DNA of 64,000 nt from Pseudomonas protegens CHA0 (GTDB taxonomy: Bacteria > Pseudomonadota > Gammaproteobacteria > Pseudomonadales > Pseudomonadaceae): NCBI RefSeq assembly GCF_000397205.1, contig NC_021237.1:5897001-5961000 (forward strand). The letters run 5' to 3'. Under the pieces are notes generated by a model that did no database searches, was not told the origin of the DNA, and saw only the letters and a program-made list of their open reading frames with translations. Shown here piece after piece: positions 1-64,000 of the stretch. Each line of letters opens with the position of its first letter. Within the stretch, counting starts at the first letter, position 1. A program made the position numbers and the translations under genes.

Positions 1-529
1 CACTGACGGTGCATTGCTCATCGATTTGCACATTAGGCAACGCCTGTAACGCCGCCTTCAGGGATTTGACCAGGCGCGGGTTGCGCACGTTGGCCACATC
101 GGCCATGTAGATCGCCTGTTGATAACCATTGCCCAGCACCGGCACCGCGTCATACACCGCCGAGATATCCACAGCACTCATCGGCCGGCCTTCACGCTTG
201 GCCCACTCCAGGGCCTGGGCTTCATCCTCCAGGTCCAGCCAGTAGAGGCCGGTGACATGCACTTGCGGGTCGACACCGGTGGCATTGAACAGTTGCTGGG
301 CCAGTTGTGGGTAGAAATCCTGCGACCAGTGCGCCAGGGCAGTGACCGCCGGGCTGTAGCGCCAGGGGTAAAGCGGCGAGACGATCCCACCACCGGCCCA
401 GGACGATTCACGCCCCAGGTCCGAACGTTCCAGAAGCCGTACCTGCTGGCCCTGGGACGCCAGATTGAAGGCGGTGAGCAGGCCGATCACCCCGCCGCCC
501 ACCACCAGCACTTGCTGTTGCTTAGCCAT
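1..529 (-). CDS. thiO: Glycine oxidase ThiO, N-terminal part (truncated by window edge)
   Basis: This is a FAD-dependent glycine/D-amino acid oxidase of the DAO family. It makes iminoglycine for the thiazole ring of thiamine in the cytoplasm. The first 176 residues are visible; the family is about 360-370 aa long, so the C-terminal half lies outside the window. The N-terminus has the dinucleotide-binding motif VLVVGGGVIGLLTAFNLA (residues 7-24), an acidic residue (LLER) ending the second strand, and the SSWAGGGIVSPLYPW segment typical of ThiO. The ATG at 529 places this Rossmann motif at the extreme N-terminus as expected. It lies upstream of and co-directional with whatever follows at the left edge. 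A thiO gene beside the minor-pilin cluster is also the arrangement I recall in P. aeruginosa. Confidence 0.9.
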   Translation of the reverse strand, partial: MAKQQQVLVVGGGVIGLLTAFNLASQGQQVRLLERSDLGRESSWAGGGIVSPLYPWRYSPAVTALAHWSQDFYPQLAQQLFNATGVDPQVHVTGLYWLDLEDEAQALEWAKREGRPMSAVDISAVYDAVPVLGNGYQQAIYMADVANVRNPRLVKSLKAALQALPNVQIDEQCTVS

Positions 530-582
530 AGTCCGATCCAATCATGAGAAAGACAGTGGGCGCCGCGGCCCGAATCAGGTGC

Positions 583-984
583 TCAGCGCCCCCAGCAATC
601 CTTGGCGGTCAGCCCTTCGGCCTGGCCGCTGATGCGGGTCGCGCCGGTCTGGTCGATGCTGAAACTGCCGCATTTATCCGCCGCCATCAGCCCATCGTCC
701 TTCGGGGTCGCGGTCAGGGAGAAGCCGGTGTCGGTCAGGGTTGCGGCAATGCTGTAGTACTCATTGCCGGCGCTCAGGTCCGGGGCGTTGCTGTAGACCC
801 CAGCCTTGGAGAAATGCCGTTCAAGCTGCTGCGCCTGCTCGGTAAGCAGTACCGCGATTTCGCTGCGGTGCGGTTTTTTCACGTATTCGGTGATGCTGGG
901 AAGGCTCAACGTAAGGACCAGACCGATGATCGCAATCACGATCATGATTTCGATCAGGGTAAAACCTTGGTTGGATCTGCGCAT
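583..984 (-). CDS. pilE: Type IV minor pilin PilE
   Basis: A type IV pilin-like protein of about 133 aa. It has a short basic leader, then the prepilin peptidase site G|FTLIE (QGFTLIEIMIVIAIIGLV), with the conserved Glu at mature position 5 and a hydrophobic helix. Two cysteines near the C-terminus (DKCGSF and KDCWGR) would form the disulfide-bonded D-region. It is the last gene of the minor-pilin operon, 15 nt after the pilY1 stop, which matches the position of pilE in P. aeruginosa. I chose ATG 984; a TTG two codons upstream (990) is an alternative start. PilE links the minor-pilin tip complex to the major pilin. No PilY2-like gene lies between pilY1 and pilE. Confidence 0.85.
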   Translation of the reverse strand: MRRSNQGFTLIEIMIVIAIIGLVLTLSLPSITEYVKKPHRSEIAVLLTEQAQQLERHFSKAGVYSNAPDLSAGNEYYSIAATLTDTGFSLTATPKDDGLMAADKCGSFSIDQTGATRISGQAEGLTAKDCWGR

Positions 985-999
985 GGTCAAGAATCTCGC

Positions 1000-3900
1000 T
1001 TACTGGATTTGTCGCCACAGGATGCGCCGGCTGCCACCGCCGGGCCTTTCCACCAGGGTGCTGATGCCACCCCTGGAGTCACTGATGATCTTGCGGGCGC
1101 CATTGCTGGCAACTCCGCCAAGGCTGGGCACGGTGCCGACGTAGCGCACGCCGCTGGAGGGCTGGTCCTGGTCATCCACGACCCCGTCGCCATTGGTGTC
1201 GAGCACCGCAGCGTCGAGCATCTTACCGCTGAACGCCTCCAGCTCGATCAATTTCCCACTGCCGGCACTCGAACAAGGGTCGTCGGGCTCCAGTTGCAGG
1301 GTGCTGAACACCACCCTGCCGGCCACCAGGGTCGCCTCGTTGAGCACCCGCTCGCCGGCTGCCAGGCCACCTTGTACCAGGGGCAGGTACCAGCCGCGCT
1401 GCGCCGGATAACGCACCTCGTTGAGGGTGCTGCGCAGGAAACTGCCGGCCGCCGCGCTGAACCCGGCCTCAAGGTGCTGCACCTGCAACTGACTTTCGCC
1501 AATGCCCCCAGGACCGCCCTCGGCGTCCCACACGCCATAGAATCCCTGGCGCGCCCGGCTTTGCTTGTCCCGGGTCTCGTTGAGCTTGCCCGTACCGAAC
1601 AGCACCAATTGGCCACCACGGGGATGATCGAGCAGGCGCGGCGGTGCGCTGATCGGCTGGCTGGCGCCTCCCGCGGTGCGGAACAAGGGCTGCCCGGCAA
1701 ATGCCAGATGCCAGCTGGCGCTATCGTTGCCGGACAGCTCGAATTTCCACAGTCGCCCCTTGAGGTCGCCCGCATAGGCCGCCTGCACTTCATTGCGTGC
1801 ATTGACCTTGAGGGTGACGGACGACAGGCCATTGTCAGGCTGGTCGTCAATGGCGATCTCGCGAATCAGCGAGCCATCATTCAGGTCCACCACATACAGC
1901 GCTGCCACCCCGGAATGGCTGCCGTAGCCATTGCCGATGAAGGCCGCCCAGCGACCATCGGCCAAGCGCGCTACCTGTGGGCGGGCATAGGCATACCCCA
2001 GGTCATTGAAAGGATGATTGCGGTCCGGCTCGGGAGGAGCGCCGATTTCCCACAAGGCGCCAGGCGTATTGCCGTGCACGGCGTCGAACAGACGCACCGC
2101 AAAGAAACTCTTGCCGCCCGCCCCGACGCCCCCCAGGGCCAGGGTTTGCCAGGCACCGCCCCGCTGCCCATCGAACACCGCCAGGGGACCATCCACCAGA
2201 TAGCGATGGCGCTCGCCCCGCCGATAACCGGGATCGGCGACCTGCGCCAGGGCGCCCAACGCGCTGGAGGGCATGTAGCCATAGAGGCGCTCACCGCTGG
2301 CCGGGTCCAGCACATTGAACAACCCGTCATTGCTGTTCACCAACAAGCGCGTCGCCATGGCCGTGGCTTTCTGTGCCAGGTAGCGGCTGTAGTCGCCCCC
2401 GGCAGCCCCATCGACAGCACTGCGCTGCCCGGCAGTTGCCAGCACCAGCGGCGAATTGACGATATCTCCCAACTGATAGCGGCGCTCCCTGAGCCCGCTC
2501 ACGGAGCGGCCCTGGCTCCAGCGCAGTAACTCGGCGCCACTGACACCTGCAGGCAACGACTGCTCAAGTTCGCCACGCTGAGCGGTGGACAAGTTGCCGT
2601 AGGCCAGGCTCACCGGACGCCGGCTGGCAGTGTTCCAGGTCTCATGGATTACCGCCGCGCCGGCACCATCCACGCCACTATCGCTGCTCCACAACGGCGA
2701 ACCGACAGCCACTCGGCCCTGATTGTCGATGCCGTAGGCGCGGATCGTGCCATGCCAATCGACCGGGTCGTACTGGCTCTGGTAATAACGACCACTGGCG
2801 GCATCCAGTACACCACTGCCGGCAGTCACGGCACTGGCTACGCCTTCGCCCAGAACGCTTGCCAGCACGCGTTCAAGGTTGCTGCGGGCCTGGAAATACT
2901 CACCCTGGCCGTAGTCCGCAGCGCCCATCAGCAGAGGATTGTGGGCCTGGAAACCCACCGTGAAGGTATTCAGGTACTGACGGGGGAAATCCACCGCCGC
3001 CCAGCTTTTACCGGCCTCATCCACTCCTGGGCCACGCAAGTCGATATCGAAGGCGAACTTGGCCAGGTCATCGAGGAACAGGGTCTGCCCATCGCGCTCG
3101 CCACCATCGTTGCCGATCCCGTCCCAGTTGGGCAGGCGCCCCGCCCCCAAAGGGTCGTTGAGCGGGAACTGAGTATCGTGATCCGCCGCGCCGGCACTGA
3201 TCACCACCCCGTAGTTCTTCTGGCAACGGTATTGAATGGGGCTGCTGTAGAGCGCCGGTGAAAGGTTGTAGTACGGCACCATGCCGCGCAGGTAGCGGGT
3301 GATCTCGTAGTAGGTTTCCGCCAACGGCGTATGACCGCCGGCCTTGAGGCCGTTGATTGTCGCCAGCAGGGCCTGGTAATTGGCCTCGGCCTGGACCGGG
3401 CTCACAGCGCCTTCAATGGCCGACAGGTCGCTGATGGGACGGGCAATGTAACCCCCAGGGCCCGGATCACCCGGGGCCGGCGGGTTGAAGGTGGCCAACC
3501 CCAGGCGCAGCCAGCGATACCGGGTCACCAGGGCCGTGGCCAGCCGCCGAGCCACATTCATCCGGTAGTCGTTGGGAATGGAACCGTCAGTGAAGTCTCG
3601 CTCCCGTCCCTTGGCCTGCGCCAGTAGCCAGGACAGGTAGTCCGCGGAGTACAGCGTATTTCCCGCCCCAACCGGGTCCGGCAGCTTCAGGCAGCGCACC
3701 CCACGCTCGGGATCATGGAAGCTGTGAAAGCCTGCCCGGCACCCCGACTCGCCGAGGCTGGACAAGGCAATCGCCTGGCCTGCAAGTCGCTCACCCCGAG
3801 CACACTCGCCCCCCACTCCGGCACAGCGCCAGACCGCAGCCCGGGCGAGCAGCGGATCGAACTCCCGGGCATGGACAATGCTGTTCATGCCGAGGGAGTC

Positions 3901-4041
3901 ATCCAGCACCAGCATCACGTTCGGCGCCACCGCCGCGGCACCAAGAAGCGGGGTGCTGGCAGGATTGAACGCCATGGCTAGAGGTACCGGCAACAGGCTC
4001 AGCAGCAGCGCGCCCAGGCTTCGCCAGCCGCGCCGACGCAT
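1000..4041 (-). CDS. pilY1: Type IV pilus tip adhesin/biogenesis protein PilY1
   Basis: A large secreted pilus-tip protein of 1013 aa; the P. aeruginosa PilY1 is longer, about 1160 aa. Starting at ATG 4041 gives a clean signal peptide (MRRRGWRSLGALLLSLLPVP...LAMAF) 7 nt after the pilX stop. Upstream starts at 4062 and 4080 would overlap pilX. The C-terminal half is the PilY1 beta-propeller; a Ca2+-binding loop DTNGDGVVDD lies around residues 948-957, like the calcium site that controls pilus retraction. The N-terminal region looks like a von Willebrand A fold, but its metal-site motif reads LVLDDSLGMN rather than DxSxS, so metal binding may be changed. I saw no RGD triplet. It lies between pilX and pilE in one operon. 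Confidence 0.88.
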   Translation of the reverse strand: MRRRGWRSLGALLLSLLPVPLAMAFNPASTPLLGAAAVAPNVMLVLDDSLGMNSIVHAREFDPLLARAAVWRCAGVGGECARGERLAGQAIALSSLGESGCRAGFHSFHDPERGVRCLKLPDPVGAGNTLYSADYLSWLLAQAKGRERDFTDGSIPNDYRMNVARRLATALVTRYRWLRLGLATFNPPAPGDPGPGGYIARPISDLSAIEGAVSPVQAEANYQALLATINGLKAGGHTPLAETYYEITRYLRGMVPYYNLSPALYSSPIQYRCQKNYGVVISAGAADHDTQFPLNDPLGAGRLPNWDGIGNDGGERDGQTLFLDDLAKFAFDIDLRGPGVDEAGKSWAAVDFPRQYLNTFTVGFQAHNPLLMGAADYGQGEYFQARSNLERVLASVLGEGVASAVTAGSGVLDAASGRYYQSQYDPVDWHGTIRAYGIDNQGRVAVGSPLWSSDSGVDGAGAAVIHETWNTASRRPVSLAYGNLSTAQRGELEQSLPAGVSGAELLRWSQGRSVSGLRERRYQLGDIVNSPLVLATAGQRSAVDGAAGGDYSRYLAQKATAMATRLLVNSNDGLFNVLDPASGERLYGYMPSSALGALAQVADPGYRRGERHRYLVDGPLAVFDGQRGGAWQTLALGGVGAGGKSFFAVRLFDAVHGNTPGALWEIGAPPEPDRNHPFNDLGYAYARPQVARLADGRWAAFIGNGYGSHSGVAALYVVDLNDGSLIREIAIDDQPDNGLSSVTLKVNARNEVQAAYAGDLKGRLWKFELSGNDSASWHLAFAGQPLFRTAGGASQPISAPPRLLDHPRGGQLVLFGTGKLNETRDKQSRARQGFYGVWDAEGGPGGIGESQLQVQHLEAGFSAAAGSFLRSTLNEVRYPAQRGWYLPLVQGGLAAGERVLNEATLVAGRVVFSTLQLEPDDPCSSAGSGKLIELEAFSGKMLDAAVLDTNGDGVVDDQDQPSSGVRYVGTVPSLGGVASNGARKIISDSRGGISTLVERPGGGSRRILWRQIQ

Positions 4042-4048
4042 GCCCCGA

Positions 4049-4531
4049 TCAATACTTGGCATAGATGCTCTCCAGCACACTGCGCGATTGCCCGGCCAGA
4101 CCGACAGCGGTCACGCGATACAAGGTGGCCGGAGTATTGCTCGGCACATTCACCGCATCCTGTGAAACACCGAGGTTCTGCACCCCGTAGAAGCCAGAGC
4201 CGCTGGCGATCCACAGCACCGCCGAAGCAGCATTGACTCCAGGAGCCTTGACCAGCGCTGATTCGGCGGGAGGCGCGCACTGAACAGGGCTGGCACATAC
4301 CGGCAAGCGGAAATCATCCTGCTGCACCGCACTCTCCCCCACCCGCAGCGCAGCTTCGGCGGCCTGGAATGCGTGGTTGTGCAGAGTCAGGCTGGCGGCC
4401 ATTTTTTCCTGCAGGGTAGCGTTCTGCAGCGACGAGAGCCCGATCAGGGTCAGCAGCAACAGGAAAACCAGGCTGACCAGCAACGCCATGCCCCGCTGCC
4501 CGAGAGGAACCCGACCTCGCAAGCGCGTCAT
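4049..4531 (-). CDS. pilX: Type IV minor pilin PilX
   Basis: A minor pilin of 160 aa. The N-terminus has the PilX pattern: a basic leader ending in RGMALLVSLVFLLLLTLIGL, followed by the conserved segment NATLQEKMAA and AFQAAEAALR. As in other PilX proteins, the residue after the helix start does not follow the strict FTLIE rule. PilX joins PilV, PilW, PilE and FimU in the priming complex at the pilus tip in the inner membrane and periplasm. The ATG at 4531 shares one base with the pilW stop (TGATG), so the two genes are probably translationally coupled. The stop is followed 7 nt later by the pilY1 start. Confidence 0.88.
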   Translation of the reverse strand: MTRLRGRVPLGQRGMALLVSLVFLLLLTLIGLSSLQNATLQEKMAASLTLHNHAFQAAEAALRVGESAVQQDDFRLPVCASPVQCAPPAESALVKAPGVNAASAVLWIASGSGFYGVQNLGVSQDAVNVPSNTPATLYRVTAVGLAGQSRSVLESIYAKY

Positions 4532-5241
4532 CAGGGCAACCTGTTGCGCAGGGCCGCGACCACGCTATAGGTCTGCGGGCGCACGCGGTCATGGGGGTCG
4601 ACCAGGGTCAGGCGCAAGCGCACACTGCGGATCCGTTCCGGGTCCAACGGGTTGCGACTGTAGCTGGAGGCGGCAATGTCTGTGGCCGAACGGGCCATGC
4701 CGAAACTCACATCAAAGGCTTCGACGTTGTCCAGCAGCACCGCTTGCTGCTTGCCAAGGCCACTGCCCAGCAGCAACTGGCGATTCTTCAGGCTGTAGAA
4801 CAGCCGGCGCAGGGCGAACACCTGCTCAGCGCCGGCCCCTCGATGAGCGCCTGAATAGGCTACGGCGCTGCGCTGGCAGTCGCTGACCACGCTCCAGGTC
4901 GGCGTACCGCCATCGTCCCCGACATCGGCGGTGATCAGGGTCAGTTTCTGCTCGGCGTTGTCCCATTGGATCGGTGTCGCCGCATAGTGCGAGAACTCCC
5001 GTGCCGTGCTGGCATCACTGATGGTCCGCAGGCAACCGAACAGCCCCACCATGCGGATTTCCTGAAGCATCTTGCTCAGGACAAAGCGAGCATCCTCCTG
5101 CAGGTAGGCGGCAGCGCTCTGACTCTGGTAGGTGTTCTTCGCCGCAATGAATACCTGGGCCACCCCCAGTACCAGCACCAGGCTCAAGGCCAGTGCCAGC
5201 ATCATCTCCACCAGGCCGAAGCCACTATCGGCCCGGTTCAC
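4531..5241 (-). CDS. pilW: Type IV minor pilin PilW
   Basis: A minor pilin of 236 aa. The N-terminus reads GFGLVEMMLALALSLVLVLG, a prepilin cleavage site plus hydrophobic helix with Glu at mature position 5, followed by the PilW hallmark SAAAYLQEDARFVLSKMLQEIRMVGLFGC. It starts with GTG at 5241, overlapping the pilV stop by 4 nt (GTGA), and its stop overlaps the pilX ATG. This tight packing shows one operon. PilW is part of the minor-pilin complex that primes pilus assembly and carries PilY1 to the tip. The family and the position between pilV and pilX agree, so the call is firm. Confidence 0.88.
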   Translation of the reverse strand: MNRADSGFGLVEMMLALALSLVLVLGVAQVFIAAKNTYQSQSAAAYLQEDARFVLSKMLQEIRMVGLFGCLRTISDASTAREFSHYAATPIQWDNAEQKLTLITADVGDDGGTPTWSVVSDCQRSAVAYSGAHRGAGAEQVFALRRLFYSLKNRQLLLGSGLGKQQAVLLDNVEAFDVSFGMARSATDIAASSYSRNPLDPERIRSVRLRLTLVDPHDRVRPQTYSVVAALRNRLP

Positions 5242-5681
5242 GGCAAGCCTCCCGGTTGCGCTGCAACCCGGCTGCTGAGCTCCAGGCTACGCAGGCTGCC
5301 CTCCCGGCCTTCGGCACGGGAGTCGTCCCAGGTGATGCGAATGGTGTAGACATGCTGCTTGACGCTGATGCTGCCCTTGCCGCTGGGGCCGGCGAAGCTC
5401 GCGATATTGGCGGCGAAGTCGTACAGGTCCTGATCCCGCACATTGCCCGGGTTGCCCTCGGCCGGTATCGCCACGCTGTAGTCGGCGGCGGCGTTGGCGC
5501 GGATCCGGTCGAGCATGTCATAGGCAATAAAGCTGGCCTGGGTGGTCATCCGTGAGCTGTCGGTGTACTGCAGCGCCTTGATCTGCACCGCCGCCGCACC
5601 CAGCAGGCCCACCGCCAGTATCAACAGCGCCACCAGCACCTCGATCAGGGTCATGCCATCCTGTGCATCCCGCACGTTCAT
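5238..5681 (-). CDS. pilV: Type IV minor pilin PilV
   Basis: A minor pilin of 147 aa. The N-terminus carries the prepilin motif DGMTLIEVLVALLILAVGLL, with Glu at the fifth position after the cleavage point, followed by GAAAVQIKALQYTDSSRM and an IAYDMLDRIRAN segment that is typical of PilV proteins. The ATG at 5681 overlaps the stop of the upstream pseudopilin gene by 4 nt (ATGA), and its own stop overlaps the pilW start by 4 nt. The protein acts at the inner membrane as part of the priming complex for type IV pili. Confidence 0.87.
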   Translation of the reverse strand: MNVRDAQDGMTLIEVLVALLILAVGLLGAAAVQIKALQYTDSSRMTTQASFIAYDMLDRIRANAAADYSVAIPAEGNPGNVRDQDLYDFAANIASFAGPSGKGSISVKQHVYTIRITWDDSRAEGREGSLRSLELSSRVAAQPGGLP

Positions 5682-6148
5682 CCGCAGTTCTCCGCTGCTA
5701 TCACCCGCCCATTGAGACAGACACTGATCACCCGCCGCTGCTGGTCCAGTCCATAGACGATGTGCAGCGCATCACTGGCCGCCAAGCCGCCGAGGCGATT
5801 GAAATCGATGCTGTGGTCATCTGAGGTTAGCGTCAGGGTGGCCCCCGGACTGATGGCTGGAACAACCCGCAATACATTGCCTCCGGGGTCCTGCCCCGCA
5901 TACACCATTAATTCGCCGTTCCAGGGAGCGTCCTTGGCAGCCGGGCGAATCCCGACCCTCTGGCGGCGATTGATCGCTTCCAACCGTGCGTAAGCCAGGG
6001 CCTGGTGTAGTTGATTGATCTCGGTGTCGGCACGCACTCGCTGCACGGTGGTGCGATAGGCTGGCACCACCAGGCCCAGAAGAAGGGCCGCGATCGCCAG
6101 GGCGACGAGCAATTCCAGCAAGGTGAAACCCTTTGTATGCAAATTCAT
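5678..6148 (-). CDS. GspH/FimT-family pseudopilin (FimU-like), first gene of the minor-pilin operon
   Basis: A pseudopilin of 156 aa with prepilin leader HTKGFTLLELLVALAIAALL. A GspH-type globular domain follows, including the segment LAYARLEAINRRQRVGI. It heads the minus-strand operon, and its stop overlaps the pilV ATG by 4 nt. By position (immediately before pilV) it corresponds to FimU of P. aeruginosa, but by sequence alone it could equally be called FimT. I chose ATG 6148 because an AAGG lies 7 nt upstream; the ATG at 6169 has no ribosome-binding site. The operon promoter should lie in 6149-6279, shared with the divergent pseudopilin gene. Confidence 0.8.
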   Translation of the reverse strand: MNLHTKGFTLLELLVALAIAALLLGLVVPAYRTTVQRVRADTEINQLHQALAYARLEAINRRQRVGIRPAAKDAPWNGELMVYAGQDPGGNVLRVVPAISPGATLTLTSDDHSIDFNRLGGLAASDALHIVYGLDQQRRVISVCLNGRVIAAENCG

Positions 6149-6279
6149 GGCCGGCCTTGGAAGTGTCATCGGCTATAACAGGCAAGCGCCCGGACCCTCC
6201 ATAGACCGGCGCTTTGGCCATTTGCTCAATGAACACGCACGGATTGCGTGAAACCGTCGTCCCCAGGGAGGGAGACCCC

Positions 6280-6804
6280 ATGCATGAGAAAGGCTTCAGC
6301 CTGATTGAACTGCTGACCACACTGGTTCTGCTGGCCCTGCTGCTGCCGCTTTCCGGTAGCGCCATGAGTGAGCTGCTGCGCTCCAATCGCCAGCAGGACG
6401 CCGCGCAGATGCTCGCCAGTGGCCTGCGCAACGCCCGGGCGGCAGCGATCCTGCACCAGCGCACGGTCTTGATCCATGGGCTGGAGGACGACTGGAGCCG
6501 GGGCTGGAGGATCATCCTGGATATCAGCGGCAAGGGCGCCCAGGACGCACGCAACCCGCAACTGATCGAGCGCCAAGGCAGTGGGCAGGTATTGATCGTG
6601 GGCAATCGCCCGGTGCAGCACTTCGTGCGCTTCAGTGCCCTGGGCCATCCGCTGCTGCCCAGTGGCGCCTTCCAGGCCGGAACACTCCATGTCTGCCAGG
6701 CAGGCCAGGAGTACAGCCGCCATCAAGTGGTGCTGTCACGTAGCGGGAGGGTCAGCCTGCGCAGGGAAAACGCCGAGCAGGCCTTGTGTGCAGGCGTCGG
6801 CTGA
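6280..6804 (+). CDS. GspH/FimT-family pseudopilin (FimT-like), divergent from the minor-pilin operon
   Basis: A pseudopilin of 174 aa, with prepilin motif EKGFSLIELLTTLVLLALLL and the GspH-type segment MLASGLRNARAAAILHQRTV. I chose ATG 6280 because a strong GGGAGGGAG ribosome-binding site ends a few bases upstream and because the leader is then a normal five residues. An ATG at 6214 would add 22 residues with no ribosome-binding site. The gene is divergent from the minor-pilin operon, unlike P. aeruginosa where, as I recall, fimT and fimU are co-directional. Its TGA at 6802-6804 directly abuts the ispH stop, so the two genes converge with no gap. Confidence 0.8.
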   Translation: MHEKGFSLIELLTTLVLLALLLPLSGSAMSELLRSNRQQDAAQMLASGLRNARAAAILHQRTVLIHGLEDDWSRGWRIILDISGKGAQDARNPQLIERQGSGQVLIVGNRPVQHFVRFSALGHPLLPSGAFQAGTLHVCQAGQEYSRHQVVLSRSGRVSLRRENAEQALCAGVG

Positions 6805-7752
6805 TCAGAGCAGCGAGCGAACCCGCAGCTCTTTGGGCATGGAGAAGGTGATGTTTTCTTCGCGGCCGGCCAGCTCATCGGCGCCGGTGGCACCCCAGGC
6901 CTGCAGTTGCTGGATCACGCCACGCACCAGCACTTCCGGGGCCGAGGCGCCGGCGGTAATGCCGATGCGCTCCACTCCATCGAACCAGCTGCGCTGCAGG
7001 TCTTCGGCACCGTCGATCAGGTAGGCCGGGGTGGCCATGCGTTCGGCCAGCTCGCGCAGGCGGTTGGAGTTGGAGCTGTTGGGGCTGCCGACCACCAGCA
7101 CCACGTCGCATTCGTCGGCCAGTTGCTTGACCGCGTCCTGACGGTTCTGCGTGGCGTAGCAGATGTCGTCCTTGCGTGGCCCGCCGATGGCCGGAAAGCG
7201 CGTGCGCAAGGCATCGATCACCCGGCTGGTGTCATCCATGGACAAGGTGGTCTGGGTCACGAATGCCAGGCGCTCGGGGTTGCGCACCTGCAATTCGGCC
7301 ACATCCTTTTCGTCTTCCACCAGGTAGATGGCGCCGCCATTGCTGGCGTCGTATTGGCCCATGGTGCCTTCGACCTCGGGGTGGCCGGCGTGGCCGATCA
7401 GGATGCATTCACGGCCGTCGCGGCTGTAGCGCGCCACTTCGATATGCACCTTGGTCACCAGCGGGCAGGTGGCGTCGAACACTTTGAGGCCACGACCTGC
7501 AGCCTCGCTGCGCACCGCCTGGGAAACACCGTGGGCGCTGAAGATGACGATGACATCATCCGGCACCTGGTCCAGCTCTTCGACGAAGATCGCTCCACGA
7601 TTGCGCAGGTCTTCGACGACAAATTTGTTGTGCACCACTTCATGCCGGACGTAGATCGGCGGCCCGAAGACTTCCAGGGCGCGATTGACGATTTCGATCG
7701 CCCGGTCCACGCCGGCGCAGAAGCCACGGGGGTTGGCGAGTTTGATTTGCAT
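6805..7752 (-). CDS. ispH: 4-hydroxy-3-methylbut-2-enyl diphosphate reductase IspH (LytB)
   Basis: The last enzyme of the MEP isoprenoid pathway: a cytoplasmic [4Fe-4S] protein that reduces HMBPP to IPP and DMAPP. The length of 315 aa is normal. The three cluster cysteines are visible in [12 protein letters not shown] (Cys12), [11 protein letters not shown] and [11 protein letters not shown], and the substrate-binding segments EVVHNKFVV and [11 protein letters not shown] are intact. It is the last gene of a minus-strand series ileS-lspA-fkpB-ispH, 102 nt after fkpB, as in many gammaproteobacteria. The product feeds ispB in this window. Confidence 0.97.
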
Positions 7753-7854
7753 GCTGTGCCTCGTGTCTTGCGCGCAAGAAGTTAGATCGTTGTAGACAGC
7801 GGATCGCCTGCAGCCGGCTCCTGGATAATAGAAGACGGCATGCCGGCGATGCTT

Positions 7855-8307
7855 TTAAAGCGCTTTGACGTCGATGATTTCAACGTCGAAGGTCAAGGTC
7901 TTGCCGGCCAGCGGGTGGTTGAAATCGATGGTCACCTGCGCGTCATCGAAAGTTTTGACCACACCTGGCAACTCGGTGTTCGCCGCATCGTTGAAGATCA
8001 CCAGCAAGCCTTCCGAAAGCTCCATGTCCTGGAACTGCGAACGCGGGATGACCTGCACGTTCTGCGGGTTGGGCTGGCCGAAGGCGTTTTCCGGTTCGAT
8101 GGTCAGGTTGCGCTTGTCGCCGGCCTTGAAGCCGAACAGCGCCGCCTCGAACCCTGGCAGCAGGTTGCCATCGCCGACCTTGAAGGTCGCCGGGGCCTTG
8201 TCGAACGTGCTGTCTACGGTGTCGCCGTTCTCCAGGCGCAATGCGAAATGCAAAGTGACTTCCGTGTTCTGACCGATGCGTTGCTCAGTCAATACCTGTT
8301 CAGTCAT
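7855..8307 (-). CDS. fkpB: FKBP-type peptidyl-prolyl cis-trans isomerase FkpB (SlpA)
   Basis: A 150-residue FKBP of the SlyD/FkpB group, which catalyses proline cis-trans isomerisation and acts as a cytoplasmic chaperone. Seen in the sequence are the FKBP core LHFALRLENGDTVDSTF, the LLPGFEAALFGFKAGDKR segment with an inserted-flap region, and the C-terminal NHPLAGKTLTFDVEIIDV. It lacks the histidine-rich tail of SlyD, which favours FkpB. It overlaps the 3' end of lspA by 8 nt, so the two are co-translated, and this ileS-lspA-fkpB-ispH order is conserved. Confidence 0.95.
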   Translation of the reverse strand: MTEQVLTEQRIGQNTEVTLHFALRLENGDTVDSTFDKAPATFKVGDGNLLPGFEAALFGFKAGDKRNLTIEPENAFGQPNPQNVQVIPRSQFQDMELSEGLLVIFNDAANTELPGVVKTFDDAQVTIDFNHPLAGKTLTFDVEIIDVKAL

Positions 8308-8812
8308 GAACGGCTTCTCCGGTTTTCTTGCTCTTGAACATATCCAGGGCCAGCATCACCGCGCCAACGGTAATGGCACTGTCGGCGAAGTTGAATGCCG
8401 GGAAGTACCAGCGGTTCTGCCAGTGCACCAGGATGAAATCGATCACATGGCCCAGTGCGATGCGGTCGTACAGGTTACCCAGGGCCCCGCCCAGCACCAG
8501 CGCCAGAGCGATGGCCAGCCAGGTTTCATTGCGCCCCAGACGCTTGAGCCAGACCACCAGCACCGCACTGACCGCAATCGCGATCAGGGCGAACAGCCAG
8601 CGCTGCCAGCCGGAGCCGTCAGCGAGGAAGCTGAAGGCGGCGCCGGTGTTGTAGGCCAGGGTCCAACTGAAGTAATCCGGGATCACCACAATCTGCTGGT
8701 ACATGCTCAGCGAACTTTCGAAGTGCAGCTTGCTGACCTGGTCGATGACCAGGACCAGCACGCTCAACCACAGCCAGCCCAGACGGCCGAAACGGCCTGC
8801 GGCGTTAGGCAT
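8300..8812 (-). CDS. lspA: Lipoprotein signal peptidase LspA (signal peptidase II)
   Basis: An inner-membrane aspartyl protease that cleaves prolipoproteins after diacylglycerol transfer. It has 170 aa with four predicted membrane helices. The conserved blocks are present: the VIDQVSK box, the NTGAAFSF box, [20 protein letters not shown] with the first catalytic Asp, and FNFADSAIT with the second. The start overlaps the ileS stop by 8 nt, and the stop overlaps the fkpB start by 8 nt, giving a tightly coupled operon. It would process the lipoproteins encoded at 22934 and 30629 in this window. Confidence 0.97.
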
Positions 8813-11636
8813 AGTGACGGACCTCGCCTGCTCCGCTGATGTTGTCTACACAACGACCGCAGATTTCCGGGTGCTCAGGGTGCACACCGACGTCTTCACG
8901 GCAGTGCCAGCAACGGGCGCACTTGGGGAAGGCCGACTTGACGACTTTGAGCTTGAGGCCCGGTACTTCGGTGGCCACGGCGTCCGCTGGTGCCTGGGCA
9001 AACGGGGCCAGGCTGGCGGTCGAGGTGATCAGCACGAAACGCAGTTCGTTGCTCAGCTTGGCCAGGTCAGCGGCCAGGCCATCCTCGGCAAACAGGGTGA
9101 CTTCGGCTTGCAGGTTGCCACCGACGGCCTTGGCCGCGCGCTGAACTTCCAGCTCCTTGTTCACCGCAACCTTGACGGCCATCACGCCTTCCCAGTACTC
9201 GCGGCCCAGTTCGAAGTCCGCGGGCAATTCGGTCAGGCCTTCGTACCAGGTGTTGAGCATCACGGATTCGTTACGCTCGCCCGGCAGGTATTCCCACAGC
9301 TCATCGGCGGTGAAGGCCAGGATCGGTGCGATCCAGCGCACCAGCGCTTCGGAGATGTGGTACAGCGCGGTCTGCGCCGAGCGGCGCGCCTTGCTGTTGG
9401 CGCCGGTGGTGTACTGGCGGTCCTTGATGATGTCGAGGTAGAAGCCGCCCAACTCCTGCACGCAGAAGTTGTGCACCTTGGAGTAGACGTTCCAGAAGCG
9501 GTATTCGCCGTAGTGCAGCTCCAGCTCGCGCTGCAGCAACAAGGTACGGTCCACGGCCCAACGGTCCAGGGCCAGCATGTCTTCGGCCGGCAGCAGGTCG
9601 GTGGCCGGGTTGAAGCCGCTCAGGTTGGAAAGCAGGAAACGCGCAGTGTTGCGGATCCGCCGGTAGGCGTCGGCGCTGCGCTGCAGGATCTGATCGGAAA
9701 CCGCCATCTCGCCGGAGTAGTCGGTGGCCGAGACCCACAGGCGCATGATGTCGGCACCCAGGGTGTCGTTGACCTTCTGTGGCGCGATCACGTTGCCCAG
9801 GGACTTGGACATCTTGCGGCCGTTCTCGTCCACGGTGAAGCCGTGGGTCAACAGTTCGCGGTACGGCGCGTGGTTGTCGATGGCGCAACCGGTGAGCAGG
9901 GACGAGTGGAACCAGCCACGGTGCTGGTCGGAGCCCTCCAGGTACAGGTCGGCCCGCGGACCGCTTTCGTGGCCCATGGGGTGCGAACCGCGCAGCACGT
10001 GCCAGTGAGTGGTCCCGGAGTCGAACCAGACGTCCAGGGTGTCGCTGATCTTGTCGTACTGGGCGGCTTCGTCGCCCAGCAGCTCAGCGGCGTCCATCTT
10101 GAACCAGGCCTCGATGCCTTCCTGCTCGACGCGCTGGGCCACTTCTTCCATCAGCTCGACAGTGCGTGGGTGCAGGTCGCCGCTTTCCTTGTTCAGGAAG
10201 AACGGGATCGGCACACCCCAGTTGCGCTGGCGGGAGATGCACCAGTCCGGGCGGTTGGCGATCATCGAGTGCAGGCGTGCCTGGCCCCAGGCCGGTACGA
10301 ACTGGGTGTCTTCGATGGCTTGCAGGGCGCGTTGGCGCAGGGTGTCGCCGGCTTCCGGCTGCTTGTCCATGCCAACGAACCACTGCGCGGTGGCGCGATA
10401 GATCAGCGGGGTCTTGTGGCGCCAGCAGTGCATGTAGCTGTGGCTGATGGTTTCGGTGTGCAGCAGCGCACCGACTTCGCTCAGCTTGTCGACAATGGCC
10501 GGGTTGGCCTTCCAGATGAACTGGCCGCCGAAGAACTCCAGCGATGTCGCGTAGACACCGTTGCTCTGCACCGGGTTGAGGATGTCGTCGTTGACCATGC
10601 CATAACGCTTGCAGGTCACGAAGTCGTCTTCACCATAGGCCGGGGCCGAGTGAACCACGCCAGTGCCGGCACCCAGCTCCACGTATTCGGCCAGATACAC
10701 CGGCGACAGACGATCGTAGAACGGATGACGGAAATTGATCAGTTCCAGGGCCGAACCTGGAGCCGTGGCAATCACCGAGCCTTCCAGGTTGTAGCGGGCC
10801 AGGCAGGATTCCACCAGCTCTTCGGCCAGCACCAGCAGGCGTTCGCCGGTGTCGACCAGGGCATAGTTGAACTCAGGGTGTACGTTCAGCGCCTGGTTGG
10901 CCGGGATGGTCCAGGGGGTGGTGGTCCAGATCACGATGGCAGCAGGCTTGGCCAGCTTGGCCAGGCCGAAGGCGCCGGCCAGCTTGGCTTCGTCGGCGAC
11001 CGGGAAGGCCACGTCGATGGTCGCGGACTTCTTGTCCTGATACTCGACTTCTGCTTCAGCCAGGGCCGAGCCGCAGTCGAAGCACCAGTTCACCGGCTTC
11101 AGGCCCTTGAACACGAAGCCGCCCTTGACCATTTCCGCCAGGGCACGGATCTCGCCGGCCTCGTTGGCGAAGTTCATGGTCTTGTAGGGATTGGCCCAGT
11201 CGCCCAGCACACCCAGGCGGATGAACTCGGCCTTCTGCCCTTCGATCTGCTCGGAAGCGTAGGCGCGGCACAGCTCGCGGGTCTGGTCCGAGGACAGGTT
11301 CTTGCCGTGGGTCACCTCGACCTTGTGCTCGATCGGCAGACCGTGGCAGTCCCAGCCAGGAACGTAAGGCGCGTCGAAACCCGCCAGGGTTTTCGAGCGG
11401 ATGATCATGTCCTTGAGAATCTTGTTGACCGCATGACCGATGTGAATCGAGCCGTTGGCATAGGGAGGACCGTCGTGCAGTACGAACTTGGGACGATCCT
11501 TGCCAATCTCGCGCAACTTTCCGTACAGGCCAATGCTGTCCCAACGCTGCAGAATCTGTGGTTCGCGCTGAGGCAGGCCGGCCTTCATTGGGAAGGCGGT
11601 GTCCGGAAGGTTTAACGTGGCTTTATAGTCGGTCAT
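8805..11636 (-). CDS. ileS: Isoleucyl-tRNA synthetase IleS
   Basis: A class I aminoacyl-tRNA synthetase of 943 aa, normal for the bacterial type. It charges tRNA-Ile with isoleucine and edits misactivated valine. The HIGH signature is [13 protein letters not shown] near residue 60, and the KMSKS signature is [10 protein letters not shown] in the second half. The C-terminal zinc-binding cysteines are in [11 protein letters not shown] and [10 protein letters not shown]. This is the non-eukaryotic (mupirocin-sensitive-type) length and layout. It starts 13 nt after ribF and overlaps lspA, so ribF-ileS-lspA-fkpB-ispH probably form one transcript. I saw no T-box leader. Confidence 0.97.
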
Positions 11637-11649
11637 TTAAGGCTCTTCA

Positions 11650-12594
11650 TTAGCGATTGGCGCTATGGATACGTGCCACTTGGGCACGGGCGGCGGCAAC
11701 ATCCGCATTGATCGCCGTCTTCAACGCCTCCAGGGAGGCGAAACGCTGCTCTTCACGCAGCTTGTGGTGGAAAACCACCGTCAAACGCCGGTCATACAGA
11801 TCGCCGGCAAAATCTAAAAGATGTACTTCCAGGTGGGCCTTGCCATCACCTGCAACCGTGGGCCGCACGCCGATATTGGCGACGCCGGGCCAGGTCCTGC
11901 CATCGAGCTCGACGCTCACCAGGTACACCCCGGAAAGCGGCACGCGACGGCGCTTCAACTGCACATTGGCAGTGGGCGTACCCAACTGGCGCGCCAGTTT
12001 CTGGCCGTGCAACACCCGCCCGGCAATGCGGTACGGGCGACCCAGCAGGCGCTCGGCCAGATCGAAATCGGCGGCGGCCAGGGCATTGCGAACCTGGGTA
12101 CTACTCACCCGCAGGCCGTCGAGCTCGACGGTCTGCGCCGCCTCCACGGTAAAGCCGTGGGTGGCTCCGGCCTGCTGCAAGAAGTCAAAATCACCGACCC
12201 GGTCGCAACCGAAGCGGAAGTCATCACCCACTTCCAGGTGCTGTACACCCAGGCCATCCACCAGGATTCGCTCGACGAACTCGCTGGCGCTGAGTTTGCT
12301 CAGGCGCTGGTTGAAGGCCAGGCACAGCACCCGGTCGACACCGGCGTCAGCCAGCAACTGCAGCTTGTCCCGCAGGCGGGCCAGACGCGCCGGAGCCGTC
12401 TCGGGGGCAAAGAATTCCCGCGGCTGGGGCTCGAAAATCACCACGCAGCTGGGCACGCCCAACTCGAGCGCACGTTCGCGCAGCCGGCCCAGGATAGCCT
12501 GGTGACCACGGTGAACACCGTCAAAGTTGCCAATAGTGGCGACGCAGCCCCGATGCTGGGGGCGCAGATTGTGGAGGCCTCGAACCAGCTGCAT
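11650..12594 (-). CDS. ribF: Bifunctional riboflavin kinase/FAD synthetase RibF
   Basis: A bifunctional cytoplasmic enzyme of 314 aa that phosphorylates riboflavin to FMN and adenylates FMN to FAD. The N-terminal FAD synthetase domain has the nucleotidyltransferase motif TIGNFDGVHRGHQAI. The C-terminal riboflavin kinase domain has the GTPTANV segment. I chose ATG 12594 (MQLVRGLHNLRP), the usual Pseudomonas start; upstream in-frame starts at 12612 and 12633 lack a ribosome-binding site. It is 13 nt upstream of ileS, and murJ lies further upstream on the same strand. FAD made here serves several flavoproteins in this window, for example ThiO and Fpr. Confidence 0.96.
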   Translation of the reverse strand: MQLVRGLHNLRPQHRGCVATIGNFDGVHRGHQAILGRLRERALELGVPSCVVIFEPQPREFFAPETAPARLARLRDKLQLLADAGVDRVLCLAFNQRLSKLSASEFVERILVDGLGVQHLEVGDDFRFGCDRVGDFDFLQQAGATHGFTVEAAQTVELDGLRVSSTQVRNALAAADFDLAERLLGRPYRIAGRVLHGQKLARQLGTPTANVQLKRRRVPLSGVYLVSVELDGRTWPGVANIGVRPTVAGDGKAHLEVHLLDFAGDLYDRRLTVVFHHKLREEQRFASLEALKTAINADVAAARAQVARIHSANR

Positions 12595-12722
12595 AACGCG
12601 CTTCTTGCTCATAAAGTGGTCGATTATAACCACACCCGGCGGCCGACGACAGGCAGCACCGCACCCAATGTGGTTGATCCGACAAAACCGATGCCTGCCC
12701 TGCCCTGGCGACTAAACAGCCG

Positions 12723-14261
12723 TCAGTTCAAGGCCTTGCGATTGAAGTCGCGCAAACGGAAGCCCAGCAGCGCCAGCATGCCGAAATATGCCACCACCCC
12801 AGCCACCACCAGCACGCCCAGGCGCAGGAACCGCTGGAGCATGTGGCCTTGATCCCAGGCCGGCATGAAATGCATCAGGCCCAGCAATACCGCGGACATG
12901 ACCGCGACCGCCAACAGCAACTTCAAGGTGAACCGCCCCCACCCTGGCAGCGGCTGGAACATCTGCTGCTTGCGCAACTGGTAGAACAGCAGTCCGGCGT
13001 TGATACAGGCCCCGGCGCTGATGGCCAGGGCCAGGCCCGCGTGTTTCAGGGGGCCGATAAAGGCCAGGTTCAGCAGTTGGGTGACGATCAGCGTAAAGAT
13101 GGCGATTTTCACCGGTGTACGAATGTTCTGCTGCGCATAGAAGCCCGGCGCCAGCACCTTGATCACGATGATCCCCAGCAAACCCACGGCATAAGCCACC
13201 AGCGCACGCTGGGTCATGGACGCATCGAAGGCACTGAACTCACCGTATTGGAACAGTGACACAGTCAGCGGCTCAGCGAGGATACCCAGGGCCAGGGAGC
13301 ACGGCAGCACCAGGATGAAACACAGGCGCAGGCCCCAATCGAGAATCCGCGAATACTCGTGGCGGTCCTTGCTGGCGTAGGTCTTGGCCAGGGTCGGCAG
13401 AAGAATGGTGCCCAGCGCCACCCCCAGCACACCGGACGGCAGCTCCATCAGGCGGTCGGCGTAATACATCCACGACACCGAACCGGCTACCAGGAAAGAG
13501 GCGAAGATGGTGTTGATGATCAACGAGATCTGGCTCACCGAAACCCCGAGAATCGCCGGCAGCATCTGCTTCATCACCCGCCAGACCCCGGTATCCCGCA
13601 GGTTCAGGCGTGGCAGCACCAGCATGCCGATCTTCTTCAGGTGCGGCAGCTGATACAGCAACTGCGCCAGGCCACCAGCCAGCACCGCCCAGCCCAGAGC
13701 CATCACTGGCGGATCGAAGTACGGCGTGAGAAACACCGCAAAAATGATCATGCTGACGTTGAGCAGGGTCGGCACGAAGGCCGGCACCGAGAAACGATTC
13801 CAGGTATTGAGGATTGCCCCGGCCAGAGACGACAGCGAGATCAGCAATATATAAGGAAAGGTCACCCGCAACAGGTCAGAGGTCAGGGCGAACTTTTCCG
13901 GAGAGTCGACGAACCCCGGTGCCGTGGCCCAGATCACCCAGGGCGCGGCGATGATGCCCAAAGCCGTCACCAGCGCCAGGACCAGGGTCAGCAGACCCGA
14001 GACATAGGCAATGAAGGTACGGGTCGCCTCTTCCCCCTGCTGGCTCTTGTATTCCGCCAGGATCGGCACGAACGCCTGGGAGAACGCTCCTTCGGCAAAG
14101 ATGCGCCGCAGCAGGTTGGGCAGCTTGAAGGCAATGAAGAAGGCATCGGTGGCCATCCCGGCACCGAAAGTGCGCGCGATGATGGTGTCACGCACAAACC
14201 CCAGTATCCGGGAAAGCATCGTGATAGAGCTGACGGCGGCCAACGACTTGAGCAGGTTCAT
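12723..14261 (-). CDS. murJ: Lipid II flippase MurJ (MviN)
   Basis: An inner-membrane lipid II flippase of the MOP exporter superfamily, needed for peptidoglycan synthesis. It has 512 aa with about 14 hydrophobic helices. The N-terminus [20 protein letters not shown], followed by [15 protein letters not shown] and [17 protein letters not shown], is diagnostic, including the arginines that line the substrate cavity. I chose ATG 14261; an in-frame start at 14408 would add 49 polar residues of no known family and run into the divergent rpsT promoter region. It sits between ribF and the divergent rpsT, as in P. aeruginosa. Confidence 0.96.
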
Positions 14262-14431
14262 GAAAAGGTTTTGCGCCTTGTAGATAAACAGCAGGCGAAA
14301 AGACACCCACTTATGCGATACTCCGCGCCGCAACAGCACAGAGCCAAAGCTCGCGAGTTTACAGGTCAAGCGCCGGAAATAAATATCCCGCCTCTTCAGA
14401 TCGACCACTCAGCGGAACGCATCACCCGCCC

Positions 14432-14460
14432 TTGACAAGACTTCAACTCATCGGCATGAT
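14432..14460 (+). promoter_or_regulatory. Sigma-70 type promoter of rpsT
   Basis: A perfect -35 TTGACA (14432-14437) is separated by 17 bp from CATGAT (14455-14460). Transcription would begin around 14467, leaving a leader of about 45 nt before the GTG start of rpsT. Such a strong promoter is expected for a ribosomal protein gene. Confidence 0.7.
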
Positions 14461-14513
14461 TCGCGGCCTATTTTGTTTGCTATTTCCCAAAAAGTCTTTC
14501 GAGGAGCTCGACG

Positions 14514-14792
14514 GTGGCCAACTCACCTTCCGCCAAAAAACGTGCAAAACAGGCTGAGAAGCGTCGCAGCCACAACGCCAGCCTGCGTTCCATGGTTCGT
14601 ACCTACATCAAGAATGTAGTTAAAGCCATCGACGCAAAAGACGCTGAAAAAGCGCAAGCTGCTTATGTTCTGGCTGTGCCAGTTATCGACCGCATGGCCG
14701 ATAAAGGCATCATCCACAAGAACAAGGCTGCTCGCCATAAAGGTCGTCTGAATGGCCACATCAAGGCTCTGAACCTTGCTGCTGCAGCCTAA
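14514..14792 (+). CDS. rpsT: 30S ribosomal protein S20
   Basis: A small, very basic ribosomal protein of 92 aa that binds 16S rRNA early in 30S assembly. The N-terminus [20 protein letters not shown] and the later segment [20 protein letters not shown] are characteristic. It starts with GTG at 14514, preceded by a strong GAGGAG ribosome-binding site at 14501-14506. A weak start codon is usual for rpsT, where S20 represses its own translation. The gene is monocistronic: it has its own promoter and a terminator directly after it. Confidence 0.98.
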
Positions 14793-14806
14793 GCGACACG
14801 CTTGTT

Positions 14807-14834
14807 AAAAAACCGACCCAAGGGTCGGTTTTTT
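14807..14834 (+). terminator. Rho-independent terminator of rpsT
   Basis: A perfect inverted repeat has arms AAAAAACCGACCC (14807-14819) and GGGTCGGTTTTTT (14822-14834) with a 2-nt centre. The A/T arms would make it work in both directions, so it may also stop transcripts of creA from the opposite strand. Confidence 0.9.
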
Positions 14835-14908
14835 ATTGCCCGCGATTTACCCACCCGGCAAACCAGCCCCGCCTTCAACAGAGGGCCAGCATGCCAGGAG
14901 AAACTCCG

Positions 14909-15370
14909 TTACGGGTGCGGCCAGGGCAGGATCGGGATAGCCGTCACCGCATTCTGCGGACTGCCCTCGATCAGGCGATCGCTGTAGACCAGGTACACCA
15001 GGGTATTGCGCTTCTTATCCAGGAAACGCACCACCTGCATGGTCTTGAATACCAGCGAGGTGCGCTCCTTGAATACCTCGTCGCCATCCTTGAGCTCACC
15101 CTTGAACGCAATAGGCCCCACCTGACGACAGGCAATGGAGGCTTCCGCACGATCTTCCGCCAGGCCCAGGCCACCCTTGAGCCCACCCGTCTTGGCTCGC
15201 GACAGATAGCACGTCACCCCATCGACCTTGGGATCATCGAACGCCTCGACCACGATCCGGTCATTCGGCCCGACAAACTTGAACACCGTGGACACCTGGC
15301 CAATCTCCTCGGCCGAAGCCATGAACGGCATCGCCAAGAGCAAGCCCAACAATCCTTTTGCTACGCGCAT
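14909..15370 (-). CDS. creA: CreA family protein (periplasmic, unknown function)
   Basis: A conserved protein of 153 aa with an N-terminal signal peptide ([20 protein letters not shown]), so the mature part should be periplasmic. The core matches Cre[42 protein letters not shown] and [23 protein letters not shown]. The two cysteines of the mature part probably form a disulfide. Its biochemical role is not known. It lies 19 nt downstream of proB on the same strand and is probably co-transcribed with it. Confidence 0.9.
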
Positions 15371-15389
15371 ACGCTTTTCCTTACGCCAC

Positions 15390-16508
15390 TTACACCAGAA
15401 TCAGGTTATCGCGGTGTACCAGTTCAGGCTCCGCCATATACCCCAGGACACCGACAATAGCGTCGGACGGCTGACCAATGATCTTCTGCGCCTCAAGCGC
15501 ACTGTAGTTGGCCAGGCCACGAGCAATTTCACGACCATCCGGCGCTACGCACACCACCATCTCACCACGCCGGAAACCACCCTGGACCTGCTTGACCCCC
15601 ACCGGCAACAGGCTCTTGTTACCCTGGGACAGAGCCGACACCGCCCCCTCATCCAGCACCAGGGTGCCGCGGGTCTGCAGATGCCCGGCCAGCCACTGCT
15701 TGCGCGCCGCCAGCATGCCGCGCTCCGGCGACAGCAAGGTGCCGATGCGCTCGCCAGCCTTGAGGCGGTCCAGCACGCGATCCAGACGCCCACCAACGAT
15801 GATTGTATGCGCCCCGGAACGCGCAGCCAGCCGCGCCGCACGCAACTTGGTCTGCATGCCGCCACGCCCCAGCGCACCGCCCGTACCACCGGCCACCGCA
15901 TCCAGCGCCGGGTCGTCGGCCCGCGCCTCATAGATCAGCTGGGCATCAGGATTGTTACGCGGGTCGGCATCGAACATGCCGTCACGGTCGGTAAGAATCA
16001 CCAGCAGATCAGCCTCAACCAGGTTGGCCACCAGCGCCGCCAGAGTATCGTTGTCGCCAAAGCGGATCTCGTCGGTCACCACGGTGTCGTTCTCGTTGAT
16101 CACCGGGATCACCTTGAGCTCCACCAGGGCACGCAAGGTACTGCGAGCATTGAGGTAGCGCTTGCGATCGGAGAGGTCGTCATGGGTCAGGAGAATCTGT
16201 GCAGTATGCCGGCCATGCTCGGCAAAGCTCGACTCCCAGGCCTGCACCAGCCCCATCTGGCCGATGGCCGCAGCGGCCTGCAACTCATGCATCGCACTCG
16301 GTCGTGCGGTCCAGCCCAGGCGGCTCATGCCGGCCGCTACAGCACCGGAGGAAACCAGTACCAGCTCGACGCCGGCCTCATGCAAGGCCACCATCTGCTC
16401 CACCCACACACCCATTGCCGTGCGATCCAGCCCCTTGCCGTCCGCCGTCAGCAGCGCACTGCCGATCTTAACGACCCAGCGCTGCGCACCTGTCACCTTG
16501 CTCCGCAT
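15390..16508 (-). CDS. proB: Glutamate 5-kinase ProB
   Basis: The first enzyme of proline synthesis, phosphorylating glutamate in the cytoplasm. The 372 aa comprise an N-terminal amino-acid kinase domain ([10 protein letters not shown] near the start, then [19 protein letters not shown] and [12 protein letters not shown]) and a C-terminal PUA domain of about 90 residues. I chose ATG 16508 with an AAGG ribosome-binding site; an upstream start at 16550 adds 14 residues without support. It follows obgE on the same strand, as in many gammaproteobacteria, but a terminator-like hairpin and a REP sequence lie between them. Confidence 0.96.
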
Positions 16509-16590
16509 CTTATTCAACCTTTGCCAGCGAGCGACGCGACCGAGCGCCACTCATGGGGTTATTCGTATTTGTATCCTGCAGACACCAAAA

Positions 16591-16610
16591 CGCCGCTCAA
16601 ATGAGCGGCG
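16591..16610 (-). terminator. Hairpin between obgE and proB, possible terminator of obgE
   Basis: A perfect 9-bp stem (CGCCGCTCA and TGAGCGGCG, 2-nt centre) is followed on the minus strand by TTTTGG. The short T-run suggests a weak or leaky terminator, so proB may be transcribed partly from obgE and partly from its own promoter. Confidence 0.5.
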
Positions 16611-16663
16611 CCTTGGAAGCTGGCTTGGCAGCGATGATAACACCGCACCCTGCCAGATAAACC

Positions 16664-16690
16664 GTCTTCGCGGGGCAAGCCCGCTCCTGC
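16664..16690. repeat. Solitary REP-like sequence after obgE
   Basis: The segment containing TCTTCGCGGGGCAAGCCCGC and then TCCTGCC resembles one arm of the REP sequences of fluorescent pseudomonads. It sits just after the obgE stop, and no inverted partner was seen nearby. Confidence 0.5.
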
Positions 16691-16694
16691 CGAA

Positions 16695-17957
<1,263 letters not shown>

Positions 17958-17970
17958 CTAAGACATAAGA

Positions 17971-18053
17971 CTCTTGCAAAAATGAGCGCAGCGACCTCAA
18001 TCAACGACCGAAACATCCAACGCTGGCAGCTCGTACAAACAGTTTTGCAAGAG
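17971..18053. repeat. Long-range 11-bp perfect inverted repeat upstream of obgE
   Basis: CTCTTGCAAAA at 17971-17981 is exactly complementary to TTTTGCAAGAG at 18043-18053, 61 nt apart. It lies in the obgE leader region, upstream of its start and just beyond the rpmA terminator. It might form a stem in the obgE transcript or mark a small degenerate element. The function is unknown. Confidence 0.5.
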
Positions 18054-18069
18054 ACTCATCCCACAAACG

Positions 18070-18098
18070 AAAAAGCCCCGTCGCGAGACAGGGCTTTT
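18070..18098 (-). terminator. Rho-independent terminator after rpmA
   Basis: On the minus strand the arms AAAAGCCC and GGGCTTTTTC enclose an inner GTC/GAC stem and a TCGC loop. It lies 16 nt past the rpmA stop and should end the rplU-rpmA transcript. Confidence 0.85.
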
Positions 18099-18113
18099 CC
18101 AGCGATCGCGCAA

Positions 18114-18371
18114 TTAAGCTGCGACGACGCTCACGTAACGACGACCGAAGGCGCCTTTTACTTCAAACTTGATCACGCCTTCGATTTTCGCGAACAGGGT
18201 GTGATCTTTACCCATGCCAACGCCGTAGCCAGCGTGGAATTGGGTGCCGCGCTGACGCACGATGATGTTGCCGGCCTTGATGACCTGGCCGCCATACATC
18301 TTCACGCCAAGGCGTTTGGCTTCTGAGTCGCGACCGTTACGGGTACTACCACCAGCTTTTTTGTGTGCCAT
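18114..18371 (-). CDS. rpmA: 50S ribosomal protein L27
   Basis: A ribosomal protein of 85 aa with the typical start [21 protein letters not shown] and the core [17 protein letters not shown] and [12 protein letters not shown]. Its N-terminal tail reaches the peptidyl transferase centre. The N-terminus is the short gammaproteobacterial form that begins directly with AHKK, not the Firmicutes form that needs proteolytic cleavage. It is 35 nt downstream of rplU with a shared promoter, and a terminator follows. Confidence 0.98.
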
Positions 18372-18406
18372 GAGTTCAATTCTCCTAGTGAGGAATTAGG
18401 CTGAAA

Positions 18407-18718
18407 TTAAGCCTGAATACCGGTGATTTTGATCTCGGTGAACCACTGGCGGTGGCCCATACGCTTCATGTGGTGCTTACGGCGACGGAACTTGATGATG
18501 CGGACTTTATCGTGACGACCTTGGGAGATCACTTCAGCCTTGACGGTTGCGCCAGCAACAACAGGTGCGCCGATGTTCACGTCGTCGCCGTTGGCGACCA
18601 ACAGAACGCGGTCAAAAGTCACGGATTCGCCAGTAGCGACTTCCAGTTTTTCGATCTTCAGGTATTCACCTTCAGCGACCTTGTATTGCTTACCGCCGGT
18701 AACGATTACTGCGTACAT
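18407..18718 (-). CDS. rplU: 50S ribosomal protein L21
   Basis: A ribosomal protein of 103 aa, binding 23S rRNA. The sequence [20 protein letters not shown] and the C-terminal [19 protein letters not shown] are diagnostic. I chose ATG 18718 with a nearby GGAG (TCGGAGAAATACC before the ATG); a longer reading frame from 18862 is open but does not resemble L21. Two promoter-like sequences lie upstream on the same strand. It forms the usual rplU-rpmA pair. Confidence 0.98.
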
Positions 18719-18851
18719 GGTATTTCTCCGATAATCCTGCTCACCCAGCTCTTTATAAGAAGAGGTATTGGCTGGCATGGCTGCATGGGGCTGGAACGGC
18801 CCAAGTGCAATTGCGTAAGGCAGGTGCTGCCCAGGAAGTTCAGGGTGCGCG

Positions 18852-18880
18852 ATTGTACGCAAGGCTCAATGGCCTTGCAA
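18852..18880 (-). promoter_or_regulatory. Proximal rplU promoter
   Basis: Reading the minus strand, TTGCAA (18880-18875) is followed after 17 bp by TACAAT (18857-18852). Transcription from here would give a leader of about 127 nt before rplU. Confidence 0.65.
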
Positions 18881-18967
18881 GTGCCGTTCAGGCCACGCCG
18901 GACAACGCTGCCAGCCCTGGCGCCGGGGACCTAACCCCCTGAAACCTGGGTTTAATGGCAGCACGCG

Positions 18968-18995
18968 ACTATACCCCAGTGTTTTACCCTGACAA
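18968..18995 (-). promoter_or_regulatory. Distal rplU promoter
   Basis: Reading the minus strand, TTGTCA (18995-18990) is followed after 16 bp by TATAGT (18973-18968). It would give a leader of about 240 nt before rplU. Tandem promoters are common at ribosomal protein genes. Confidence 0.55.
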
Positions 18996-19096
18996 ATTAC
19001 AGCCCGTCGGGGCTTTAGCCTTGCGGGACCGCGCCTTGACACCCGCGGACGTGGGTCCTAGCATGCCGCGCAACCCTTCTGGAGCACCTGTCGCTG

Positions 19097-20065
19097 ATGC
19101 AACCCCAAGCTTTCTACCGCGCGGTGGCGGACGATTTTAGCGCCGTCGACGGCATCATCAAGAAACAGCTGACCTCCCGAGTTCCGCTGGTTTCCAAAAT
19201 CGGCGATTACATCACCTCGGCCGGAGGCAAGCGCCTGCGTCCTTTATTGGTGCTGCTGTGCGGCAAGGCCCTGGGCCGCGAAGGCGACGACCTGCGCCTG
19301 CTGGCCGCCACCATCGAATTCCTGCACACCGCCACTCTGCTGCATGACGACGTGGTCGACATGTCCGGCATGCGCCGTGGCCGCTCAACCGCCAACGCCA
19401 TGTGGGGCAACGCTCCCAGCGTACTGGTGGGCGACTTCCTGTACTCGCGCTCGTTCGAAATGATGGTCGAGCTCGGCTCGATGCCGGTCATGCGCATCCT
19501 GTCCCAGGCCACCCGGATCATCGCTGAAGGCGAAGTCCTGCAGCTCTCCAAGGTGCGTGACGCCAGCACCACCGAAGAAACCTACATGGAAGTCATCCGC
19601 GGCAAGACCGCGATGCTCTTCGAAGCCTCGACCCACAGCGCCGCCGCACTGGCCGGCGCCACCGAGGAACAGGCCGAAGCCCTGCGCACCTTTGGCGACC
19701 ATCTGGGCGTGGCCTTCCAACTGGTGGACGACCTGCTGGACTACCGCGGCGATGCCGAGACCCTGGGCAAGAACGTCGGTGACGATCTGGCAGAAGGCAA
19801 GCCGACGCTGCCGCTGATCTACACCATGCGCGAAGGCACACCGGAGCAGGCAGCCCTGGTTCGCCAGGCGATCCAGAAAGGCGGCATCGAAGATCTGGAA
19901 AGCATCCGTGCCGCCGTCGAGGCCTCGGGTTCCCTGGACTACACCGCACAACTGGCCCGCGATTACGTCGCGCGCGCCATCACTTGCCTGGAAGCCCTGC
20001 CACCGAGCGAGTACCGCGATGCCCTGGTGGAACTGAGCGAATTCGCCGTCGCCCGCACCCACTAA
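19097..20065 (+). CDS. ispB: Polyprenyl (octaprenyl/nonaprenyl) diphosphate synthase IspB
   Basis: A long-chain trans-prenyltransferase of 322 aa. It adds IPP units to farnesyl diphosphate to make the ubiquinone side chain. The first Asp-rich motif is LLHDDVVDMSGMRRG and the second is LVDDLLDYRGD; the lysine-rich segment GGKRLRPLLVLL is also present. The chain length (C40 or C45) cannot be read from the motif alone; Pseudomonas makes ubiquinone-9. It is divergent from rplU-rpmA, as in most gammaproteobacteria. The substrate comes from the pathway that ends with IspH, encoded at 6805. Confidence 0.95.
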   Translation: MQPQAFYRAVADDFSAVDGIIKKQLTSRVPLVSKIGDYITSAGGKRLRPLLVLLCGKALGREGDDLRLLAATIEFLHTATLLHDDVVDMSGMRRGRSTANAMWGNAPSVLVGDFLYSRSFEMMVELGSMPVMRILSQATRIIAEGEVLQLSKVRDASTTEETYMEVIRGKTAMLFEASTHSAAALAGATEEQAEALRTFGDHLGVAFQLVDDLLDYRGDAETLGKNVGDDLAEGKPTLPLIYTMREGTPEQAALVRQAIQKGGIEDLESIRAAVEASGSLDYTAQLARDYVARAITCLEALPPSEYRDALVELSEFAVARTH

Positions 20066-20188
20066 ACAGCCCGGCTCCTGCTCATCACAGGAGCCGGCTC
20101 GTTGCTCTGCCCCCCCCTTCATCCCCTCTCGCCCACAAAACCCTATACAATGTGCGCTTTTTAGCCATCCTGACTTTGAGGAGCTTAA

Positions 20189-20530
20189 GTGAGCACTTTG
20201 CCACCCTGCCCAAAATGCAATTCCGAATACACCTACGAGGACGGCACCCAGCTGATCTGCCCTGAGTGCGCCCACGAGTGGTCCGCCAGCGGTGAAGCCG
20301 AAGCCGTATCCGATGAAGCCGTGAAGAAAGATTCGGTGGGCAACGTGCTGCAAGACGGCGACACCATTACCGTGATCAAGGACCTCAAGGTCAAGGGCAC
20401 CTCGCTGGTGGTCAAGGTCGGCACCAAGGTCAAGAACATCCGCCTGTGCGATGGCGACCATGACATCGACTGCAAGATCGACGGAATCGGCCCGATGAAA
20501 CTCAAGTCCGAGTTCGTCCGCAAGGTCTGA
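20189..20530 (+). CDS. YjdM/PhnA-family zinc-ribbon protein
   Basis: A small protein of 113 aa. The N-terminus has a four-cysteine zinc ribbon ([13 protein letters not shown] and CPECAHEW), and the C-terminal part is a compact beta domain ([33 protein letters not shown]). This is the PhnA/YjdM family. Despite the old name it is not part of C-P lyase, and its function is not established. It starts with GTG at 20189, with the ribosome-binding site GAGGAG 5 nt upstream. It stands alone downstream of ispB. Confidence 0.88.
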
Positions 20531-20691
20531 ATCCAGCCCCTCTCGCGCCCGCCGCGAGAGGGTTCCCCCCCTGCGTCCCTCCCCGCTCGGTCAACCCGCA
20601 ACCTTGCTAGCAAAAAGCCAGTCGATTTGATCGAAAACAATTTCTGCACAGAAAAAAGCAGAAACCGCCAATAGGCACTTGCTATTCATTG

Positions 20692-20710
20692 AATAAGAAT
20701 TATTCTCATT
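20692..20710. promoter_or_regulatory. Fur box upstream of the gene at 20737
   Basis: The 19-bp sequence AATAAGAATTATTCTCATT is an inverted repeat with a single mismatch, closely matching the Fur consensus of alternating GATAAT units. It lies 27-45 bp before the start codon, so Fur bound here would block the promoter when iron is plentiful. Confidence 0.85.
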
Positions 20711-20736
20711 GAACCCCATTCAAGGAGATGACGACC

Positions 20737-21006
20737 ATGACTTATTTGATTGATGCCTGGCTGGACCGCCCACACCCTTACCTGCGAATCCTGCATCGGG
20801 AAACCGGGGAAGTCTGTGCGGTACTGGAAGAGGAAGCCCTGAACGAGCTGCAGGACCAGGGAGATCTGGACCTGAACGGCCTGAGCTCCAGCGAACCGCT
20901 GGTACTCAAGGAATTGGTGCGCAACCTGTTTTTGTTCTGCTACGCCAGAGCCTTGCGGCCGACCGGCACCGATGGTCAAAGCCTGAGCGCAAAAATCCGT
21001 CTATGA
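20737..21006 (+). CDS. Small conserved Pseudomonas protein, probably iron-regulated (PA4570-like by position)
   Basis: A soluble protein of 89 aa with no domain I recognise. It begins MTYLIDAWLDRPHPYLRILH and is rich in Glu and Leu in the middle, with a hydrophobic helix LKELVRNLFLFCYARAL near the end. I chose ATG 20737 because AAGGAG (20722-20727) is 9 nt upstream; an ATG at 20728 directly touches that site and is unlikely. A near-perfect Fur box precedes it. From its position between ispB and fklB it matches PA4570 of P. aeruginosa, which I recall as strongly iron-repressed; the match is by position and not by a search. The function is unknown. Confidence 0.75.
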   Translation: MTYLIDAWLDRPHPYLRILHRETGEVCAVLEEEALNELQDQGDLDLNGLSSSEPLVLKELVRNLFLFCYARALRPTGTDGQSLSAKIRL

Positions 21007-21020
21007 AACCAAAGCCGATC

Positions 21021-21096
21021 AAGGGGCAAGCTTGCCGGCGATGAGCAGACCGCGAGTGCGCAGACTTCATCGCCAGCAAGCTGGCTCCTACAGGGG
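21021..21096. repeat. REPIN (paired REP sequences) between the gene at 20737 and fklB
   Basis: Two REP sequences face each other: AAGGGGCAAGCTTGCCGGCG on the left and CGCCAGCAAGCTGGCTCCTA on the right, then CAGGGG, with about 30 nt between. It fills the space up to the fklB stop codon. The form is typical of fluorescent pseudomonads. Confidence 0.8.
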
Positions 21097-21714
21097 TTAC
21101 AGAACGTCCAGCAGCTCGACGTCGAACACCAGAACGCTGTGCGGCGGGATGCTGCCCACGCCTTGTGCGCCGTAAGCCAGTTCGCTCGGCACGTACAGAC
21201 GCCATTTGCTACCGGCGTTCATCAGTTGCAGCGCTTCGGTCCAGCCAGCGATCACGCCGCCAACCGGGAATTCGGCAGGCTGGCCGCGCTCGTAGGAGCT
21301 GTCGAACACAGTGCCGTCGATCAGGGTGCCGTGGTAGTGAGTGCGAACGCTGTCTTCACGGGATGGCTTGGCGCCTTCGCCCTGGGTCAGCACTTCGAAC
21401 TGCAGGCCGGAAGCCAGGGTGGTGATGCCTTCACGCTTGGCGTTTTCCGCCAGGAATGCCAGACCGGCACCGGCAGCCGCTTCGGCCTTGGCAGCGGCTT
21501 CAGCCTGCATGATTTCGCGGATGACCTTGAAGCTGGCAGACATTTCTTCCTGACCCACACGGCTTGGCTTACCGGCGAAAGCGTCGGTCAGACCGGCCAG
21601 GATTGCATCCAGGCTCACGCCCGGTGGCGGGTTGTCACGCAGTTGGTCGCCCAGCTGACGGCCGATGCCGTAGCTGACGCGGGTTTCGTCGGTGGACAGA
21701 TTTACTTCGGACAT
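21097..21714 (-). CDS. fklB: FKBP-type peptidyl-prolyl cis-trans isomerase FklB
   Basis: A 205-residue FKBP of the FklB/Mip type. The N-terminal helical dimerisation domain (residues 1-90, with TDETRVSYGIGRQLGDQLRD) is followed by the catalytic FKBP domain (VRTHYHGTLIDGTVFDSSYE, FPVGGVIAGWTEAL, WRLYVPSELAYGAQ and VLVFDVELLDVL). There is no clear signal peptide, so it is probably cytoplasmic. It is the second FKBP in this window, after FkpB. The start at 21714 fits the family length. Confidence 0.95.
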   Translation of the reverse strand: MSEVNLSTDETRVSYGIGRQLGDQLRDNPPPGVSLDAILAGLTDAFAGKPSRVGQEEMSASFKVIREIMQAEAAAKAEAAAGAGLAFLAENAKREGITTLASGLQFEVLTQGEGAKPSREDSVRTHYHGTLIDGTVFDSSYERGQPAEFPVGGVIAGWTEALQLMNAGSKWRLYVPSELAYGAQGVGSIPPHSVLVFDVELLDVL

Positions 21715-21841
21715 GACACTGCTCCGCTGTGCGGACGGCTCGGGAAAGGCCGTGGAAACACAGCACCTTCCGGAGCGCCCGGAACCAAAAGGGCGAGCAG
21801 ACTAGCACAGAAGTCCGGCGACAATCAGCGCAACCCCGGCG

Positions 21842-22147
21842 CTACCAGCCGGAGTGCAGGGTGATCGGCACCTTGAGGCTTTCCTCGGCGCTGGCAGACA
21901 ACCCGCACATCTCGTCATGCACCGAGGTGTGGATCAGGTTGAACGGCAGCTTGGGAAACGACTGCAGCACTTCACGGGCATGCTCCACCGAACGCAGATG
22001 AAACATCTGCCCATGGGCATCGCTCAACGGGTATGCAGCCCCGTGCATGCGCGCCTCAAGCAGGTAGATTCCGCCTTCCAGCGAAATCAGGTTCAACTCA
22101 TCGACTTTTCCGGCAATGGCGTAGGCATTCATTTCCTGCAGGTTCAT
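21842..22147 (-). CDS. DUF6482-like small conserved protein
   Basis: A protein of 101 aa, MNLQEMNAYAIAGKVDELNL..., with a beta-rich middle (ISLEGGIYLLEARMHGAAYP), a conserved HLRSVEHAREVL helix and a C-terminal NLIHTSVHDEMCG motif. Relatives in Pseudomonas are often misannotated as metal-transporter ATPases; there is no P-loop here. I believe it falls in DUF6482, but this is from memory. It lies between fklB and the YqhA-type membrane protein, as in P. aeruginosa. The function is unknown. Confidence 0.7.
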   Translation of the reverse strand: MNLQEMNAYAIAGKVDELNLISLEGGIYLLEARMHGAAYPLSDAHGQMFHLRSVEHAREVLQSFPKLPFNLIHTSVHDEMCGLSASAEESLKVPITLHSGW

Positions 22148-22282
22148 GAGCGCACCTCGTGCAATTGAAAGCCATGACCCCTACAGGCATATGCCCCGCC
22201 CGGAAAAAGCACAAGCCACAAACAACGCCGCCCGTCCGTTTCGCAACGGCCGGGCGGCAGGTGTCCGGTGGGCAGGGGGCGG

Positions 22283-22771
22283 TCAGTGCTTGGTCAGCTT
22301 GTCCAGGTACCCCATGGCAAATGCCGAGATCACGAAGGTCATGTGGATCACCACGTACCACAGCAGGTACTCGGTGGGGGTGTTCTTGGCGTCCATGAAC
22401 ACCCGCAGCAGGTGGATCGAGGAGATCGCGACGATGGACGCCGCCACTTTCATCTTCAACGACGAAGAATCCATCTTGCCCAGCCAGCTGAGCTTTTCCT
22501 TGTCCTCATCGATGTCCAGTTGCGACACGAAATTTTCGTAGCCGGAAATCATCACCATCACCAGCAGGCCACCCACCAGCGCCATGTCGATCAGCGACAG
22601 CAGCACCAGGATCAGGTCGGACTCGGCCATGGAGAACACATTGGGAATAACGTGGAAGACTTCCTGGAAAAACTTCAATGCCAGTGCCAGCAGGCCCAGG
22701 GACAATCCGAAGTAGATCGGCGCCAGCAGCCAGCGTGAGGCATACATTGCATTTTCGATAAAACGTTCCAT
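22283..22771 (-). CDS. UPF0114 (YqhA) family inner-membrane protein
   Basis: An integral membrane protein of 162 aa with about four helices. The start [20 protein letters not shown] and the later segments [20 protein letters not shown] and [20 protein letters not shown] match UPF0114; E. coli YqhA has almost the same length. I chose ATG 22771; a start at 22855 adds a 28-residue extension with no similarity. The family has no proven function. It is divergent from the lipoprotein gene at 22934. Confidence 0.88.
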
Positions 22772-22933
22772 TGAATCTCGTACCCGGTGTAAAAACGGCG
22801 GCGAGTATATCAGCGCGCCAAAAGCCCATAAACCACAGACAATCCCCTGACCCACGGGTTTTTCCGAACGTTTTTTCTGCTAGTGTCGAAGCCATTGCCA
22901 CCGCCCATCGACACTGGACAGGAAGACTGGAAA

Positions 22934-24760
22934 ATGGATTTGCGATTGCCTTTGGCCAGCTTCGGCCTCGGTCTGGCGCTGCTGATCAGCGGCGGCTGTT
23001 CACCCAGCGACGAAAAGAAGCAGGCCAGCCTCGAAGAGAGGACCGCACAGTTTGAAAAATCCCTGGACGCCATCCAGGACCCCAAGCTCAAAGACGCCAT
23101 CGCCGACCTCGGCGGCTCACTGCTGCTGCTGGAGCGTGCGCAGATCAAGCTCGACAGCAAGCCGATCGAAACCGAATACGGTGACGACAGCCTGGCCCTG
23201 CTCAAGCACTACCCCACGGCCCAGGCGCTGGTGGACACCTACATCAATGGCCTATTCGTGCTGCGCAAGCCCTCCAGCTCGGACTACCTGACCGACCTGC
23301 AGCCGGTGCTCCCCTTCAGCTTCAACATGCCCGCGCAGTTCCCCTTTCCCCATGGCCTGGAGTGGCAGTCCGTCACCCTGAGCAACAAGAAGGTCATCCC
23401 CTTTCAGCCCGAATGGTCGGAAACCGACCCGGGGATTCAACTCAGCCCGTCCAGTTCCAACCTGACCAACCCGGATGACCTGACCGTGACCTATCCCTTC
23501 ATCGAGGGCCTGGAAGTGGACAACAAGAACCAGCCGCAGCCGGTCTCGCTGCAGGGCAAGCTGGAAGTGATAGCTCCCGGCCGCACCCTGACCTTCGAAC
23601 TGACCCGGGCCGACATCGGCAAGCCACGCCAGGACGGCAACATCAGCCTGACCTTGCTGGCGCTGGAAAAGAATGTCGCCGAAATCGAACTGAGCAATAA
23701 CGCCGCCCTGCCTGAGGAAGCCGACGACGCCTCCCTCAACCCCTTGCTGGCGCAGGCTCGGGACAGCAGCGGGCAAATCCTCTCTCGGTCGGGCTCGATC
23801 AATGAGAGCGCCCAGCAGGTCGCCTTTTACCGCCAGCAACTGGCCGAGATGCAGAAGCAGAAGAGCTGGAGCGAGGCCTTCGAGAAGCAACTGGAGGATG
23901 AGCAGAAAGCCTTTGACCAACAGCACACCCAGCATTACGCCAAGGTGTATTTCAACGGCCAGATCGACAAGCTGGAGGTCGCCGTACTCGACTTCGCTCA
24001 GGCCAGCGTGACCCGCAAGAACCTCGACCTGCCGGTACACCACTTCGATCGGCTCACCACCGACAAGAACATCCAGCCACTGCCGATGCCGGTGGTGGTC
24101 TATGACGATCAGGCCGCCAGCTACCTCAAGGGCGCGGAGCTTGATGAGGACTCATTGAAAAAGTCCGTGACCATCAGCCAATCGGTGGAAGATGCCAGTG
24201 CAGCACGCATTGAGTTCAGCCATCCGCGGACCTTCAACGACGAACTGCTGGGCTCGGAGTTCAATGCCGGCGACACCCCGCTGACCTTCTTCACTCAGGA
24301 CGACAAGGGCCAGCGTGGCGAACCGATCGAACTGCCGGACGAGGCCTTTGAAATCGACCCCATGCGTGGCGTCATCACCTATGACCTGAACCTGTTCCCG
24401 GAAACCCCGGCCTATGCCGTCGGCTCTATCCCGCTGTTTCTCGCCAACATCGAGAAAAAGACCATCAGTGCCCAGCAACTGCCCAAGGGCCTGGAGCTCC
24501 AGGGCAATGCCCTGATAGTCGATCAGAAGCTCTTTCCCGCGGATGCCTGGCGCTTCTATGCCAAGGACGACAGTGGCCAGTACCTGAAGGAGATCCTTGC
24601 CGTCAGCCACGGAGCCTCGAACAACGGGCCCGCGCTGTTCGACGTGCATTACTTCTACGGCCAGCCCAGCCAACTGGAAAGCTACGAGCGCAGCGAACTC
24701 AATGCCGTCGAATACGGCTTCGAGGTCAAACTCGACAAAGCCGAGCCGACACCACCCTAG
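22934..24760 (+). CDS. Large conserved lipoprotein of unknown function
   Basis: A protein of 608 aa whose N-terminus is a lipoprotein signal: MDLRLPLASFGLGLALLISG then GC at the lipobox (ISGGC). The residues after Cys (SPSDEKK) lack an inner-membrane retention Asp at position +2, suggesting the outer membrane. An early coiled-coil-like region (KKQASLEERTAQFEKSLDAI) and a central helical stretch (residues about 300-350, rich in Gln, Lys and Glu) separate beta-rich parts. I do not recognise a domain. I chose ATG 22934 with AGGAAG upstream; an earlier start at 22883 would bury the signal peptide. By position it corresponds to the gene before the Lon-like protease in P. aeruginosa. Confidence 0.75.
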   Translation: MDLRLPLASFGLGLALLISGGCSPSDEKKQASLEERTAQFEKSLDAIQDPKLKDAIADLGGSLLLLERAQIKLDSKPIETEYGDDSLALLKHYPTAQALVDTYINGLFVLRKPSSSDYLTDLQPVLPFSFNMPAQFPFPHGLEWQSVTLSNKKVIPFQPEWSETDPGIQLSPSSSNLTNPDDLTVTYPFIEGLEVDNKNQPQPVSLQGKLEVIAPGRTLTFELTRADIGKPRQDGNISLTLLALEKNVAEIELSNNAALPEEADDASLNPLLAQARDSSGQILSRSGSINESAQQVAFYRQQLAEMQKQKSWSEAFEKQLEDEQKAFDQQHTQHYAKVYFNGQIDKLEVAVLDFAQASVTRKNLDLPVHHFDRLTTDKNIQPLPMPVVVYDDQAASYLKGAELDEDSLKKSVTISQSVEDASAARIEFSHPRTFNDELLGSEFNAGDTPLTFFTQDDKGQRGEPIELPDEAFEIDPMRGVITYDLNLFPETPAYAVGSIPLFLANIEKKTISAQQLPKGLELQGNALIVDQKLFPADAWRFYAKDDSGQYLKEILAVSHGASNNGPALFDVHYFYGQPSQLESYERSELNAVEYGFEVKLDKAEPTPP

Positions 24761-24763
24761 CCA

Positions 24764-25105
24764 TCAATGTTCGGGATGGAACTGGAAATCCCCGGCGTGA
24801 CGCCCCCGCTCACCGTTGATCTGCCGCAGTTGGGCCTGCAGATGCAGGCACCATATCTGCGGATCGTCGGCCAGTTGGTAACCGTGGGTGGTCAGGCTTT
24901 CAACGATCGAATCGAGGATCGATTCGGCCACAACAGGTCCGCAGAACGGCCCCTGGGACTTGATCGCCGAGGGTTGTTCACCGGCCATTCCGGCGGCGAA
25001 GAGAAGGGTCCACATACCGTTGTCCCCCGCCAAAGGGCGAACAATGCATTCGATACGGGTAACCAGGCCAAGGCATTGGCGAGTAAGGCAAAGGTTGCGC
25101 GACAT
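24764..25105 (-). CDS. Small conserved hypothetical protein
   Basis: A protein of 113 aa, MSRNLCLTRQCLGLVTRIEC..., with four cysteines, a hydrophobic patch (MWTLLFAAGMAG) and a C-terminus ending HAGDFQFHPEH. I do not recognise the family. The start at 25105 has GAGG 9 nt upstream; a longer form from 25129 is possible. It ends 3 nt from the end of the convergent lipoprotein gene. Codon usage looks like that of its neighbours on this strand. Its closely fitted position suggests a real gene. Confidence 0.6.
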   Translation of the reverse strand: MSRNLCLTRQCLGLVTRIECIVRPLAGDNGMWTLLFAAGMAGEQPSAIKSQGPFCGPVVAESILDSIVESLTTHGYQLADDPQIWCLHLQAQLRQINGERGRHAGDFQFHPEH

Positions 25106-25281
25106 GGCGGCGACCCTCGGTAGATCCACTATTCAGCCTTCAACGCAAGGCTGTTTCGATCCAGCGACGACTGTCGTTCTCCTTGCCCTGAGAATAGAAG
25201 AAAAGCCTGATAAACAAAGTTGACCGATCCAACAGGCGCCGAATGGTCTATTTTGAAAAATTGGCGTCAGCGGCCTGGCGC

Positions 25282-25312
25282 CGATGGCGAGGGAATACTC
25301 CCCTCGCCATCG
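25282..25312 (-). terminator. Perfect 12-bp hairpin after the Lon-like protease gene
   Basis: CGATGGCGAGGG (25282-25293) and CCCTCGCCATCG (25301-25312) pair perfectly around a 7-nt loop, 8 nt past the stop of the protease gene at 25320. There is no T-run after it, so it is either a Rho-dependent or mRNA-stabilising hairpin, or an imperfect terminator. Confidence 0.45.
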
Positions 25313-25319
25313 AACAGCA

Positions 25320-27758
25320 TCACGCCGGCTTGGTATCGGCCAACGCCTCCTGGGCCTGTTCCTTCTCGGCCTCCTTCAGGTCGTCTTCGCTGATCATCTC
25401 GGCAATCACCCGCAGCCGCTCCACCACACGCGCATTGACGCTGCCCTCGGGGAACTGCCCTTCGGCATCCGGCTCGCCAGCCGGCTCGCCCACCAGGAGG
25501 CTCAGGGCCTCATCGGCCTGGCGCACCGCATACACATGGAACTGCCCGGCTCGCACCGCCTGCAAGACCTTCTCGTCGAGCATCAGTGTGGCGACGTTGG
25601 CCTGGGGAATGATCGCCCCCTGCTCCCCGGTCAGGCCACGGGCCTCGCACAGACGGAAGAAGCCCTCGATCTTCTCGTTGACCCCGCCGACCGCCTGCAC
25701 CTCACCAAACTGGTTGATCGAGCCGGTAATGGCGAAGCACTGCTTGAGCGGGGTTTTGGAGAGCGCCGAAATCAGCGTGCAGGCCTCGCCCAGCGAAGCA
25801 CTGTCACCGTCCACATAGCCATAGGACTGCTCCAGGGCGATGCTCGCGGAAATCGCCAGGGGGAACTCCTGGGCGTAACGGCTGCCCAGGTAACCCGTGA
25901 GGATCATCACCCCCTTGGAGTGGATCGGCTGGCCGAGATTGACCTCGCGCTCGATGTCGACGATACCGCTGCCGCCGGGGTAGACCGTGGCCGAGATCCG
26001 CGCCGGCACGCCAAAGGCCGAGTCCCCGACCTCCAGCACCGTCAGGCCGTTGCACTTGCCTACCGCGGCACCATCGGTGTCGATGAGGATGATGCCCGCC
26101 AGCATGTCGTCGAGAATCCGCGCCGACACCCGCCCGGTACGCGTGGCCTTGGCCTTCAGCGCGCGCTCGATATGCCCGGCGTCGGTCATTTCATCCGAAG
26201 CCAGGTGCCGGATGAAATCGGCTTCGCTGACCAGTTGGAACAGATCACCGATACGCGCCGACAAGCGTCCCTGATGCTCCGCCAGGCGCGCACTGTAGGT
26301 GGCCAGCCGCGCCACGGCGTCGGCGGTCAGTGGCGCCATGCCCTCTTCCGAGGTGCGGGTTTTCAGCAACTGGGCGAACTGCTCCAGGCTTTCGTCCACC
26401 ATCGGAATGTCTTCGTCGAAATCCACCAGTACCCGGAACATCTCCTGGAAGTCCGGATCCAGGTCCTGCAGCGTGTAATACAACTGGCGGGCGCCAATGA
26501 TGATAACCTTGACCTGCAGCGGAATCACCTGCGGCGTCAGGGTCACAGTGGCCAGGCGGCCCATCTCGCCCAGTGGCGACTCCATCTTCAGCTTGCGCGA
26601 TTGCAGGGCACGCTTGAGCGCGTCCCAGACAAAGGGCTCGCTGAGCATCTTCTCGGCTTCCAGAATCAGGAAACCGCCATTGGCCCGGTGCAAGGCGCCA
26701 GGGCGCAACTGCCGGTAGGTGGTGTAGAGCGCCCCCTGGTCGGTGCTGTACTCGATACGCCCGAACAGGTTGTCGTAGGTCGGATGGGGCTCGAATACCA
26801 CCGGGGCGCCACCGCTGGCCGGGTGACCGACCACCAGGCTCGGGCAGTACTGTTCTTCCAGCAGCTTGCGCGCCACGGCGTCGGTCTTGCTGTCGTCCAC
26901 CAGTTGTTCGACCACGGTCTTCAACAGATAGACCTGCATGGCCTGCAGGTAACCGCAGACCGCGGCGTTTTCCGCGTACTTCTCGGACAGCGGCGCGAGC
27001 AAGGGCTGCAGGGCCAGGGTGATGGTTTCTTCATTGAGCTGGCGCAACTGGTTGCTCGACTCGCGCTTCCATTGCGGCAGGCTCGCCAGTTCTTCGTTGA
27101 GGCGCTCCTCCAGGGCGGAAATGTCCTCGTGGAAGCGTTCGCGATCGGCCTCGGGCAACTGGGCGAACTCAGCCTCGTCCAGGGCCTTGCCTTCGAACAT
27201 CGGGGTAAAGGCGATGTTGCTGCTGTCGCGGTACAGCGCCACGTCCTTTTCCAGGGCCAGGCGCTCGATCACATCCAGGGCGCGGTCATAGCGCTGGTTG
27301 AAGGCGCGATCGATGGCGCTCTTCTTCTGCTGGTACGAAGGGTGCTCGAAGACCGCCGGAAAGGTGGCCAGCAGGTTATCGATCAGGCCGTTGATGTCGC
27401 TGATGAAACTGCCCGCGGCCCCCGCTGGCAGCTCCAGTGCCCGGGGTTCCCGGGGCTCGTCGAAGTTGTTGACGTAGACCCAGTCCGACGGGGTCTGCAG
27501 GCGCTTGCCTTCGGCCTTCAGATAGCGTTTGACGAAAGAGAAGCGGCCGGTGCCCGGCTCGCCCATGACAAAGACGTTGTAGCCGGGGCGCGGCATGGCC
27601 ACGCCAAACTGCAAGGCTTCGACCGCACGTTCCTGGCCTAGCACACCGCGGAAGGGCTCCAGATCATTGGTGGTGGAGAAGCTGAACTGTTCAGCAGAGA
27701 AAGGACGGGTCAGCGCTTCAGGCGCAAGACGCAGGCTGGCAGCAACAGGATCAGGCAT
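25320..27758 (-). CDS. Lon-family (LonB-like) ATP-dependent protease
   Basis: A protein of 812 aa that lacks the N-terminal substrate domain of classical Lon. The P-loop is MGEPGTGRFSF (about residues 65-75). A long helical insert (residues about 150-260) follows, then a divided AAA+ region (ANGGFLILEAEKML, the Walker B equivalent). The C-terminal Lon protease domain carries the catalytic Ser in GYVDGDSASLGEAC (near residue 653) and the Lys in GGVNEKIEGFF (near residue 695). It is a soluble Ser/Lys-dyad protease, as in P. aeruginosa PA4576. The role is presumably protein quality control, but its substrates are not known to me. Confidence 0.88.
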   Translation of the reverse strand: MPDPVAASLRLAPEALTRPFSAEQFSFSTTNDLEPFRGVLGQERAVEALQFGVAMPRPGYNVFVMGEPGTGRFSFVKRYLKAEGKRLQTPSDWVYVNNFDEPREPRALELPAGAAGSFISDINGLIDNLLATFPAVFEHPSYQQKKSAIDRAFNQRYDRALDVIERLALEKDVALYRDSSNIAFTPMFEGKALDEAEFAQLPEADRERFHEDISALEERLNEELASLPQWKRESSNQLRQLNEETITLALQPLLAPLSEKYAENAAVCGYLQAMQVYLLKTVVEQLVDDSKTDAVARKLLEEQYCPSLVVGHPASGGAPVVFEPHPTYDNLFGRIEYSTDQGALYTTYRQLRPGALHRANGGFLILEAEKMLSEPFVWDALKRALQSRKLKMESPLGEMGRLATVTLTPQVIPLQVKVIIIGARQLYYTLQDLDPDFQEMFRVLVDFDEDIPMVDESLEQFAQLLKTRTSEEGMAPLTADAVARLATYSARLAEHQGRLSARIGDLFQLVSEADFIRHLASDEMTDAGHIERALKAKATRTGRVSARILDDMLAGIILIDTDGAAVGKCNGLTVLEVGDSAFGVPARISATVYPGGSGIVDIEREVNLGQPIHSKGVMILTGYLGSRYAQEFPLAISASIALEQSYGYVDGDSASLGEACTLISALSKTPLKQCFAITGSINQFGEVQAVGGVNEKIEGFFRLCEARGLTGEQGAIIPQANVATLMLDEKVLQAVRAGQFHVYAVRQADEALSLLVGEPAGEPDAEGQFPEGSVNARVVERLRVIAEMISEDDLKEAEKEQAQEALADTKPA

Positions 27759-28034
27759 CGGGCTTCCTTACATCAGGCGGGGCAGATGGCGGCATTCTGG
27801 CGCCGGGTATGCCCGGCTGGCAAGGCGCGCCTCAGGGGAAAGCATAGCCAAGCCGCAGGCCACGACCCGCACCAAGTAAAACCAGCTGTTTCAGGTATTG
27901 TTTTGTAAATAGTTACGGAACCTGAGGAACCTGCCTAAACTCCAAACTGCGCGGCTGGATAGATAACCGGCCCACTGGCGCCCACACGGGCCAGTCTCCC
28001 TGTCCATTGGTATGCACACAAAGAGAACAACGCT

Positions 28035-28523
28035 ATGAAACGGATTCTTCTCGGTACTCTTTTCACCGCTGTATCCCTCAACGCCATGGCCCAGGCGCCA
28101 GGCGGCCCGGATTGCGGCTGGGGCAACATGCTGTTCGAAGGCCAGCGCGGCACTCCGGCGCACTTCCTCGCATCCACCACCAACGGCACCTCAGGCAACG
28201 CCACTTTCGGCATGACCTCCGGTACCAACGGCTGCTCGACCAATGCCTCGCTGACCTATGGCGGCAAGTCCTGGTTCGCCATGAACGGCATGATGAACGA
28301 GCTCTCCGAAGACATGGCCAAGGGTCAAGGCGAAGCCCTGACCACCTACGCCGTGGTACTCGGTGTAGCCCCTGAGGATCGCGCGCACTTTGCCGCGGTT
28401 ACCCACGAGCACTTCCAACAGATCTTCAGCAAGGCTGACGTGACCGCGGAAGATGTGCACTCCAATACCCTGGCCGTGTTGAAAAACGACGCGCGCCTGG
28501 CCAAGTACGCAACCCCAGCTTAA
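28035..28523 (+). CDS. DUF3015 family secreted protein
   Basis: A protein of 162 aa with a signal peptide (MKRILLGTLFTAVSLNAMAQ). The mature part starts APGGPDCGWGNMLFEGQRG and continues with STTNGTSGNATFGMTSGTNGC, a pattern of DUF3015. A helical C-terminal half follows (MAKGQGEALTTYAVVLGVAP, FAAVTHEHFQQIF). It is probably periplasmic; the function is unknown. It is the first of a plus-strand set with the DUF4105 protein; a strong terminator lies after it, so it is also a unit on its own. Confidence 0.88.
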   Translation: MKRILLGTLFTAVSLNAMAQAPGGPDCGWGNMLFEGQRGTPAHFLASTTNGTSGNATFGMTSGTNGCSTNASLTYGGKSWFAMNGMMNELSEDMAKGQGEALTTYAVVLGVAPEDRAHFAAVTHEHFQQIFSKADVTAEDVHSNTLAVLKNDARLAKYATPA

Positions 28524-28533
28524 GCTCGCCCCA

Positions 28534-28560
28534 CCCGCTCCTCGCGAGGAGCGGGTTTTA
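28534..28560 (+). terminator. Rho-independent terminator after the DUF3015 gene
   Basis: CCCGCTCCTCG and CGAGGAGCGGG form a perfect stem (28534-28555), followed by TTTTATTTT. It should limit read-through into the DUF4105 gene. Confidence 0.85.
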
Positions 28561-28615
28561 TTTTCCGGACCTTGCCCACCTTGGGTCTTTGTATTTCCGA
28601 CTTAAGTTGCCCAAC

Positions 28616-30469
28616 ATGCTCAAACGCCTTGCCTACCTGGCGCTCTGTGTCTGCGCCCCGCTGTATGCCGCGCCTCACATCGACCCTCAACGTTTGCAGC
28701 AACTGGCCAATGACCCCTTCTGGATATCCATAGGTCACTACGAAACTGCCAAGCTCGGCGGCTGGCGCAGTTATGTCAGCGACCCGAAATTCTTCCTCGC
28801 TGCCGACGGTGCCCACCATCCCGACGCTGAGCTGGCCGCGACCCTGAACGCCCTCTACGCCCCCGCCGATGCGGGTGACCAGCATGCCCAGTGCGTCTAC
28901 CCGTCCCGCGCCCGCTGGCTCAAGGCGCAACTGGGCCTGAATGACTTGCCTGCGGTGGAGTGCGCCGAGTTCAAGCAATGGTTCAAGGATGTCTCGCCCC
29001 ACAGCACGGTGATGATCTTTCCCGCGGCCTACCTGAACAGCCCCTCGTCGATGTTCGGCCACACCCTGCTGCGCATCGATCAGGCGGACGTACAGAGCAA
29101 CAACACCGCGCTGCTCAGCTACGCAATCAACTTCGGGGCCTATATCGAGGGCTCGGACAACAGCATTCTCTACGCCTGGAAAGGCCTGATGGGCGGCTAT
29201 CCGGGGCTGTTCGCTCTGGTGCCCTACCAGGAGAAGCTCTCGGAATACCGCAGCCTGGAAAACCGCGACCTGTGGGAATACCGCCTGAACCTGACCCAGG
29301 CCGAAACCGAACGCATGGTGGAGCATGTCTGGGAACTCAAGCAGATCAAGTTCGACTACTTCTTCTTCGATGAAAACTGCTCCTACCGGCTGCTGGAACT
29401 GCTGCAAGTGGCGCGCCCCAGCCTGCGCCTGACCGAACAGTTCCCGCTGACGGCGATCCCTACCGATACGGTCAAGGCAGTCAAGGACGCCGGGCTGGTG
29501 GAACGCATCGACTATCGCCCGTCCCGGGAGCGGGAGCTGCTGAGCCGCGCCCAGCCCCTGGACCCGGAAGAACAGCAATGGGTGCTCAAGGTCAGCGCTG
29601 ACCAGAAGCAATTGCAGGCCCCTGAGCTGAAGGCTCTGCCCCGGGATCGCCAGGCCCTGATCGTGGATGCCGCCTACCGTCTTGAACGCTACCGGGCCAA
29701 CGGCCTGGAGCGAGATGCGCAGCGCTCGCAACGCAGTTTCGAACTGCTGCGGGCAATCAACCAGAACCCGGCACCGGAGCTGCAGATCCAGCGCCCCGGC
29801 CTGCCGGAAGACGGCCACCAGTCGCGCACCTGGCAGCTGGGAGTCGGCACCCGGGACGACAAGGCCTTCGCCGAGTACGGCCTGCGCATGGCCTATCACG
29901 ACCTCAACGACAACGCCGAAGGCTTCCCCCTGGGGGCGCAGATCGAGATCCTGCAGATGAAGCTGCGCCAGTACGAAGGCAACCACTGGCAGTTGCAACA
30001 GTTGGACCTGGCGACCATCCGTTCCCTGACCCCACGCAACGACCTGCTGCAACCCTGGTCCTGGCAGGTCACCGGCGGCCTGGAGCGAGTACCGGGCAAA
30101 CACGACGACCAGACCCTGGTCAGCCACGTCAACGGCGGGGCCGGCGGCACCTGGCAGTTGGGCGAGGACACCCTGGGCTTTGTCCTGGGCACGGTGCGAG
30201 TCGAGCACAACGCCGACTTTGCTGGTTTCATCGCCCCGGCAGCGGGCTTCAACTCCGGGCTGCTGTGGAAAAACCCGCTGGGTAACTTCAGCCTTGAGGC
30301 CAAGGGCGACTACTTCACCAATGGCGAGGTACGCCGCAGCCTGAGCCTCAACCAGCAGTGGGAGCTGTCGCGCAACCTGGGCCTGCGCCTGAGCGCACAG
30401 CGGGAGTTCAGCCAACTGGCGACTCCGGTCAACGAGGTCATGCTCGAACTCAAGTGGTATCACTACTAA
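28616..30469 (+). CDS. DUF4105 family envelope protein
   Basis: A protein of 617 aa. It has a signal peptide (MLKRLAYLALCVCAPLYAAP), then a DUF4105 domain that contains FPAAYLNSPSSMFGHTLLRI and a Cys-containing FFFDENCSYRLLELLQVARP motif. DUF4105 has the look of a papain-like (NlpC-related) hydrolase fold, with possible Cys and His in these two motifs; this is an inference. The C-terminal 250 residues are beta-rich, with aromatic-rich strands (for example MLELKWYHY at the end), resembling an outer-membrane barrel. I chose ATG 28616; a TTG nine codons upstream is an alternative start. Confidence 0.82.
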   Translation: MLKRLAYLALCVCAPLYAAPHIDPQRLQQLANDPFWISIGHYETAKLGGWRSYVSDPKFFLAADGAHHPDAELAATLNALYAPADAGDQHAQCVYPSRARWLKAQLGLNDLPAVECAEFKQWFKDVSPHSTVMIFPAAYLNSPSSMFGHTLLRIDQADVQSNNTALLSYAINFGAYIEGSDNSILYAWKGLMGGYPGLFALVPYQEKLSEYRSLENRDLWEYRLNLTQAETERMVEHVWELKQIKFDYFFFDENCSYRLLELLQVARPSLRLTEQFPLTAIPTDTVKAVKDAGLVERIDYRPSRERELLSRAQPLDPEEQQWVLKVSADQKQLQAPELKALPRDRQALIVDAAYRLERYRANGLERDAQRSQRSFELLRAINQNPAPELQIQRPGLPEDGHQSRTWQLGVGTRDDKAFAEYGLRMAYHDLNDNAEGFPLGAQIEILQMKLRQYEGNHWQLQQLDLATIRSLTPRNDLLQPWSWQVTGGLERVPGKHDDQTLVSHVNGGAGGTWQLGEDTLGFVLGTVRVEHNADFAGFIAPAAGFNSGLLWKNPLGNFSLEAKGDYFTNGEVRRSLSLNQQWELSRNLGLRLSAQREFSQLATPVNEVMLELKWYHY

Positions 30470-30514
30470 AGGCAGCCAGAGGCCGCTCTCAAGGGCCCTG
30501 GAAGGTGCTGCGAA

Positions 30515-30545
30515 CCTTGTCGCAGCCTGCACCAGCGGCCACGGA
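30515..30545. repeat. Degenerate REP-like repeat after the DUF4105 gene
   Basis: TCGCAGCCTGCACCAGCGGC, followed by CACGG, resembles the arm of the larger repeat at 58554-58580 (TCGCAGCCTGCGGCAGCGAC). It is a decayed, single copy. Confidence 0.4.
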
Positions 30546-30628
30546 TAAATGGGTTGATCACCCGGCTTTCACGGCTTGCTGACAAACGCCCTTCTAGACT
30601 TCACGCAGAGGAAGCCTGGGAGACGAAA

Positions 30629-30985
30629 ATGTGGCGGTACGGGTGGGCAGCGCTGTTGCTGGCGCTAGTCGGTGGCTGTGAATCAACCCATGAGCATCTG
30701 CTGGCGCAGGGCTATCCGCCGGCCTTTGCCGATGGCTTCGATGCCGGCTGCGTCAGCGGCCGCCAGGCGGCAGGCTCCATGAGCGGAGAGTTTCGCAAGG
30801 ACGTACCGCGCTACCTCAAGGACGCGCAATATGCCGAAGGCTGGAACGATGGTTTCCGCCAATGCCAGGCCATGTTGGAGAACCAGGACCGCAACGAGTA
30901 TCGAGAGCGGCACTGGGACGAGCGCGAGCGAGCCTGGCAGCAGGAAAAGGACCGCGATGCGGCCCGGGCCTATCGTTCGCCGTAG
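30629..30985 (+). CDS. Small lipoprotein of unknown function
   Basis: A protein of 118 aa with a type II signal peptide: MWRYGWAALLLALVGG followed by Cys (lipobox LVGGC). The mature part has two related aromatic-glycine motifs, AFADGFDAGCVSGRQAAG and YAEGWNDGFRQC, whose two cysteines may pair, and a charged, helical C-terminal tail rich in Arg and Glu. I chose ATG 30629, which gives a standard signal. It lies between DUF4105 and the Gre-like factor. I do not know the family. Residue +2 is Glu, so the sorting signal is not clearly inner membrane. Confidence 0.72.
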   Translation: MWRYGWAALLLALVGGCESTHEHLLAQGYPPAFADGFDAGCVSGRQAAGSMSGEFRKDVPRYLKDAQYAEGWNDGFRQCQAMLENQDRNEYRERHWDERERAWQQEKDRDAARAYRSP

Positions 30986-31058
30986 GTCGCTTTCAGGTAA
31001 CCGCCCAGGTGAAAAGCCTGCAACCATGGTCCACCCGCCTCCCTTCAAGGAGAAAACC

Positions 31059-31550
31059 GTGAGCCGCGCTTTCGTCAATGAAGATCAAGCCGCCCAGACC
31101 GAGCAGCCGGTGGAGCGCCAGATCAGCGCCCAACCCAATTACGTCACGCCCCAGGGCCTTGCCGAATTGCAGGCCAGGGTTGCCCTGCTGCACAGCCAGC
31201 ACAGCGAGCAAAACGACCTGGGGGATGACGCCGACAAGCAGCGAATGGCCGAGCTTGAGCGCGACCTGCGCTATTTCACCCAGCGCCTGCACAGCGCCCA
31301 AGTGGTGACGACGGCCACTTCAACCGACAAGGTGCAGATCGGCAGCCGAGTGACCTTCGCCGATGAACAGGATCGCCAGCAAAGCGTGCAATTGGTGGGG
31401 GAGGATCAAGCGGATGCGGCCAAGGGGCTGATCAACTGGGCCTCGCCCCTGGGTCGTGCCCTACTGGGAGCACAACCGGGGGACGAAGTCCTGTGGCAAA
31501 GGCCGGCGGGCAATCAGTTGATCGAGATCATCCGCATCGAACCGGCCTGA
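31059..31550 (+). CDS. GreA/GreB-family transcript cleavage or elongation factor (non-canonical)
   Basis: A protein of 163 aa with Gre layout. An N-terminal coiled coil begins at YVTPQGLAELQARVALLHSQ and turns at an acidic tip (NDLGDDADKQRM). A C-terminal FKBP-like domain contains VQIGSRVTFADEQDRQQSVQ, DAAKGLINWASPLGRALLG and PGDEV. It starts with GTG at 31059; AGGAG lies 6 nt upstream. The tip carries several acidic residues, as needed to coordinate Mg2+ in the RNA polymerase secondary channel, but the sequence deviates from classical GreA and GreB, so it may be a paralogue (Rnk- or GreB-like). It converges with gdhA with a 6-nt gap. Confidence 0.78.
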   Translation: MSRAFVNEDQAAQTEQPVERQISAQPNYVTPQGLAELQARVALLHSQHSEQNDLGDDADKQRMAELERDLRYFTQRLHSAQVVTTATSTDKVQIGSRVTFADEQDRQQSVQLVGEDQADAAKGLINWASPLGRALLGAQPGDEVLWQRPAGNQLIEIIRIEPA

Positions 31551-31556
31551 GACGGT

Positions 31557-33038
<1,482 letters not shown>

Positions 33039-33133
33039 TTACGCACCGAATTGGTGACAAAAATTGACTGTTTTGCACTCACTTTGAACGTTGAGTCACG
33101 CCCCCAAATTAACCGCCGTGGTTTCTGCCAGGC

Positions 33134-33167
33134 ATAAAAAAACGGAGCCCGAAGGCCCCGTTTTTTC
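33134..33167 (-). terminator. Rho-independent terminator of ettA with UUCG tetraloop
   Basis: On the minus strand AAAAAACGGGGCC and GGCTCCGTTTTTT pair (one G-U) around the loop TTCG, closed by C-G, a very stable arrangement. It lies 15 nt past the ettA stop codon. Confidence 0.88.
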
Positions 33168-33181
33168 AAGCAGCTAACCGA

Positions 33182-34846
33182 TCAGGCCAGCTTCTTGTGC
33201 CGTACCCGGTGCGGTTGCGCCGCGGCTTCGCCCAGGCGTTTCTTGCGATCGGCTTCGTACTCGGTGTAGTTGCCTTCGAAGAACACCGCTTGGGAGTCGT
33301 CTTCGTACGCCAGGATGTGAGTGGCCACCCGGTCCAGGAACCACCGATCGTGGGAAATCACAATGGCGGCGCCCGGGAAGTCCAGCAGGGCTTCTTCCAG
33401 GGAGCGCAGGGTTTCAACGTCGAGGTCGTTGGAAGGTTCGTCGAGCAGCAGGACGTTGCCACCCTCCTTCAGGGTCAGGGCCAGGTGCAGGCGGCCGCGC
33501 TCACCACCGGACAGGTCCTTGACGAACTTCTGCTGGTCGCCGCCCTTGAAGTTGAAACGGCCGACGTAGGTACGCGACGGGATCTCGTAGTTGCCGATGC
33601 GGATCTGGTCGGAGCCGTCGGAGATCTGCTGGAACACGGTCTTGCTGCCGTCCAGGTCCTCACGGCTCTGATCCACGCAGGCAAGCTGCACGGTTTCACC
33701 GATCTCGATGCTGCCCGAATCCGGGGTTTCCTTGCCCATGAGCATGCGGAACAGGGTCGATTTACCGGCACCGTTACCGCCGATCACGCCGACAATGGCG
33801 CCTTTGGGCATGGAGAACGACAGGTTGTCGATCAGCACGCGATCGCCGTAGCCCTTGGTGACGTTCTTGAATTCGATGACCTTGTCACCCAGGCGCGGGC
33901 CGGCCGGGATGTAGATCTCGTTGGTTTCGCTGCGCTTCTGGAATTCCTGGGACTGCATTTCCTCGAAGCGTTGCAGACGAGCCTTGGATTTCGACTGGCG
34001 GGCCTTGGCGCCTTTGCGCACCCACTCCAGCTCTTCCTTCATGGCCTTTTCATGGGCCGACTGCTGCTTGGATTCCTGGGCCAGACGGTCGGACTTGGCT
34101 TCCAGCCAACCGGAGTAGTTGCCCTCGTAAGGAATGCCGGCGCCGCGGTCGAGTTCCAGAATCCAGCCGGCAACGTTGTCCAGGAAGTAACGGTCGTGCG
34201 TGATCGCAACCACGGTGCCCGGGAAGTCGTGGAGGAAGTGCTCCAGCCAGGCGACGGAGTCGGCGTCCAGGTGGTTGGTGGGTTCGTCGAGCAGCAGCAT
34301 GTCAGGGGCCGACAGCAGCAGGCGGCACAGGGCCACACGACGCTTCTCGCCACCGGACAGGTGCTCGACCTTGGCGTCCCAGGCCGGCAGGCGCAGGGCG
34401 TCGGCGGCCACTTCCAGCTGGCGCTCCAGGTTGTGGCCGTCGCTGGCCTGCAGGATGGCTTCCAGCTTGGCCTGCTCGGCGGCCAGCTTGTCGAAGTCGG
34501 CATCCGGCTCGGCATAGGCGGCGTAGACCTCGTCCAGGCGAGCCTGGGCATCCTTGATCACGCTGACCGCTTCCTCGACCACTTCACGCACGGTCTTGGC
34601 CGGGTCCAGCTGGGGTTCCTGGGGCAGGTAACCGATGTTCAGGTCCGGCATCGGGCGGGCTTCGCCCTCGAACTCGGTGTCGACGCCGGCCATGATCTTC
34701 AGCAGCGTGGACTTGCCCGAACCGTTGAGGCCCAGCACGCCGATCTTGGCGCCAGGGAAAAAGGACAGGGAGATGTTTTTCAGGATTTCCCGCTTCGGCG
34801 GAACAACCTTGCCCAGCCGATGCATGGTGAAGACGTATTGAGCCAT
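33182..34846 (-). CDS. ettA: Energy-dependent translational throttle protein EttA
   Basis: An ABC-F ATPase of 554 aa that binds the ribosomal E site and ties translation initiation to the ATP/ADP ratio. It has two ABC domains. Walker A motifs are GLNGSGKSTLLK and GGNGAGKSTLFR; the signature motifs are LSGGEKRRVAL and LSGGERGRLHL; Walker B regions contain LLLDEPTNHLD and LLLDEPSNDLD. The inter-domain linker is Lys/Arg-rich, as in EttA. I chose ATG 34846 (MAQYVFTMHRLGKVVPPKRE), the usual start; a start at 34918 adds 24 unrelated residues. It has its own terminator. Confidence 0.96.
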   Translation of the reverse strand: MAQYVFTMHRLGKVVPPKREILKNISLSFFPGAKIGVLGLNGSGKSTLLKIMAGVDTEFEGEARPMPDLNIGYLPQEPQLDPAKTVREVVEEAVSVIKDAQARLDEVYAAYAEPDADFDKLAAEQAKLEAILQASDGHNLERQLEVAADALRLPAWDAKVEHLSGGEKRRVALCRLLLSAPDMLLLDEPTNHLDADSVAWLEHFLHDFPGTVVAITHDRYFLDNVAGWILELDRGAGIPYEGNYSGWLEAKSDRLAQESKQQSAHEKAMKEELEWVRKGAKARQSKSKARLQRFEEMQSQEFQKRSETNEIYIPAGPRLGDKVIEFKNVTKGYGDRVLIDNLSFSMPKGAIVGVIGGNGAGKSTLFRMLMGKETPDSGSIEIGETVQLACVDQSREDLDGSKTVFQQISDGSDQIRIGNYEIPSRTYVGRFNFKGGDQQKFVKDLSGGERGRLHLALTLKEGGNVLLLDEPSNDLDVETLRSLEEALLDFPGAAIVISHDRWFLDRVATHILAYEDDSQAVFFEGNYTEYEADRKKRLGEAAAQPHRVRHKKLA

Positions 34847-35128
34847 GGTGAACCTAGCGTCAGTGACAGATGAATAGAACGGGCCGGGCCCGGGCCAGGC
34901 CATGCGCTGCGCCGGCATTGACCATGATCAATACCGACGGGCGGAAAAAGCCTGATTGTCTGGAGCTGGAACGCTCCCGCGTAACCGGCAAAACTACCTC
35001 AATGCACGATCCAGGTCCAGCCAGGCGGGACTGGCACTTTGCCACAACTCAAGGCATGCTAGCCGCCCTTCGGGCGTCCGGCTTATAGTGCACGTCGCGC
35101 CAGCCCAGCCAAACCGCAGGATCACAGC

Positions 35129-38100
35129 TTGTTCAACGTCACTTCGCCAAAGCCCGCGCGCGCCGCTGCCCCCGGGCCGGCCTATCCTATGCGTGGCACA
35201 CTCAAAGGCGCACTGGCGACGCTGGTGCTGTTGCTGCTGGCCCTGTTGTTCTGGCAGTTGCTCGATCAACTGCAACAGACCCGCCAGGACCAGCGTCAGC
35301 ATGCCATCGACTACAGCGCCGACCTGGCCGACCACCTGAGCCTGAACCTGGCGCTCAACGCCCAGATCGCCCTCAATCTGCTGCCCATCATCGAGGCACC
35401 GCGAGACAGCCAGCAGCAACAGCAACTGCTTCAGAAACTCCAGCGCTCGCTGCCGGACGTACGCAGCTTTGCCCTGCTGGACAGCAAGGGGCAGATCCTC
35501 AGCGACAGCGCCACCGACAGCCAGGACGCCCTGTGGCTCGCCGAGCTGGTCCAGCGCAGCCGTGCCCAACGCTACTACTACAGCAACCCCGCCGATGGCT
35601 CGGTGGTGCATGTCCTGCTGCACCAGTCCAGCGGAGGGAGCCGCGGCTACTGGGTCCTGCGCCTGGCTCCGAGCTTTCTGCAGACCCTGGTGCGGCAAAG
35701 CGAAGAGGGCTTCAAGCCCACCTGGGTGATCGAGAACCGCCTCAGCCACCAGGTGATCAAGCGCGATGAGCGCAGCACTTCGACCCCAGGCATGCTGGAT
35801 CCCGACGAAATGGCCAGCAGCGTGCTGCTGGTGCCCCTGAGCAACAGCGACTGGCAACTGCGCGGCCTGTTCGACCAGCGGGCCGTGCTCGAGGCGCTAC
35901 TGCCGGCCTTCATTGGCAAGTGCCTGCTGGGCCTGGCCTTCTCCCTGCTGCCGGTGATCGCCCTGCTGAACATGCGCCGGCGCCAGCGCCAACTGCACGA
36001 AGGCCGGCGGCGCTATCAGGACATTTTCGAAGGCACCGGCGTGGCCTTGTGCGTCATGGATGTCTCCGGGCTTCCAGGCTTGCTCGACAAGCACAACCTG
36101 CACAACAGCGACCAACTCAAGCGCTGGCAGGCCAGCGATCCTGGCCACCGCCTGCAACTGCTCAGTGAATTGCGCATCACCGAGGTCAACCAGGTTGCCC
36201 TGCGCCTGCTCAACGTCGAATCCAGCGAGCAGGCCTGGCAACTGCTGATCGAAGGCAGCCCGAAGAACGGCAACGCCATCGGCAGCCAGTTGCTCGAAGC
36301 CGTGATCAACCAGCAGAAACAGCTGGAACTGGAGATCAAGCTCAGCGACGCCCAGGGCAACGACCAGCATCTGTGGCTGGTCCTGCGCCTGCCCGAGGCC
36401 ATCGCGGACTACAGCGCGGTGATCCTCAGCATCAGCGACATCACCAGCCGCAAGCTGATCGAACTTTCACTGCTGGAGCGCGAAGGGTTCTGGTCGGACG
36501 TGGTGCGCACCGTGCCCGATCACCTGTACGTACAGGATGTGATCAGCCAGCGGATGATCTTCAGCAACCACCATCTGGGCCAGACCCTGGGCTACAACAA
36601 GACCGAGCTGCACCAGATGGGCGAGTACTTCTGGGAAATCCTCCTGCACCCGGAAGACGCCGACCTGTACCACCGCCTGCGCCAGGAGCAGCGGCACTCG
36701 GCCTATGCCCAATTGCTGCAATGCCAGTTGCGCTTCCGCCACCGCAGCGGCCAGTGGCGGCGCTTCGAGATCCGCGAGCAGGCCCTGGCCCGGGACCGCT
36801 ACGACCAGGTGACGCGGATCATCGGCGTAGCCAAGGACATCACCGACCAGATCGAGGCCAGCGAGTCCCTGCGTGACAGCGAGCAGCGCTACCGCATGCT
36901 CGCCGAAAGCATCAGCGACGTGATTTTCTCCACCGACAGCAAGCTTTCGCTGAACTACGTCAGCCCTTCGGTGCACGCGGTGCTCGGCTACGACGTGGAG
37001 TGGATCTTCCAGAACGGCTGGCAGTCGACCATCGCCAACCCGCAGCAGTTGAGCGGCATCTACACCCTCATGGACCGGGTCAGCAAGGCCCTGGACAAAC
37101 CCGAGCAACTGGCGCAATTGCGCAGCCAGGTGCAGACCCAGCTGTTCCTGTTCGACTGCCTGCGGGCCGATGGCCGCAAGATCCCCATCGAACTGCGCCT
37201 GGTACTGGTGTGGGACGAGCATGGCGCCTTCGAGGGCGTGCTCGGGGTCGGCCGCGACATCAGCCAGCAGCGCCGAGCGGAAAAGGACCTGCGCATGGCG
37301 GCCACGGTATTCGAGCACTCGACCTCGGCGATCCTGATCACCGACCCCGCCGGCTATATCGTCCAGGCCAACGAGGCGTTCAGCCGGGTCAGCGGCTACG
37401 CGGTGTCCCAGGTGCTCGACCAGTTGCCGAACATGCTCACCGTGGACGACCAGCAGGAAGCCCACCTGCGCTATGTACTCAAGCAGCTGAACCAGCACAG
37501 CACCTGGGAAGGCGAAGTCTGGCTCAAGCGCCGCAATGGCGAGCACTACCCGGCGTGGGTCGGGATCACCGCAGTGCTCGACGATGAAGGCGACCTGGCC
37601 AGCTACGTGTGCTTCTTCAGCGACATCAGCGAACGCAAGGCCAGTGAACAGCGCATCCACCGCCTGGCCTACTACGACGCCCTGACCCACCTGCCCAACC
37701 GCACTCTGTTCCAGGACCGCCTGCACACCGCCCTGCAATCGGCAGAACGACAGAAGTCCTGGGTGGTGCTGATGTTCCTCGACCTGGACCGCTTCAAGCC
37801 GATCAACGACTCCCTGGGCCATGCCGCCGGCGATCGCATGCTCAAGGAAATGGCCACGCGCCTACTGGGCTGCGTCGATGAAGACGACACCGTGGCACGC
37901 ATGGGCGGCGACGAATTCACCCTGCTCCTGCAGCCGCGCTCCAGCCGTGAGATGGCCCTGAACCGGGCGATCCATGTGGCCGAGCAGATTCTCGCCAGCC
38001 TGGTCAAACCCTTCGTCCTCGAAGGCCGCGAGTTCTTTGTTACCGCCAGTATCGGCATCGCCCTGAGCCCCCAGGATGGCAACGAGCTGAGCCAGCTGAT

Positions 38101-38977
38101 GAAGAACGCCGACACCGCGATGTACCACGCCAAGGAACGCGGCAAGAACAACTTCCAGTTCTACCAGGCGGACATGAACGCCAGCGCCCTGGAGCGCCTG
38201 GAACTGGAAAGCGACCTGCGCCACGCCCTGGAGCAGGAAGAATTCGTGCTTTATTACCAACCGCAGTTCAGCGGTGACGGCAAGCGCCTGACCGGCGCCG
38301 AGGCGCTGCTGCGCTGGCGTCACCCGCGTCGCGGCCTGGTACCGCCGGGTGACTTCATTCCGGTGCTCGAAGAACTGGGGCTGGTGGTGGATGTGGGCGA
38401 CTGGGTGATCAGTGAAGCCTGCCGCCAGCTCAAGTCCTGGCACCAGGCCAAGGTGCGGGTGCCGAAGGTTTCGGTGAACATCTCCGCCCGGCAGTTCTCC
38501 GACGGCCAGCTGGGCATGCGCATCGCCACCATCCTCAAGGACACCGGCCTGCCACCGGCGTGCCTGGAGCTGGAACTGACCGAAAGTATCCTGATGCGCG
38601 AAGTCAGCGAGGCGATGCAGATTCTCGATGGCTTGAAGAACCTCGGCCTGAGCATCGCGGTGGACGACTTCGGCACCGGCTACTCATCGCTGAACTACCT
38701 CAAGCAGTTCCCCATCGACGTGCTGAAGATCGACCGCACCTTCGTCGACGGCCTGCCGTCCGGCGAGCAGGATGCGCAGATCGCCCGCGCCATCATCGCC
38801 ATGGCCCACAGCCTGAACCTGGCGGTGATCGCCGAAGGCGTGGAAACCCACGAACAGCTGGAGTTCCTGCGCGAACATGGCTGCGACGAGGTCCAGGGCT
38901 ACCTGTTCGGCCGGCCGATGCCGGCCAACCGCTTCGAGGCGCAGTTCAGCAACGACGCCCTGTTCATGTTCGACTAA
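35129..38977 (+). CDS. morA: Membrane c-di-GMP diguanylate cyclase/phosphodiesterase MorA (PAS-GGDEF-EAL)
   Basis: A 1282-residue inner-membrane sensor. TM1 lies around residues 24-45 ([19 protein letters not shown]) and TM2 near 255-280, with a periplasmic sensor domain between. Several PAS/PAC units follow (about residues 285-840). The GGDEF domain has the active motif [11 protein letters not shown] (near residue 926). The EAL domain has [24 protein letters not shown] and [10 protein letters not shown], all needed for hydrolysis. The site just before GGDEF reads DEDDTVARM, so the RxxD inhibitory site is missing. MorA controls flagella and biofilm dispersal. I chose the TTG at 35129 (AGGA upstream); ATG 35189 is an alternative. 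It lies before glyA, as in P. aeruginosa. Confidence 0.88.
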
Positions 38978-38995
38978 CATCCCCTGCTTGCGTAA

Positions 38996-39059
38996 TTGCC
39001 GGCTTGCCGGCGAAGGCGGTCTCAGGGGCCTCTTCGCTGGCAAGCCAGCTCCTATACAA
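38996..39059. repeat. REPIN between morA and glyA
   Basis: Left REP TTGCCGGCTTGCCGGCGAAG and right REP CTTCGCTGGCAAGCCAGCTC, then CTA, form an inverted pair with a short GC-rich spacer. It lies 19 nt after the morA stop and could give the morA transcript a stable 3' hairpin. Confidence 0.8.
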
Positions 39060-39119
39060 GCCCGTACCCAAGTGAAGGCCACTTGTCTGCGACATGATGT
39101 CCTTTCATATGCCATCTAA

Positions 39120-39137
39120 AACCCATTGGGTTAGAAT
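39120..39137 (+). promoter_or_regulatory. Palindrome overlapping the probable glyA -10 element
   Basis: AACCCATTGGGTT (39120-39132) is a perfect palindrome with one central base. It ends in the -10-like TAGAAT (39132-39137). No good -35 was seen, so an activator or repressor may act here. The regulator is unknown. Confidence 0.4.
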
Positions 39138-39173
39138 GCCTCCCTTTTCTGCCCCCGATCCTTGAGGACCGCC

Positions 39174-40427
39174 ATGTTCAGCCGTGATTTGACTATTGCC
39201 AAGTACGACGCCGATCTCTTTGCCGCCATGGAGCAAGAAGCTCAGCGCCAGGAAGAGCACATTGAGCTGATCGCTTCGGAAAACTACACCAGCCCAGCGG
39301 TGATGGAAGCTCAAGGCTCGGTACTGACCAACAAATACGCCGAAGGCTACCCAGGCAAGCGCTACTACGGCGGCTGCGAATACGTCGACGTGGTTGAACA
39401 GCTGGCCATCGACCGCGCCAAGGAGCTGTTCGGCGCCGACTACGCCAACGTCCAGCCACACGCCGGTTCCCAGGCCAACGCCGCGGTCTACCTGGCCCTG
39501 CTGCAAGGCGGCGACACCATCCTGGGCATGAGCCTGGCCCACGGCGGTCACCTGACCCACGGCGCCGCGGTGTCCTCCTCCGGCAAGCTGTACAACGCTA
39601 TCCAGTACGGCATCGACGCCAACGGCCTGATCGACTACGACGAAGTCGAGCGCCTGGCCGTCGAGCACAAGCCGAAAATGATCGTGGCCGGTTTCTCCGC
39701 CTACTCGCAGATCCTCGACTTCCCGCGTTTCCGCGAAATCGCTGACAAAGTGGGCGCCTACCTGTTCGTCGACATGGCCCACGTGGCCGGTCTGGTCGCC
39801 GCTGGCGTCTACCCGAACCCAGTACCATTCGCCGACGTGGTCACCACCACCACCCACAAGACCCTGCGCGGTCCACGTGGCGGCCTGATCCTGGCTCGCG
39901 CCAACGCCGATATCGAGAAGAAGCTCAACTCCGCCGTATTCCCGGGCGCCCAGGGTGGCCCGCTGGAGCACGTGATCGCCGCTAAAGCGATCTGCTTCAA
40001 GGAAGCGCTGCAGCCTGAGTTCAAGGCCTACCAGGAACAAGTGGTGAAGAACGCCCAGGCCATGGCCGAAGTGTTCATCGCCCGCGGTTTCGACGTGGTT
40101 TCCGGTGGTACCAAGAACCACCTGTTCCTGCTGTCGCTGATCAAGCAGGACATCTCCGGTAAAGACGCCGACGCCGCTCTGGGCAAAGCCTTCATCACCG
40201 TGAACAAGAACTCCGTGCCAAACGATCCACGCTCCCCGTTCGTCACCTCCGGCCTGCGCTTCGGTACTCCGGCCGTGACCACTCGTGGCTTCAAGGAAGC
40301 CGAGTGCAAGGAACTGGCCGGCTGGATCTGCGACATCCTGGCGGACCTGAACAACGAAGCGGTGATCGACGCTGTGCGTGAGAAGGTCAAGGCCATCTGC
40401 AAGAAGCTGCCGGTATACGGCGCTTAA
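39174..40427 (+). CDS. glyA: Serine hydroxymethyltransferase GlyA
   Basis: A PLP enzyme of 417 aa that interconverts serine and glycine while charging tetrahydrofolate with a one-carbon unit. The PLP lysine is in [15 protein letters not shown]. Other hallmarks are [19 protein letters not shown] near the start, [17 protein letters not shown] and [16 protein letters not shown] chose ATG 39174, with GAGGA 8 nt upstream; a frame from 39162 is open but adds four residues only. It is a single gene with a strong terminator. It follows morA, as in P. aeruginosa. Confidence 0.97.
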
Positions 40428-40448
40428 TCAGCCCGCAGACCGCAGCAG

Positions 40449-40478
40449 AAAAAGCCCGGCCCAGTGCCGGGCTTTTTT
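40449..40478 (+). terminator. Rho-independent terminator of glyA
   Basis: AAAAAGCCCGGC and GCCGGGCTTTTTT pair perfectly around a 5-nt loop (CCAGT). It lies 21 nt past the glyA stop. Confidence 0.92.
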
Positions 40479-40609
40479 GTGCCCGCAGGGCCGCGGCGAC
40501 AGGCGGTGAAAGGAGCCTGCGAGGTCTTGCGAACGCAAGATGCCCGGGCGGCTGGTCCGGCCGATCGCAGCCTGCGACAACGGCTACAGTGGCCAGAGGA
40601 GGAAAAACC

Positions 40610-40624
40610 ACTGGTCAGACCGGT
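40610..40624. promoter_or_regulatory. FadR/PdhR-type GntR operator O1 (upstream of the promoter)
   Basis: ACTGGTCAGACCGGT is an inverted repeat of the TGGT-N3-ACCA class bound by FadR-subfamily GntR regulators. One base breaks the symmetry. It lies upstream of the promoter-like TTGTAA/TAGACT pair. Confidence 0.6.
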
Positions 40625-40647
40625 AAAGCCAATCTGCACCCTCCCCC

Positions 40648-40677
40648 TTGTAAATCCATAAAACCCGAGCGTAGACT
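40648..40677 (+). promoter_or_regulatory. Probable promoter of the symporter gene
   Basis: TTGTAA (40648-40653), an 18-bp spacer and TAGACT (40672-40677). Transcription would start around 40684, about 97 nt before the symporter start. Confidence 0.5.
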
Positions 40678-40693
40678 GCGCCTGCACTGGACA

Positions 40694-40708
40694 TACCGGT
40701 AAGACCAC
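40694..40708. promoter_or_regulatory. FadR/PdhR-type GntR operator O2 (downstream of the promoter)
   Basis: TACCGGTAAGACCAC contains GGTAAGACC, nearly the same core as O1 (GGTCAGACC). It lies about 10-25 bp after the expected transcription start, where bound protein would block the polymerase. The two cores are 85 bp apart, close to eight helical turns. Confidence 0.55.
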
Positions 40709-40780
40709 AATAATTAAGTCCTCCATCCGTTGCGCGTCCCCCGCGCACGGCAGACAGGACACCGACCAGGATTCCCCCCC

Positions 40781-42094
40781 ATGCTCAGATGGTGCTCGCG
40801 TTCGATTTTCCTCCAGGTTGTCCTCGGACTGATGCTCGGCATCGTGTGCGGACTCACCCTCCCCGAATACTCCTCCCAGCTCAAACCCCTAGGCGATGGT
40901 TTCATCAAGCTGATCAAGATGCTGATCGGGCTGATCGTGTTCTGCGTGGTCGTCAGCGGCATCTCCGGTGCCGGCGACCTGAAGAAGGTCGGCCGCATCG
41001 GCCTCAAGTCGGTGATCTACTTCGAGATCCTCACCACCGTGGCCCTGGTGATCGGCCTGATCATGGCCTTCAGCACCGGCATCGGCAGCGGCGCCAACAT
41101 CCATCTGGAGCAACTGTCCACCGCGGACATGGGCGACATCGCCCAGCGTGGCCAGCACATGCACACCACCACTCAGTTCCTCATGGACCTGATTCCCACC
41201 TCGGTGATCGGTGCCTTCGCCGAGAACAACATCCTCCAGGTACTGCTGTTCTCGGTGCTGTTCGGCAGCGCCCTTAACCTGGTGGGTGAAGCCGCCTCGG
41301 GCATCTCCCGGCTGATCAACGAACTGAGCCATGTGATCTTCCGCATCATGGGCATGATCGTGCGTCTGGCGCCCATCGGCGTGTTCGGTGCCATCGCCTT
41401 CACCACCAGCAAGTACGGCCTGGATTCGCTGCAGCACCTGGGCAGCCTGGTGGGGCTGTTCTACCTGACCTGCTTTGCCTTCGTCGCGGTGATCCTGGGC
41501 CTGGTGATGCGTTTGTCGGGCCTGCGCATGCTGCCCTTTCTCAAGTACCTGCGCGAAGAGTTGCTGATCGTCCTCGGCACCGCTTCCTCCGACGCCGTGC
41601 TGCCGCAGATCATGCGCAAGCTGGAACACCTGGGGATCGGCAGTTCCACCGTAGGCCTGGTGATTCCCACCGGCTACTCGTTCAACCTCGACGGCTTCTC
41701 CATCTACCTGACCCTGGCCATCGTCTTCATTGCCAACGCCACCGGCACTCCGCTGTCCATGTCGGACCTCTTGACCATTCTTCTGGTGTCGCTGATCACC
41801 TCCAAGGGCGCCCACGGCATCCCCGGCTCGGCGCTGGTGATCCTGGCGGCAACCCTGACTGCAATCCCGGCGATTCCAGTGGTGGGCCTGGTGCTGGTGC
41901 TGGCGGTGGACTGGTTCATGGGCATTGGCCGCGCCTTGACCAACCTGATCGGCAACTGCGTGGCCACCGTCGCCATCGCCCGCTGGGAAAAGGACATCGA
42001 CGTGCAGCGGGCCAACAAGGTGCTCAGCGGCCAGCAGGGCTACACCTTCCAGGCCCGAAAACCGGTGACCGGCGCCCACCAGCAGGAATTTTGA
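40781..42094 (+). CDS. Dicarboxylate/amino acid:cation symporter (DAACS family, DctA/GltP-like)
   Basis: An inner-membrane secondary transporter of 437 aa that imports dicarboxylates or acidic amino acids with H+ or Na+. Hydrophobic helices fill most of its length. The signature parts are the serine-rich hairpin HP1 (VLGTASSDAVLPQIMRKLEH), the binding motif TGYSFNLDGFSIYLTL and the HP2 region LLVSLITSKGAHGIPGSALV. Distinguishing C4-dicarboxylate from glutamate specificity is not possible here, though DctA-like is favoured by the length. I chose ATG 40781; AGGA is about 10 nt upstream. Two GntR genes lie downstream, and GntR-type operators precede it. Confidence 0.9.
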   Translation: MLRWCSRSIFLQVVLGLMLGIVCGLTLPEYSSQLKPLGDGFIKLIKMLIGLIVFCVVVSGISGAGDLKKVGRIGLKSVIYFEILTTVALVIGLIMAFSTGIGSGANIHLEQLSTADMGDIAQRGQHMHTTTQFLMDLIPTSVIGAFAENNILQVLLFSVLFGSALNLVGEAASGISRLINELSHVIFRIMGMIVRLAPIGVFGAIAFTTSKYGLDSLQHLGSLVGLFYLTCFAFVAVILGLVMRLSGLRMLPFLKYLREELLIVLGTASSDAVLPQIMRKLEHLGIGSSTVGLVIPTGYSFNLDGFSIYLTLAIVFIANATGTPLSMSDLLTILLVSLITSKGAHGIPGSALVILAATLTAIPAIPVVGLVLVLAVDWFMGIGRALTNLIGNCVATVAIARWEKDIDVQRANKVLSGQQGYTFQARKPVTGAHQQEF

Positions 42095-42173
42095 CCCGAC
42101 CTTGTGCCTGTCATCGGCAGGCACAACACTCGGCGCGGCAACAGCGCGCTATTAATCGTTCATGGAGTCAGCA

Positions 42174-42887
42174 GTGATCAGCTCGTCAACAGTGGTGAAT
42201 TCAGTGGTAGAAAAGCTCCGGGCCGCCCTGGCCCGCGGCCAGTGGCGCTCCGGCGACATGCTGCCAGGGCAACGCGAATTGGCCGAGCAACTGGGCATCA
42301 GCCGCCCCAGCCTGCGCGAAGCGGTGATCGTCCTGGAGACCCTGGGCCTGGTGCGCTCCATGCCCGGCAAAGGCGTGGTGGTGCTGGACACCCCCCTGGA
42401 CGAAGCGCAGAACAGCGACAGTGCAGTGGCCGGGGCCAGCCTCGAAGACGTGCTGCAACTGCGCTACACCCTGGAGCCCTTCATCGTCGGCCTGGTGGCG
42501 CAATCCATCAGCAGCAAGGAAGTCGGCCAGTTGCGCCTGACGCTGATGGACATGCGCGAAGCCCTTGAAGCCGGCGACAGCGAAGCCGGGGTCAACGCCT
42601 ACATCGCCTTCCACGAGGAACTCTTCACCCTGACCAGCAACCCGATCTTCCAGAACGTGGTGCAACAGACCAGCAATGCCCTCAAGCAAAGTGCACAGAT
42701 CCTGCGCAATTCACCGGAGCACCTGGCCGAACGCCTGGAAGAAAATGAGGCGGTGGTGCGGGCCATCCGCAACAAGAACAGCGCCCTGGCCAGCGCCGAG
42801 ATGCGCCGGCACATCCTCCAGGAAGGCCAGCGCATGGGCATCGAACTGAATATCCCGGACGATCACCTGGGCAACAGCGCCCAGTAA
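42174..42887 (+). CDS. FadR-subfamily GntR transcriptional regulator
   Basis: A protein of 237 aa, with an N-terminal winged helix-turn-helix (residues about 5-70: MLPGQRELAEQLGISRPSLR and EAVIVLETLGLVRSMPGKGV) and a C-terminal FCD domain of helices with metal-binding His residues (YIAFHEELFTLTSNPI). It probably senses an organic acid. I chose GTG 42174 because GGAG is 6 nt upstream; ATG 42162, four codons upstream, has no ribosome-binding site. It lies 79 nt after the symporter and very likely controls it through the GGT-N3-ACC sites at 40610 and 40694. Confidence 0.87.
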   Translation: MISSSTVVNSVVEKLRAALARGQWRSGDMLPGQRELAEQLGISRPSLREAVIVLETLGLVRSMPGKGVVVLDTPLDEAQNSDSAVAGASLEDVLQLRYTLEPFIVGLVAQSISSKEVGQLRLTLMDMREALEAGDSEAGVNAYIAFHEELFTLTSNPIFQNVVQQTSNALKQSAQILRNSPEHLAERLEENEAVVRAIRNKNSALASAEMRRHILQEGQRMGIELNIPDDHLGNSAQ

Positions 42888-42922
42888 TCCCCCCGAGTCA
42901 GCAACCGGACTGGAGACAGGCC

Positions 42923-43618
42923 ATGGTCAGCTACGCCCTGAAAAACAATCCCTTCACCCGGGTGGCCAGCCTGCCAAGGCGCCCGCGGGGCGAAAGGAAG
43001 CTGCTGGTGGATGATGTCTACCCGCAGATCTTCGACGCCATTCTCGAACAGCGCATCGCTCCCGGCAGCCGCTTCACCGAAGACAGCCTGGGGCAGGCCT
43101 TCGGCGTCAGCCGCAGCATAGTGCGCCAGGTCCTGGCGCGGCTTTCCCATCAGCAAGTGGTGATCCTGCGGCCCAATTACCGGCCCCAGGTGGCGGCGCC
43201 GGACCTGGAACAGACCCGGCAGATCCTGCATGCCCGGCGCCTGACGGAAATCACCCTGGTGCGCCTGGCCTGCCAGCAGCCCCGGCGCCAGTTGCAACCC
43301 TTGCGCGAGTTGATCGCCCAGGAGCGCGAGGCCATTGCCCGCGACCAGCGCGGGCCGGCTATCCGCCTGTCCGGGGAGTTCCATCTGCAACTGGCGGAAA
43401 TCGCCGGCAACGGACCCCTGGCACAGTTCCTCGGCAGCCTGGTGCCCCTGACCTCACTGGCCATCGCCCAGTTCGAGGGCCAGGCCCGCAACTACTGCTC
43501 CTGGCAGGAACACTCGAAGATCATCGATGCACTACAGGAGGCCGATGCCGAAAAGGCCGAAACCCTGATGAACCAGCACCTGGCGCACCTGGAGCAGCGC
43601 CTGCTGGGCGGCCTGTAG
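42923..43618 (+). CDS. GntR-family transcriptional regulator (FCD type)
   Basis: A second GntR protein of 231 aa. The helix-turn-helix region is IAPGSRFTEDSLGQAFGVSR then SIVRQVLARLSHQQVV, the C-terminal domain is FCD-like (GEFHLQLAEIAGNGPLAQFL), and a final helix contains LMNQHLAHLEQRL. The N-terminal 25 residues are a short basic extension. The start ATG 42923 follows GGAG by about 8 nt. It lies 35 nt after the first GntR gene and ends 6 nt from the convergent yjiA. Its targets cannot be told from the sequence; it may act on the same transporter or be unrelated. Confidence 0.85.
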   Translation: MVSYALKNNPFTRVASLPRRPRGERKLLVDDVYPQIFDAILEQRIAPGSRFTEDSLGQAFGVSRSIVRQVLARLSHQQVVILRPNYRPQVAAPDLEQTRQILHARRLTEITLVRLACQQPRRQLQPLRELIAQEREAIARDQRGPAIRLSGEFHLQLAEIAGNGPLAQFLGSLVPLTSLAIAQFEGQARNYCSWQEHSKIIDALQEADAEKAETLMNQHLAHLEQRLLGGL

Positions 43619-43624
43619 CCGCCA

Positions 43625-44596
43625 TCAGCCCGCGAGCATCCGCTCGAACCCCTGCCGGATCTTCTCTTCCGGCAGATCGTCGGCAATGAACACCATCACG
43701 CTCTCGCGCACTTCGCCTTCGGCCCATTCGCTGTCCCAATCGAAGCCATAGAGCTTGAGCACGCCCTGGAACACCATGCGCCGGGGCTCGTCGATAACGC
43801 TCAGCACACCTTTGTAGCGCAGCAGTTGCTTGCCGTGGTCTTCCAGCAGCTCATTCATGAATTCGCTCAGGCGATCCAGGTCCAGGGCTTGCTCGGTGCG
43901 CAGCACCAGGCTGGAAATCCGGTCCACTGACGGCGCCTTGCTCACTGGCCGCAGGCTGAGACCGCCCCCCAGGTCGGCATTGAGATTGAACCCCCGCACA
44001 TCCAGCAGTTCGGCCAGGTCGATCTGGCCGTGCTCCACCAGGCGGATCGGTGCCCGGCGGTTGATCCGGGTCAGGCGCTGGCCGAGGGCTTCGAAAGTCG
44101 CCTCGTCCACCAGGTCACGCTTGCTCACCAGCAGCCGGTCGGCAAAACCGATCTGCGCCTGGGCAATGGTCTGGGTCAGGTGGAACTCGGCGTGCTTGGC
44201 GTCCACCAGGGTGATGATGCCGTCGAGGATATAGCGTTCGCGCAGTTCCTCATCGATGAAGAAGGTCTGTGCCACCGGCGCCGGATCGGCCAACCCGGTA
44301 CACTCGATCACCAGCCGGTCAAAGTCGATCTCGCCGCTGTCCAGACGCTCCAGCAACAGGTACAGGGCCTTGGTCAGGTCGGTGTGGATAGTGCAGCAGA
44401 CGCAGCCGTTGGACAGGGTCATGACCTGTACCGGCTGCTCGCCCAGCAACTGGGTGTCGATGCCGGCATCGCTGAATTCGTTCTCGATCACGGCGATTTT
44501 CAGGCCGTGCTCGGCCTTGAGCAGGTGGCGCAACAAAGTGGTCTTGCCGGCGCCAAGAAAACCGCTGAGCACGGTCACGGGAATAGGGTTGTGCAA
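43625..44596 (-). CDS. yjiA: CobW/COG0523-family GTPase, YjiA type
   Basis: A P-loop GTPase of 323 aa of the G3E family, related to metal chaperones. The P-loop is SGFLGAGKTTLLRHLL; the metal-binding motif is NGCVCCTIHTDLTKAL (CxCC); the G4-like motif is VSKRDLVDE. The C-terminal CobW domain contains LLRYKGVLSVID. I chose TTG at 44596 (GGGAG 8 nt upstream); a GTG at 44611 is the alternative. In E. coli yjiA is part of the btsT-yjiX-yjiA operon; the gene order here is the same, with yjiX and cstA upstream. The protein may help load a metal, but the client is not known. Confidence 0.88.
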   Translation of the reverse strand: MHNPIPVTVLSGFLGAGKTTLLRHLLKAEHGLKIAVIENEFSDAGIDTQLLGEQPVQVMTLSNGCVCCTIHTDLTKALYLLLERLDSGEIDFDRLVIECTGLADPAPVAQTFFIDEELRERYILDGIITLVDAKHAEFHLTQTIAQAQIGFADRLLVSKRDLVDEATFEALGQRLTRINRRAPIRLVEHGQIDLAELLDVRGFNLNADLGGGLSLRPVSKAPSVDRISSLVLRTEQALDLDRLSEFMNELLEDHGKQLLRYKGVLSVIDEPRRMVFQGVLKLYGFDWDSEWAEGEVRESVMVFIADDLPEEKIRQGFERMLAG

Positions 44597-44621
44597 AACA
44601 GGATCTCCCACGCATAAAAAC

Positions 44622-44690
44622 GTAGAAGCCGGCTTGTCGGCGATGGCGTCCGAAGAACCGCTATCGCCGGCAAACCGGCTCCTACAGGGG
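44622..44690. repeat. REPIN between yjiX and yjiA
   Basis: Left REP GTAGAAGCCGGCTTGTCGGC, then GATGG, and right REP CTATCGCCGGCAAACCGGCT, then CCTACAGGGG, form an inverted pair. It lies within a probable operon and may form a hairpin that protects the upstream cstA-yjiX message. Confidence 0.8.
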
Positions 44691-44710
44691 TGTGGCTCAA
44701 ACGCTGTATT

Positions 44711-44908
44711 TCAACAGCACTTCGGACCGCCCTTACCGCCGTATCGCGCCTCCTGGCGTTCCCGGAAGAACGCCTCGTACGACATCACCGGCTTGTCCGG
44801 GTGCTTGGTTTGCATATGCTCGACGTAGTTGTCGTAGTCGGGCATGCCGACCATCAGGCGCGCGGCCTGACCGAGGTATTTACCGAGGCGACTCAGGTCA
44901 TTGAACAT
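44711..44908 (-). CDS. yjiX: YbdD/YjiX family small protein
   Basis: A protein of 65 aa, [20 protein letters not shown]..., with the family core [20 protein letters not shown] and [15 protein letters not shown] ending in KCC. This family always accompanies CstA- or BtsT-type pyruvate/peptide transporters and is thought to be needed for their function. It lies 16 nt downstream of cstA and clearly shares its transcript. The CC end may bind metal; that is an inference. Confidence 0.92.
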
Positions 44909-44924
44909 CGTTGCAATCCTCGAG

Positions 44925-46991
44925 TTACGCGTCCGGCACGGCCTGATAGGGCGATTCTTTATCCGTACGCTCCTTGCTGCCCCAGGCGGCGATGCCGACC
45001 TTGAGCGCGTAGAACAGGATGCTGAACACCACCAGCAGGAACAGGGCTGTCAGGGTCGCGTTGGTGTAGGCGTTGAAGATCACGTGCTGCATCTGCGTGA
45101 TGTCCTTGGCCGGAGCGATGATCTGGCCGTTGGCCATTGCATCGCTGTATTTCTTCGCCAGCGACAGGAAGCCGATCGCCGGGTTGGCGTCGAACAGCTT
45201 GATGAAGCCTGCGGTGGTGGTGCAGATCAGCAGCCACACAGCCGGCAGCAGGGTGACCCAAATGTAGCGCTGGCGCTTCATCTTGATCAGCACCACGGTA
45301 CCCAGCATCAGGGCGATACCGGCCAGCATCTGGTTGGAGATGCCGAACAGCGGCCACAGGGTGTTGATGCCGCCCAGAGGATCGATCACGCCCTGGTACA
45401 GCAGGTAGCCCCAGAGCGCCACGCAGCCTGCGGTGGCAATCAGGTTGGCGGTCCACGACTCGGTGCGTTTCAGCGCCGGAACGAAGGAGCCCAGCAGGTC
45501 CTGGAGCATGAAGCGCCCGGCACGGGTACCGGCGTCCACCGCAGTGAGGATGAACAGGGCTTCGAACAGGATCGCGAAGTGGTACCAGAAGGCCATGGTG
45601 TTCTCACCCGGCAATACATGGTGGAGGATCTGCGCGATCCCCACTGCCAGGGTCGGCGCGCCGCCGGCACGGGCCAGGATGGTGTTTTCACCGATGTCCT
45701 TGGCCACCGCCTGCAGTTGGTCCGGGCTGATCGCAAAGCCCCAGCTGCTGACAGTCTGGGCTACCGCCACCACGTCGCCGCCGACGATGGCCGCCGGACT
45801 GTTCATGGCGAAGTACACGCCCGGCTCGATCACCGAGGCCGCGACCATGGCCATGATCGCCACGAAGGACTCCATGAGCATGCCGCCGTAGCCGATGTAG
45901 CGGGCGTTGGCTTCGTTATCCAGCAGCTTGGGCGTGGTGCCCGAGGAGATCAGCGCATGGAAGCCGGAGACCGCGCCACAGGCGATGGTGATGAACAGGA
46001 AGGGGAACAGGCCGCCTTTCCACACCGGGCCGGTGCCGTCGGTGAACTGGGTCAGGGCCGGCATCTTCAGCTCGGGCATGGTGATCAGGATGCCGATCGC
46101 CAGAGCGATGATGGTGCCGATCTTGAGGAAGGTCGACAGGTAGTCCCGCGGTGCCAGGATCAGCCACACCGGCAGTACTGCCGCGACGAAACCGTAGCCG
46201 ATCAGCATCCAGGTGATCTGCACGCCGGTGAAGGTGAACATCTTGCCCCACACCGGATCCGCCGCCACCTGGCCACCCAGCCAGATGGAGCCGAGCAACA
46301 GCAGCACGCCGATCAACGAGATCTCACCAATGCGGCCCGGGCGGATGTAGCGCATGTACACGCCCATGAACACCGCGATCGGGATGGTCGCCATCACCGT
46401 GAAGATGCCCCACGGGCTCTCGGCCAGGGCCTTGACCACGATCAGCGCCAGCACCGCGAGGATGATGATCATGATCAGGAAGCAGCCGAACAGCGCGATG
46501 GTCCCCGGGATACGGCCCATTTCCTCACGGACCATGTCGCCCAGGGAACGGCCGTTACGCCGGGTGGACAGGAACAGCACCATGAAGTCCTGCACCGCAC
46601 CGGCCAGGACCACCCCGGCAATCAGCCACAGGGTGCCGGGCAGGTAGCCCATCTGCGCCGCCAGCACCGGGCCCACCAGGGGGCCTGCGCCGGCAATGGC
46701 CGCGAAGTGGTGACCGAAGAGGATGTGCTTGTTGGTCGGGACGTAGTCCAGACCATCATTGTTGACCACGGCGGGCGTGGCCCGTCCCGGGTCCAGCTGC
46801 ATCACGTTGTTGGCAATGAACAGACTGTAATACCGGTACGCCACCAGATAGATGGCCACGGCGGCGACCACAATCCACAAGGCGTTGATCGCCTCGCCGC
46901 GACGCAATGCAACTACGCCAAGGGCGCAAGCTCCTACGATTGCCAGCAGCAGCCAAGGAACATGGCGCAGCAGGCTATTATTATTTTTCAT
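44925..46991 (-). CDS. cstA: Carbon starvation protein CstA/BtsT-type transporter
   Basis: An inner-membrane transporter of 688 aa, with at least 16 hydrophobic segments. The CstA motifs include [40 protein letters not shown] and [20 protein letters not shown]. Homologues take up pyruvate (BtsT, CstA) and perhaps peptides. I chose ATG 46991 ([20 protein letters not shown]), which leads straight into the first helix; an upstream start at 47165 adds 58 unrelated residues and overlaps the divergent gene's leader. It is followed by yjiX and yjiA. No LytTR/BtsR gene lies next to it. Confidence 0.93.
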
Positions 46992-47207
46992 TTTTTTATT
47001 CCAGCCAGGAGGATAGAAAAACCGCGTTTCGAGTGTAGCGCTACTGCTCTTAAAGACCACCCCCCACGTTGGTCTAGAGCCTTCTTTTAACTTATGAGGG
47101 CGGTTTTTCTTGCTCCCGATCTGCCTGAGCGGCGCCCGCCAGGAAAAAACCGGAACCCTGGGCACTTGCCGACAGTCGCACGCTTGAGCCCTGGTGCAGG
47201 AACCTCC

Positions 47208-47669
47208 ATGTCAACGCCACCCGAACAACCGCCATTGCCACCGCCACTCCTGTATTTACTGTGCCTGACCCTGGCGCTGTTTCTCAGCGGCTGGCTGCCC
47301 TTGCCGCTGCCGGTCAATAACGGCGTGCGCAGCCTGGCAGTGATCCTGATCGTCTTCGGGCAGGGCTTGTCGTTCTGGGCCATGTGGCGTTTCCGGCAAC
47401 AGCGCACCACCTCCAGCAACTTCGACCAGCCCGACCAGTTGCTCCGCGATGGCCCCTTCGCCATCTCGCGCAACCCGATCAACCTGGGCGACACCCTGGG
47501 CTACTGCGCCATTGCCCTGCTGCTGGGCAACCTGTGGCCCTGGCTGTTGCTGCCGGGGCTGCTGTACCTGATGAACCGCACGGTAATCCGCCCGGACGAG
47601 AGACAACTGCTGGAGCTCTTTGGCCAGCCCTACCGTGACTACTGCCGCAAGGTCCGGCGCTGGTTGTAG
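47208..47669 (+). CDS. Isoprenylcysteine/phospholipid methyltransferase-like membrane protein
   Basis: A membrane protein of 153 aa with about four hydrophobic helices. The C-terminal part has the ICMT-like motif LLRDGPFAISRNPINLGDTL and the final YLMNRTVIRPDERQLLELFG and YRDYCRKVRRWL, including the conserved R-NP and E residues that bind S-adenosylmethionine. Bacterial members are usually annotated as isoprenylcysteine carboxyl methyltransferase family, with unknown substrates. I chose ATG 47208 (AGGA 8 nt upstream). It is divergent from cstA and precedes mapZ by 54 nt. Confidence 0.85.
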   Translation: MSTPPEQPPLPPPLLYLLCLTLALFLSGWLPLPLPVNNGVRSLAVILIVFGQGLSFWAMWRFRQQRTTSSNFDQPDQLLRDGPFAISRNPINLGDTLGYCAIALLLGNLWPWLLLPGLLYLMNRTVIRPDERQLLELFGQPYRDYCRKVRRWL

Positions 47670-47723
47670 CGACAGGCGCGAACCGGGGTCTATAGTTCAG
47701 GGCACCATGCAGAGGGCCAGCCC

Positions 47724-48092
47724 ATGACCGAGCAACACGACGACCGCCGACGCTTCAAACGCATCGCCTTCGATGCCCGGACCGAACTCAGCCAAGGCAC
47801 CCACCGCTGGCCGGTACGGCTGCTGGATCTTTCACTGAAGGGCCTGCTGATCGAGCGCCCCGATCCGTGGCTGGGCGACCCGGCGCGCCCCTTCGAGGCC
47901 GACATTCACCTGAGCTCCGACGCCGATGTGCGCATGGACGTACAACTGGCCCATGACAATAAGGGCCAACTGGGCTTCGTCTGCCTGCACATCGGCCTGG
48001 AGTCCATCGAGCACCTCAGGCGCCTGATCGAATTGAACCTGGGAGACCCCGAGGAGCTTGAGCGCGAGCTCGGGGCCTTGATCGATATCTGA
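47724..48092 (+). CDS. mapZ: PilZ-domain c-di-GMP receptor MapZ (PA4608-like)
   Basis: A single-domain PilZ protein of 122 aa. The c-di-GMP motif RRRFKR covers residues 8-13, and the second motif D35-L-S37-L-K-G40 (DLSLKG) fits (D/N)xSxxG. The C-terminal part (LESIEHLRRLIELNLGDPEE) has the helix that moves on ligand binding. It closely resembles P. aeruginosa PA4608 (MapZ), which binds the methyltransferase CheR1 and blocks chemoreceptor methylation when c-di-GMP is high. It lies in the same order, between cstA and radA, as in P. aeruginosa. MorA at 35129 could supply or remove its ligand. Confidence 0.9.
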   Translation: MTEQHDDRRRFKRIAFDARTELSQGTHRWPVRLLDLSLKGLLIERPDPWLGDPARPFEADIHLSSDADVRMDVQLAHDNKGQLGFVCLHIGLESIEHLRRLIELNLGDPEELERELGALIDI

Positions 48093-48099
48093 TGCCCTT

Positions 48100-48828
48100 T
48101 CAGGGAAACAGCGCGGGCTCGGGAAACTCGCTTTCCGTGTCCCAGTAACCCGCCTGCTGGCGCGTGGTGACAGTCCACTGGCCGTCGGCATAACGGAAGG
48201 TGCGATAGGTGGTAACGAACTCTTCGTTCTCCATCGATGAAGCGGACGACACCTGCTGGATGCTTTCCGTGCCGCCACCAACGGACGGTACGATCTGCCA
48301 GGCCGCCTTGCCGGTCTGGGCAAACACCAGCGGCTGCTTCTCCGCGCCCTCCCCCTGGCACAGCACCGGGTCCAACTGATTCTGTTCCGGCATCAGCACT
48401 TGGGTGGCCGGGCCGCTGTAGCTGCCCATGGGAGCGGTCTGGTCGATGGTCAGGAAAAACGCCGGGGACGGCAGGCCGTTCAGCGGTGCCTTTTCCACGG
48501 TGGCCATCGGGTAGCCCAGGGACTTCTGCGCCAGTACCTCGCCGCTATCGGACACCAGGCGCGCCTGGGCTCCCAACGGCGCGCTCGGCTGATCCCCCTC
48601 CGGCTCGGCAAAGCTGTCGGCGTCTAGGCCATTGCCCCAGCTATCGGCATGCAACTGGGGGGTGATGCGCACATCCTCCAGCACCTCCAGCACCGAACCG
48701 TCGCCCACCAACACCTGCTGGGCAATCCGATAGCCTTCCGGCACCTCGGCCGGCTGTGCCAGGGCCAGGCCGCAATAGCCCAGCAACCCCCAACCCAACA
48801 CCCGCCCCCTGAATCCGCTCATGGCCAT
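48100..48828 (-). CDS. Conserved secreted protein of unknown function
   Basis: A protein of 242 aa with a signal peptide (SGFRGRVLGWGLLGYCGLAL, cleaved near AQP). The mature part is beta-rich and acidic with few recognisable motifs (EGYRIAQQVLVGDGSVLEVL at its start; TTYRTFRYADGQWTVTTRQQ near the end). I do not recognise the family. ATG 48828 and ATG 48822, two codons later, are both possible; AGGTGA is near. It lies between mapZ, which it faces with an 8-nt gap, and radA, which is 34 nt downstream on the same strand and may be co-transcribed. Confidence 0.7.
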   Translation of the reverse strand: MAMSGFRGRVLGWGLLGYCGLALAQPAEVPEGYRIAQQVLVGDGSVLEVLEDVRITPQLHADSWGNGLDADSFAEPEGDQPSAPLGAQARLVSDSGEVLAQKSLGYPMATVEKAPLNGLPSPAFFLTIDQTAPMGSYSGPATQVLMPEQNQLDPVLCQGEGAEKQPLVFAQTGKAAWQIVPSVGGGTESIQQVSSASSMENEEFVTTYRTFRYADGQWTVTTRQQAGYWDTESEFPEPALFP

Positions 48829-48862
48829 ATCACCTGCTTCCTTTCAAAAAAGACCTACATGC

Positions 48863-50230
48863 TTACTCGAAAAGTGCATCCAGCGCCTGCTCTAGGCGGG
48901 TCACGGCAATGATCTTCAAGCCCGGCGGCGCCTCTTTCGGCGCGTTGCCCTTGGGCACGATAGCTCGCTTGAAGCCGTGCTTGGCCGCTTCCTTCAAGCG
49001 CTCCTGACCGCTGGGCACCGGGCGCACCTCACCCGACAGGCCGACTTCGCCAAACACCAGCAGGTCATGGGGCAACGGACGGTTGCGCAGGCTCGACATC
49101 ACGGCGGCCATCAACGCCAGGTCGGAGGCGGTTTCCAGCACCTTGACCCCGCCCACCACGTTGAGGAACACATCCTGATCGTGGGTGGGGATGCCGCCAT
49201 GGCGATGCAGCACCGCCAGCAGCATGGCCAGGCGGTTCTGGTCCAGGCCCAGGGTCACCCGGCGCGGGTTGGCCAGGTGGCTGTCATCCACCAGCGCCTG
49301 GACCTCCACCAGCATCGGCCGGGTGCCTTCCCAGGTGGCCATCACCACGCTGCCCGGAACCTCTTCCTGGGCACGAGTCAGGAAAATCGCCGAAGGATTG
49401 GAGACCTCCTTCAATCCGCGGTCAGTCATGCCGAATACACCCAGCTCATTCACCGCACCGAAACGGTTCTTCACCGCCCGCAGCAAGCGCAGGCGCCCGT
49501 CGGATTCGCCTTCGAAATACAGCACGGTGTCCACCATGTGCTCCAGCACCCGCGGCCCGGCCAGGGCGCCTTCCTTGGTCACGTGGCCGACGAGGAAGAT
49601 CGCCGTGCCGCTCTGCTTGGCGTAGCGCACCAGCAAGGCCGCGCTCTCGCGCACCTGGGACACGCCGCCCGGGGCCGACTGCAGTTGTTCGGTGAAAATC
49701 GTCTGGATCGAGTCGATCACCATGACCTTGGGTTTTTCTACCCGGGCCGTGGCGATGATGGTTTCGATGCAGGTCTCGGTCATCACCCGCAGTTGGTCCT
49801 GGGGCAGGCCCAGGCGCCGGGCGCGCATCGCCACCTGCTGCTGGGATTCCTCACCGGTGACATACAGCGCCGGCATGCGCGTGGCGATATTGCACAGGGT
49901 CTGCAGCAGGATGGTCGACTTGCCGATCCCCGGATCACCACCGATCAGCACCACCGAACCGTCCACCAGGCCGCCGCCCAGTACCCGATCGAGTTCACCG
50001 GAAGCGGTGGAGAAACGCGGAATTTCCTCGACGCTGACTTCCGCCAGGGTCTTGATCTGCGCCTGCTGCCCGGCCCAGCCGGTGCGCCCGGCAGGTGCCG
50101 CCGCGCCGCCGCTTTCGATCATGGTCTCGGTCAGGGTGTTCCAGGCCCCGCACTCACCGCATTGCCCGGCCCATTTGGGAAAGGTGGAGCCGCACTCGGT
50201 GCAGCCGTACATGCGCTTGGCCTTGGCCAT
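48863..50230 (-). CDS. radA: DNA repair protein RadA
   Basis: A RecA-related protein of 455 aa that drives branch migration in homologous recombination. The N-terminal zinc finger is YGCTECGSTFPKWAGQCGEC (C4). The Walker A motif is GDPGIGKSTILLQ. The KNRFG motif characteristic of RadA is present in LRAVKNRFGAVNELGVF. The C-terminal Lon-like domain lacks the catalytic dyad (PLPHDLLVFGEVGLSGEVRP), as usual. I chose ATG 50230 (MAKAKRMYGC) over a start five codons upstream (50245). It follows ankB on the same strand with a 45-nt gap. Confidence 0.96.
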   Translation of the reverse strand: MAKAKRMYGCTECGSTFPKWAGQCGECGAWNTLTETMIESGGAAAPAGRTGWAGQQAQIKTLAEVSVEEIPRFSTASGELDRVLGGGLVDGSVVLIGGDPGIGKSTILLQTLCNIATRMPALYVTGEESQQQVAMRARRLGLPQDQLRVMTETCIETIIATARVEKPKVMVIDSIQTIFTEQLQSAPGGVSQVRESAALLVRYAKQSGTAIFLVGHVTKEGALAGPRVLEHMVDTVLYFEGESDGRLRLLRAVKNRFGAVNELGVFGMTDRGLKEVSNPSAIFLTRAQEEVPGSVVMATWEGTRPMLVEVQALVDDSHLANPRRVTLGLDQNRLAMLLAVLHRHGGIPTHDQDVFLNVVGGVKVLETASDLALMAAVMSSLRNRPLPHDLLVFGEVGLSGEVRPVPSGQERLKEAAKHGFKRAIVPKGNAPKEAPPGLKIIAVTRLEQALDALFE

Positions 50231-50275
50231 CTGAACCCCCGGCAAAAACCGCGATGATAGCTCAGCTGGCGCGGA

Positions 50276-50836
50276 TCAGCGCGGTGCGGCGGTACGTATC
50301 TGCCCGCTGGCCAGGCGCGTGGCGCTATTGCCCAGGGGATCCTCGGCATTCAGGTCGGCGCCCTTGGCGGCCAGGGCGTCGAGCAATTCGACCCGCTTGA
50401 ACAACCCGGCGTACATGGCGGCGGTCTGCCCGGCGCCATTGCGCTGGTCGGGACTGCAATCGGCGGCCAGCAGGCGCCGGGCGATCTGCACCTCGCCCTT
50501 GAAGATCGCCCCCATCAAGGCCGTGTTGCCACGCTTGTCCTGGGCGCAGGCGTTGGCCCCAGCGGCCAGCAGGCGCTCCACCGCCGGGCCCTGGCCGTGA
50601 TAGGCCGCGAGGATCAGCGCGGTGTAGCCCTTTTCATCCTGGGTATCGAGGGAATAGCCGGCCGCGATAAAGGTGTCGAGCATTTCCACATCGCCACGGC
50701 GGGCGGCATCGAAATAGTAGTTTTCCAGCTGGACCTTGACCGCCACCGGGTCGGCGGCGGCCGCTGCTTCGGCCGTAGGCTGCGCGTAGGCGGCAAACGA
50801 CCAGGCCACTGACAGCAGCGCTATAAAAAGACGCAT
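50276..50836 (-). CDS. ankB: Periplasmic ankyrin-repeat protein AnkB
   Basis: A protein of 186 aa with a signal peptide (MRLFIALLSVAWSFAAYAQ), then four or five ankyrin repeats (NYYFDAARRGDVEMLDTFIA; EKGYTALILAAYHGQGPAVE; KRGNTALMGAIFKGEVQIAR; GAGQTAAMYAGLFKRVELLD). In P. aeruginosa, ankB sits next to katB and is needed for full KatB activity, perhaps by supporting the enzyme in the periplasm. Here it follows katB by 66 nt, with a terminator hairpin between them, so it may get less transcript than katB. Confidence 0.88.
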   Translation of the reverse strand: MRLFIALLSVAWSFAAYAQPTAEAAAAADPVAVKVQLENYYFDAARRGDVEMLDTFIAAGYSLDTQDEKGYTALILAAYHGQGPAVERLLAAGANACAQDKRGNTALMGAIFKGEVQIARRLLAADCSPDQRNGAGQTAAMYAGLFKRVELLDALAAKGADLNAEDPLGNSATRLASGQIRTAAPR

Positions 50837-50863
50837 GGCGCGACTCCTCTGTCGGAAAAAGAC

Positions 50864-50885
50864 GTCACGCCCGGGCGGGCGTGAC
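50864..50885 (-). terminator. Rho-independent terminator between katB and ankB
   Basis: On the minus strand GTCACGCCC and GGGCGTGAC form a perfect 9-bp stem with a GCCC loop, followed after two bases by CTTTTTCC. It lies 17 nt past the katB stop and ahead of ankB, and would reduce read-through. Confidence 0.75.
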
Positions 50886-50902
50886 GGGTAAGGCTCGCTC
50901 GA

Positions 50903-52444
50903 TCAGTCGCTCAACTTCACCGCCAGGGCCTTGACTCGGGCCAGGTCGCCCTTGGCCACCTTGGTCACCCCAGTGCCGTATTCAGGGTCGGCCTTGTAAA
51001 GGAACGACAGCATGATGTGCTTGCTCTCATCATCAGTGGTGGCCAGGGAGCCGCCGAAGCTGTCGATCAGGTCCTGGCGTTCCTTCTTGCTGAAGGAGCG
51101 ATACAGGTCACCGGCCTGCTTGAAGTTCTGCTCGCGCTGGATCTTCGCCTGCTGGGTGCTGCCCGCCAGCGCCATCTGGCTGTAGCGCGCGGTCTGCGGC
51201 TCTTCGCGTGGCATCAGGCGGCTTGGCTGGTAGTTGACCCCCGTGCTGCTGTGGCCCAGGTTCATCGCGCCGTCCTGGTTGCCGTTGTTCACCGGGTTCT
51301 TCGGCGCGTTGATCGGCAGTTGCAGGGCATTGGCGCCGATGCGGTACATCTGGGTATCGGCATAGGAGAACACCCGTCCTTGCAGCAGGCGGTCTTCCGA
51401 CGGTTCGATGCCCGGCACCAGATTGGCCGGCGCCATGGCCACTTGCTCGGTTTCCTGGAAGACGTTGGCCGGATTGCGGTTCAACACCATCTGCCCGACT
51501 TTGCGCTCGGGCACGCCGGGCCAGATCTTGGTAGCGTCCAGCGGGTCGAAATCAAACTTGGCCAGGTCTTCGGGTTTCAATACCTGGACATACAAGTCCC
51601 ACTTGGGAAAGTCCCCTTTATTAATGTGGGTTACCAAGTCATTAGTCATATGACTGTAATCGCGGCCCTGTACCTCCACCACTTGTTTCGGGTCGAGATT
51701 CTTCAGACCCTGCAGGCTCTTCCAGTGGAACTTCACGTAGTGCACTTCGCCCTTGGCGTTGATCAACTTGTAGGCATGCACACCATTACCGTCCATTTCC
51801 CGGTAACTGGCCGGAGTGCCGGAGTTGGAATACAGCTCGGTCAGAGTACGGGTGGCTTCTGGAACATGGGAGAAGAAGTCGAAACGCCGCGAGTCATCGT
51901 CGAGATTGGTGCGCGGATCGGGTTTGAACGCATGCACCATGTCCGGGAACTTGATGGCATCACGAATGAAGAAGGTCGGGAAGTTGTTGCCCACCAGGTC
52001 CCAGTTACCGTCCGCGGTATAGAACTTGGTGGCGAAGCCCCGTGGATCGCGCAAGGTTTCCGGGGAGTGGTTGCCATGCACCACCGCCGAGAAACGCACG
52101 AATACCGGGGTCACTTCGCCGGCGGCAAACACCTTGGCACGGGTCAGGTCCGTGAGGTTGTCGGTTACCGTGAAAGTACCGTGGGCACCCGTGCCACGGG
52201 CATGCACCACACGCTCTGGAATGCGCTCGCGGTCGAACCGCTGGAGTTTCTGAATCAACTGCACGTCTTGCAACAGCACCGGGCCGGTGGCGCCCGCAGT
52301 CTGCGAATTCTGGTTGTCGCCCACTGCCGCACCGTTGTCGCGGGTCAGCGTGGCGGCCTGTACGGAAAGGGAAAGCATACTGGCGGCAAGCACGCCCAGT
52401 ACGCGTCGCTGGGAAAGACTCCCAAGGCCAAGAGAAGCGGTCAT
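50903..52444 (-). CDS. katB: Catalase KatB (monofunctional haem catalase)
   Basis: A clade-typical haem catalase of 513 aa. A signal peptide (residues 1-31, ending SVQA) directs it to the periplasm. The distal haem His is in ERVVHARGTGAHGTF, the following catalytic region is FVRFSAVVHGNHSPETLRDP with RGFATKFY, and the proximal haem Tyr is in RVFSYADTQMYRIG. It removes hydrogen peroxide. The ribosome-binding site AGAGG is 8 nt from the ATG and is part of a long hairpin in the leader (listed separately). It is followed by ankB, as in P. aeruginosa. OxyR control is expected, but I could not find a convincing site. Confidence 0.95.
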   Translation of the reverse strand: MTASLGLGSLSQRRVLGVLAASMLSLSVQAATLTRDNGAAVGDNQNSQTAGATGPVLLQDVQLIQKLQRFDRERIPERVVHARGTGAHGTFTVTDNLTDLTRAKVFAAGEVTPVFVRFSAVVHGNHSPETLRDPRGFATKFYTADGNWDLVGNNFPTFFIRDAIKFPDMVHAFKPDPRTNLDDDSRRFDFFSHVPEATRTLTELYSNSGTPASYREMDGNGVHAYKLINAKGEVHYVKFHWKSLQGLKNLDPKQVVEVQGRDYSHMTNDLVTHINKGDFPKWDLYVQVLKPEDLAKFDFDPLDATKIWPGVPERKVGQMVLNRNPANVFQETEQVAMAPANLVPGIEPSEDRLLQGRVFSYADTQMYRIGANALQLPINAPKNPVNNGNQDGAMNLGHSSTGVNYQPSRLMPREEPQTARYSQMALAGSTQQAKIQREQNFKQAGDLYRSFSKKERQDLIDSFGGSLATTDDESKHIMLSFLYKADPEYGTGVTKVAKGDLARVKALAVKLSD

Positions 52445-52452
52445 GTTGTATT

Positions 52453-52494
52453 CCTCTAGTTATATAAGGCGCATCTCGATGCGCCTGCTAGAGG
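52453..52494 (-). promoter_or_regulatory. Leader stem-loop that pairs the katB ribosome-binding site
   Basis: On the minus strand CCTCTAG (52494-52488) pairs with CTAGAGG (52459-52453), which contains the katB ribosome-binding site AGAGG. Inside is a second perfect stem, AGGCGCAT and ATGCGCCT, with loop CGAG. The internal loop has 1 nt on one side and 7 AT-rich nt on the other. Translation would be limited until the outer stem opens. Confidence 0.7.
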
Positions 52495-52731
52495 CTAGTG
52501 ACTAAATATTTGAAAGATAAATAGAAAGGCCGTAACCGTTCGATTGACAGAATGTACTGGTTATATCGTGGGGCGCGGGGTATATCGCGCGCGATTTGAT
52601 GGCACTTTGAATAAACTATTTGCCTCTTTATCGGTCGATAACCCCGCGAGCTGTAAAAAGTTGTTTCGGCAAAATGCTTTTTGCTGAATTACACTGCCGT
52701 AACCAACCTCATCTGTAGCAAGGAATAACCT

Positions 52732-53145
52732 ATGGGCGTGCTAAGTGAATTCAAGGCCTTCGCGGTCAAAGGTAATGTGGTCGATATGGCCGTCGGTATC
52801 ATCATCGGCGCCGCGTTCGGCAAGATCGTCTCGTCCTTTGTTGGCGACGTGGTCATGCCGCCAATCGGCCTGCTGATCGGTGGGGTGAACTTCGGGGATC
52901 TGGCGGTCACGCTCAAGGCGGCTGCGGGCGATACGCCGGCAGTGGTCTTGGCGTACGGCAAGTTCATCCAGAGCATCATCGACTTCGTGATCATTGCCTT
53001 CGCCATCTTCATGGGGGTCAAGGTGATCAACCGTCTCAAGCGCGAAGAAGCCGTGGCCCCGACGCTGCCGCCGGTGCCGACCAAGGAAGAAGAGCTGCTG
53101 GGGGAGATCCGCGATCTGCTCAAGGCTCAGAACAACAAGCCCTGA
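52732..53145 (+). CDS. mscL: Large-conductance mechanosensitive channel MscL
   Basis: An inner-membrane homopentameric channel of 137 aa that opens under osmotic downshock. The N-terminal helix [20 protein letters not shown] and the pore-lining TM1 ([20 protein letters not shown]) are well conserved. TM2 is [20 protein letters not shown] and the C-terminal bundle ([15 protein letters not shown]) follows. It is divergent from katB, with 287 bp between the starts. The gene has its own terminator. Confidence 0.97.
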
Positions 53146-53165
53146 GGCTGATCCCGCAATACGAC

Positions 53166-53190
53166 AACGGCGCCCTGATGGCGCCGTTTT
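53166..53190 (+). terminator. Terminator between mscL and fpr
   Basis: AACGGCGCC and GGCGCCGTT pair perfectly around CTGAT, followed by TT. It lies 20 nt past the mscL stop and 2 nt from the fpr stop, so it can serve both convergent genes. Confidence 0.85.
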
Positions 53191-53192
53191 CA

Positions 53193-53969
53193 TTACCAGT
53201 AGTTTTCCACCGCCACCTGCCCCGGTCGCCGGGTCAGGCTCAGGCTCATGCCCCGCTGCTTGAGCAGGGCGCGGGTGTCATCGATCATCTGTGGGTTGCC
53301 GCAGAGCATCACCCGGGAGTGCTCGGGGCTCAGATCCACGCCGGCGGCACGCTCCAGCTCACCGCTCTCGATCAACTGGGTGATGCGCCCGTTGAGGCTG
53401 CCCGGATGCTGCTCGCGGGTCACGGTGCTGATGAATTGCAGCTTATGGGCAAATTCCGCCAGGTATTCGCGCTGGGGCAACTCGGCCAGCAGGCGCTGAT
53501 AGGCCAGCTCCTTGGCCTCGCGCACGCTGTAGACCAGGATGATGCGTTCGAATTTTTCCCACACCTCGAAGTCCTGGAGGATCGACAGGAACGGCGCAAT
53601 CCCGGTGCCGGTGGATAGCAACCAGAGGTCGCGACCATCGACGAAACGGTCCAGGGTCAGGTAGCCAAAGGCCTGGCGATCCACCAGCAGGCTGTCCCCC
53701 ACTTCCAGGCGGCTCAGCTCGCTGGTGAACTCGCCGCCGGGCACCACGATGGAAAAGAACTCGAGAAACTCATCGAACGGCGACGACACCATGGAATAGG
53801 CGCGCCACACCGTACTGCCGTCGGCCTTGGTCACCCCGAGGCGAGCGAACTGCCCGGCACGAAAGCGAAAACCCGCATCCCGGGTGGTGCGCAGGGTGAA
53901 CAGGCTGGAGGTCAAGGGCTGGACCTCGAGCAGGGTCTGGCGGGTGTACTTTTCTTCACTGGCAGTCAT
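53193..53969 (-). CDS. fpr: Ferredoxin-NADP+ reductase (E. coli Fpr type)
   Basis: A FAD enzyme of 258 aa that exchanges electrons between NADPH and ferredoxin or flavodoxin. The FAD-binding motif is WRAYSMVSSP (RxYS), the NADPH-binding segment is LLSTGTGIAPFLSIL, and the C-terminal region is VMLCGNPQMIDDTRALLKQR, ending in aromatic residues (YW), as in E. coli Fpr. The Pseudomonas Fpr partnered with FinR has a different C-terminus, and no FinR-like LysR gene is adjacent here. I chose ATG 53969 with GGAG 6 nt upstream; an in-frame GTG at 53981 is less likely. Confidence 0.92.
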   Translation of the reverse strand: MTASEEKYTRQTLLEVQPLTSSLFTLRTTRDAGFRFRAGQFARLGVTKADGSTVWRAYSMVSSPFDEFLEFFSIVVPGGEFTSELSRLEVGDSLLVDRQAFGYLTLDRFVDGRDLWLLSTGTGIAPFLSILQDFEVWEKFERIILVYSVREAKELAYQRLLAELPQREYLAEFAHKLQFISTVTREQHPGSLNGRITQLIESGELERAAGVDLSPEHSRVMLCGNPQMIDDTRALLKQRGMSLSLTRRPGQVAVENYW

Positions 53970-54183
53970 GACAGGCTCCACAAAACCGATGCGCTAGTGT
54001 CCCGCAAAGCGCCGCGCAGAAACACCGGCGGTTTGTAGTGGCATAGAGCGCGGGCAATCAGCGACAAAAAAACGTACCATTTAGCCCCGCTTCGAACAGC
54101 CCGCACTGCCGCTGTCCGAGGGTTCCCGTGCACTCGACAACCCCCACCGCCGGGACATTCACCGATTACCTAGAGTCCGCCCC

Positions 54184-55308
54184 ATGCCCCTGCTTGCAAG
54201 CCCCTTCGCCCAGCTCGACCTGATCCGCCAGCCCGAACAGCAGAACGAGCCACTGCAAGCCTTCGACGCGGCGGACGAATACCTGCTCAATCACCTGGCC
54301 GAACAACAACCGGCCAGCGACACCCGGGTGCTGGTGCTCAACGACAGCTTCGGCGCCCTGGCCGCGAGCCTGCTGGGCAAGGTCCAGGTCAGCAGCAGTG
54401 GCGACTCTTACCTGGGCGCCCTGGCCCTGGAAAAGAACCTGGTGCGCAACGGCCTGCCCTTCGACGCCGTGCGTGTGGTGCCGGCCAGCGAGCCCCTGGC
54501 CGGCCCCTTCGACCGGGTGCTGATCCGCGTCCCCAAGACCCTGGCCCTGCTGGAAGAGCAACTGATCCGCCTGCAAGGGCAGCTGGCCCCCGGCGCCCAG
54601 GTGGTGGCGGCGGCGATGGTCAAGCACCTGCCCCGCGCCGCCGGTGATTTGCTGGAGCGCTACATCGGCCCGGTCCAGGCCTCGCTGGCGGTGAAAAAGG
54701 CTCGGCTGCTGATTGCCACGCCGCAAGACAAGCAGCCCGTCGTGTCGCCCTACCCGACCCGCTATCGCCTGGAACAGCCGGCCATCGAGCTGCTCAACCA
54801 CGCCAACGTGTTCTGCCGCGAAGGCCTGGACATCGGCACCCGCGCCTTCCTCCCGCACCTGCCGCAGAACCTCGGCAGCGCCCGGGTCGCGGACCTGGGC
54901 TGCGGCAACGGCGTCCTGGCCATTGCCAGCGCCCTGGACAACCCCCAGGCCCATTACACCCTGGTGGACGAATCCTTCATGGCGGTGCAATCGGCCCGGG
55001 AGAACTGGCAGGCCGTGCTGGGCGAGCGCGAAGCCCAAATGCGAGCCGGCGACGGCCTGGCCGGACAGGCAGCGCAATCCCTGGAGGTGGTGCTGTGCAA
55101 CCCGCCGTTCCACCAGCAGCAGGTGGTGGGCGACTTCCTCGCCTGGCGCATGTTCCAGCAGGCCCGGGAGGCCCTGGTGGTAGGGGGCGCACTGTACATC
55201 GTCGGCAACCGCCACCTGGGCTACCACAGCAAGCTGGCGCGGCTGTTCCGCGGCGTCGAGCAAGTGGCGGCAACCCCCAAGTTCGTCATCCTCAAGGCCC
55301 GCAAGTAA
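54184..55308 (+). CDS. rlmG: 23S rRNA (guanine-N2) methyltransferase RlmG
   Basis: A protein of 374 aa with two tandem methyltransferase-like domains, as in RlmG/RsmC. The N-terminal one is degenerate (VLVLNDSFGALAASLLG). The C-terminal catalytic one has the S-adenosylmethionine motif VADLGCGNGVLAIAS and the active-site motif VVLCNPPFHQQQ, typical for N2-guanine methylation. The length and the HANVFCREGLDIGTRAFLPH region favour RlmG (G1835 of 23S rRNA) over RsmC. It is divergent from fpr. ATG 54184 is the natural start. Confidence 0.9.
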   Translation: MPLLASPFAQLDLIRQPEQQNEPLQAFDAADEYLLNHLAEQQPASDTRVLVLNDSFGALAASLLGKVQVSSSGDSYLGALALEKNLVRNGLPFDAVRVVPASEPLAGPFDRVLIRVPKTLALLEEQLIRLQGQLAPGAQVVAAAMVKHLPRAAGDLLERYIGPVQASLAVKKARLLIATPQDKQPVVSPYPTRYRLEQPAIELLNHANVFCREGLDIGTRAFLPHLPQNLGSARVADLGCGNGVLAIASALDNPQAHYTLVDESFMAVQSARENWQAVLGEREAQMRAGDGLAGQAAQSLEVVLCNPPFHQQQVVGDFLAWRMFQQAREALVVGGALYIVGNRHLGYHSKLARLFRGVEQVAATPKFVILKARK

Positions 55309-55342
55309 GGTCTCGCCAGAACACAGCGGCCTTTTCGACAGG

Positions 55343-55371
55343 CAAAAAAAACCCTCCACCAAGGGAGGGTT
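55343..55371 (-). terminator. Terminator of the cioAB-DUF2474 unit
   Basis: On the minus strand AACCCTCC and GGAGGGTT form an 8-bp stem with a 6-nt loop, followed by a run of seven T. It lies 33 nt past the stop of the DUF2474 gene. Confidence 0.85.
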
Positions 55372-55404
55372 GAAACCGTGCCGCAAGGCAACGGGATGGG
55401 ATGA

Positions 55405-55572
55405 TCAGTGGGTGGTCAGGCCTGCGGCATTCATGAACATGCGCATCAGGCTGGCGACCACGAACAGGGCCAGGACACTGCCGCCCCAGATCATTACCAG
55501 CCAACCCAGGCGCTGCCACAGCGGCTTCTTTTCCGCCTGTTCGATTTCCTGCAAAGAGTGTTTACCGCTCAT
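55405..55572 (-). CDS. DUF2474 small membrane protein, accessory subunit of the cyanide-insensitive oxidase
   Basis: A 55-residue protein: a charged N-terminus (MSGKHSLQEIEQAEKKPLWQ), one membrane helix (LGWLVMIWGGSVLALFVVAS) and a short tail ending GLTTH. DUF2474 proteins are encoded after cydB/cioB genes, where CydX is found in other bacteria, and probably help stabilise the oxidase. It lies 112 nt downstream of cioB, with a REPIN in between, and a terminator follows. It is easy to miss because of its size. The family assignment rests on the position, size and single helix. Confidence 0.85.
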   Translation of the reverse strand: MSGKHSLQEIEQAEKKPLWQRLGWLVMIWGGSVLALFVVASLMRMFMNAAGLTTH

Positions 55573-55601
55573 GACCTCAACTCCTGCCTAACCCGGATTC
55601 C

Positions 55602-55685
55602 CGTAGGAGCTGGCGTGCCAGCGAAAGCGACCGCAAGCTCGGCGCAAGGCGCGAAGGCCTCTTCGCCGGCAAGCCGGCTCCTACC
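55602..55685. repeat. REPIN between cioB and the DUF2474 gene
   Basis: Left REP CGTAGGAGCTGGCGTGCCAG, then CGAA, and right REP TTCGCCGGCAAGCCGGCTCC, then TAC, form an inverted pair of about 84 bp. It touches the cioB stop codon and lies within the operon. Confidence 0.85.
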
Positions 55686-56692
55686 TAGTGATAACCGTCT
55701 TCGTGGGTGACCTTGCCGCGGAACACGTAGTAGCTCCAGAAGGTATAACCCAGGATGAACGGGATGATGAACAAGGTGCCCACCAGCATGAAGCCCTGGC
55801 TCTGCGGCGGCGCGGCGGCGTCCCAGATGGAGATCGACGGTGGCACTATGTTCGGCCACAGGCTGATGCCCAGGCCGCTGTAGCCGAGGAAGATCAGCAC
55901 CAGGGTCAGCAGGAACGGCGTGTAGTGGGCGTTGCGGGCCACGGCGCGGAGCAGGCCGTACATGGTCACCAGCACCAGGATCGGCACCGGCAGGAACCAG
56001 AACAGGTTCGGCAGGGTGAACCAGCGCGCGGCAATCTCGGCGTGGGCCAGGGGCGTCCAGATACTGACGACGCCGATCACCGCCAGCACCACGTAGGCCA
56101 GGGGCCGCGCCAGGTCATGCATCTGCAGTTGCAGCTTGCCTTCGGTCTTCATGATCAGCCAGGTGCAACCGAGCAAGGCATAGGCCACCACCAGCGCCAG
56201 GCCGCAGAACAGGGTGAACGGGGTCAGCCAGTCCAGGGAACCGCCGGCGAACTGGCGGTTGACCACCGGCAGCCCATCGATGAATGCCCCCAGGGCCACG
56301 CCCTGGAAGAAGGTCGCCGCCACCGAGCCGCCGATGAAGGCCTTGTCCCAGATGTGGCGCTTGTCTTCCTTGGCCTTGAAGCGGAACTCGAAGGCCACGC
56401 CGCGGAAGATCAGGCCCACCAGCATCAGGATCAGCGGCAGGTAGAGTGCCGAGAGCACCACCGAGTAGGCCAGCGGGAAAGCGCCGAACAACGCCGCGCC
56501 CCCCAGTACCAGCCAGGTTTCGTTGCCGTCCCAGACAGGCGCGACGGTGTTCATCATTACGTCACGGTCGCGGTCGTCCTTGACGAACGGGAAGAGAATC
56601 CCGATCCCCAGGTCGAAGCCGTCCATGACCACGTACATCATGATGCCGAAGATGATAATCACGGCCCAGAGCAGCGGAAGATCAATACCCAT
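55685..56692 (-). CDS. cioB: Cyanide-insensitive cytochrome bd-type oxidase subunit II CioB
   Basis: An inner-membrane subunit of 335 aa with about eight helices. The start MGIDLPLLWAVIIIFGIMMY and the motif VMDGFDLGIGILFPFVKDDR are diagnostic of subunit II, together with the segment APVWDGNETWLVLGGAALFG. It pairs with CioA, the haem-bearing subunit, to oxidise ubiquinol and reduce oxygen. It starts 3 nt after cioA and is co-transcribed. A REPIN lies directly after it. Confidence 0.95.
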   Translation of the reverse strand: MGIDLPLLWAVIIIFGIMMYVVMDGFDLGIGILFPFVKDDRDRDVMMNTVAPVWDGNETWLVLGGAALFGAFPLAYSVVLSALYLPLILMLVGLIFRGVAFEFRFKAKEDKRHIWDKAFIGGSVAATFFQGVALGAFIDGLPVVNRQFAGGSLDWLTPFTLFCGLALVVAYALLGCTWLIMKTEGKLQLQMHDLARPLAYVVLAVIGVVSIWTPLAHAEIAARWFTLPNLFWFLPVPILVLVTMYGLLRAVARNAHYTPFLLTLVLIFLGYSGLGISLWPNIVPPSISIWDAAAPPQSQGFMLVGTLFIIPFILGYTFWSYYVFRGKVTHEDGYH

Positions 56693-56695
56693 GAC

Positions 56696-58135
56696 TCAGT
56701 TCCCCTTGTTCAGGCGGGTGCCGTGGTCGGCGTCGTGGTCATCGTCGGCTGCGGACAGCGGACGGGCCGGGGTGCGTTTCTGGCCGGGGCCACCGTGGCT
56801 GGTTTCGGCACCTTCGTTGGTAACCGGGCCTTTGCGCACCAGGCGCATCATGTAGCCGATACCCACGCCGAACAGCGAGAAGTACACCACCACGAACAGC
56901 GCCAGGGTGATGCTCATCTGCACAAAGCTGTGGCCGGAAGAGGCATCCGCCGTGCGCATCAGGCCATAGACCACCCACGGCTGGCGGCCGATCTCGGTGG
57001 TGAACCAGCCGGCCAGGATCGCGATCAACCCGGACGGGCCCATCCACAACGCCAGGTACAGGAACGGGCGCGAGGTGTAGAGGGTGTCGCGCTTGCGCAG
57101 CCAGAGGCTCCACAGGCCGGTGAAGATCATCAGCATGCCCAGGCCGACCATGATCCGGAACGACCAGAAGACGATGGTCGAGTTGGGCCGGTCCTCGGGT
57201 GGGAACTCCTTGAGCGCCGGCACCTGCTTGTCCAGCGAGTGGGTGAGGATCAGGCTGCCCAGGTAAGGGATTTCCACCGCGAAGCGGGTTTTCTCGGCCT
57301 TCATGTCCGGCCAGCCGAAGAGGATCAGTGGGGTCGGCTCGTTGCCGACGTTCTCCCAGTGGCCTTCGATGGCGGCGATTTTCGCCGGCTGGTGCTTGAG
57401 GGTATTGAGCCCGTGGAAGTCACCGATCACCGCCTGCACCGGCGCCACGATCAGGGCCATCCACATGGCCATGGAGAGCATGCGACGAATGGCCGGGTTG
57501 TCCCGCCCGCGCAGCAAGTGCCAGGCTGCGGACGAACCGACGAAGAACGCCGTGGCGACGAACGCCGCTACAGCCATGTGCGCCAGGCGGTAGGGGAATG
57601 ACGGGTTGAAGATCACCGCCAGCCAATCCACCGGGATCACCTGGCCATTGACGATTTCATAGCCTTGCGGGGTCTGCATCCAGCTGTTGGACGAGAGGAT
57701 CCAGAATGTCGAGATCAGGGTGCCGATGGCCACCATCACCGTGGAGAAGAAGTGCAGCTTGCGCCCGACCTTGTTCCAGCCGAACAGCATCACCCCGAGG
57801 AAACCGGCTTCCAGGAAGAAGGCCGTGAGCACTTCATAGGTGAGCAAGGGGCCGGTGACGGACCCAGCAAAGTCCGAGAAGCGGCTCCAGTTGGTGCCGA
57901 ACTGGTAGGCCATCACCAGGCCGGAGACCACGCCCATGCCGAAGTTGACGGCAAAGATCTTCGACCAGAAGTGGTAGAGATCGCGGTAGGTGTCGTCGCG
58001 GGTCTTCAGCCAGAGGCCTTCGAGTACCGCCAGGTAGCTCGCCAGGCCGATGGTGATCGCCGGGAACAGGATATGGAACGAGATGGTGAACGCGAACTGA
58101 ATTCGGGCGAGATCAAGAGCCTCTAAACCGAACAT
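56696..58135 (-). CDS. cioA: Cyanide-insensitive cytochrome bd-type oxidase subunit I CioA
   Basis: The haem-bearing subunit, 479 aa, with about nine helices. The start MFGLEALDLARIQFAFTISF leads to His21, the likely haem ligand, and the GWFTTEIGRQPWVVYG block and MVVSGLVMAYQFGTNW-like segment (GVVSGLVMAYQFGTNWSRF) are conserved. The Q loop is short, as in Cio enzymes, and the C-terminal tail is acidic. I chose ATG 58135 with GAGGAAA upstream. The enzyme resists cyanide, which matters in pseudomonads that make HCN. An ANR/FNR-type box lies 162 bp upstream. Confidence 0.94.
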   Translation of the reverse strand: MFGLEALDLARIQFAFTISFHILFPAITIGLASYLAVLEGLWLKTRDDTYRDLYHFWSKIFAVNFGMGVVSGLVMAYQFGTNWSRFSDFAGSVTGPLLTYEVLTAFFLEAGFLGVMLFGWNKVGRKLHFFSTVMVAIGTLISTFWILSSNSWMQTPQGYEIVNGQVIPVDWLAVIFNPSFPYRLAHMAVAAFVATAFFVGSSAAWHLLRGRDNPAIRRMLSMAMWMALIVAPVQAVIGDFHGLNTLKHQPAKIAAIEGHWENVGNEPTPLILFGWPDMKAEKTRFAVEIPYLGSLILTHSLDKQVPALKEFPPEDRPNSTIVFWSFRIMVGLGMLMIFTGLWSLWLRKRDTLYTSRPFLYLALWMGPSGLIAILAGWFTTEIGRQPWVVYGLMRTADASSGHSFVQMSITLALFVVVYFSLFGVGIGYMMRLVRKGPVTNEGAETSHGGPGQKRTPARPLSAADDDHDADHGTRLNKGN

Positions 58136-58296
58136 AAGCTTTCCTCTATCAGGTAATACCGGCTGCCGGCCAGAGGCCTGCACCCACTGCCCCCACGGAT
58201 ATGGAGTGCGGCGAATTCGGATTCGTTCTTTTTTAAACCATCGCTACGCAGGGAGTCTGGCACTTGGGCCACCACATCAGCCTTTGCAAAAAGGTT

Positions 58297-58310
58297 TTGA
58301 TCTGGATCAA
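58297..58310. promoter_or_regulatory. ANR/FNR-type box upstream of cioA
   Basis: TTGATCTGGATCAA is a perfect match to TTGAT-N4-ATCAA. It lies about 162 bp upstream of the cioA start. In P. aeruginosa, ANR represses cioAB at low oxygen, so the same control is likely here. Whether it lies over the promoter cannot be told. Confidence 0.75.
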
Positions 58311-58426
58311 GCAACGTTGAAAGAGTAGTCCTAATTTCGCCATGCAACTCTGTGGTTATTTGCCGCGTGACAGCTTGCCTCACCCTCTCAAGCCCGGGGT
58401 TTTCCCGGCTTTTCCCACACAAAACG

Positions 58427-58580
58427 CCTGTAGCCGCTGCTGAGCCTGCGAAGCTGCGAAAGGCCGGGCCGCGTTCGGTACGCAGGGCCTTGGCTGGCAA
58501 CTTCCCGTCGAACCTGCGGCGTATTCAATATCCCGGCGTCTCCTTCGGAGCCGTTCGCAGCCTGCGGCAGCGACTACAGG
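58427..58580. repeat. Large inverted repeat (REPIN-like, second family)
   Basis: The left arm CCTGTAGCCGCTGCTGAGCC, then TGCGAA, is nearly the reverse complement of the right arm TTCGCAGCCTGCGGCAGCGA, then CTACAGG. The 100-nt interior is GC-rich with smaller palindromes (GCGTCTCCTTCGGAGCCG-like). This arm type differs from the GTAGGAGC-type REPINs elsewhere in the window. Confidence 0.75.
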
Positions 58581-58677
58581 ATTCGCGACCAGGTGTTCGA
58601 GCGAAAAACAAGATAGATGCGCGGCTAACGAATTTTCCCCGAGCCGCAACTATTGGTTACATCTTGGTGATAATCTC

Positions 58678-59946
58678 GTGGCACTCCCCGCTCAGATCTA
58701 CCGCCCGATGCCCAGCCAAGACCCTCTGCTGCTCCGTCACCATCGTCCGTTCATCGCGTTCTGGCTGGCGCGGATCTTTACCGCCAGCGGCTTCCAGATG
58801 CTCACCGTGGCCATTGGCTGGAACCTCTACCAACTGACCGGCAATGTGCTGGACCTGGGTCTGGTGGGGCTGGTGGAATTCGCCCCGCGGGTGCTGTTCA
58901 TGCTGCACACCGGGCATGTGGCCGACCGCTACGACCGGCGCCGGGTGGCGGCTATCTGCCAGTCGCTGCAAGCCCTGATCGCCCTGGCCCTGGCCGTCGG
59001 CAGCCTGACCGACAGCGTCACCCGGGAAATGATCTTCATTCTGGCCTTCCTGCTCGGCGGCGCCCGCTCCTTCGAAATGCCCACCACCCAGGCCCTGCTT
59101 CCGAGCATCGTGCCCGCGGCGCTGTTTCCCCGGGCGGTGGCCGCCGCGCAATCGGCGCAGCAGTCGGCGACCATCGTCGCCCCGGCCCTGGGCGGTTTGC
59201 TGTACGCCTTCGGCAGCGTCTGGGTCTACGGCCCCACCGTGGTCCTGTACCTGATCGCCTGCCTGCTGATGCTCAACCTGCCGGCCCGGCAGACCCCGTT
59301 GAACAAGGGCAAGGCCACCCTCGATTCGCTGCTGGCGGGCATCCGCTTCATCCGTAGCCGCCCGGACATCCTCGGCGCCATCTCCCTGGACCTGTTCGCG
59401 GTATTGCTGGGTGGCGCCACCGCGCTGCTGCCGGTGTTCGCCAAGGACATCCTGCTCACCGGCCCCTGGGGCCTGGGGCTGCTGCGTTCGGCGCCAGCGG
59501 TGGGGGCCTTGCTGATGTCCCTGTGGCTGGCGCGTTTTAGCGTCGAGCGCAAGGTCGGGCGGGTGATGTTCACCGCGGTCGGGGTGTTTGGCGTGGCCAC
59601 CATCGCCTTCGGCCTCTCGACTTCGTTCTGGTTTTCCCTGGCGGTGCTGGTGGTGCTGGGGGCGGCGGACATGATCAGCATGGTGATCCGCGCCTCTTTC
59701 GTGCAACTGGAAACCCCGGACGAAATGCGCGGCCGGGTCAGCGCGGTGAACGGCCTGTTCATCGGCGCTTCGAATCAGTTGGGGGAGTTCGAATCCGGGC
59801 TGACCGCCCACTGGTTCGGCACGGTGCCGGCGGTGGTGCTGGGCGGGGTCGGCACGCTGCTGGTGACCGGCGTCTGGATCAAGCTGTTCCCGACCCTGGC
59901 CCAGCGCGATCGGATGATCGAACGGCTCGAGCAACCCAAGGCCTGA
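58678..59946 (+). CDS. MFS-family exporter (EntS/MFS_3-like)
   Basis: A membrane protein of 422 aa with 12 helices. The segment RPFIAFWLARIFTASGFQML, the loop motif GHVADRYDRRRVAAI between helices 2 and 3, and ARSFEMPTTQALLPSIVP fit the EntS/MFS_3 group, whose members often export siderophores or drugs. The substrate here is unknown; no siderophore genes are near. It starts with GTG at 58678; ATG 58708 is an alternative. The DUF6124-like gene converges 34 nt after its stop. Confidence 0.85.
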   Translation: MALPAQIYRPMPSQDPLLLRHHRPFIAFWLARIFTASGFQMLTVAIGWNLYQLTGNVLDLGLVGLVEFAPRVLFMLHTGHVADRYDRRRVAAICQSLQALIALALAVGSLTDSVTREMIFILAFLLGGARSFEMPTTQALLPSIVPAALFPRAVAAAQSAQQSATIVAPALGGLLYAFGSVWVYGPTVVLYLIACLLMLNLPARQTPLNKGKATLDSLLAGIRFIRSRPDILGAISLDLFAVLLGGATALLPVFAKDILLTGPWGLGLLRSAPAVGALLMSLWLARFSVERKVGRVMFTAVGVFGVATIAFGLSTSFWFSLAVLVVLGAADMISMVIRASFVQLETPDEMRGRVSAVNGLFIGASNQLGEFESGLTAHWFGTVPAVVLGGVGTLLVTGVWIKLFPTLAQRDRMIERLEQPKA

Positions 59947-59980
59947 AGCCGCGCCGGGCTGGCGCGGCCAGGTTCAAGCC

Positions 59981-60277
59981 TCAGTGGCTGGGCTGAGCTT
60001 CAGCAGCGGCTCGCCATTTCGCCGCCTCCAGCAGGTCGCAACCATCCTGCGTCAGTACATAGAGCACGTCGATGATGTGCGGGATGTCCTTCACATCGCC
60101 GTGGCTGAAATTCAGGCAGCAGAGGGTTTCCAGCAGATTGGCAGCCGTGCGCATGCGTTGCTCGGCGGCTTCGTGCAGCGCCTCAGGGGAGGCATTGGCG
60201 TTGATAAAAAACACACCTGGCCGGCTTATGTTGGATTTAAGCGGCACATAGTGAGCAGCAGTTTCCGGGGTATTCAT
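59981..60277 (-). CDS. Small DUF6124/DUF3077-like protein
   Basis: A soluble protein of 98 aa, MNTPETAAHYVPLKSNISRP..., with a helical core (ASPEALHEAAEQRMRTAANL and a second half DGCDLLEAAKWRAAAEAQPS) that resembles the DUF6124/DUF3077 family of small Pseudomonas proteins. It has two adjacent cysteines (ETLCCLNFSHGD). I chose ATG 60277, 7 nt after AAGGA; ATG 60280 is one codon upstream, and a longer frame from 60397 runs through the leader hairpins and is unlikely. The family has no known function. The long hairpin-rich leader and its promoter are listed separately. Confidence 0.7.
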   Translation of the reverse strand: MNTPETAAHYVPLKSNISRPGVFFINANASPEALHEAAEQRMRTAANLLETLCCLNFSHGDVKDIPHIIDVLYVLTQDGCDLLEAAKWRAAAEAQPSH

Positions 60278-60505
60278 CATTAGATCCTTCTTTATGAATG
60301 ACCGCCCCAATCGTGACCAAACGATGGGTGGCGGACTGTGCACAGGTTGGTCAACCGGGAAGAAGGCACCCGGCACACCCGAAGGTGTCCCGCGCACAGC
60401 CCACCATTAAGCGTGCGGACACGAAAAAGTGCCTGCAAACCAGGGTGGCGCGTGCGCCTTCTAATTTCGGGTGACCAAACCCGGCCGCTGAATTGGCAGC
60501 GACGG
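60278..60505 (-). promoter_or_regulatory. Candidate structured 5' leader RNA of the DUF6124/DUF3077-like gene
   Basis: The leader of about 225 nt folds by eye into at least six hairpins. H6 (60468-60483) has stem CGGGT/ACCCG, and H1 (60302-60334) has inner stem ATCGT/ACGAT inside CCGCC/GGCGG; both enclose the same hexaloop, TTGGTC on the RNA strand. H2 (60345-60356) carries GACCAA, complementary to those loops. H3 (60371-60392) has a 9-bp stem with a UUCG tetraloop, H4 (about 60411-60438) a U-rich loop, and H5 (60447-60458) a GGCG/CGCC stem. This could be a regulatory RNA, possibly with kissing loops. Confidence 0.6.
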
Positions 60506-60510
60506 CGCGA

Positions 60511-60540
60511 ACTATAGGGGTGATGGGACGGGCGGTGCAA
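60511..60540 (-). promoter_or_regulatory. Promoter of the DUF6124/DUF3077-like gene and its leader
   Basis: On the minus strand TTGCAC (60540-60535), an 18-bp spacer and TATAGT (60516-60511). It is a good sigma-70 match and sets the likely transcription start near 60504. Confidence 0.65.
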
Positions 60541-60684
60541 GAAGCGGCTGGTTAGCCTTTGTTACCCGTTCACAAGCCCCGTGCCCGACTCCTTGCCGAA
60601 CCGAGCTGCGACAGAGAAACGCCCCGTGGGGGGCCTCGTAACAGGTTGTTGATCATTCTCTGCAATACAAAACCGCTACGAAGC

Positions 60685-60705
60685 GTGTAAGGTATCGCCT
60701 TACAC
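60685..60705. promoter_or_regulatory. Operator of higBA
   Basis: GTGTAAGG and CCTTACAC are perfect 8-bp inverted arms around TATCG. It lies 9 bp before the higB start, over the likely promoter, where HigA or the HigBA complex would bind for autorepression. Confidence 0.8.
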
Positions 60706-60714
60706 TCGCACCCC

Positions 60715-60993
60715 ATGATCAAGTCCTTTCAGCACAAAGGCCTGCGCGCCTTCTATGAAACCGGATCGACTCGTGGAATACGGGCCGAGCATGCACGCCG
60801 GTTGGCCCGCCAACTGTCGTTCATGGATCACGCCAGCGAACCGGCAGACCTCAATCTGCCGGGCTGGCGGCTGCACCCGCTCAGGGGCGACCTGCTTGGC
60901 TACTGGTCCCTGGTAGTGTCCGGCAACTGGCGAGTGATCTTTCGTTTCGTAGGTTCGGATATCGAGCTGGTGGATTATCTGGACTACCACTGA
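60715..60993 (+). CDS. higB: HigB-type toxin of a type II toxin-antitoxin system
   Basis: A RelE/HigB-superfamily mRNA interferase of 92 aa that would cleave mRNA on the ribosome. It begins MIKSFQHKGLRAFYETGSTR, and its active region has LPGWRLHPLRGDLLGYWSL, VSGNWRVIFRFVGSDIELV and the C-terminal DYLDYH with His. This matches the HigB group found next to HigA. The toxin gene comes before the antitoxin gene, the usual order for higBA. A perfect inverted repeat precedes it. The pair is probably horizontally mobile. Confidence 0.92.
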   Translation: MIKSFQHKGLRAFYETGSTRGIRAEHARRLARQLSFMDHASEPADLNLPGWRLHPLRGDLLGYWSLVVSGNWRVIFRFVGSDIELVDYLDYH

Positions 60994-61008
60994 ACAGGAG
61001 GCAGGATC

Positions 61009-61299
61009 ATGCCCATCCACAACCCGCCCCACCCCGGTGACACCCTGCGCCTGGATATCTTGCCCGAAATGGGCATCAGCGTGACGGAGCTCGCGCGGCA
61101 TATCGGCTACGCCCGCCCGCACCTGTCCAAGGTGTTGAACGGCCATGCGCCGATCCGTGCGGAACTGGCGGTCAAGCTGGAACGCGCCGGAATCGGCAAG
61201 GCCAAGGTCTGGCTGGCGGTACAGGCCGATTACGACATCTGGCACACAGAGCAGGAACTGCAACCGCTGATCGAGCCCATCGCGGCCCATGGCGACTGA
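61009..61299 (+). CDS. higA: HigA-type antitoxin (XRE-family regulator)
   Basis: An antitoxin of 96 aa with a central helix-turn-helix (ISVTELARHIGYARPHLSKV then LNGHAPI) and the HigA start HNPPHPGDTLRLDILPEMG. It should neutralise HigB and repress the operon through the repeat at 60685. It starts 15 nt after higB with AGGAGG-like spacing (CAGGAGGCAGGATC upstream) and ends 3 nt from the convergent DJ-1-like gene. Confidence 0.92.
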   Translation: MPIHNPPHPGDTLRLDILPEMGISVTELARHIGYARPHLSKVLNGHAPIRAELAVKLERAGIGKAKVWLAVQADYDIWHTEQELQPLIEPIAAHGD

Positions 61300-61302
61300 G
61301 CC

Positions 61303-61854
61303 CTAGACCAGCAACTCCGCCGCCACCTTGGCGCGCTTACCGCGACCGCACAGCGCTTCCACCAAGGCCAGGACAAACGCCAGGGCCGCGGCGGAGCCCT
61401 GGGCGGTGATGCAGTTACCGTCCACCACCACCGGCTGGTCGACAAAGGTGCAGCCCAGCAGATGATGGCTGGCGCTGGGCAGGCAGGTCATGCGCCGCTG
61501 GCGCAGCACGCCATACGCCTGCAAGGCCAGGGCCGGGGCTTCGGCGATGCCGGCGAACAGGCGCCCCGCTGCGGCCTGATCCTTGAGCAGTTGCTGCAGC
61601 GGTTGATGGGCCGCCAGGTGCTGGGCGCCCACCGCGCCGCCGGGCAATACGATCAGGTCGAAGCGCTGGGCCAGCACGTCCACCAGCATGGCGTCGGCGG
61701 TCAAGCGGGTGCCCCGGGCGCAGGTGAGCATGCGCCGGCCTTCGACGCTGGCGGCCAGCACTTCGACTTCGGCACGGCGCAATACGTCGATCAGGGTCAC
61801 GCTTTGCAGGTCGTCGATGCCTTCGGCAAGGGTGACCAGGGCTCTGAAGGTCAT
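61303..61854 (-). CDS. DJ-1/PfpI-family protein without the catalytic cysteine
   Basis: A DJ-1/PfpI superfamily protein of 183 aa. The conserved Glu is E11 (LAEGIDDLQ), the PGG motif is VLPGGAVGAQHL and the C-terminal GNCITAQGSAAALAFVLALV is typical of DJ-1/YajL. But the nucleophile elbow, usually AAICAAPA with Cys near 104, reads FAGIAEAPALAL here (Ala104). I checked the codons: ATC GCC GAA GCC CCG. It therefore probably cannot act as a glyoxalase or deglycase and may be a sensor or structural protein. It converges with higA. Confidence 0.85.
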   Translation of the reverse strand: MTFRALVTLAEGIDDLQSVTLIDVLRRAEVEVLAASVEGRRMLTCARGTRLTADAMLVDVLAQRFDLIVLPGGAVGAQHLAAHQPLQQLLKDQAAAGRLFAGIAEAPALALQAYGVLRQRRMTCLPSASHHLLGCTFVDQPVVVDGNCITAQGSAAALAFVLALVEALCGRGKRAKVAAELLV

Positions 61855-61920
61855 GGAGATGACTCCGCGTGGAGGTCTTTAAAGCTTAGTCAGCTTTGCC
61901 GGCTGCCGTTCAGGGCGCCG

Positions 61921-62370
61921 TCACTTGATGTAGATCTGCGCGCCCAGGCTGTTGCCCGGGGCGTTGAGCGAGGTGTTGCGAAAGCTGAAGGTGCCCTCCT
62001 GCTTGCCCGCCAGGTCGAAGACATAGACATAGCCGACGGTAGTCCCCGAGTTGCCGCAGGGCACATAGCTGGAGCCGTCCTCGCACACCGGCGAACGGGT
62101 GCCATCGACCTCGAAGCCGTCCAGGGTCACATGGGGCTCGCGACCGTAACCGATCTCCAGCACGTAGACCTTGATGTTCGGGCCGTTGTGATCGCACTGG
62201 GTCCGTTCACGGCCGTCGGAGACATCCTCCAGGCCGCAGGAAGGTGACAGCACCTTGAGAATCTCCACCCGGCTCAACGGCGGGGCCGAGCGCGCCATGG
62301 CCGGGGCCGCCAGCCAGCAGGCTGTCGCGCCGAGCAATGCCAGGGCTGTCATTTTCACTGTGCTGCGCAT
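61921..62370 (-). CDS. DUF4879 family secreted protein
   Basis: A protein of 149 aa with a signal peptide (MRSTVKMTALALLGATACWL then AAPAMA). The mature part has a CGLEDVSDGRERTQCDHNGP motif and VYVLEIGYGREPHVTLDGFE, then CEDGSSYVPCGNSGT. Four cysteines suggest two disulfides. I assign it to DUF4879 from these motifs. The family is secreted and of unknown function. It stands alone between the DJ-1-like gene and the divergent azgA-like permease. Confidence 0.78.
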   Translation of the reverse strand: MRSTVKMTALALLGATACWLAAPAMARSAPPLSRVEILKVLSPSCGLEDVSDGRERTQCDHNGPNIKVYVLEIGYGREPHVTLDGFEVDGTRSPVCEDGSSYVPCGNSGTTVGYVYVFDLAGKQEGTFSFRNTSLNAPGNSLGAQIYIK

Positions 62371-62576
62371 AAATCCCCCCTAAAACCAGGGCGCAGTATG
62401 CGCTACTTGCCAGCGCGGCAAAACATCGCCGACGATCGCAGCCATTGGCCCACGCTGCTGGTATGATGCGCGGCTTTTTCCGACCCAGAGCAAATCCGCA
62501 GGCACCTTATAAAGTCTGTGCTTTGCTGTTGGAGTCGATACATTCACGGCGCCCGGCGGCGCCACGGGGAGCAGAC

Positions 62577-63869
62577 ATGCTGGAAAGGCTGTTTCAACTC
62601 AAGGCACACAACACCAACGTGCGCACCGAGATTCTTGCGGGCGTGACCACCTTCCTGGCCATGGCCTACATCCTTTTCGTCAACCCGAGCATTCTCGGCG
62701 AGACGGGCATGGACAAGGGCGCGATCTTCGTTGCCACCTGCCTGGCGGCGGCCATCGGTTCCACCGTCATGGGCCTGATCGCCAACTACCCGATCGCCCT
62801 GGCACCGGGCATGGGCCTGAACGCCTTCTTCACCTACACCGTGGTCCTGCACATGGGCCACACCTGGCAGGTAGCCCTGGGGGCGGTATTCATCTCGGCG
62901 GTGCTGTTCTTCCTGCTGTCGATCTTCCGCATCCGCGAATGGATCATCAACAGCATCCCCCTGCCCCTGCGCTCGGCCATTGCCGCCGGTATCGGCCTGT
63001 TCCTGGCGCTGATCGCCCTGCATAACGCCCAGATCGTCGTGGGCAACGAGTCGACCCTGGTCGGCCTGGGCGATCTCAGCAAACCGGCCCCCATCCTCGC
63101 TGCCCTGGGTTTTGCCCTGATCGTGGCCCTGGAAGCCCTGAAAGTGCGCGGCGCGGTGCTGATCGGCATCCTCGCGGTGACCGTCGTCTCCATTCTCATG
63201 GGCGTCACCCCGTTCGGCGGCGTGACCTCGATGCCACCGTCCCTGGCCCCGACCTTCCTGCAACTGGACATCAAGGGCGCCCTGGATATCGGCCTGATCA
63301 GCGTGATCTTCGCCTTCCTGTTCGTCGATCTGTTCGACAACTCCGGCACCCTGATCGGCGTCGCCAAGCGCGCCGGCCTGATGGGCAAGGACGGCCACAT
63401 GCCGAAAATGGGCCGGGCGCTGATCGCCGACAGCACCGCCGCCATGGCCGGTTCCTTGCTGGGCACCTCGACCACCACCAGCTACATCGAATCCGCGGCG
63501 GGCGTGAGCGCCGGCGGCCGCACCGGCCTGACCGCCATCGTGGTGGCGATCATGTTCCTGCTGGCGCTGTTCTTCTCGCCACTGGCAGCCAGCGTGCCCG
63601 CCTTCGCCACCGCACCGGCCCTGCTGTTCGTCGCCGTGCTGATGACCTCGGGCCTGGCAGAAATCGACTGGGAAGACATCACCGTCGCCGCTCCCGTGGT
63701 CGTCACCGCCCTGGCCATGCCGTTCACCTATTCCATCGCCAACGGCATCGCCTTCGGCTTCATCGCCTGGACCGTGATCAAGCTGCTGTCGGGCCGTGCC
63801 CGTGAGCTGAACGCGCCCCTGGTGATCCTGTCGATCCTGTTCGTGATCAAGCTCGGTTACCCCGCATGA
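62577..63869 (+). CDS. Guanine/hypoxanthine permease (AzgA/PbuG-type NCS2 transporter)
   Basis: A purine base transporter of 430 aa in the inner membrane. It begins [20 protein letters not shown], then [20 protein letters not shown], and has the family motifs [37 protein letters not shown] and [20 protein letters not shown]. The other helices fit the AzgA group. I chose ATG 62577 because GGGGAG is near; an open frame from 62445 adds 44 residues with no match. Its stop overlaps the trmA start (ATGA), so the two are co-transcribed. Confidence 0.93.
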
Positions 63870-64000
63870 CTTTTGACGCCGCAAGCTACACCACCCAGTT
63901 GAATGACAAGGTCGCGCGCTTGCGCGACCTGCTGGCCCCCTTCGATGCCCCCGAGCCTCAGGTCTTCGACTCGCCCCTGCAGAACTTCCGCCTGCGGGCA
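63866..64000 (+). CDS. trmA: tRNA (uracil-5-)-methyltransferase TrmA, N-terminal fragment (cut by window edge)
   Basis: The first 45 residues are seen: [40 protein letters not shown] and FRLRA. These match the start of TrmA, which makes ribothymidine at position 54 of tRNA. The ATG overlaps the permease stop by 4 nt. The catalytic domain lies beyond the window end. Confidence 0.88.

Follow-up and report, generated by a model that had tools for sequence, protein, structure and literature searches.

A C4 antisense RNA in the leader of a small Pseudomonas gene and its apparently insulated set of paralogous units

A C4 unit in the leader of a 99-aa gene

What kind of element is the long, hairpin-rich leader of a small gene of Pseudomonas protegens CHA0, in which two unrelated stems carry the same hexaloop and another segment spells the complement of that loop? 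The initial annotation of the window (i.e., the whole 64-kb stretch of DNA analyzed here) had assigned it to no named RNA family. Rfam does name the family: the 64-kb window contains exactly two matches at the gathering thresholds, the C4 antisense RNA (RF01695) and c4-a1b1 (RF03163), and both lie in the minus-strand leader of the 99-aa gene, in the order and on the strand expected for C4 and its a1b1 target. At the Rfam gathering score, the window holds no match to isrK (RF01394). The parts of the unit, in transcript order, are as follows.

60535 to 60540, minus strand: -35-like TTGCAC, read from the sequence; a like motif pair occurs in relatives' leaders, and a consensus scan does not list it
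60511 to 60516, minus strand: -10-like TATAGT after an 18-nt spacer, inside the 5' end of the RF03163 match
60464 to 60517, minus strand: c4-a1b1 (RF03163), the upstream target of C4; 49.6 bits against a gathering score of 46.7, E 1.6e-9, model positions 1 to 53 of 53
60468 to 60483, minus strand: a1 hairpin (CGGGU-UUGGUC-ACCCG), with a UUGGUC loop
60454 to 60462, minus strand: b1, which pairs with b' (GTGCCTTCT, one G-U)
60415 to 60436, minus strand: hairpin with a U-rich loop in the predicted fold, between a1b1 and C4
60324 to 60411, minus strand: C4 antisense RNA (RF01695); 75.1 bits against a gathering score of 45, E 7.7e-13, model positions 1 to 87 of 87 (full length)
60360 to 60369, minus strand: b' element of C4 (GTGCCTTCTT)
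60347 to 60353, minus strand: a' element of C4, sequence TGACCAA, which the predicted fold leaves unpaired
60310 to 60325, minus strand: a2 hairpin (AUCGU-UUGGUC-ACGAU), with a UUGGUC loop
60286 to 60292, minus strand: b2 (AAGAAGG), which overlaps the ribosome-binding site (it contains the AAGG of that site); its partner in b' is CCTTCTT
59981 to 60280, minus strand: 99-aa gene, opening with two adjacent ATGs (the first at 60280)

The complementary runs in the window are 7 nt for a'/a1 and 9 nt for b'/b1 at the upstream target (site 1), and 7 nt for a'/a2 and 7 nt for b'/b2 at the downstream one (site 2), where b2 lies at the ribosome-binding site of the 99-aa gene; the b'/b2 run is the third-lowest among the 12 own-genome units described below. 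The two UUGGUC hexaloops noted previously on unrelated stems are confirmed on the minus strand (60483-60468 and 60325-60310) and correspond to targets a1 and a2. GACCAA, which had been described as the loop of a third hairpin, does complement them and belongs to a' of C4, but it forms no hairpin loop in the predicted fold; it lies in an unpaired C4 linker, where the alignment consensus draws a weak 2-bp stem. Pairing of the loops with a complementary element, suggested as possible kissing, is indeed the point of the unit, although two elements pair (a and b), not one: b' and its partners b1 and b2, which had been overlooked, constitute the second, and this one covers the ribosome-binding site. 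The UUCG hairpin exists as well and is now identified as P2 of C4. As an observation, the initial annotation was essentially right and is partly confirmed, and its interpretation is partly supported.

The promoter that had been called good (TTGCAC-18-TATAGT) is present as a sequence, but it has 8 of 12 consensus bases by hand count, with the -35 box contributing 3, and it is omitted by a consensus scan that requires 4/6 per box and 9/12 overall. In the leaders of two further genomes (G010 and G019), a TTGCGC-like/N16-18/TA-like pair occurs in 70 of 77 cases, whereas 20 mononucleotide shuffles average 28.5. A terminator-like hairpin at the a1b1-C4 gap is found in only 11 of 89 paralogues and is lacking in the window copy. 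The predicted fold of the whole leader (-104.5 kcal/mol, z = -4.24) was equaled by 1 of 200 dinucleotide shuffles.

The 265-nt leader is kept in loci L252 to L255 with 0, 1, 1, and 5 differences. Two strains, Pseudomonas sp. PH1b and P. protegens 14B2, encode proteins 100% identical to the window protein (among 79 relatives), and over 265 nt their leaders are 0 and 1 bases off the window, respectively. These close orthologues are near-identical and hence display conservation, not covariation. Directly upstream of the putative C4 promoter, and divergent from it, lie genes for a HigB-like toxin and a HigA antitoxin (window 60715-61299, plus strand). The next gene beyond the unit (58678-59946, opposite strand) resembles MFS transporters only below the NCBIfam cut-offs.

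Pairing codes in three genomes

The window's own genome (G000) has 14 C4 matches, all above the cut-off, and 17 a1b1 matches, of which 7 are above the cut-off and 5 have no adjoining C4 match. Twelve of the 14 C4s entered the pairing test (the tandem pair at 1162583 and 1162749, with no evident gene, was left out), and the site-1 window of unit 4801295 was placed by hand, since this unit has no a1b1 match. Complementary runs of at least 6 weighted pairs were found for a'/a1, a'/a2, b'/b1, and b'/b2 in the 12 units, and for each of the four pairings 0 of 100,000 partner permutations reached the cognate sum. When a and b scores were summed, the cognate target was the unique best in 12/12 units at site 1 and in 11/12 at site 2. 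An earlier energy matrix with a shorter site-1 window gave 0/100,000 permutations for site 2 and 5,196/100,000 for site 1; site 1 appeared weak there because the window cut off b1, and longer windows were used for the retest.

Among 150 candidates scored in each of the two further genomes, C4 matches numbered 36 in G010 (35 above the cut-off) and 42 in G019 (41 above). All 42 G019 units and 35 G010 units (a partial match was left out) were fetched, and G010 units L244 and L246 were dropped for want of an anchor. The 42 units of G019 carry 42 distinct a'/b' codes, while the 33 anchored units among the 35 fetched from G010 carry 32, two units sharing one. In each of the two genomes, the mean for cognate pairs was above that for non-cognate pairs at site 1 and site 2 alike (0/20,000 permutations in every test). 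The cognate was the unique best site-2 target in 33/42 units (G019) and 27/33 units (G010), and the unique best site-1 target, with a broad window, in 24/42 and 21/33 units, respectively. Since these counts fall below the totals, the insulation is strong and not complete. Nearly every unit in the three genomes has its own a'/b' code, as part of a putative insulated multi-copy antisense network.

The search for copies across Pseudomonas was successful, and the C4 body covaries strongly, with compensatory changes at 14 of 24 consensus pairs among 41 C4s. The view that the loops are selected and the stems need only pair is borne out as well. The same loop on different stems recurs in 81 of the 87 paralogues examined (i.e., a1 and a2 each sit in a hairpin of 4 bp or more, and their 5' arms differ), by a lenient test that random positions pass 53% of the time.

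How fast do these codes change? In G010 and G019, 19 within-genome pairs of units encode proteins that are at least 90% identical, with mean identities of 96% for the protein and 92% for the coding DNA; the same 19 pairs average 84% in the C4 body, 80% in a', and 37% in b' without gaps (70% with gaps). Both cognate scores exceeded both cross scores in 18 of the 19 pairs. Units L176, L220, L236, L246, L248, and L249, of the 77 fetched, have no ORF of at least 45 aa and were left out of this comparison. The a'/b' codes thus seem to change faster than the genes they guard, which is an indication, not proof, of selection for insulation, because members are shared between pairs, the protein sequences stop where the fetched locus ends, and coding identity may have been raised by gene conversion.

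Genes downstream of C4 and their phage context

The gene in the window had been described as DUF6124/DUF3077-like. Its product has no Pfam match even at an E value of 1 and, within the limits applied, none in NCBIfam, PHROGs, or PADLOC, and hhalign gave probabilities of 0.4% against DUF6124 (profile A5) and, for a related window-type profile (A6), 1.6% against DUF3077 (E 0.032, 65 columns). Against other window-type genes, in contrast, the window family scored 99.96% (two sequences are common to both profiles), and the own-genome window-type members were also recovered by protein search. Profile comparison would therefore place the window protein with the window-type genes and not demonstrably with DUF6124 or DUF3077. 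DUF3077 (PF11275) and DUF6124 (PF19619) match one another (hhalign 87%, E 3.8e-6), and both share a similar layout with the window-type proteins. An AlphaFold model from a family of 46 sequences shows short strands and a two-helix hairpin (pLDDT 81.8, pTM 0.72); a structure search with it returned no informative match.

C4 is widespread in the genus, with a match in 275 of 298 Pseudomonas genomes (274 above the cut-off) in a survey that counted at most the best 14 per genome, compared with 17 of 273 other genomes drawn from the class. DUF6124 was present in 78 and DUF3077 in 76 of 99 Pseudomonas genomes; the seven C4-less genomes among these 99 (G013, G020, G027, G028, G041, G068, and G093) have neither, but the converse fails, as several genomes with C4 are without DUF6124. 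Among loci picked as the best-scoring protein matches, which is no random draw, a C4 at the Rfam cut-off lies upstream on the same strand in 17/20 DUF3077, 11/20 DUF6124, and 11/20 window-type loci. With our own, looser C4 model (R1; E values no higher than 0.01, scores as low as 25.8 bits), a C4 lies directly upstream on the same strand in 28/30, 20/30, and 21/30 such loci, respectively, and in 52 of the 79 named-genome relatives of the window protein. The candidate targets of C4 would thus be small DUF3077, DUF6124, or window-type genes, and, judging from the matches, soil Pseudomonas can carry dozens of such putative units ahead of small genes. C4 is now linked to a third, unnamed family as well as to two Pfam families that have no assigned function.

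Several loci depart from the simple arrangement. At L331:4598-5273, one C4 is followed by a DUF6124-like gene and a window-type gene at a viral contig end. A TwoAYGGAY RNA (RF01731; L117:1072-1191, minus strand) adjoins a C4-DUF6124 unit. The tandem C4s at 1162583 and 1162749 (G000:C1:1162583-1162835, plus strand), with no evident gene, converge on C4 unit 1163294, and L325 and L326 show a similar tandem pair on the opposite strand, near a gene.

For the remaining 27 of the 79 relatives, R1 places no C4 immediately ahead of the gene. At L068, the closest sister locus, a1, b1, and the gene are retained and C4 and a2 have been lost. Taken with these relatives, L068 indicates that C4 is dispensable for keeping the gene; taken with the five own-genome a1b1 matches without C4, it indicates that the gene outlives its C4. 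In L068, upstream of 1785 (minus strand), a TGACCAA beside the ribosome-binding site complements the locus's own a1 loop, which may be due to chance.

Searches of 50,697 phage records with four proteins gave 0 matches, and plasmid records gave 0 and 1 match for two proteins. The notion that these genes are absent from phages was overturned by IMG/VR, where C4s precede related genes. We obtained 86 C4 matches in 80 viral loci and set aside three that were weak or cut. Of the 83 used, 62 are followed by a related gene or leader ORF (blastp at 1e-3; some of the matches are weak), and 14 of the other 21 show an ORF that by eye starts like DUF6124 proteins. The viral set consists of 80 of the 119 stretches that match a Pseudomonas C4 sequence pattern and therefore says nothing about other phage C4s. 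In five viral contigs inspected more closely, the neighborhood of the units includes integrase, primase, or DNA polymerase genes or a CI-like S24 repressor gene. The window-type protein gave nine viral matches, none farther than about 2.6 kb from the end of its contig, and these may be host flank; viral contigs searched with DUF3077 and DUF6124 proteins yielded none.

C4 units occur in early regions of Pseudomonas prophage-like contigs and in a P4-like element. The latter (G000:C1:5742000-5757000, L459) contains, in the window's own genome, an integrase, AlpA, a C4, a 52-aa ORF, a 94-aa ORF, DUF3077, and a DUF927 primase-like gene. Its unit (5748146) sits between the integrase/AlpA pair and the DUF927 primase-like gene, the position that the CI immunity RNA occupies in P4. 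The solitary chromosomal units may derive from such modules. A more specific reading, which we rate as somewhat less likely than not, is that C4-gene units are phage or satellite immunity modules turned self-insulating chromosomal cassettes, with the a'/b' code driven apart after each duplication. If so, divergence would keep resident C4s from silencing a new copy, much as P1 and P7 are heteroimmune, and Pseudomonas genomes would each hold natural antisense switches by the dozen, orthogonal to one another and quicker to evolve than the proteins under their control.

Proposed mode of action and its alternatives

With family membership, both pairings, covariation, and the multi-copy link with small genes directly established, the leader is very probably a C4 antisense RNA unit, in which C4 would act in trans on a2/b2 and block translation of the gene. 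A single transcript from the putative promoter would comprise a1/b1, C4, a2/b2 at the ribosome-binding site, and the gene. RNase P would presumably cut C4 (an RNA of about 77 nt) out of it, by analogy with the P1 and Acinetobacter baumannii precedents. In the freed C4, acting in trans, the unpaired a' would pair with the a2 loop and the b' loop with b2 and the Shine-Dalgarno sequence, which would block ribosome entry. The a1/b1 pair has the same code and would probably serve as a second C4-binding target or as a decoy. For the window, the most likely outcome is that C4, once processed, binds a2/b2 and keeps the 99-aa gene from being translated.

The available parts of the literature describe the biology of C4 in P1/P7 (PMC5320573, PMC8198154, and PMC12197685), including processing by RNase P and occlusion of the ribosome-binding site by b' (PMC5320573). 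The P1/P7 C4 unit (RF01695; immI operon) resembles the units described here in RNA fold, a'/b' elements, upstream a1b1, and a second target located at the ribosome-binding site of the gene that follows. Unlike immI (c4-icd-ant), the window unit has a small orphan protein downstream and no icd or antirepressor gene, and the Pseudomonas units are mostly solitary, chromosomal, numerous per genome, and largely insulated. In A. baumannii, the C4-like Group 1 small RNAs (21 similar sequences in one genome) likewise form a large chromosomal group, apparently processed from longer transcripts; their targets are left open in the part of that report available (PMC5320573), whereas the units described here each come with an a1b1 and an a2b2 of their own next to a gene. 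P4 CI RNA with seqA/seqC and the Gifsy-1 IsrK-orf45-anrP arrangement also feature, in the portion of PMC4825925 available, an antisense RNA cut from a leader with matching sequences up- and downstream. This likeness extends to own-genome unit 5748146 in the P4-like element, but CI works by transcription termination, according to the same portion (PMC4825925). DUF3077 and DUF6124 genes have the same kind of leader as the window gene, whose protein matches neither by profile.

One alternative is a unit of the type I toxin-antitoxin kind, with the small protein as the toxin and C4 as the RNA that counteracts it, which would explain multi-copy insulation and the decay of orphans. A small gene under cognate antisense control in many copies fits this idea, as does the P1 C4 operon, which includes icd, whose product inhibits cell division (PMC8198154, in the part available). 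Genes that persist without C4 (L068 and others) would be unexpected for a strong toxin, however, and four proteins of these units have no PADLOC match, so that we consider a toxin unlikely, if worth keeping in mind.

Another reading dispenses with a free antisense RNA: the loops and GACCAA would act within one transcript, by kissing or alternative folds, as an attenuator-like device acting only in cis. Parts of the family do show features of this kind. A run scoring at least 7 between the C4 3' arm and the stretch after a2 occurs in 29 of 89 units, compared with 3.3% of shuffles, and the permutations that reach the cognate sum for this pairing number 272 (own genome), 0 (G019), and 6 (G010) per 5,000. 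The Shine-Dalgarno sequence is inside a perfect hairpin in 42 of 89 units (shuffle mean, 5.7; maximum, 11; 100 shuffles). The window copy, however, has no Shine-Dalgarno hairpin, and its 3' arm match is only 5 nt. The available texts also list P1/P7 C4 as trans-acting (PMC12197685) and report A. baumannii C4-like regions that are far richer in reads than the upstream part of the transcript (PMC5320573). We therefore regard a purely cis-acting device as quite improbable; the arm pairing and Shine-Dalgarno hairpins suggest alternative folds atop the antisense mechanism in part of the family.

It is also conceivable that C4s chiefly control other units, orphan leaders, or incoming phages and not their own gene. 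The 5 of 17 own-genome a1b1 matches without a neighboring C4, the tandem pair at G000:1162583 and 1162749 without an evident gene, and the code common to two of 33 G010 units point in this direction. Against it, the cognate is the unique best target in 12/12 (site 1) and 11/12 (site 2) own-genome units, and near-identical paralogues carry different codes; this makes control directed mainly elsewhere very unlikely. Chance hairpins in a GC-rich leader, for which GC content alone speaks, along with the leniency of a hairpin test that random positions pass about half of the time, are already refuted by curated covariance models above cut-off and by 0/100,000 permutations; the fold z score of -4.24 also speaks against them.

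The window thus holds a member of an established RNA family in surroundings that have hardly been described (i.e., a putatively insulated multi-copy antisense network before small genes). C4 and c4-a1b1 motifs both appear in a table of Weinberg 2010, in the part available. In the literature consulted on C4 RNA/c4-a1b1 and DUF3077/DUF6124, C4 is tied to none of these genes, and insulated C4 codes are not described. C4 RNAs outside P1/P7 now gain concrete candidate targets, and two bare DUFs become candidates for phage- or satellite-derived control functions. These sets, with as many as 42 predicted units in a single genome, also offer a natural system for the direct measurement of RNA specificity, cross-talk, and code evolution. 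In three loci (L021:785-943, L024:773-844, and L033:780-878), short ORFs ending in GGAQ or GGAR are located at the start site under leader control and share an ATGA overlap with the following gene, which suggests translational coupling.
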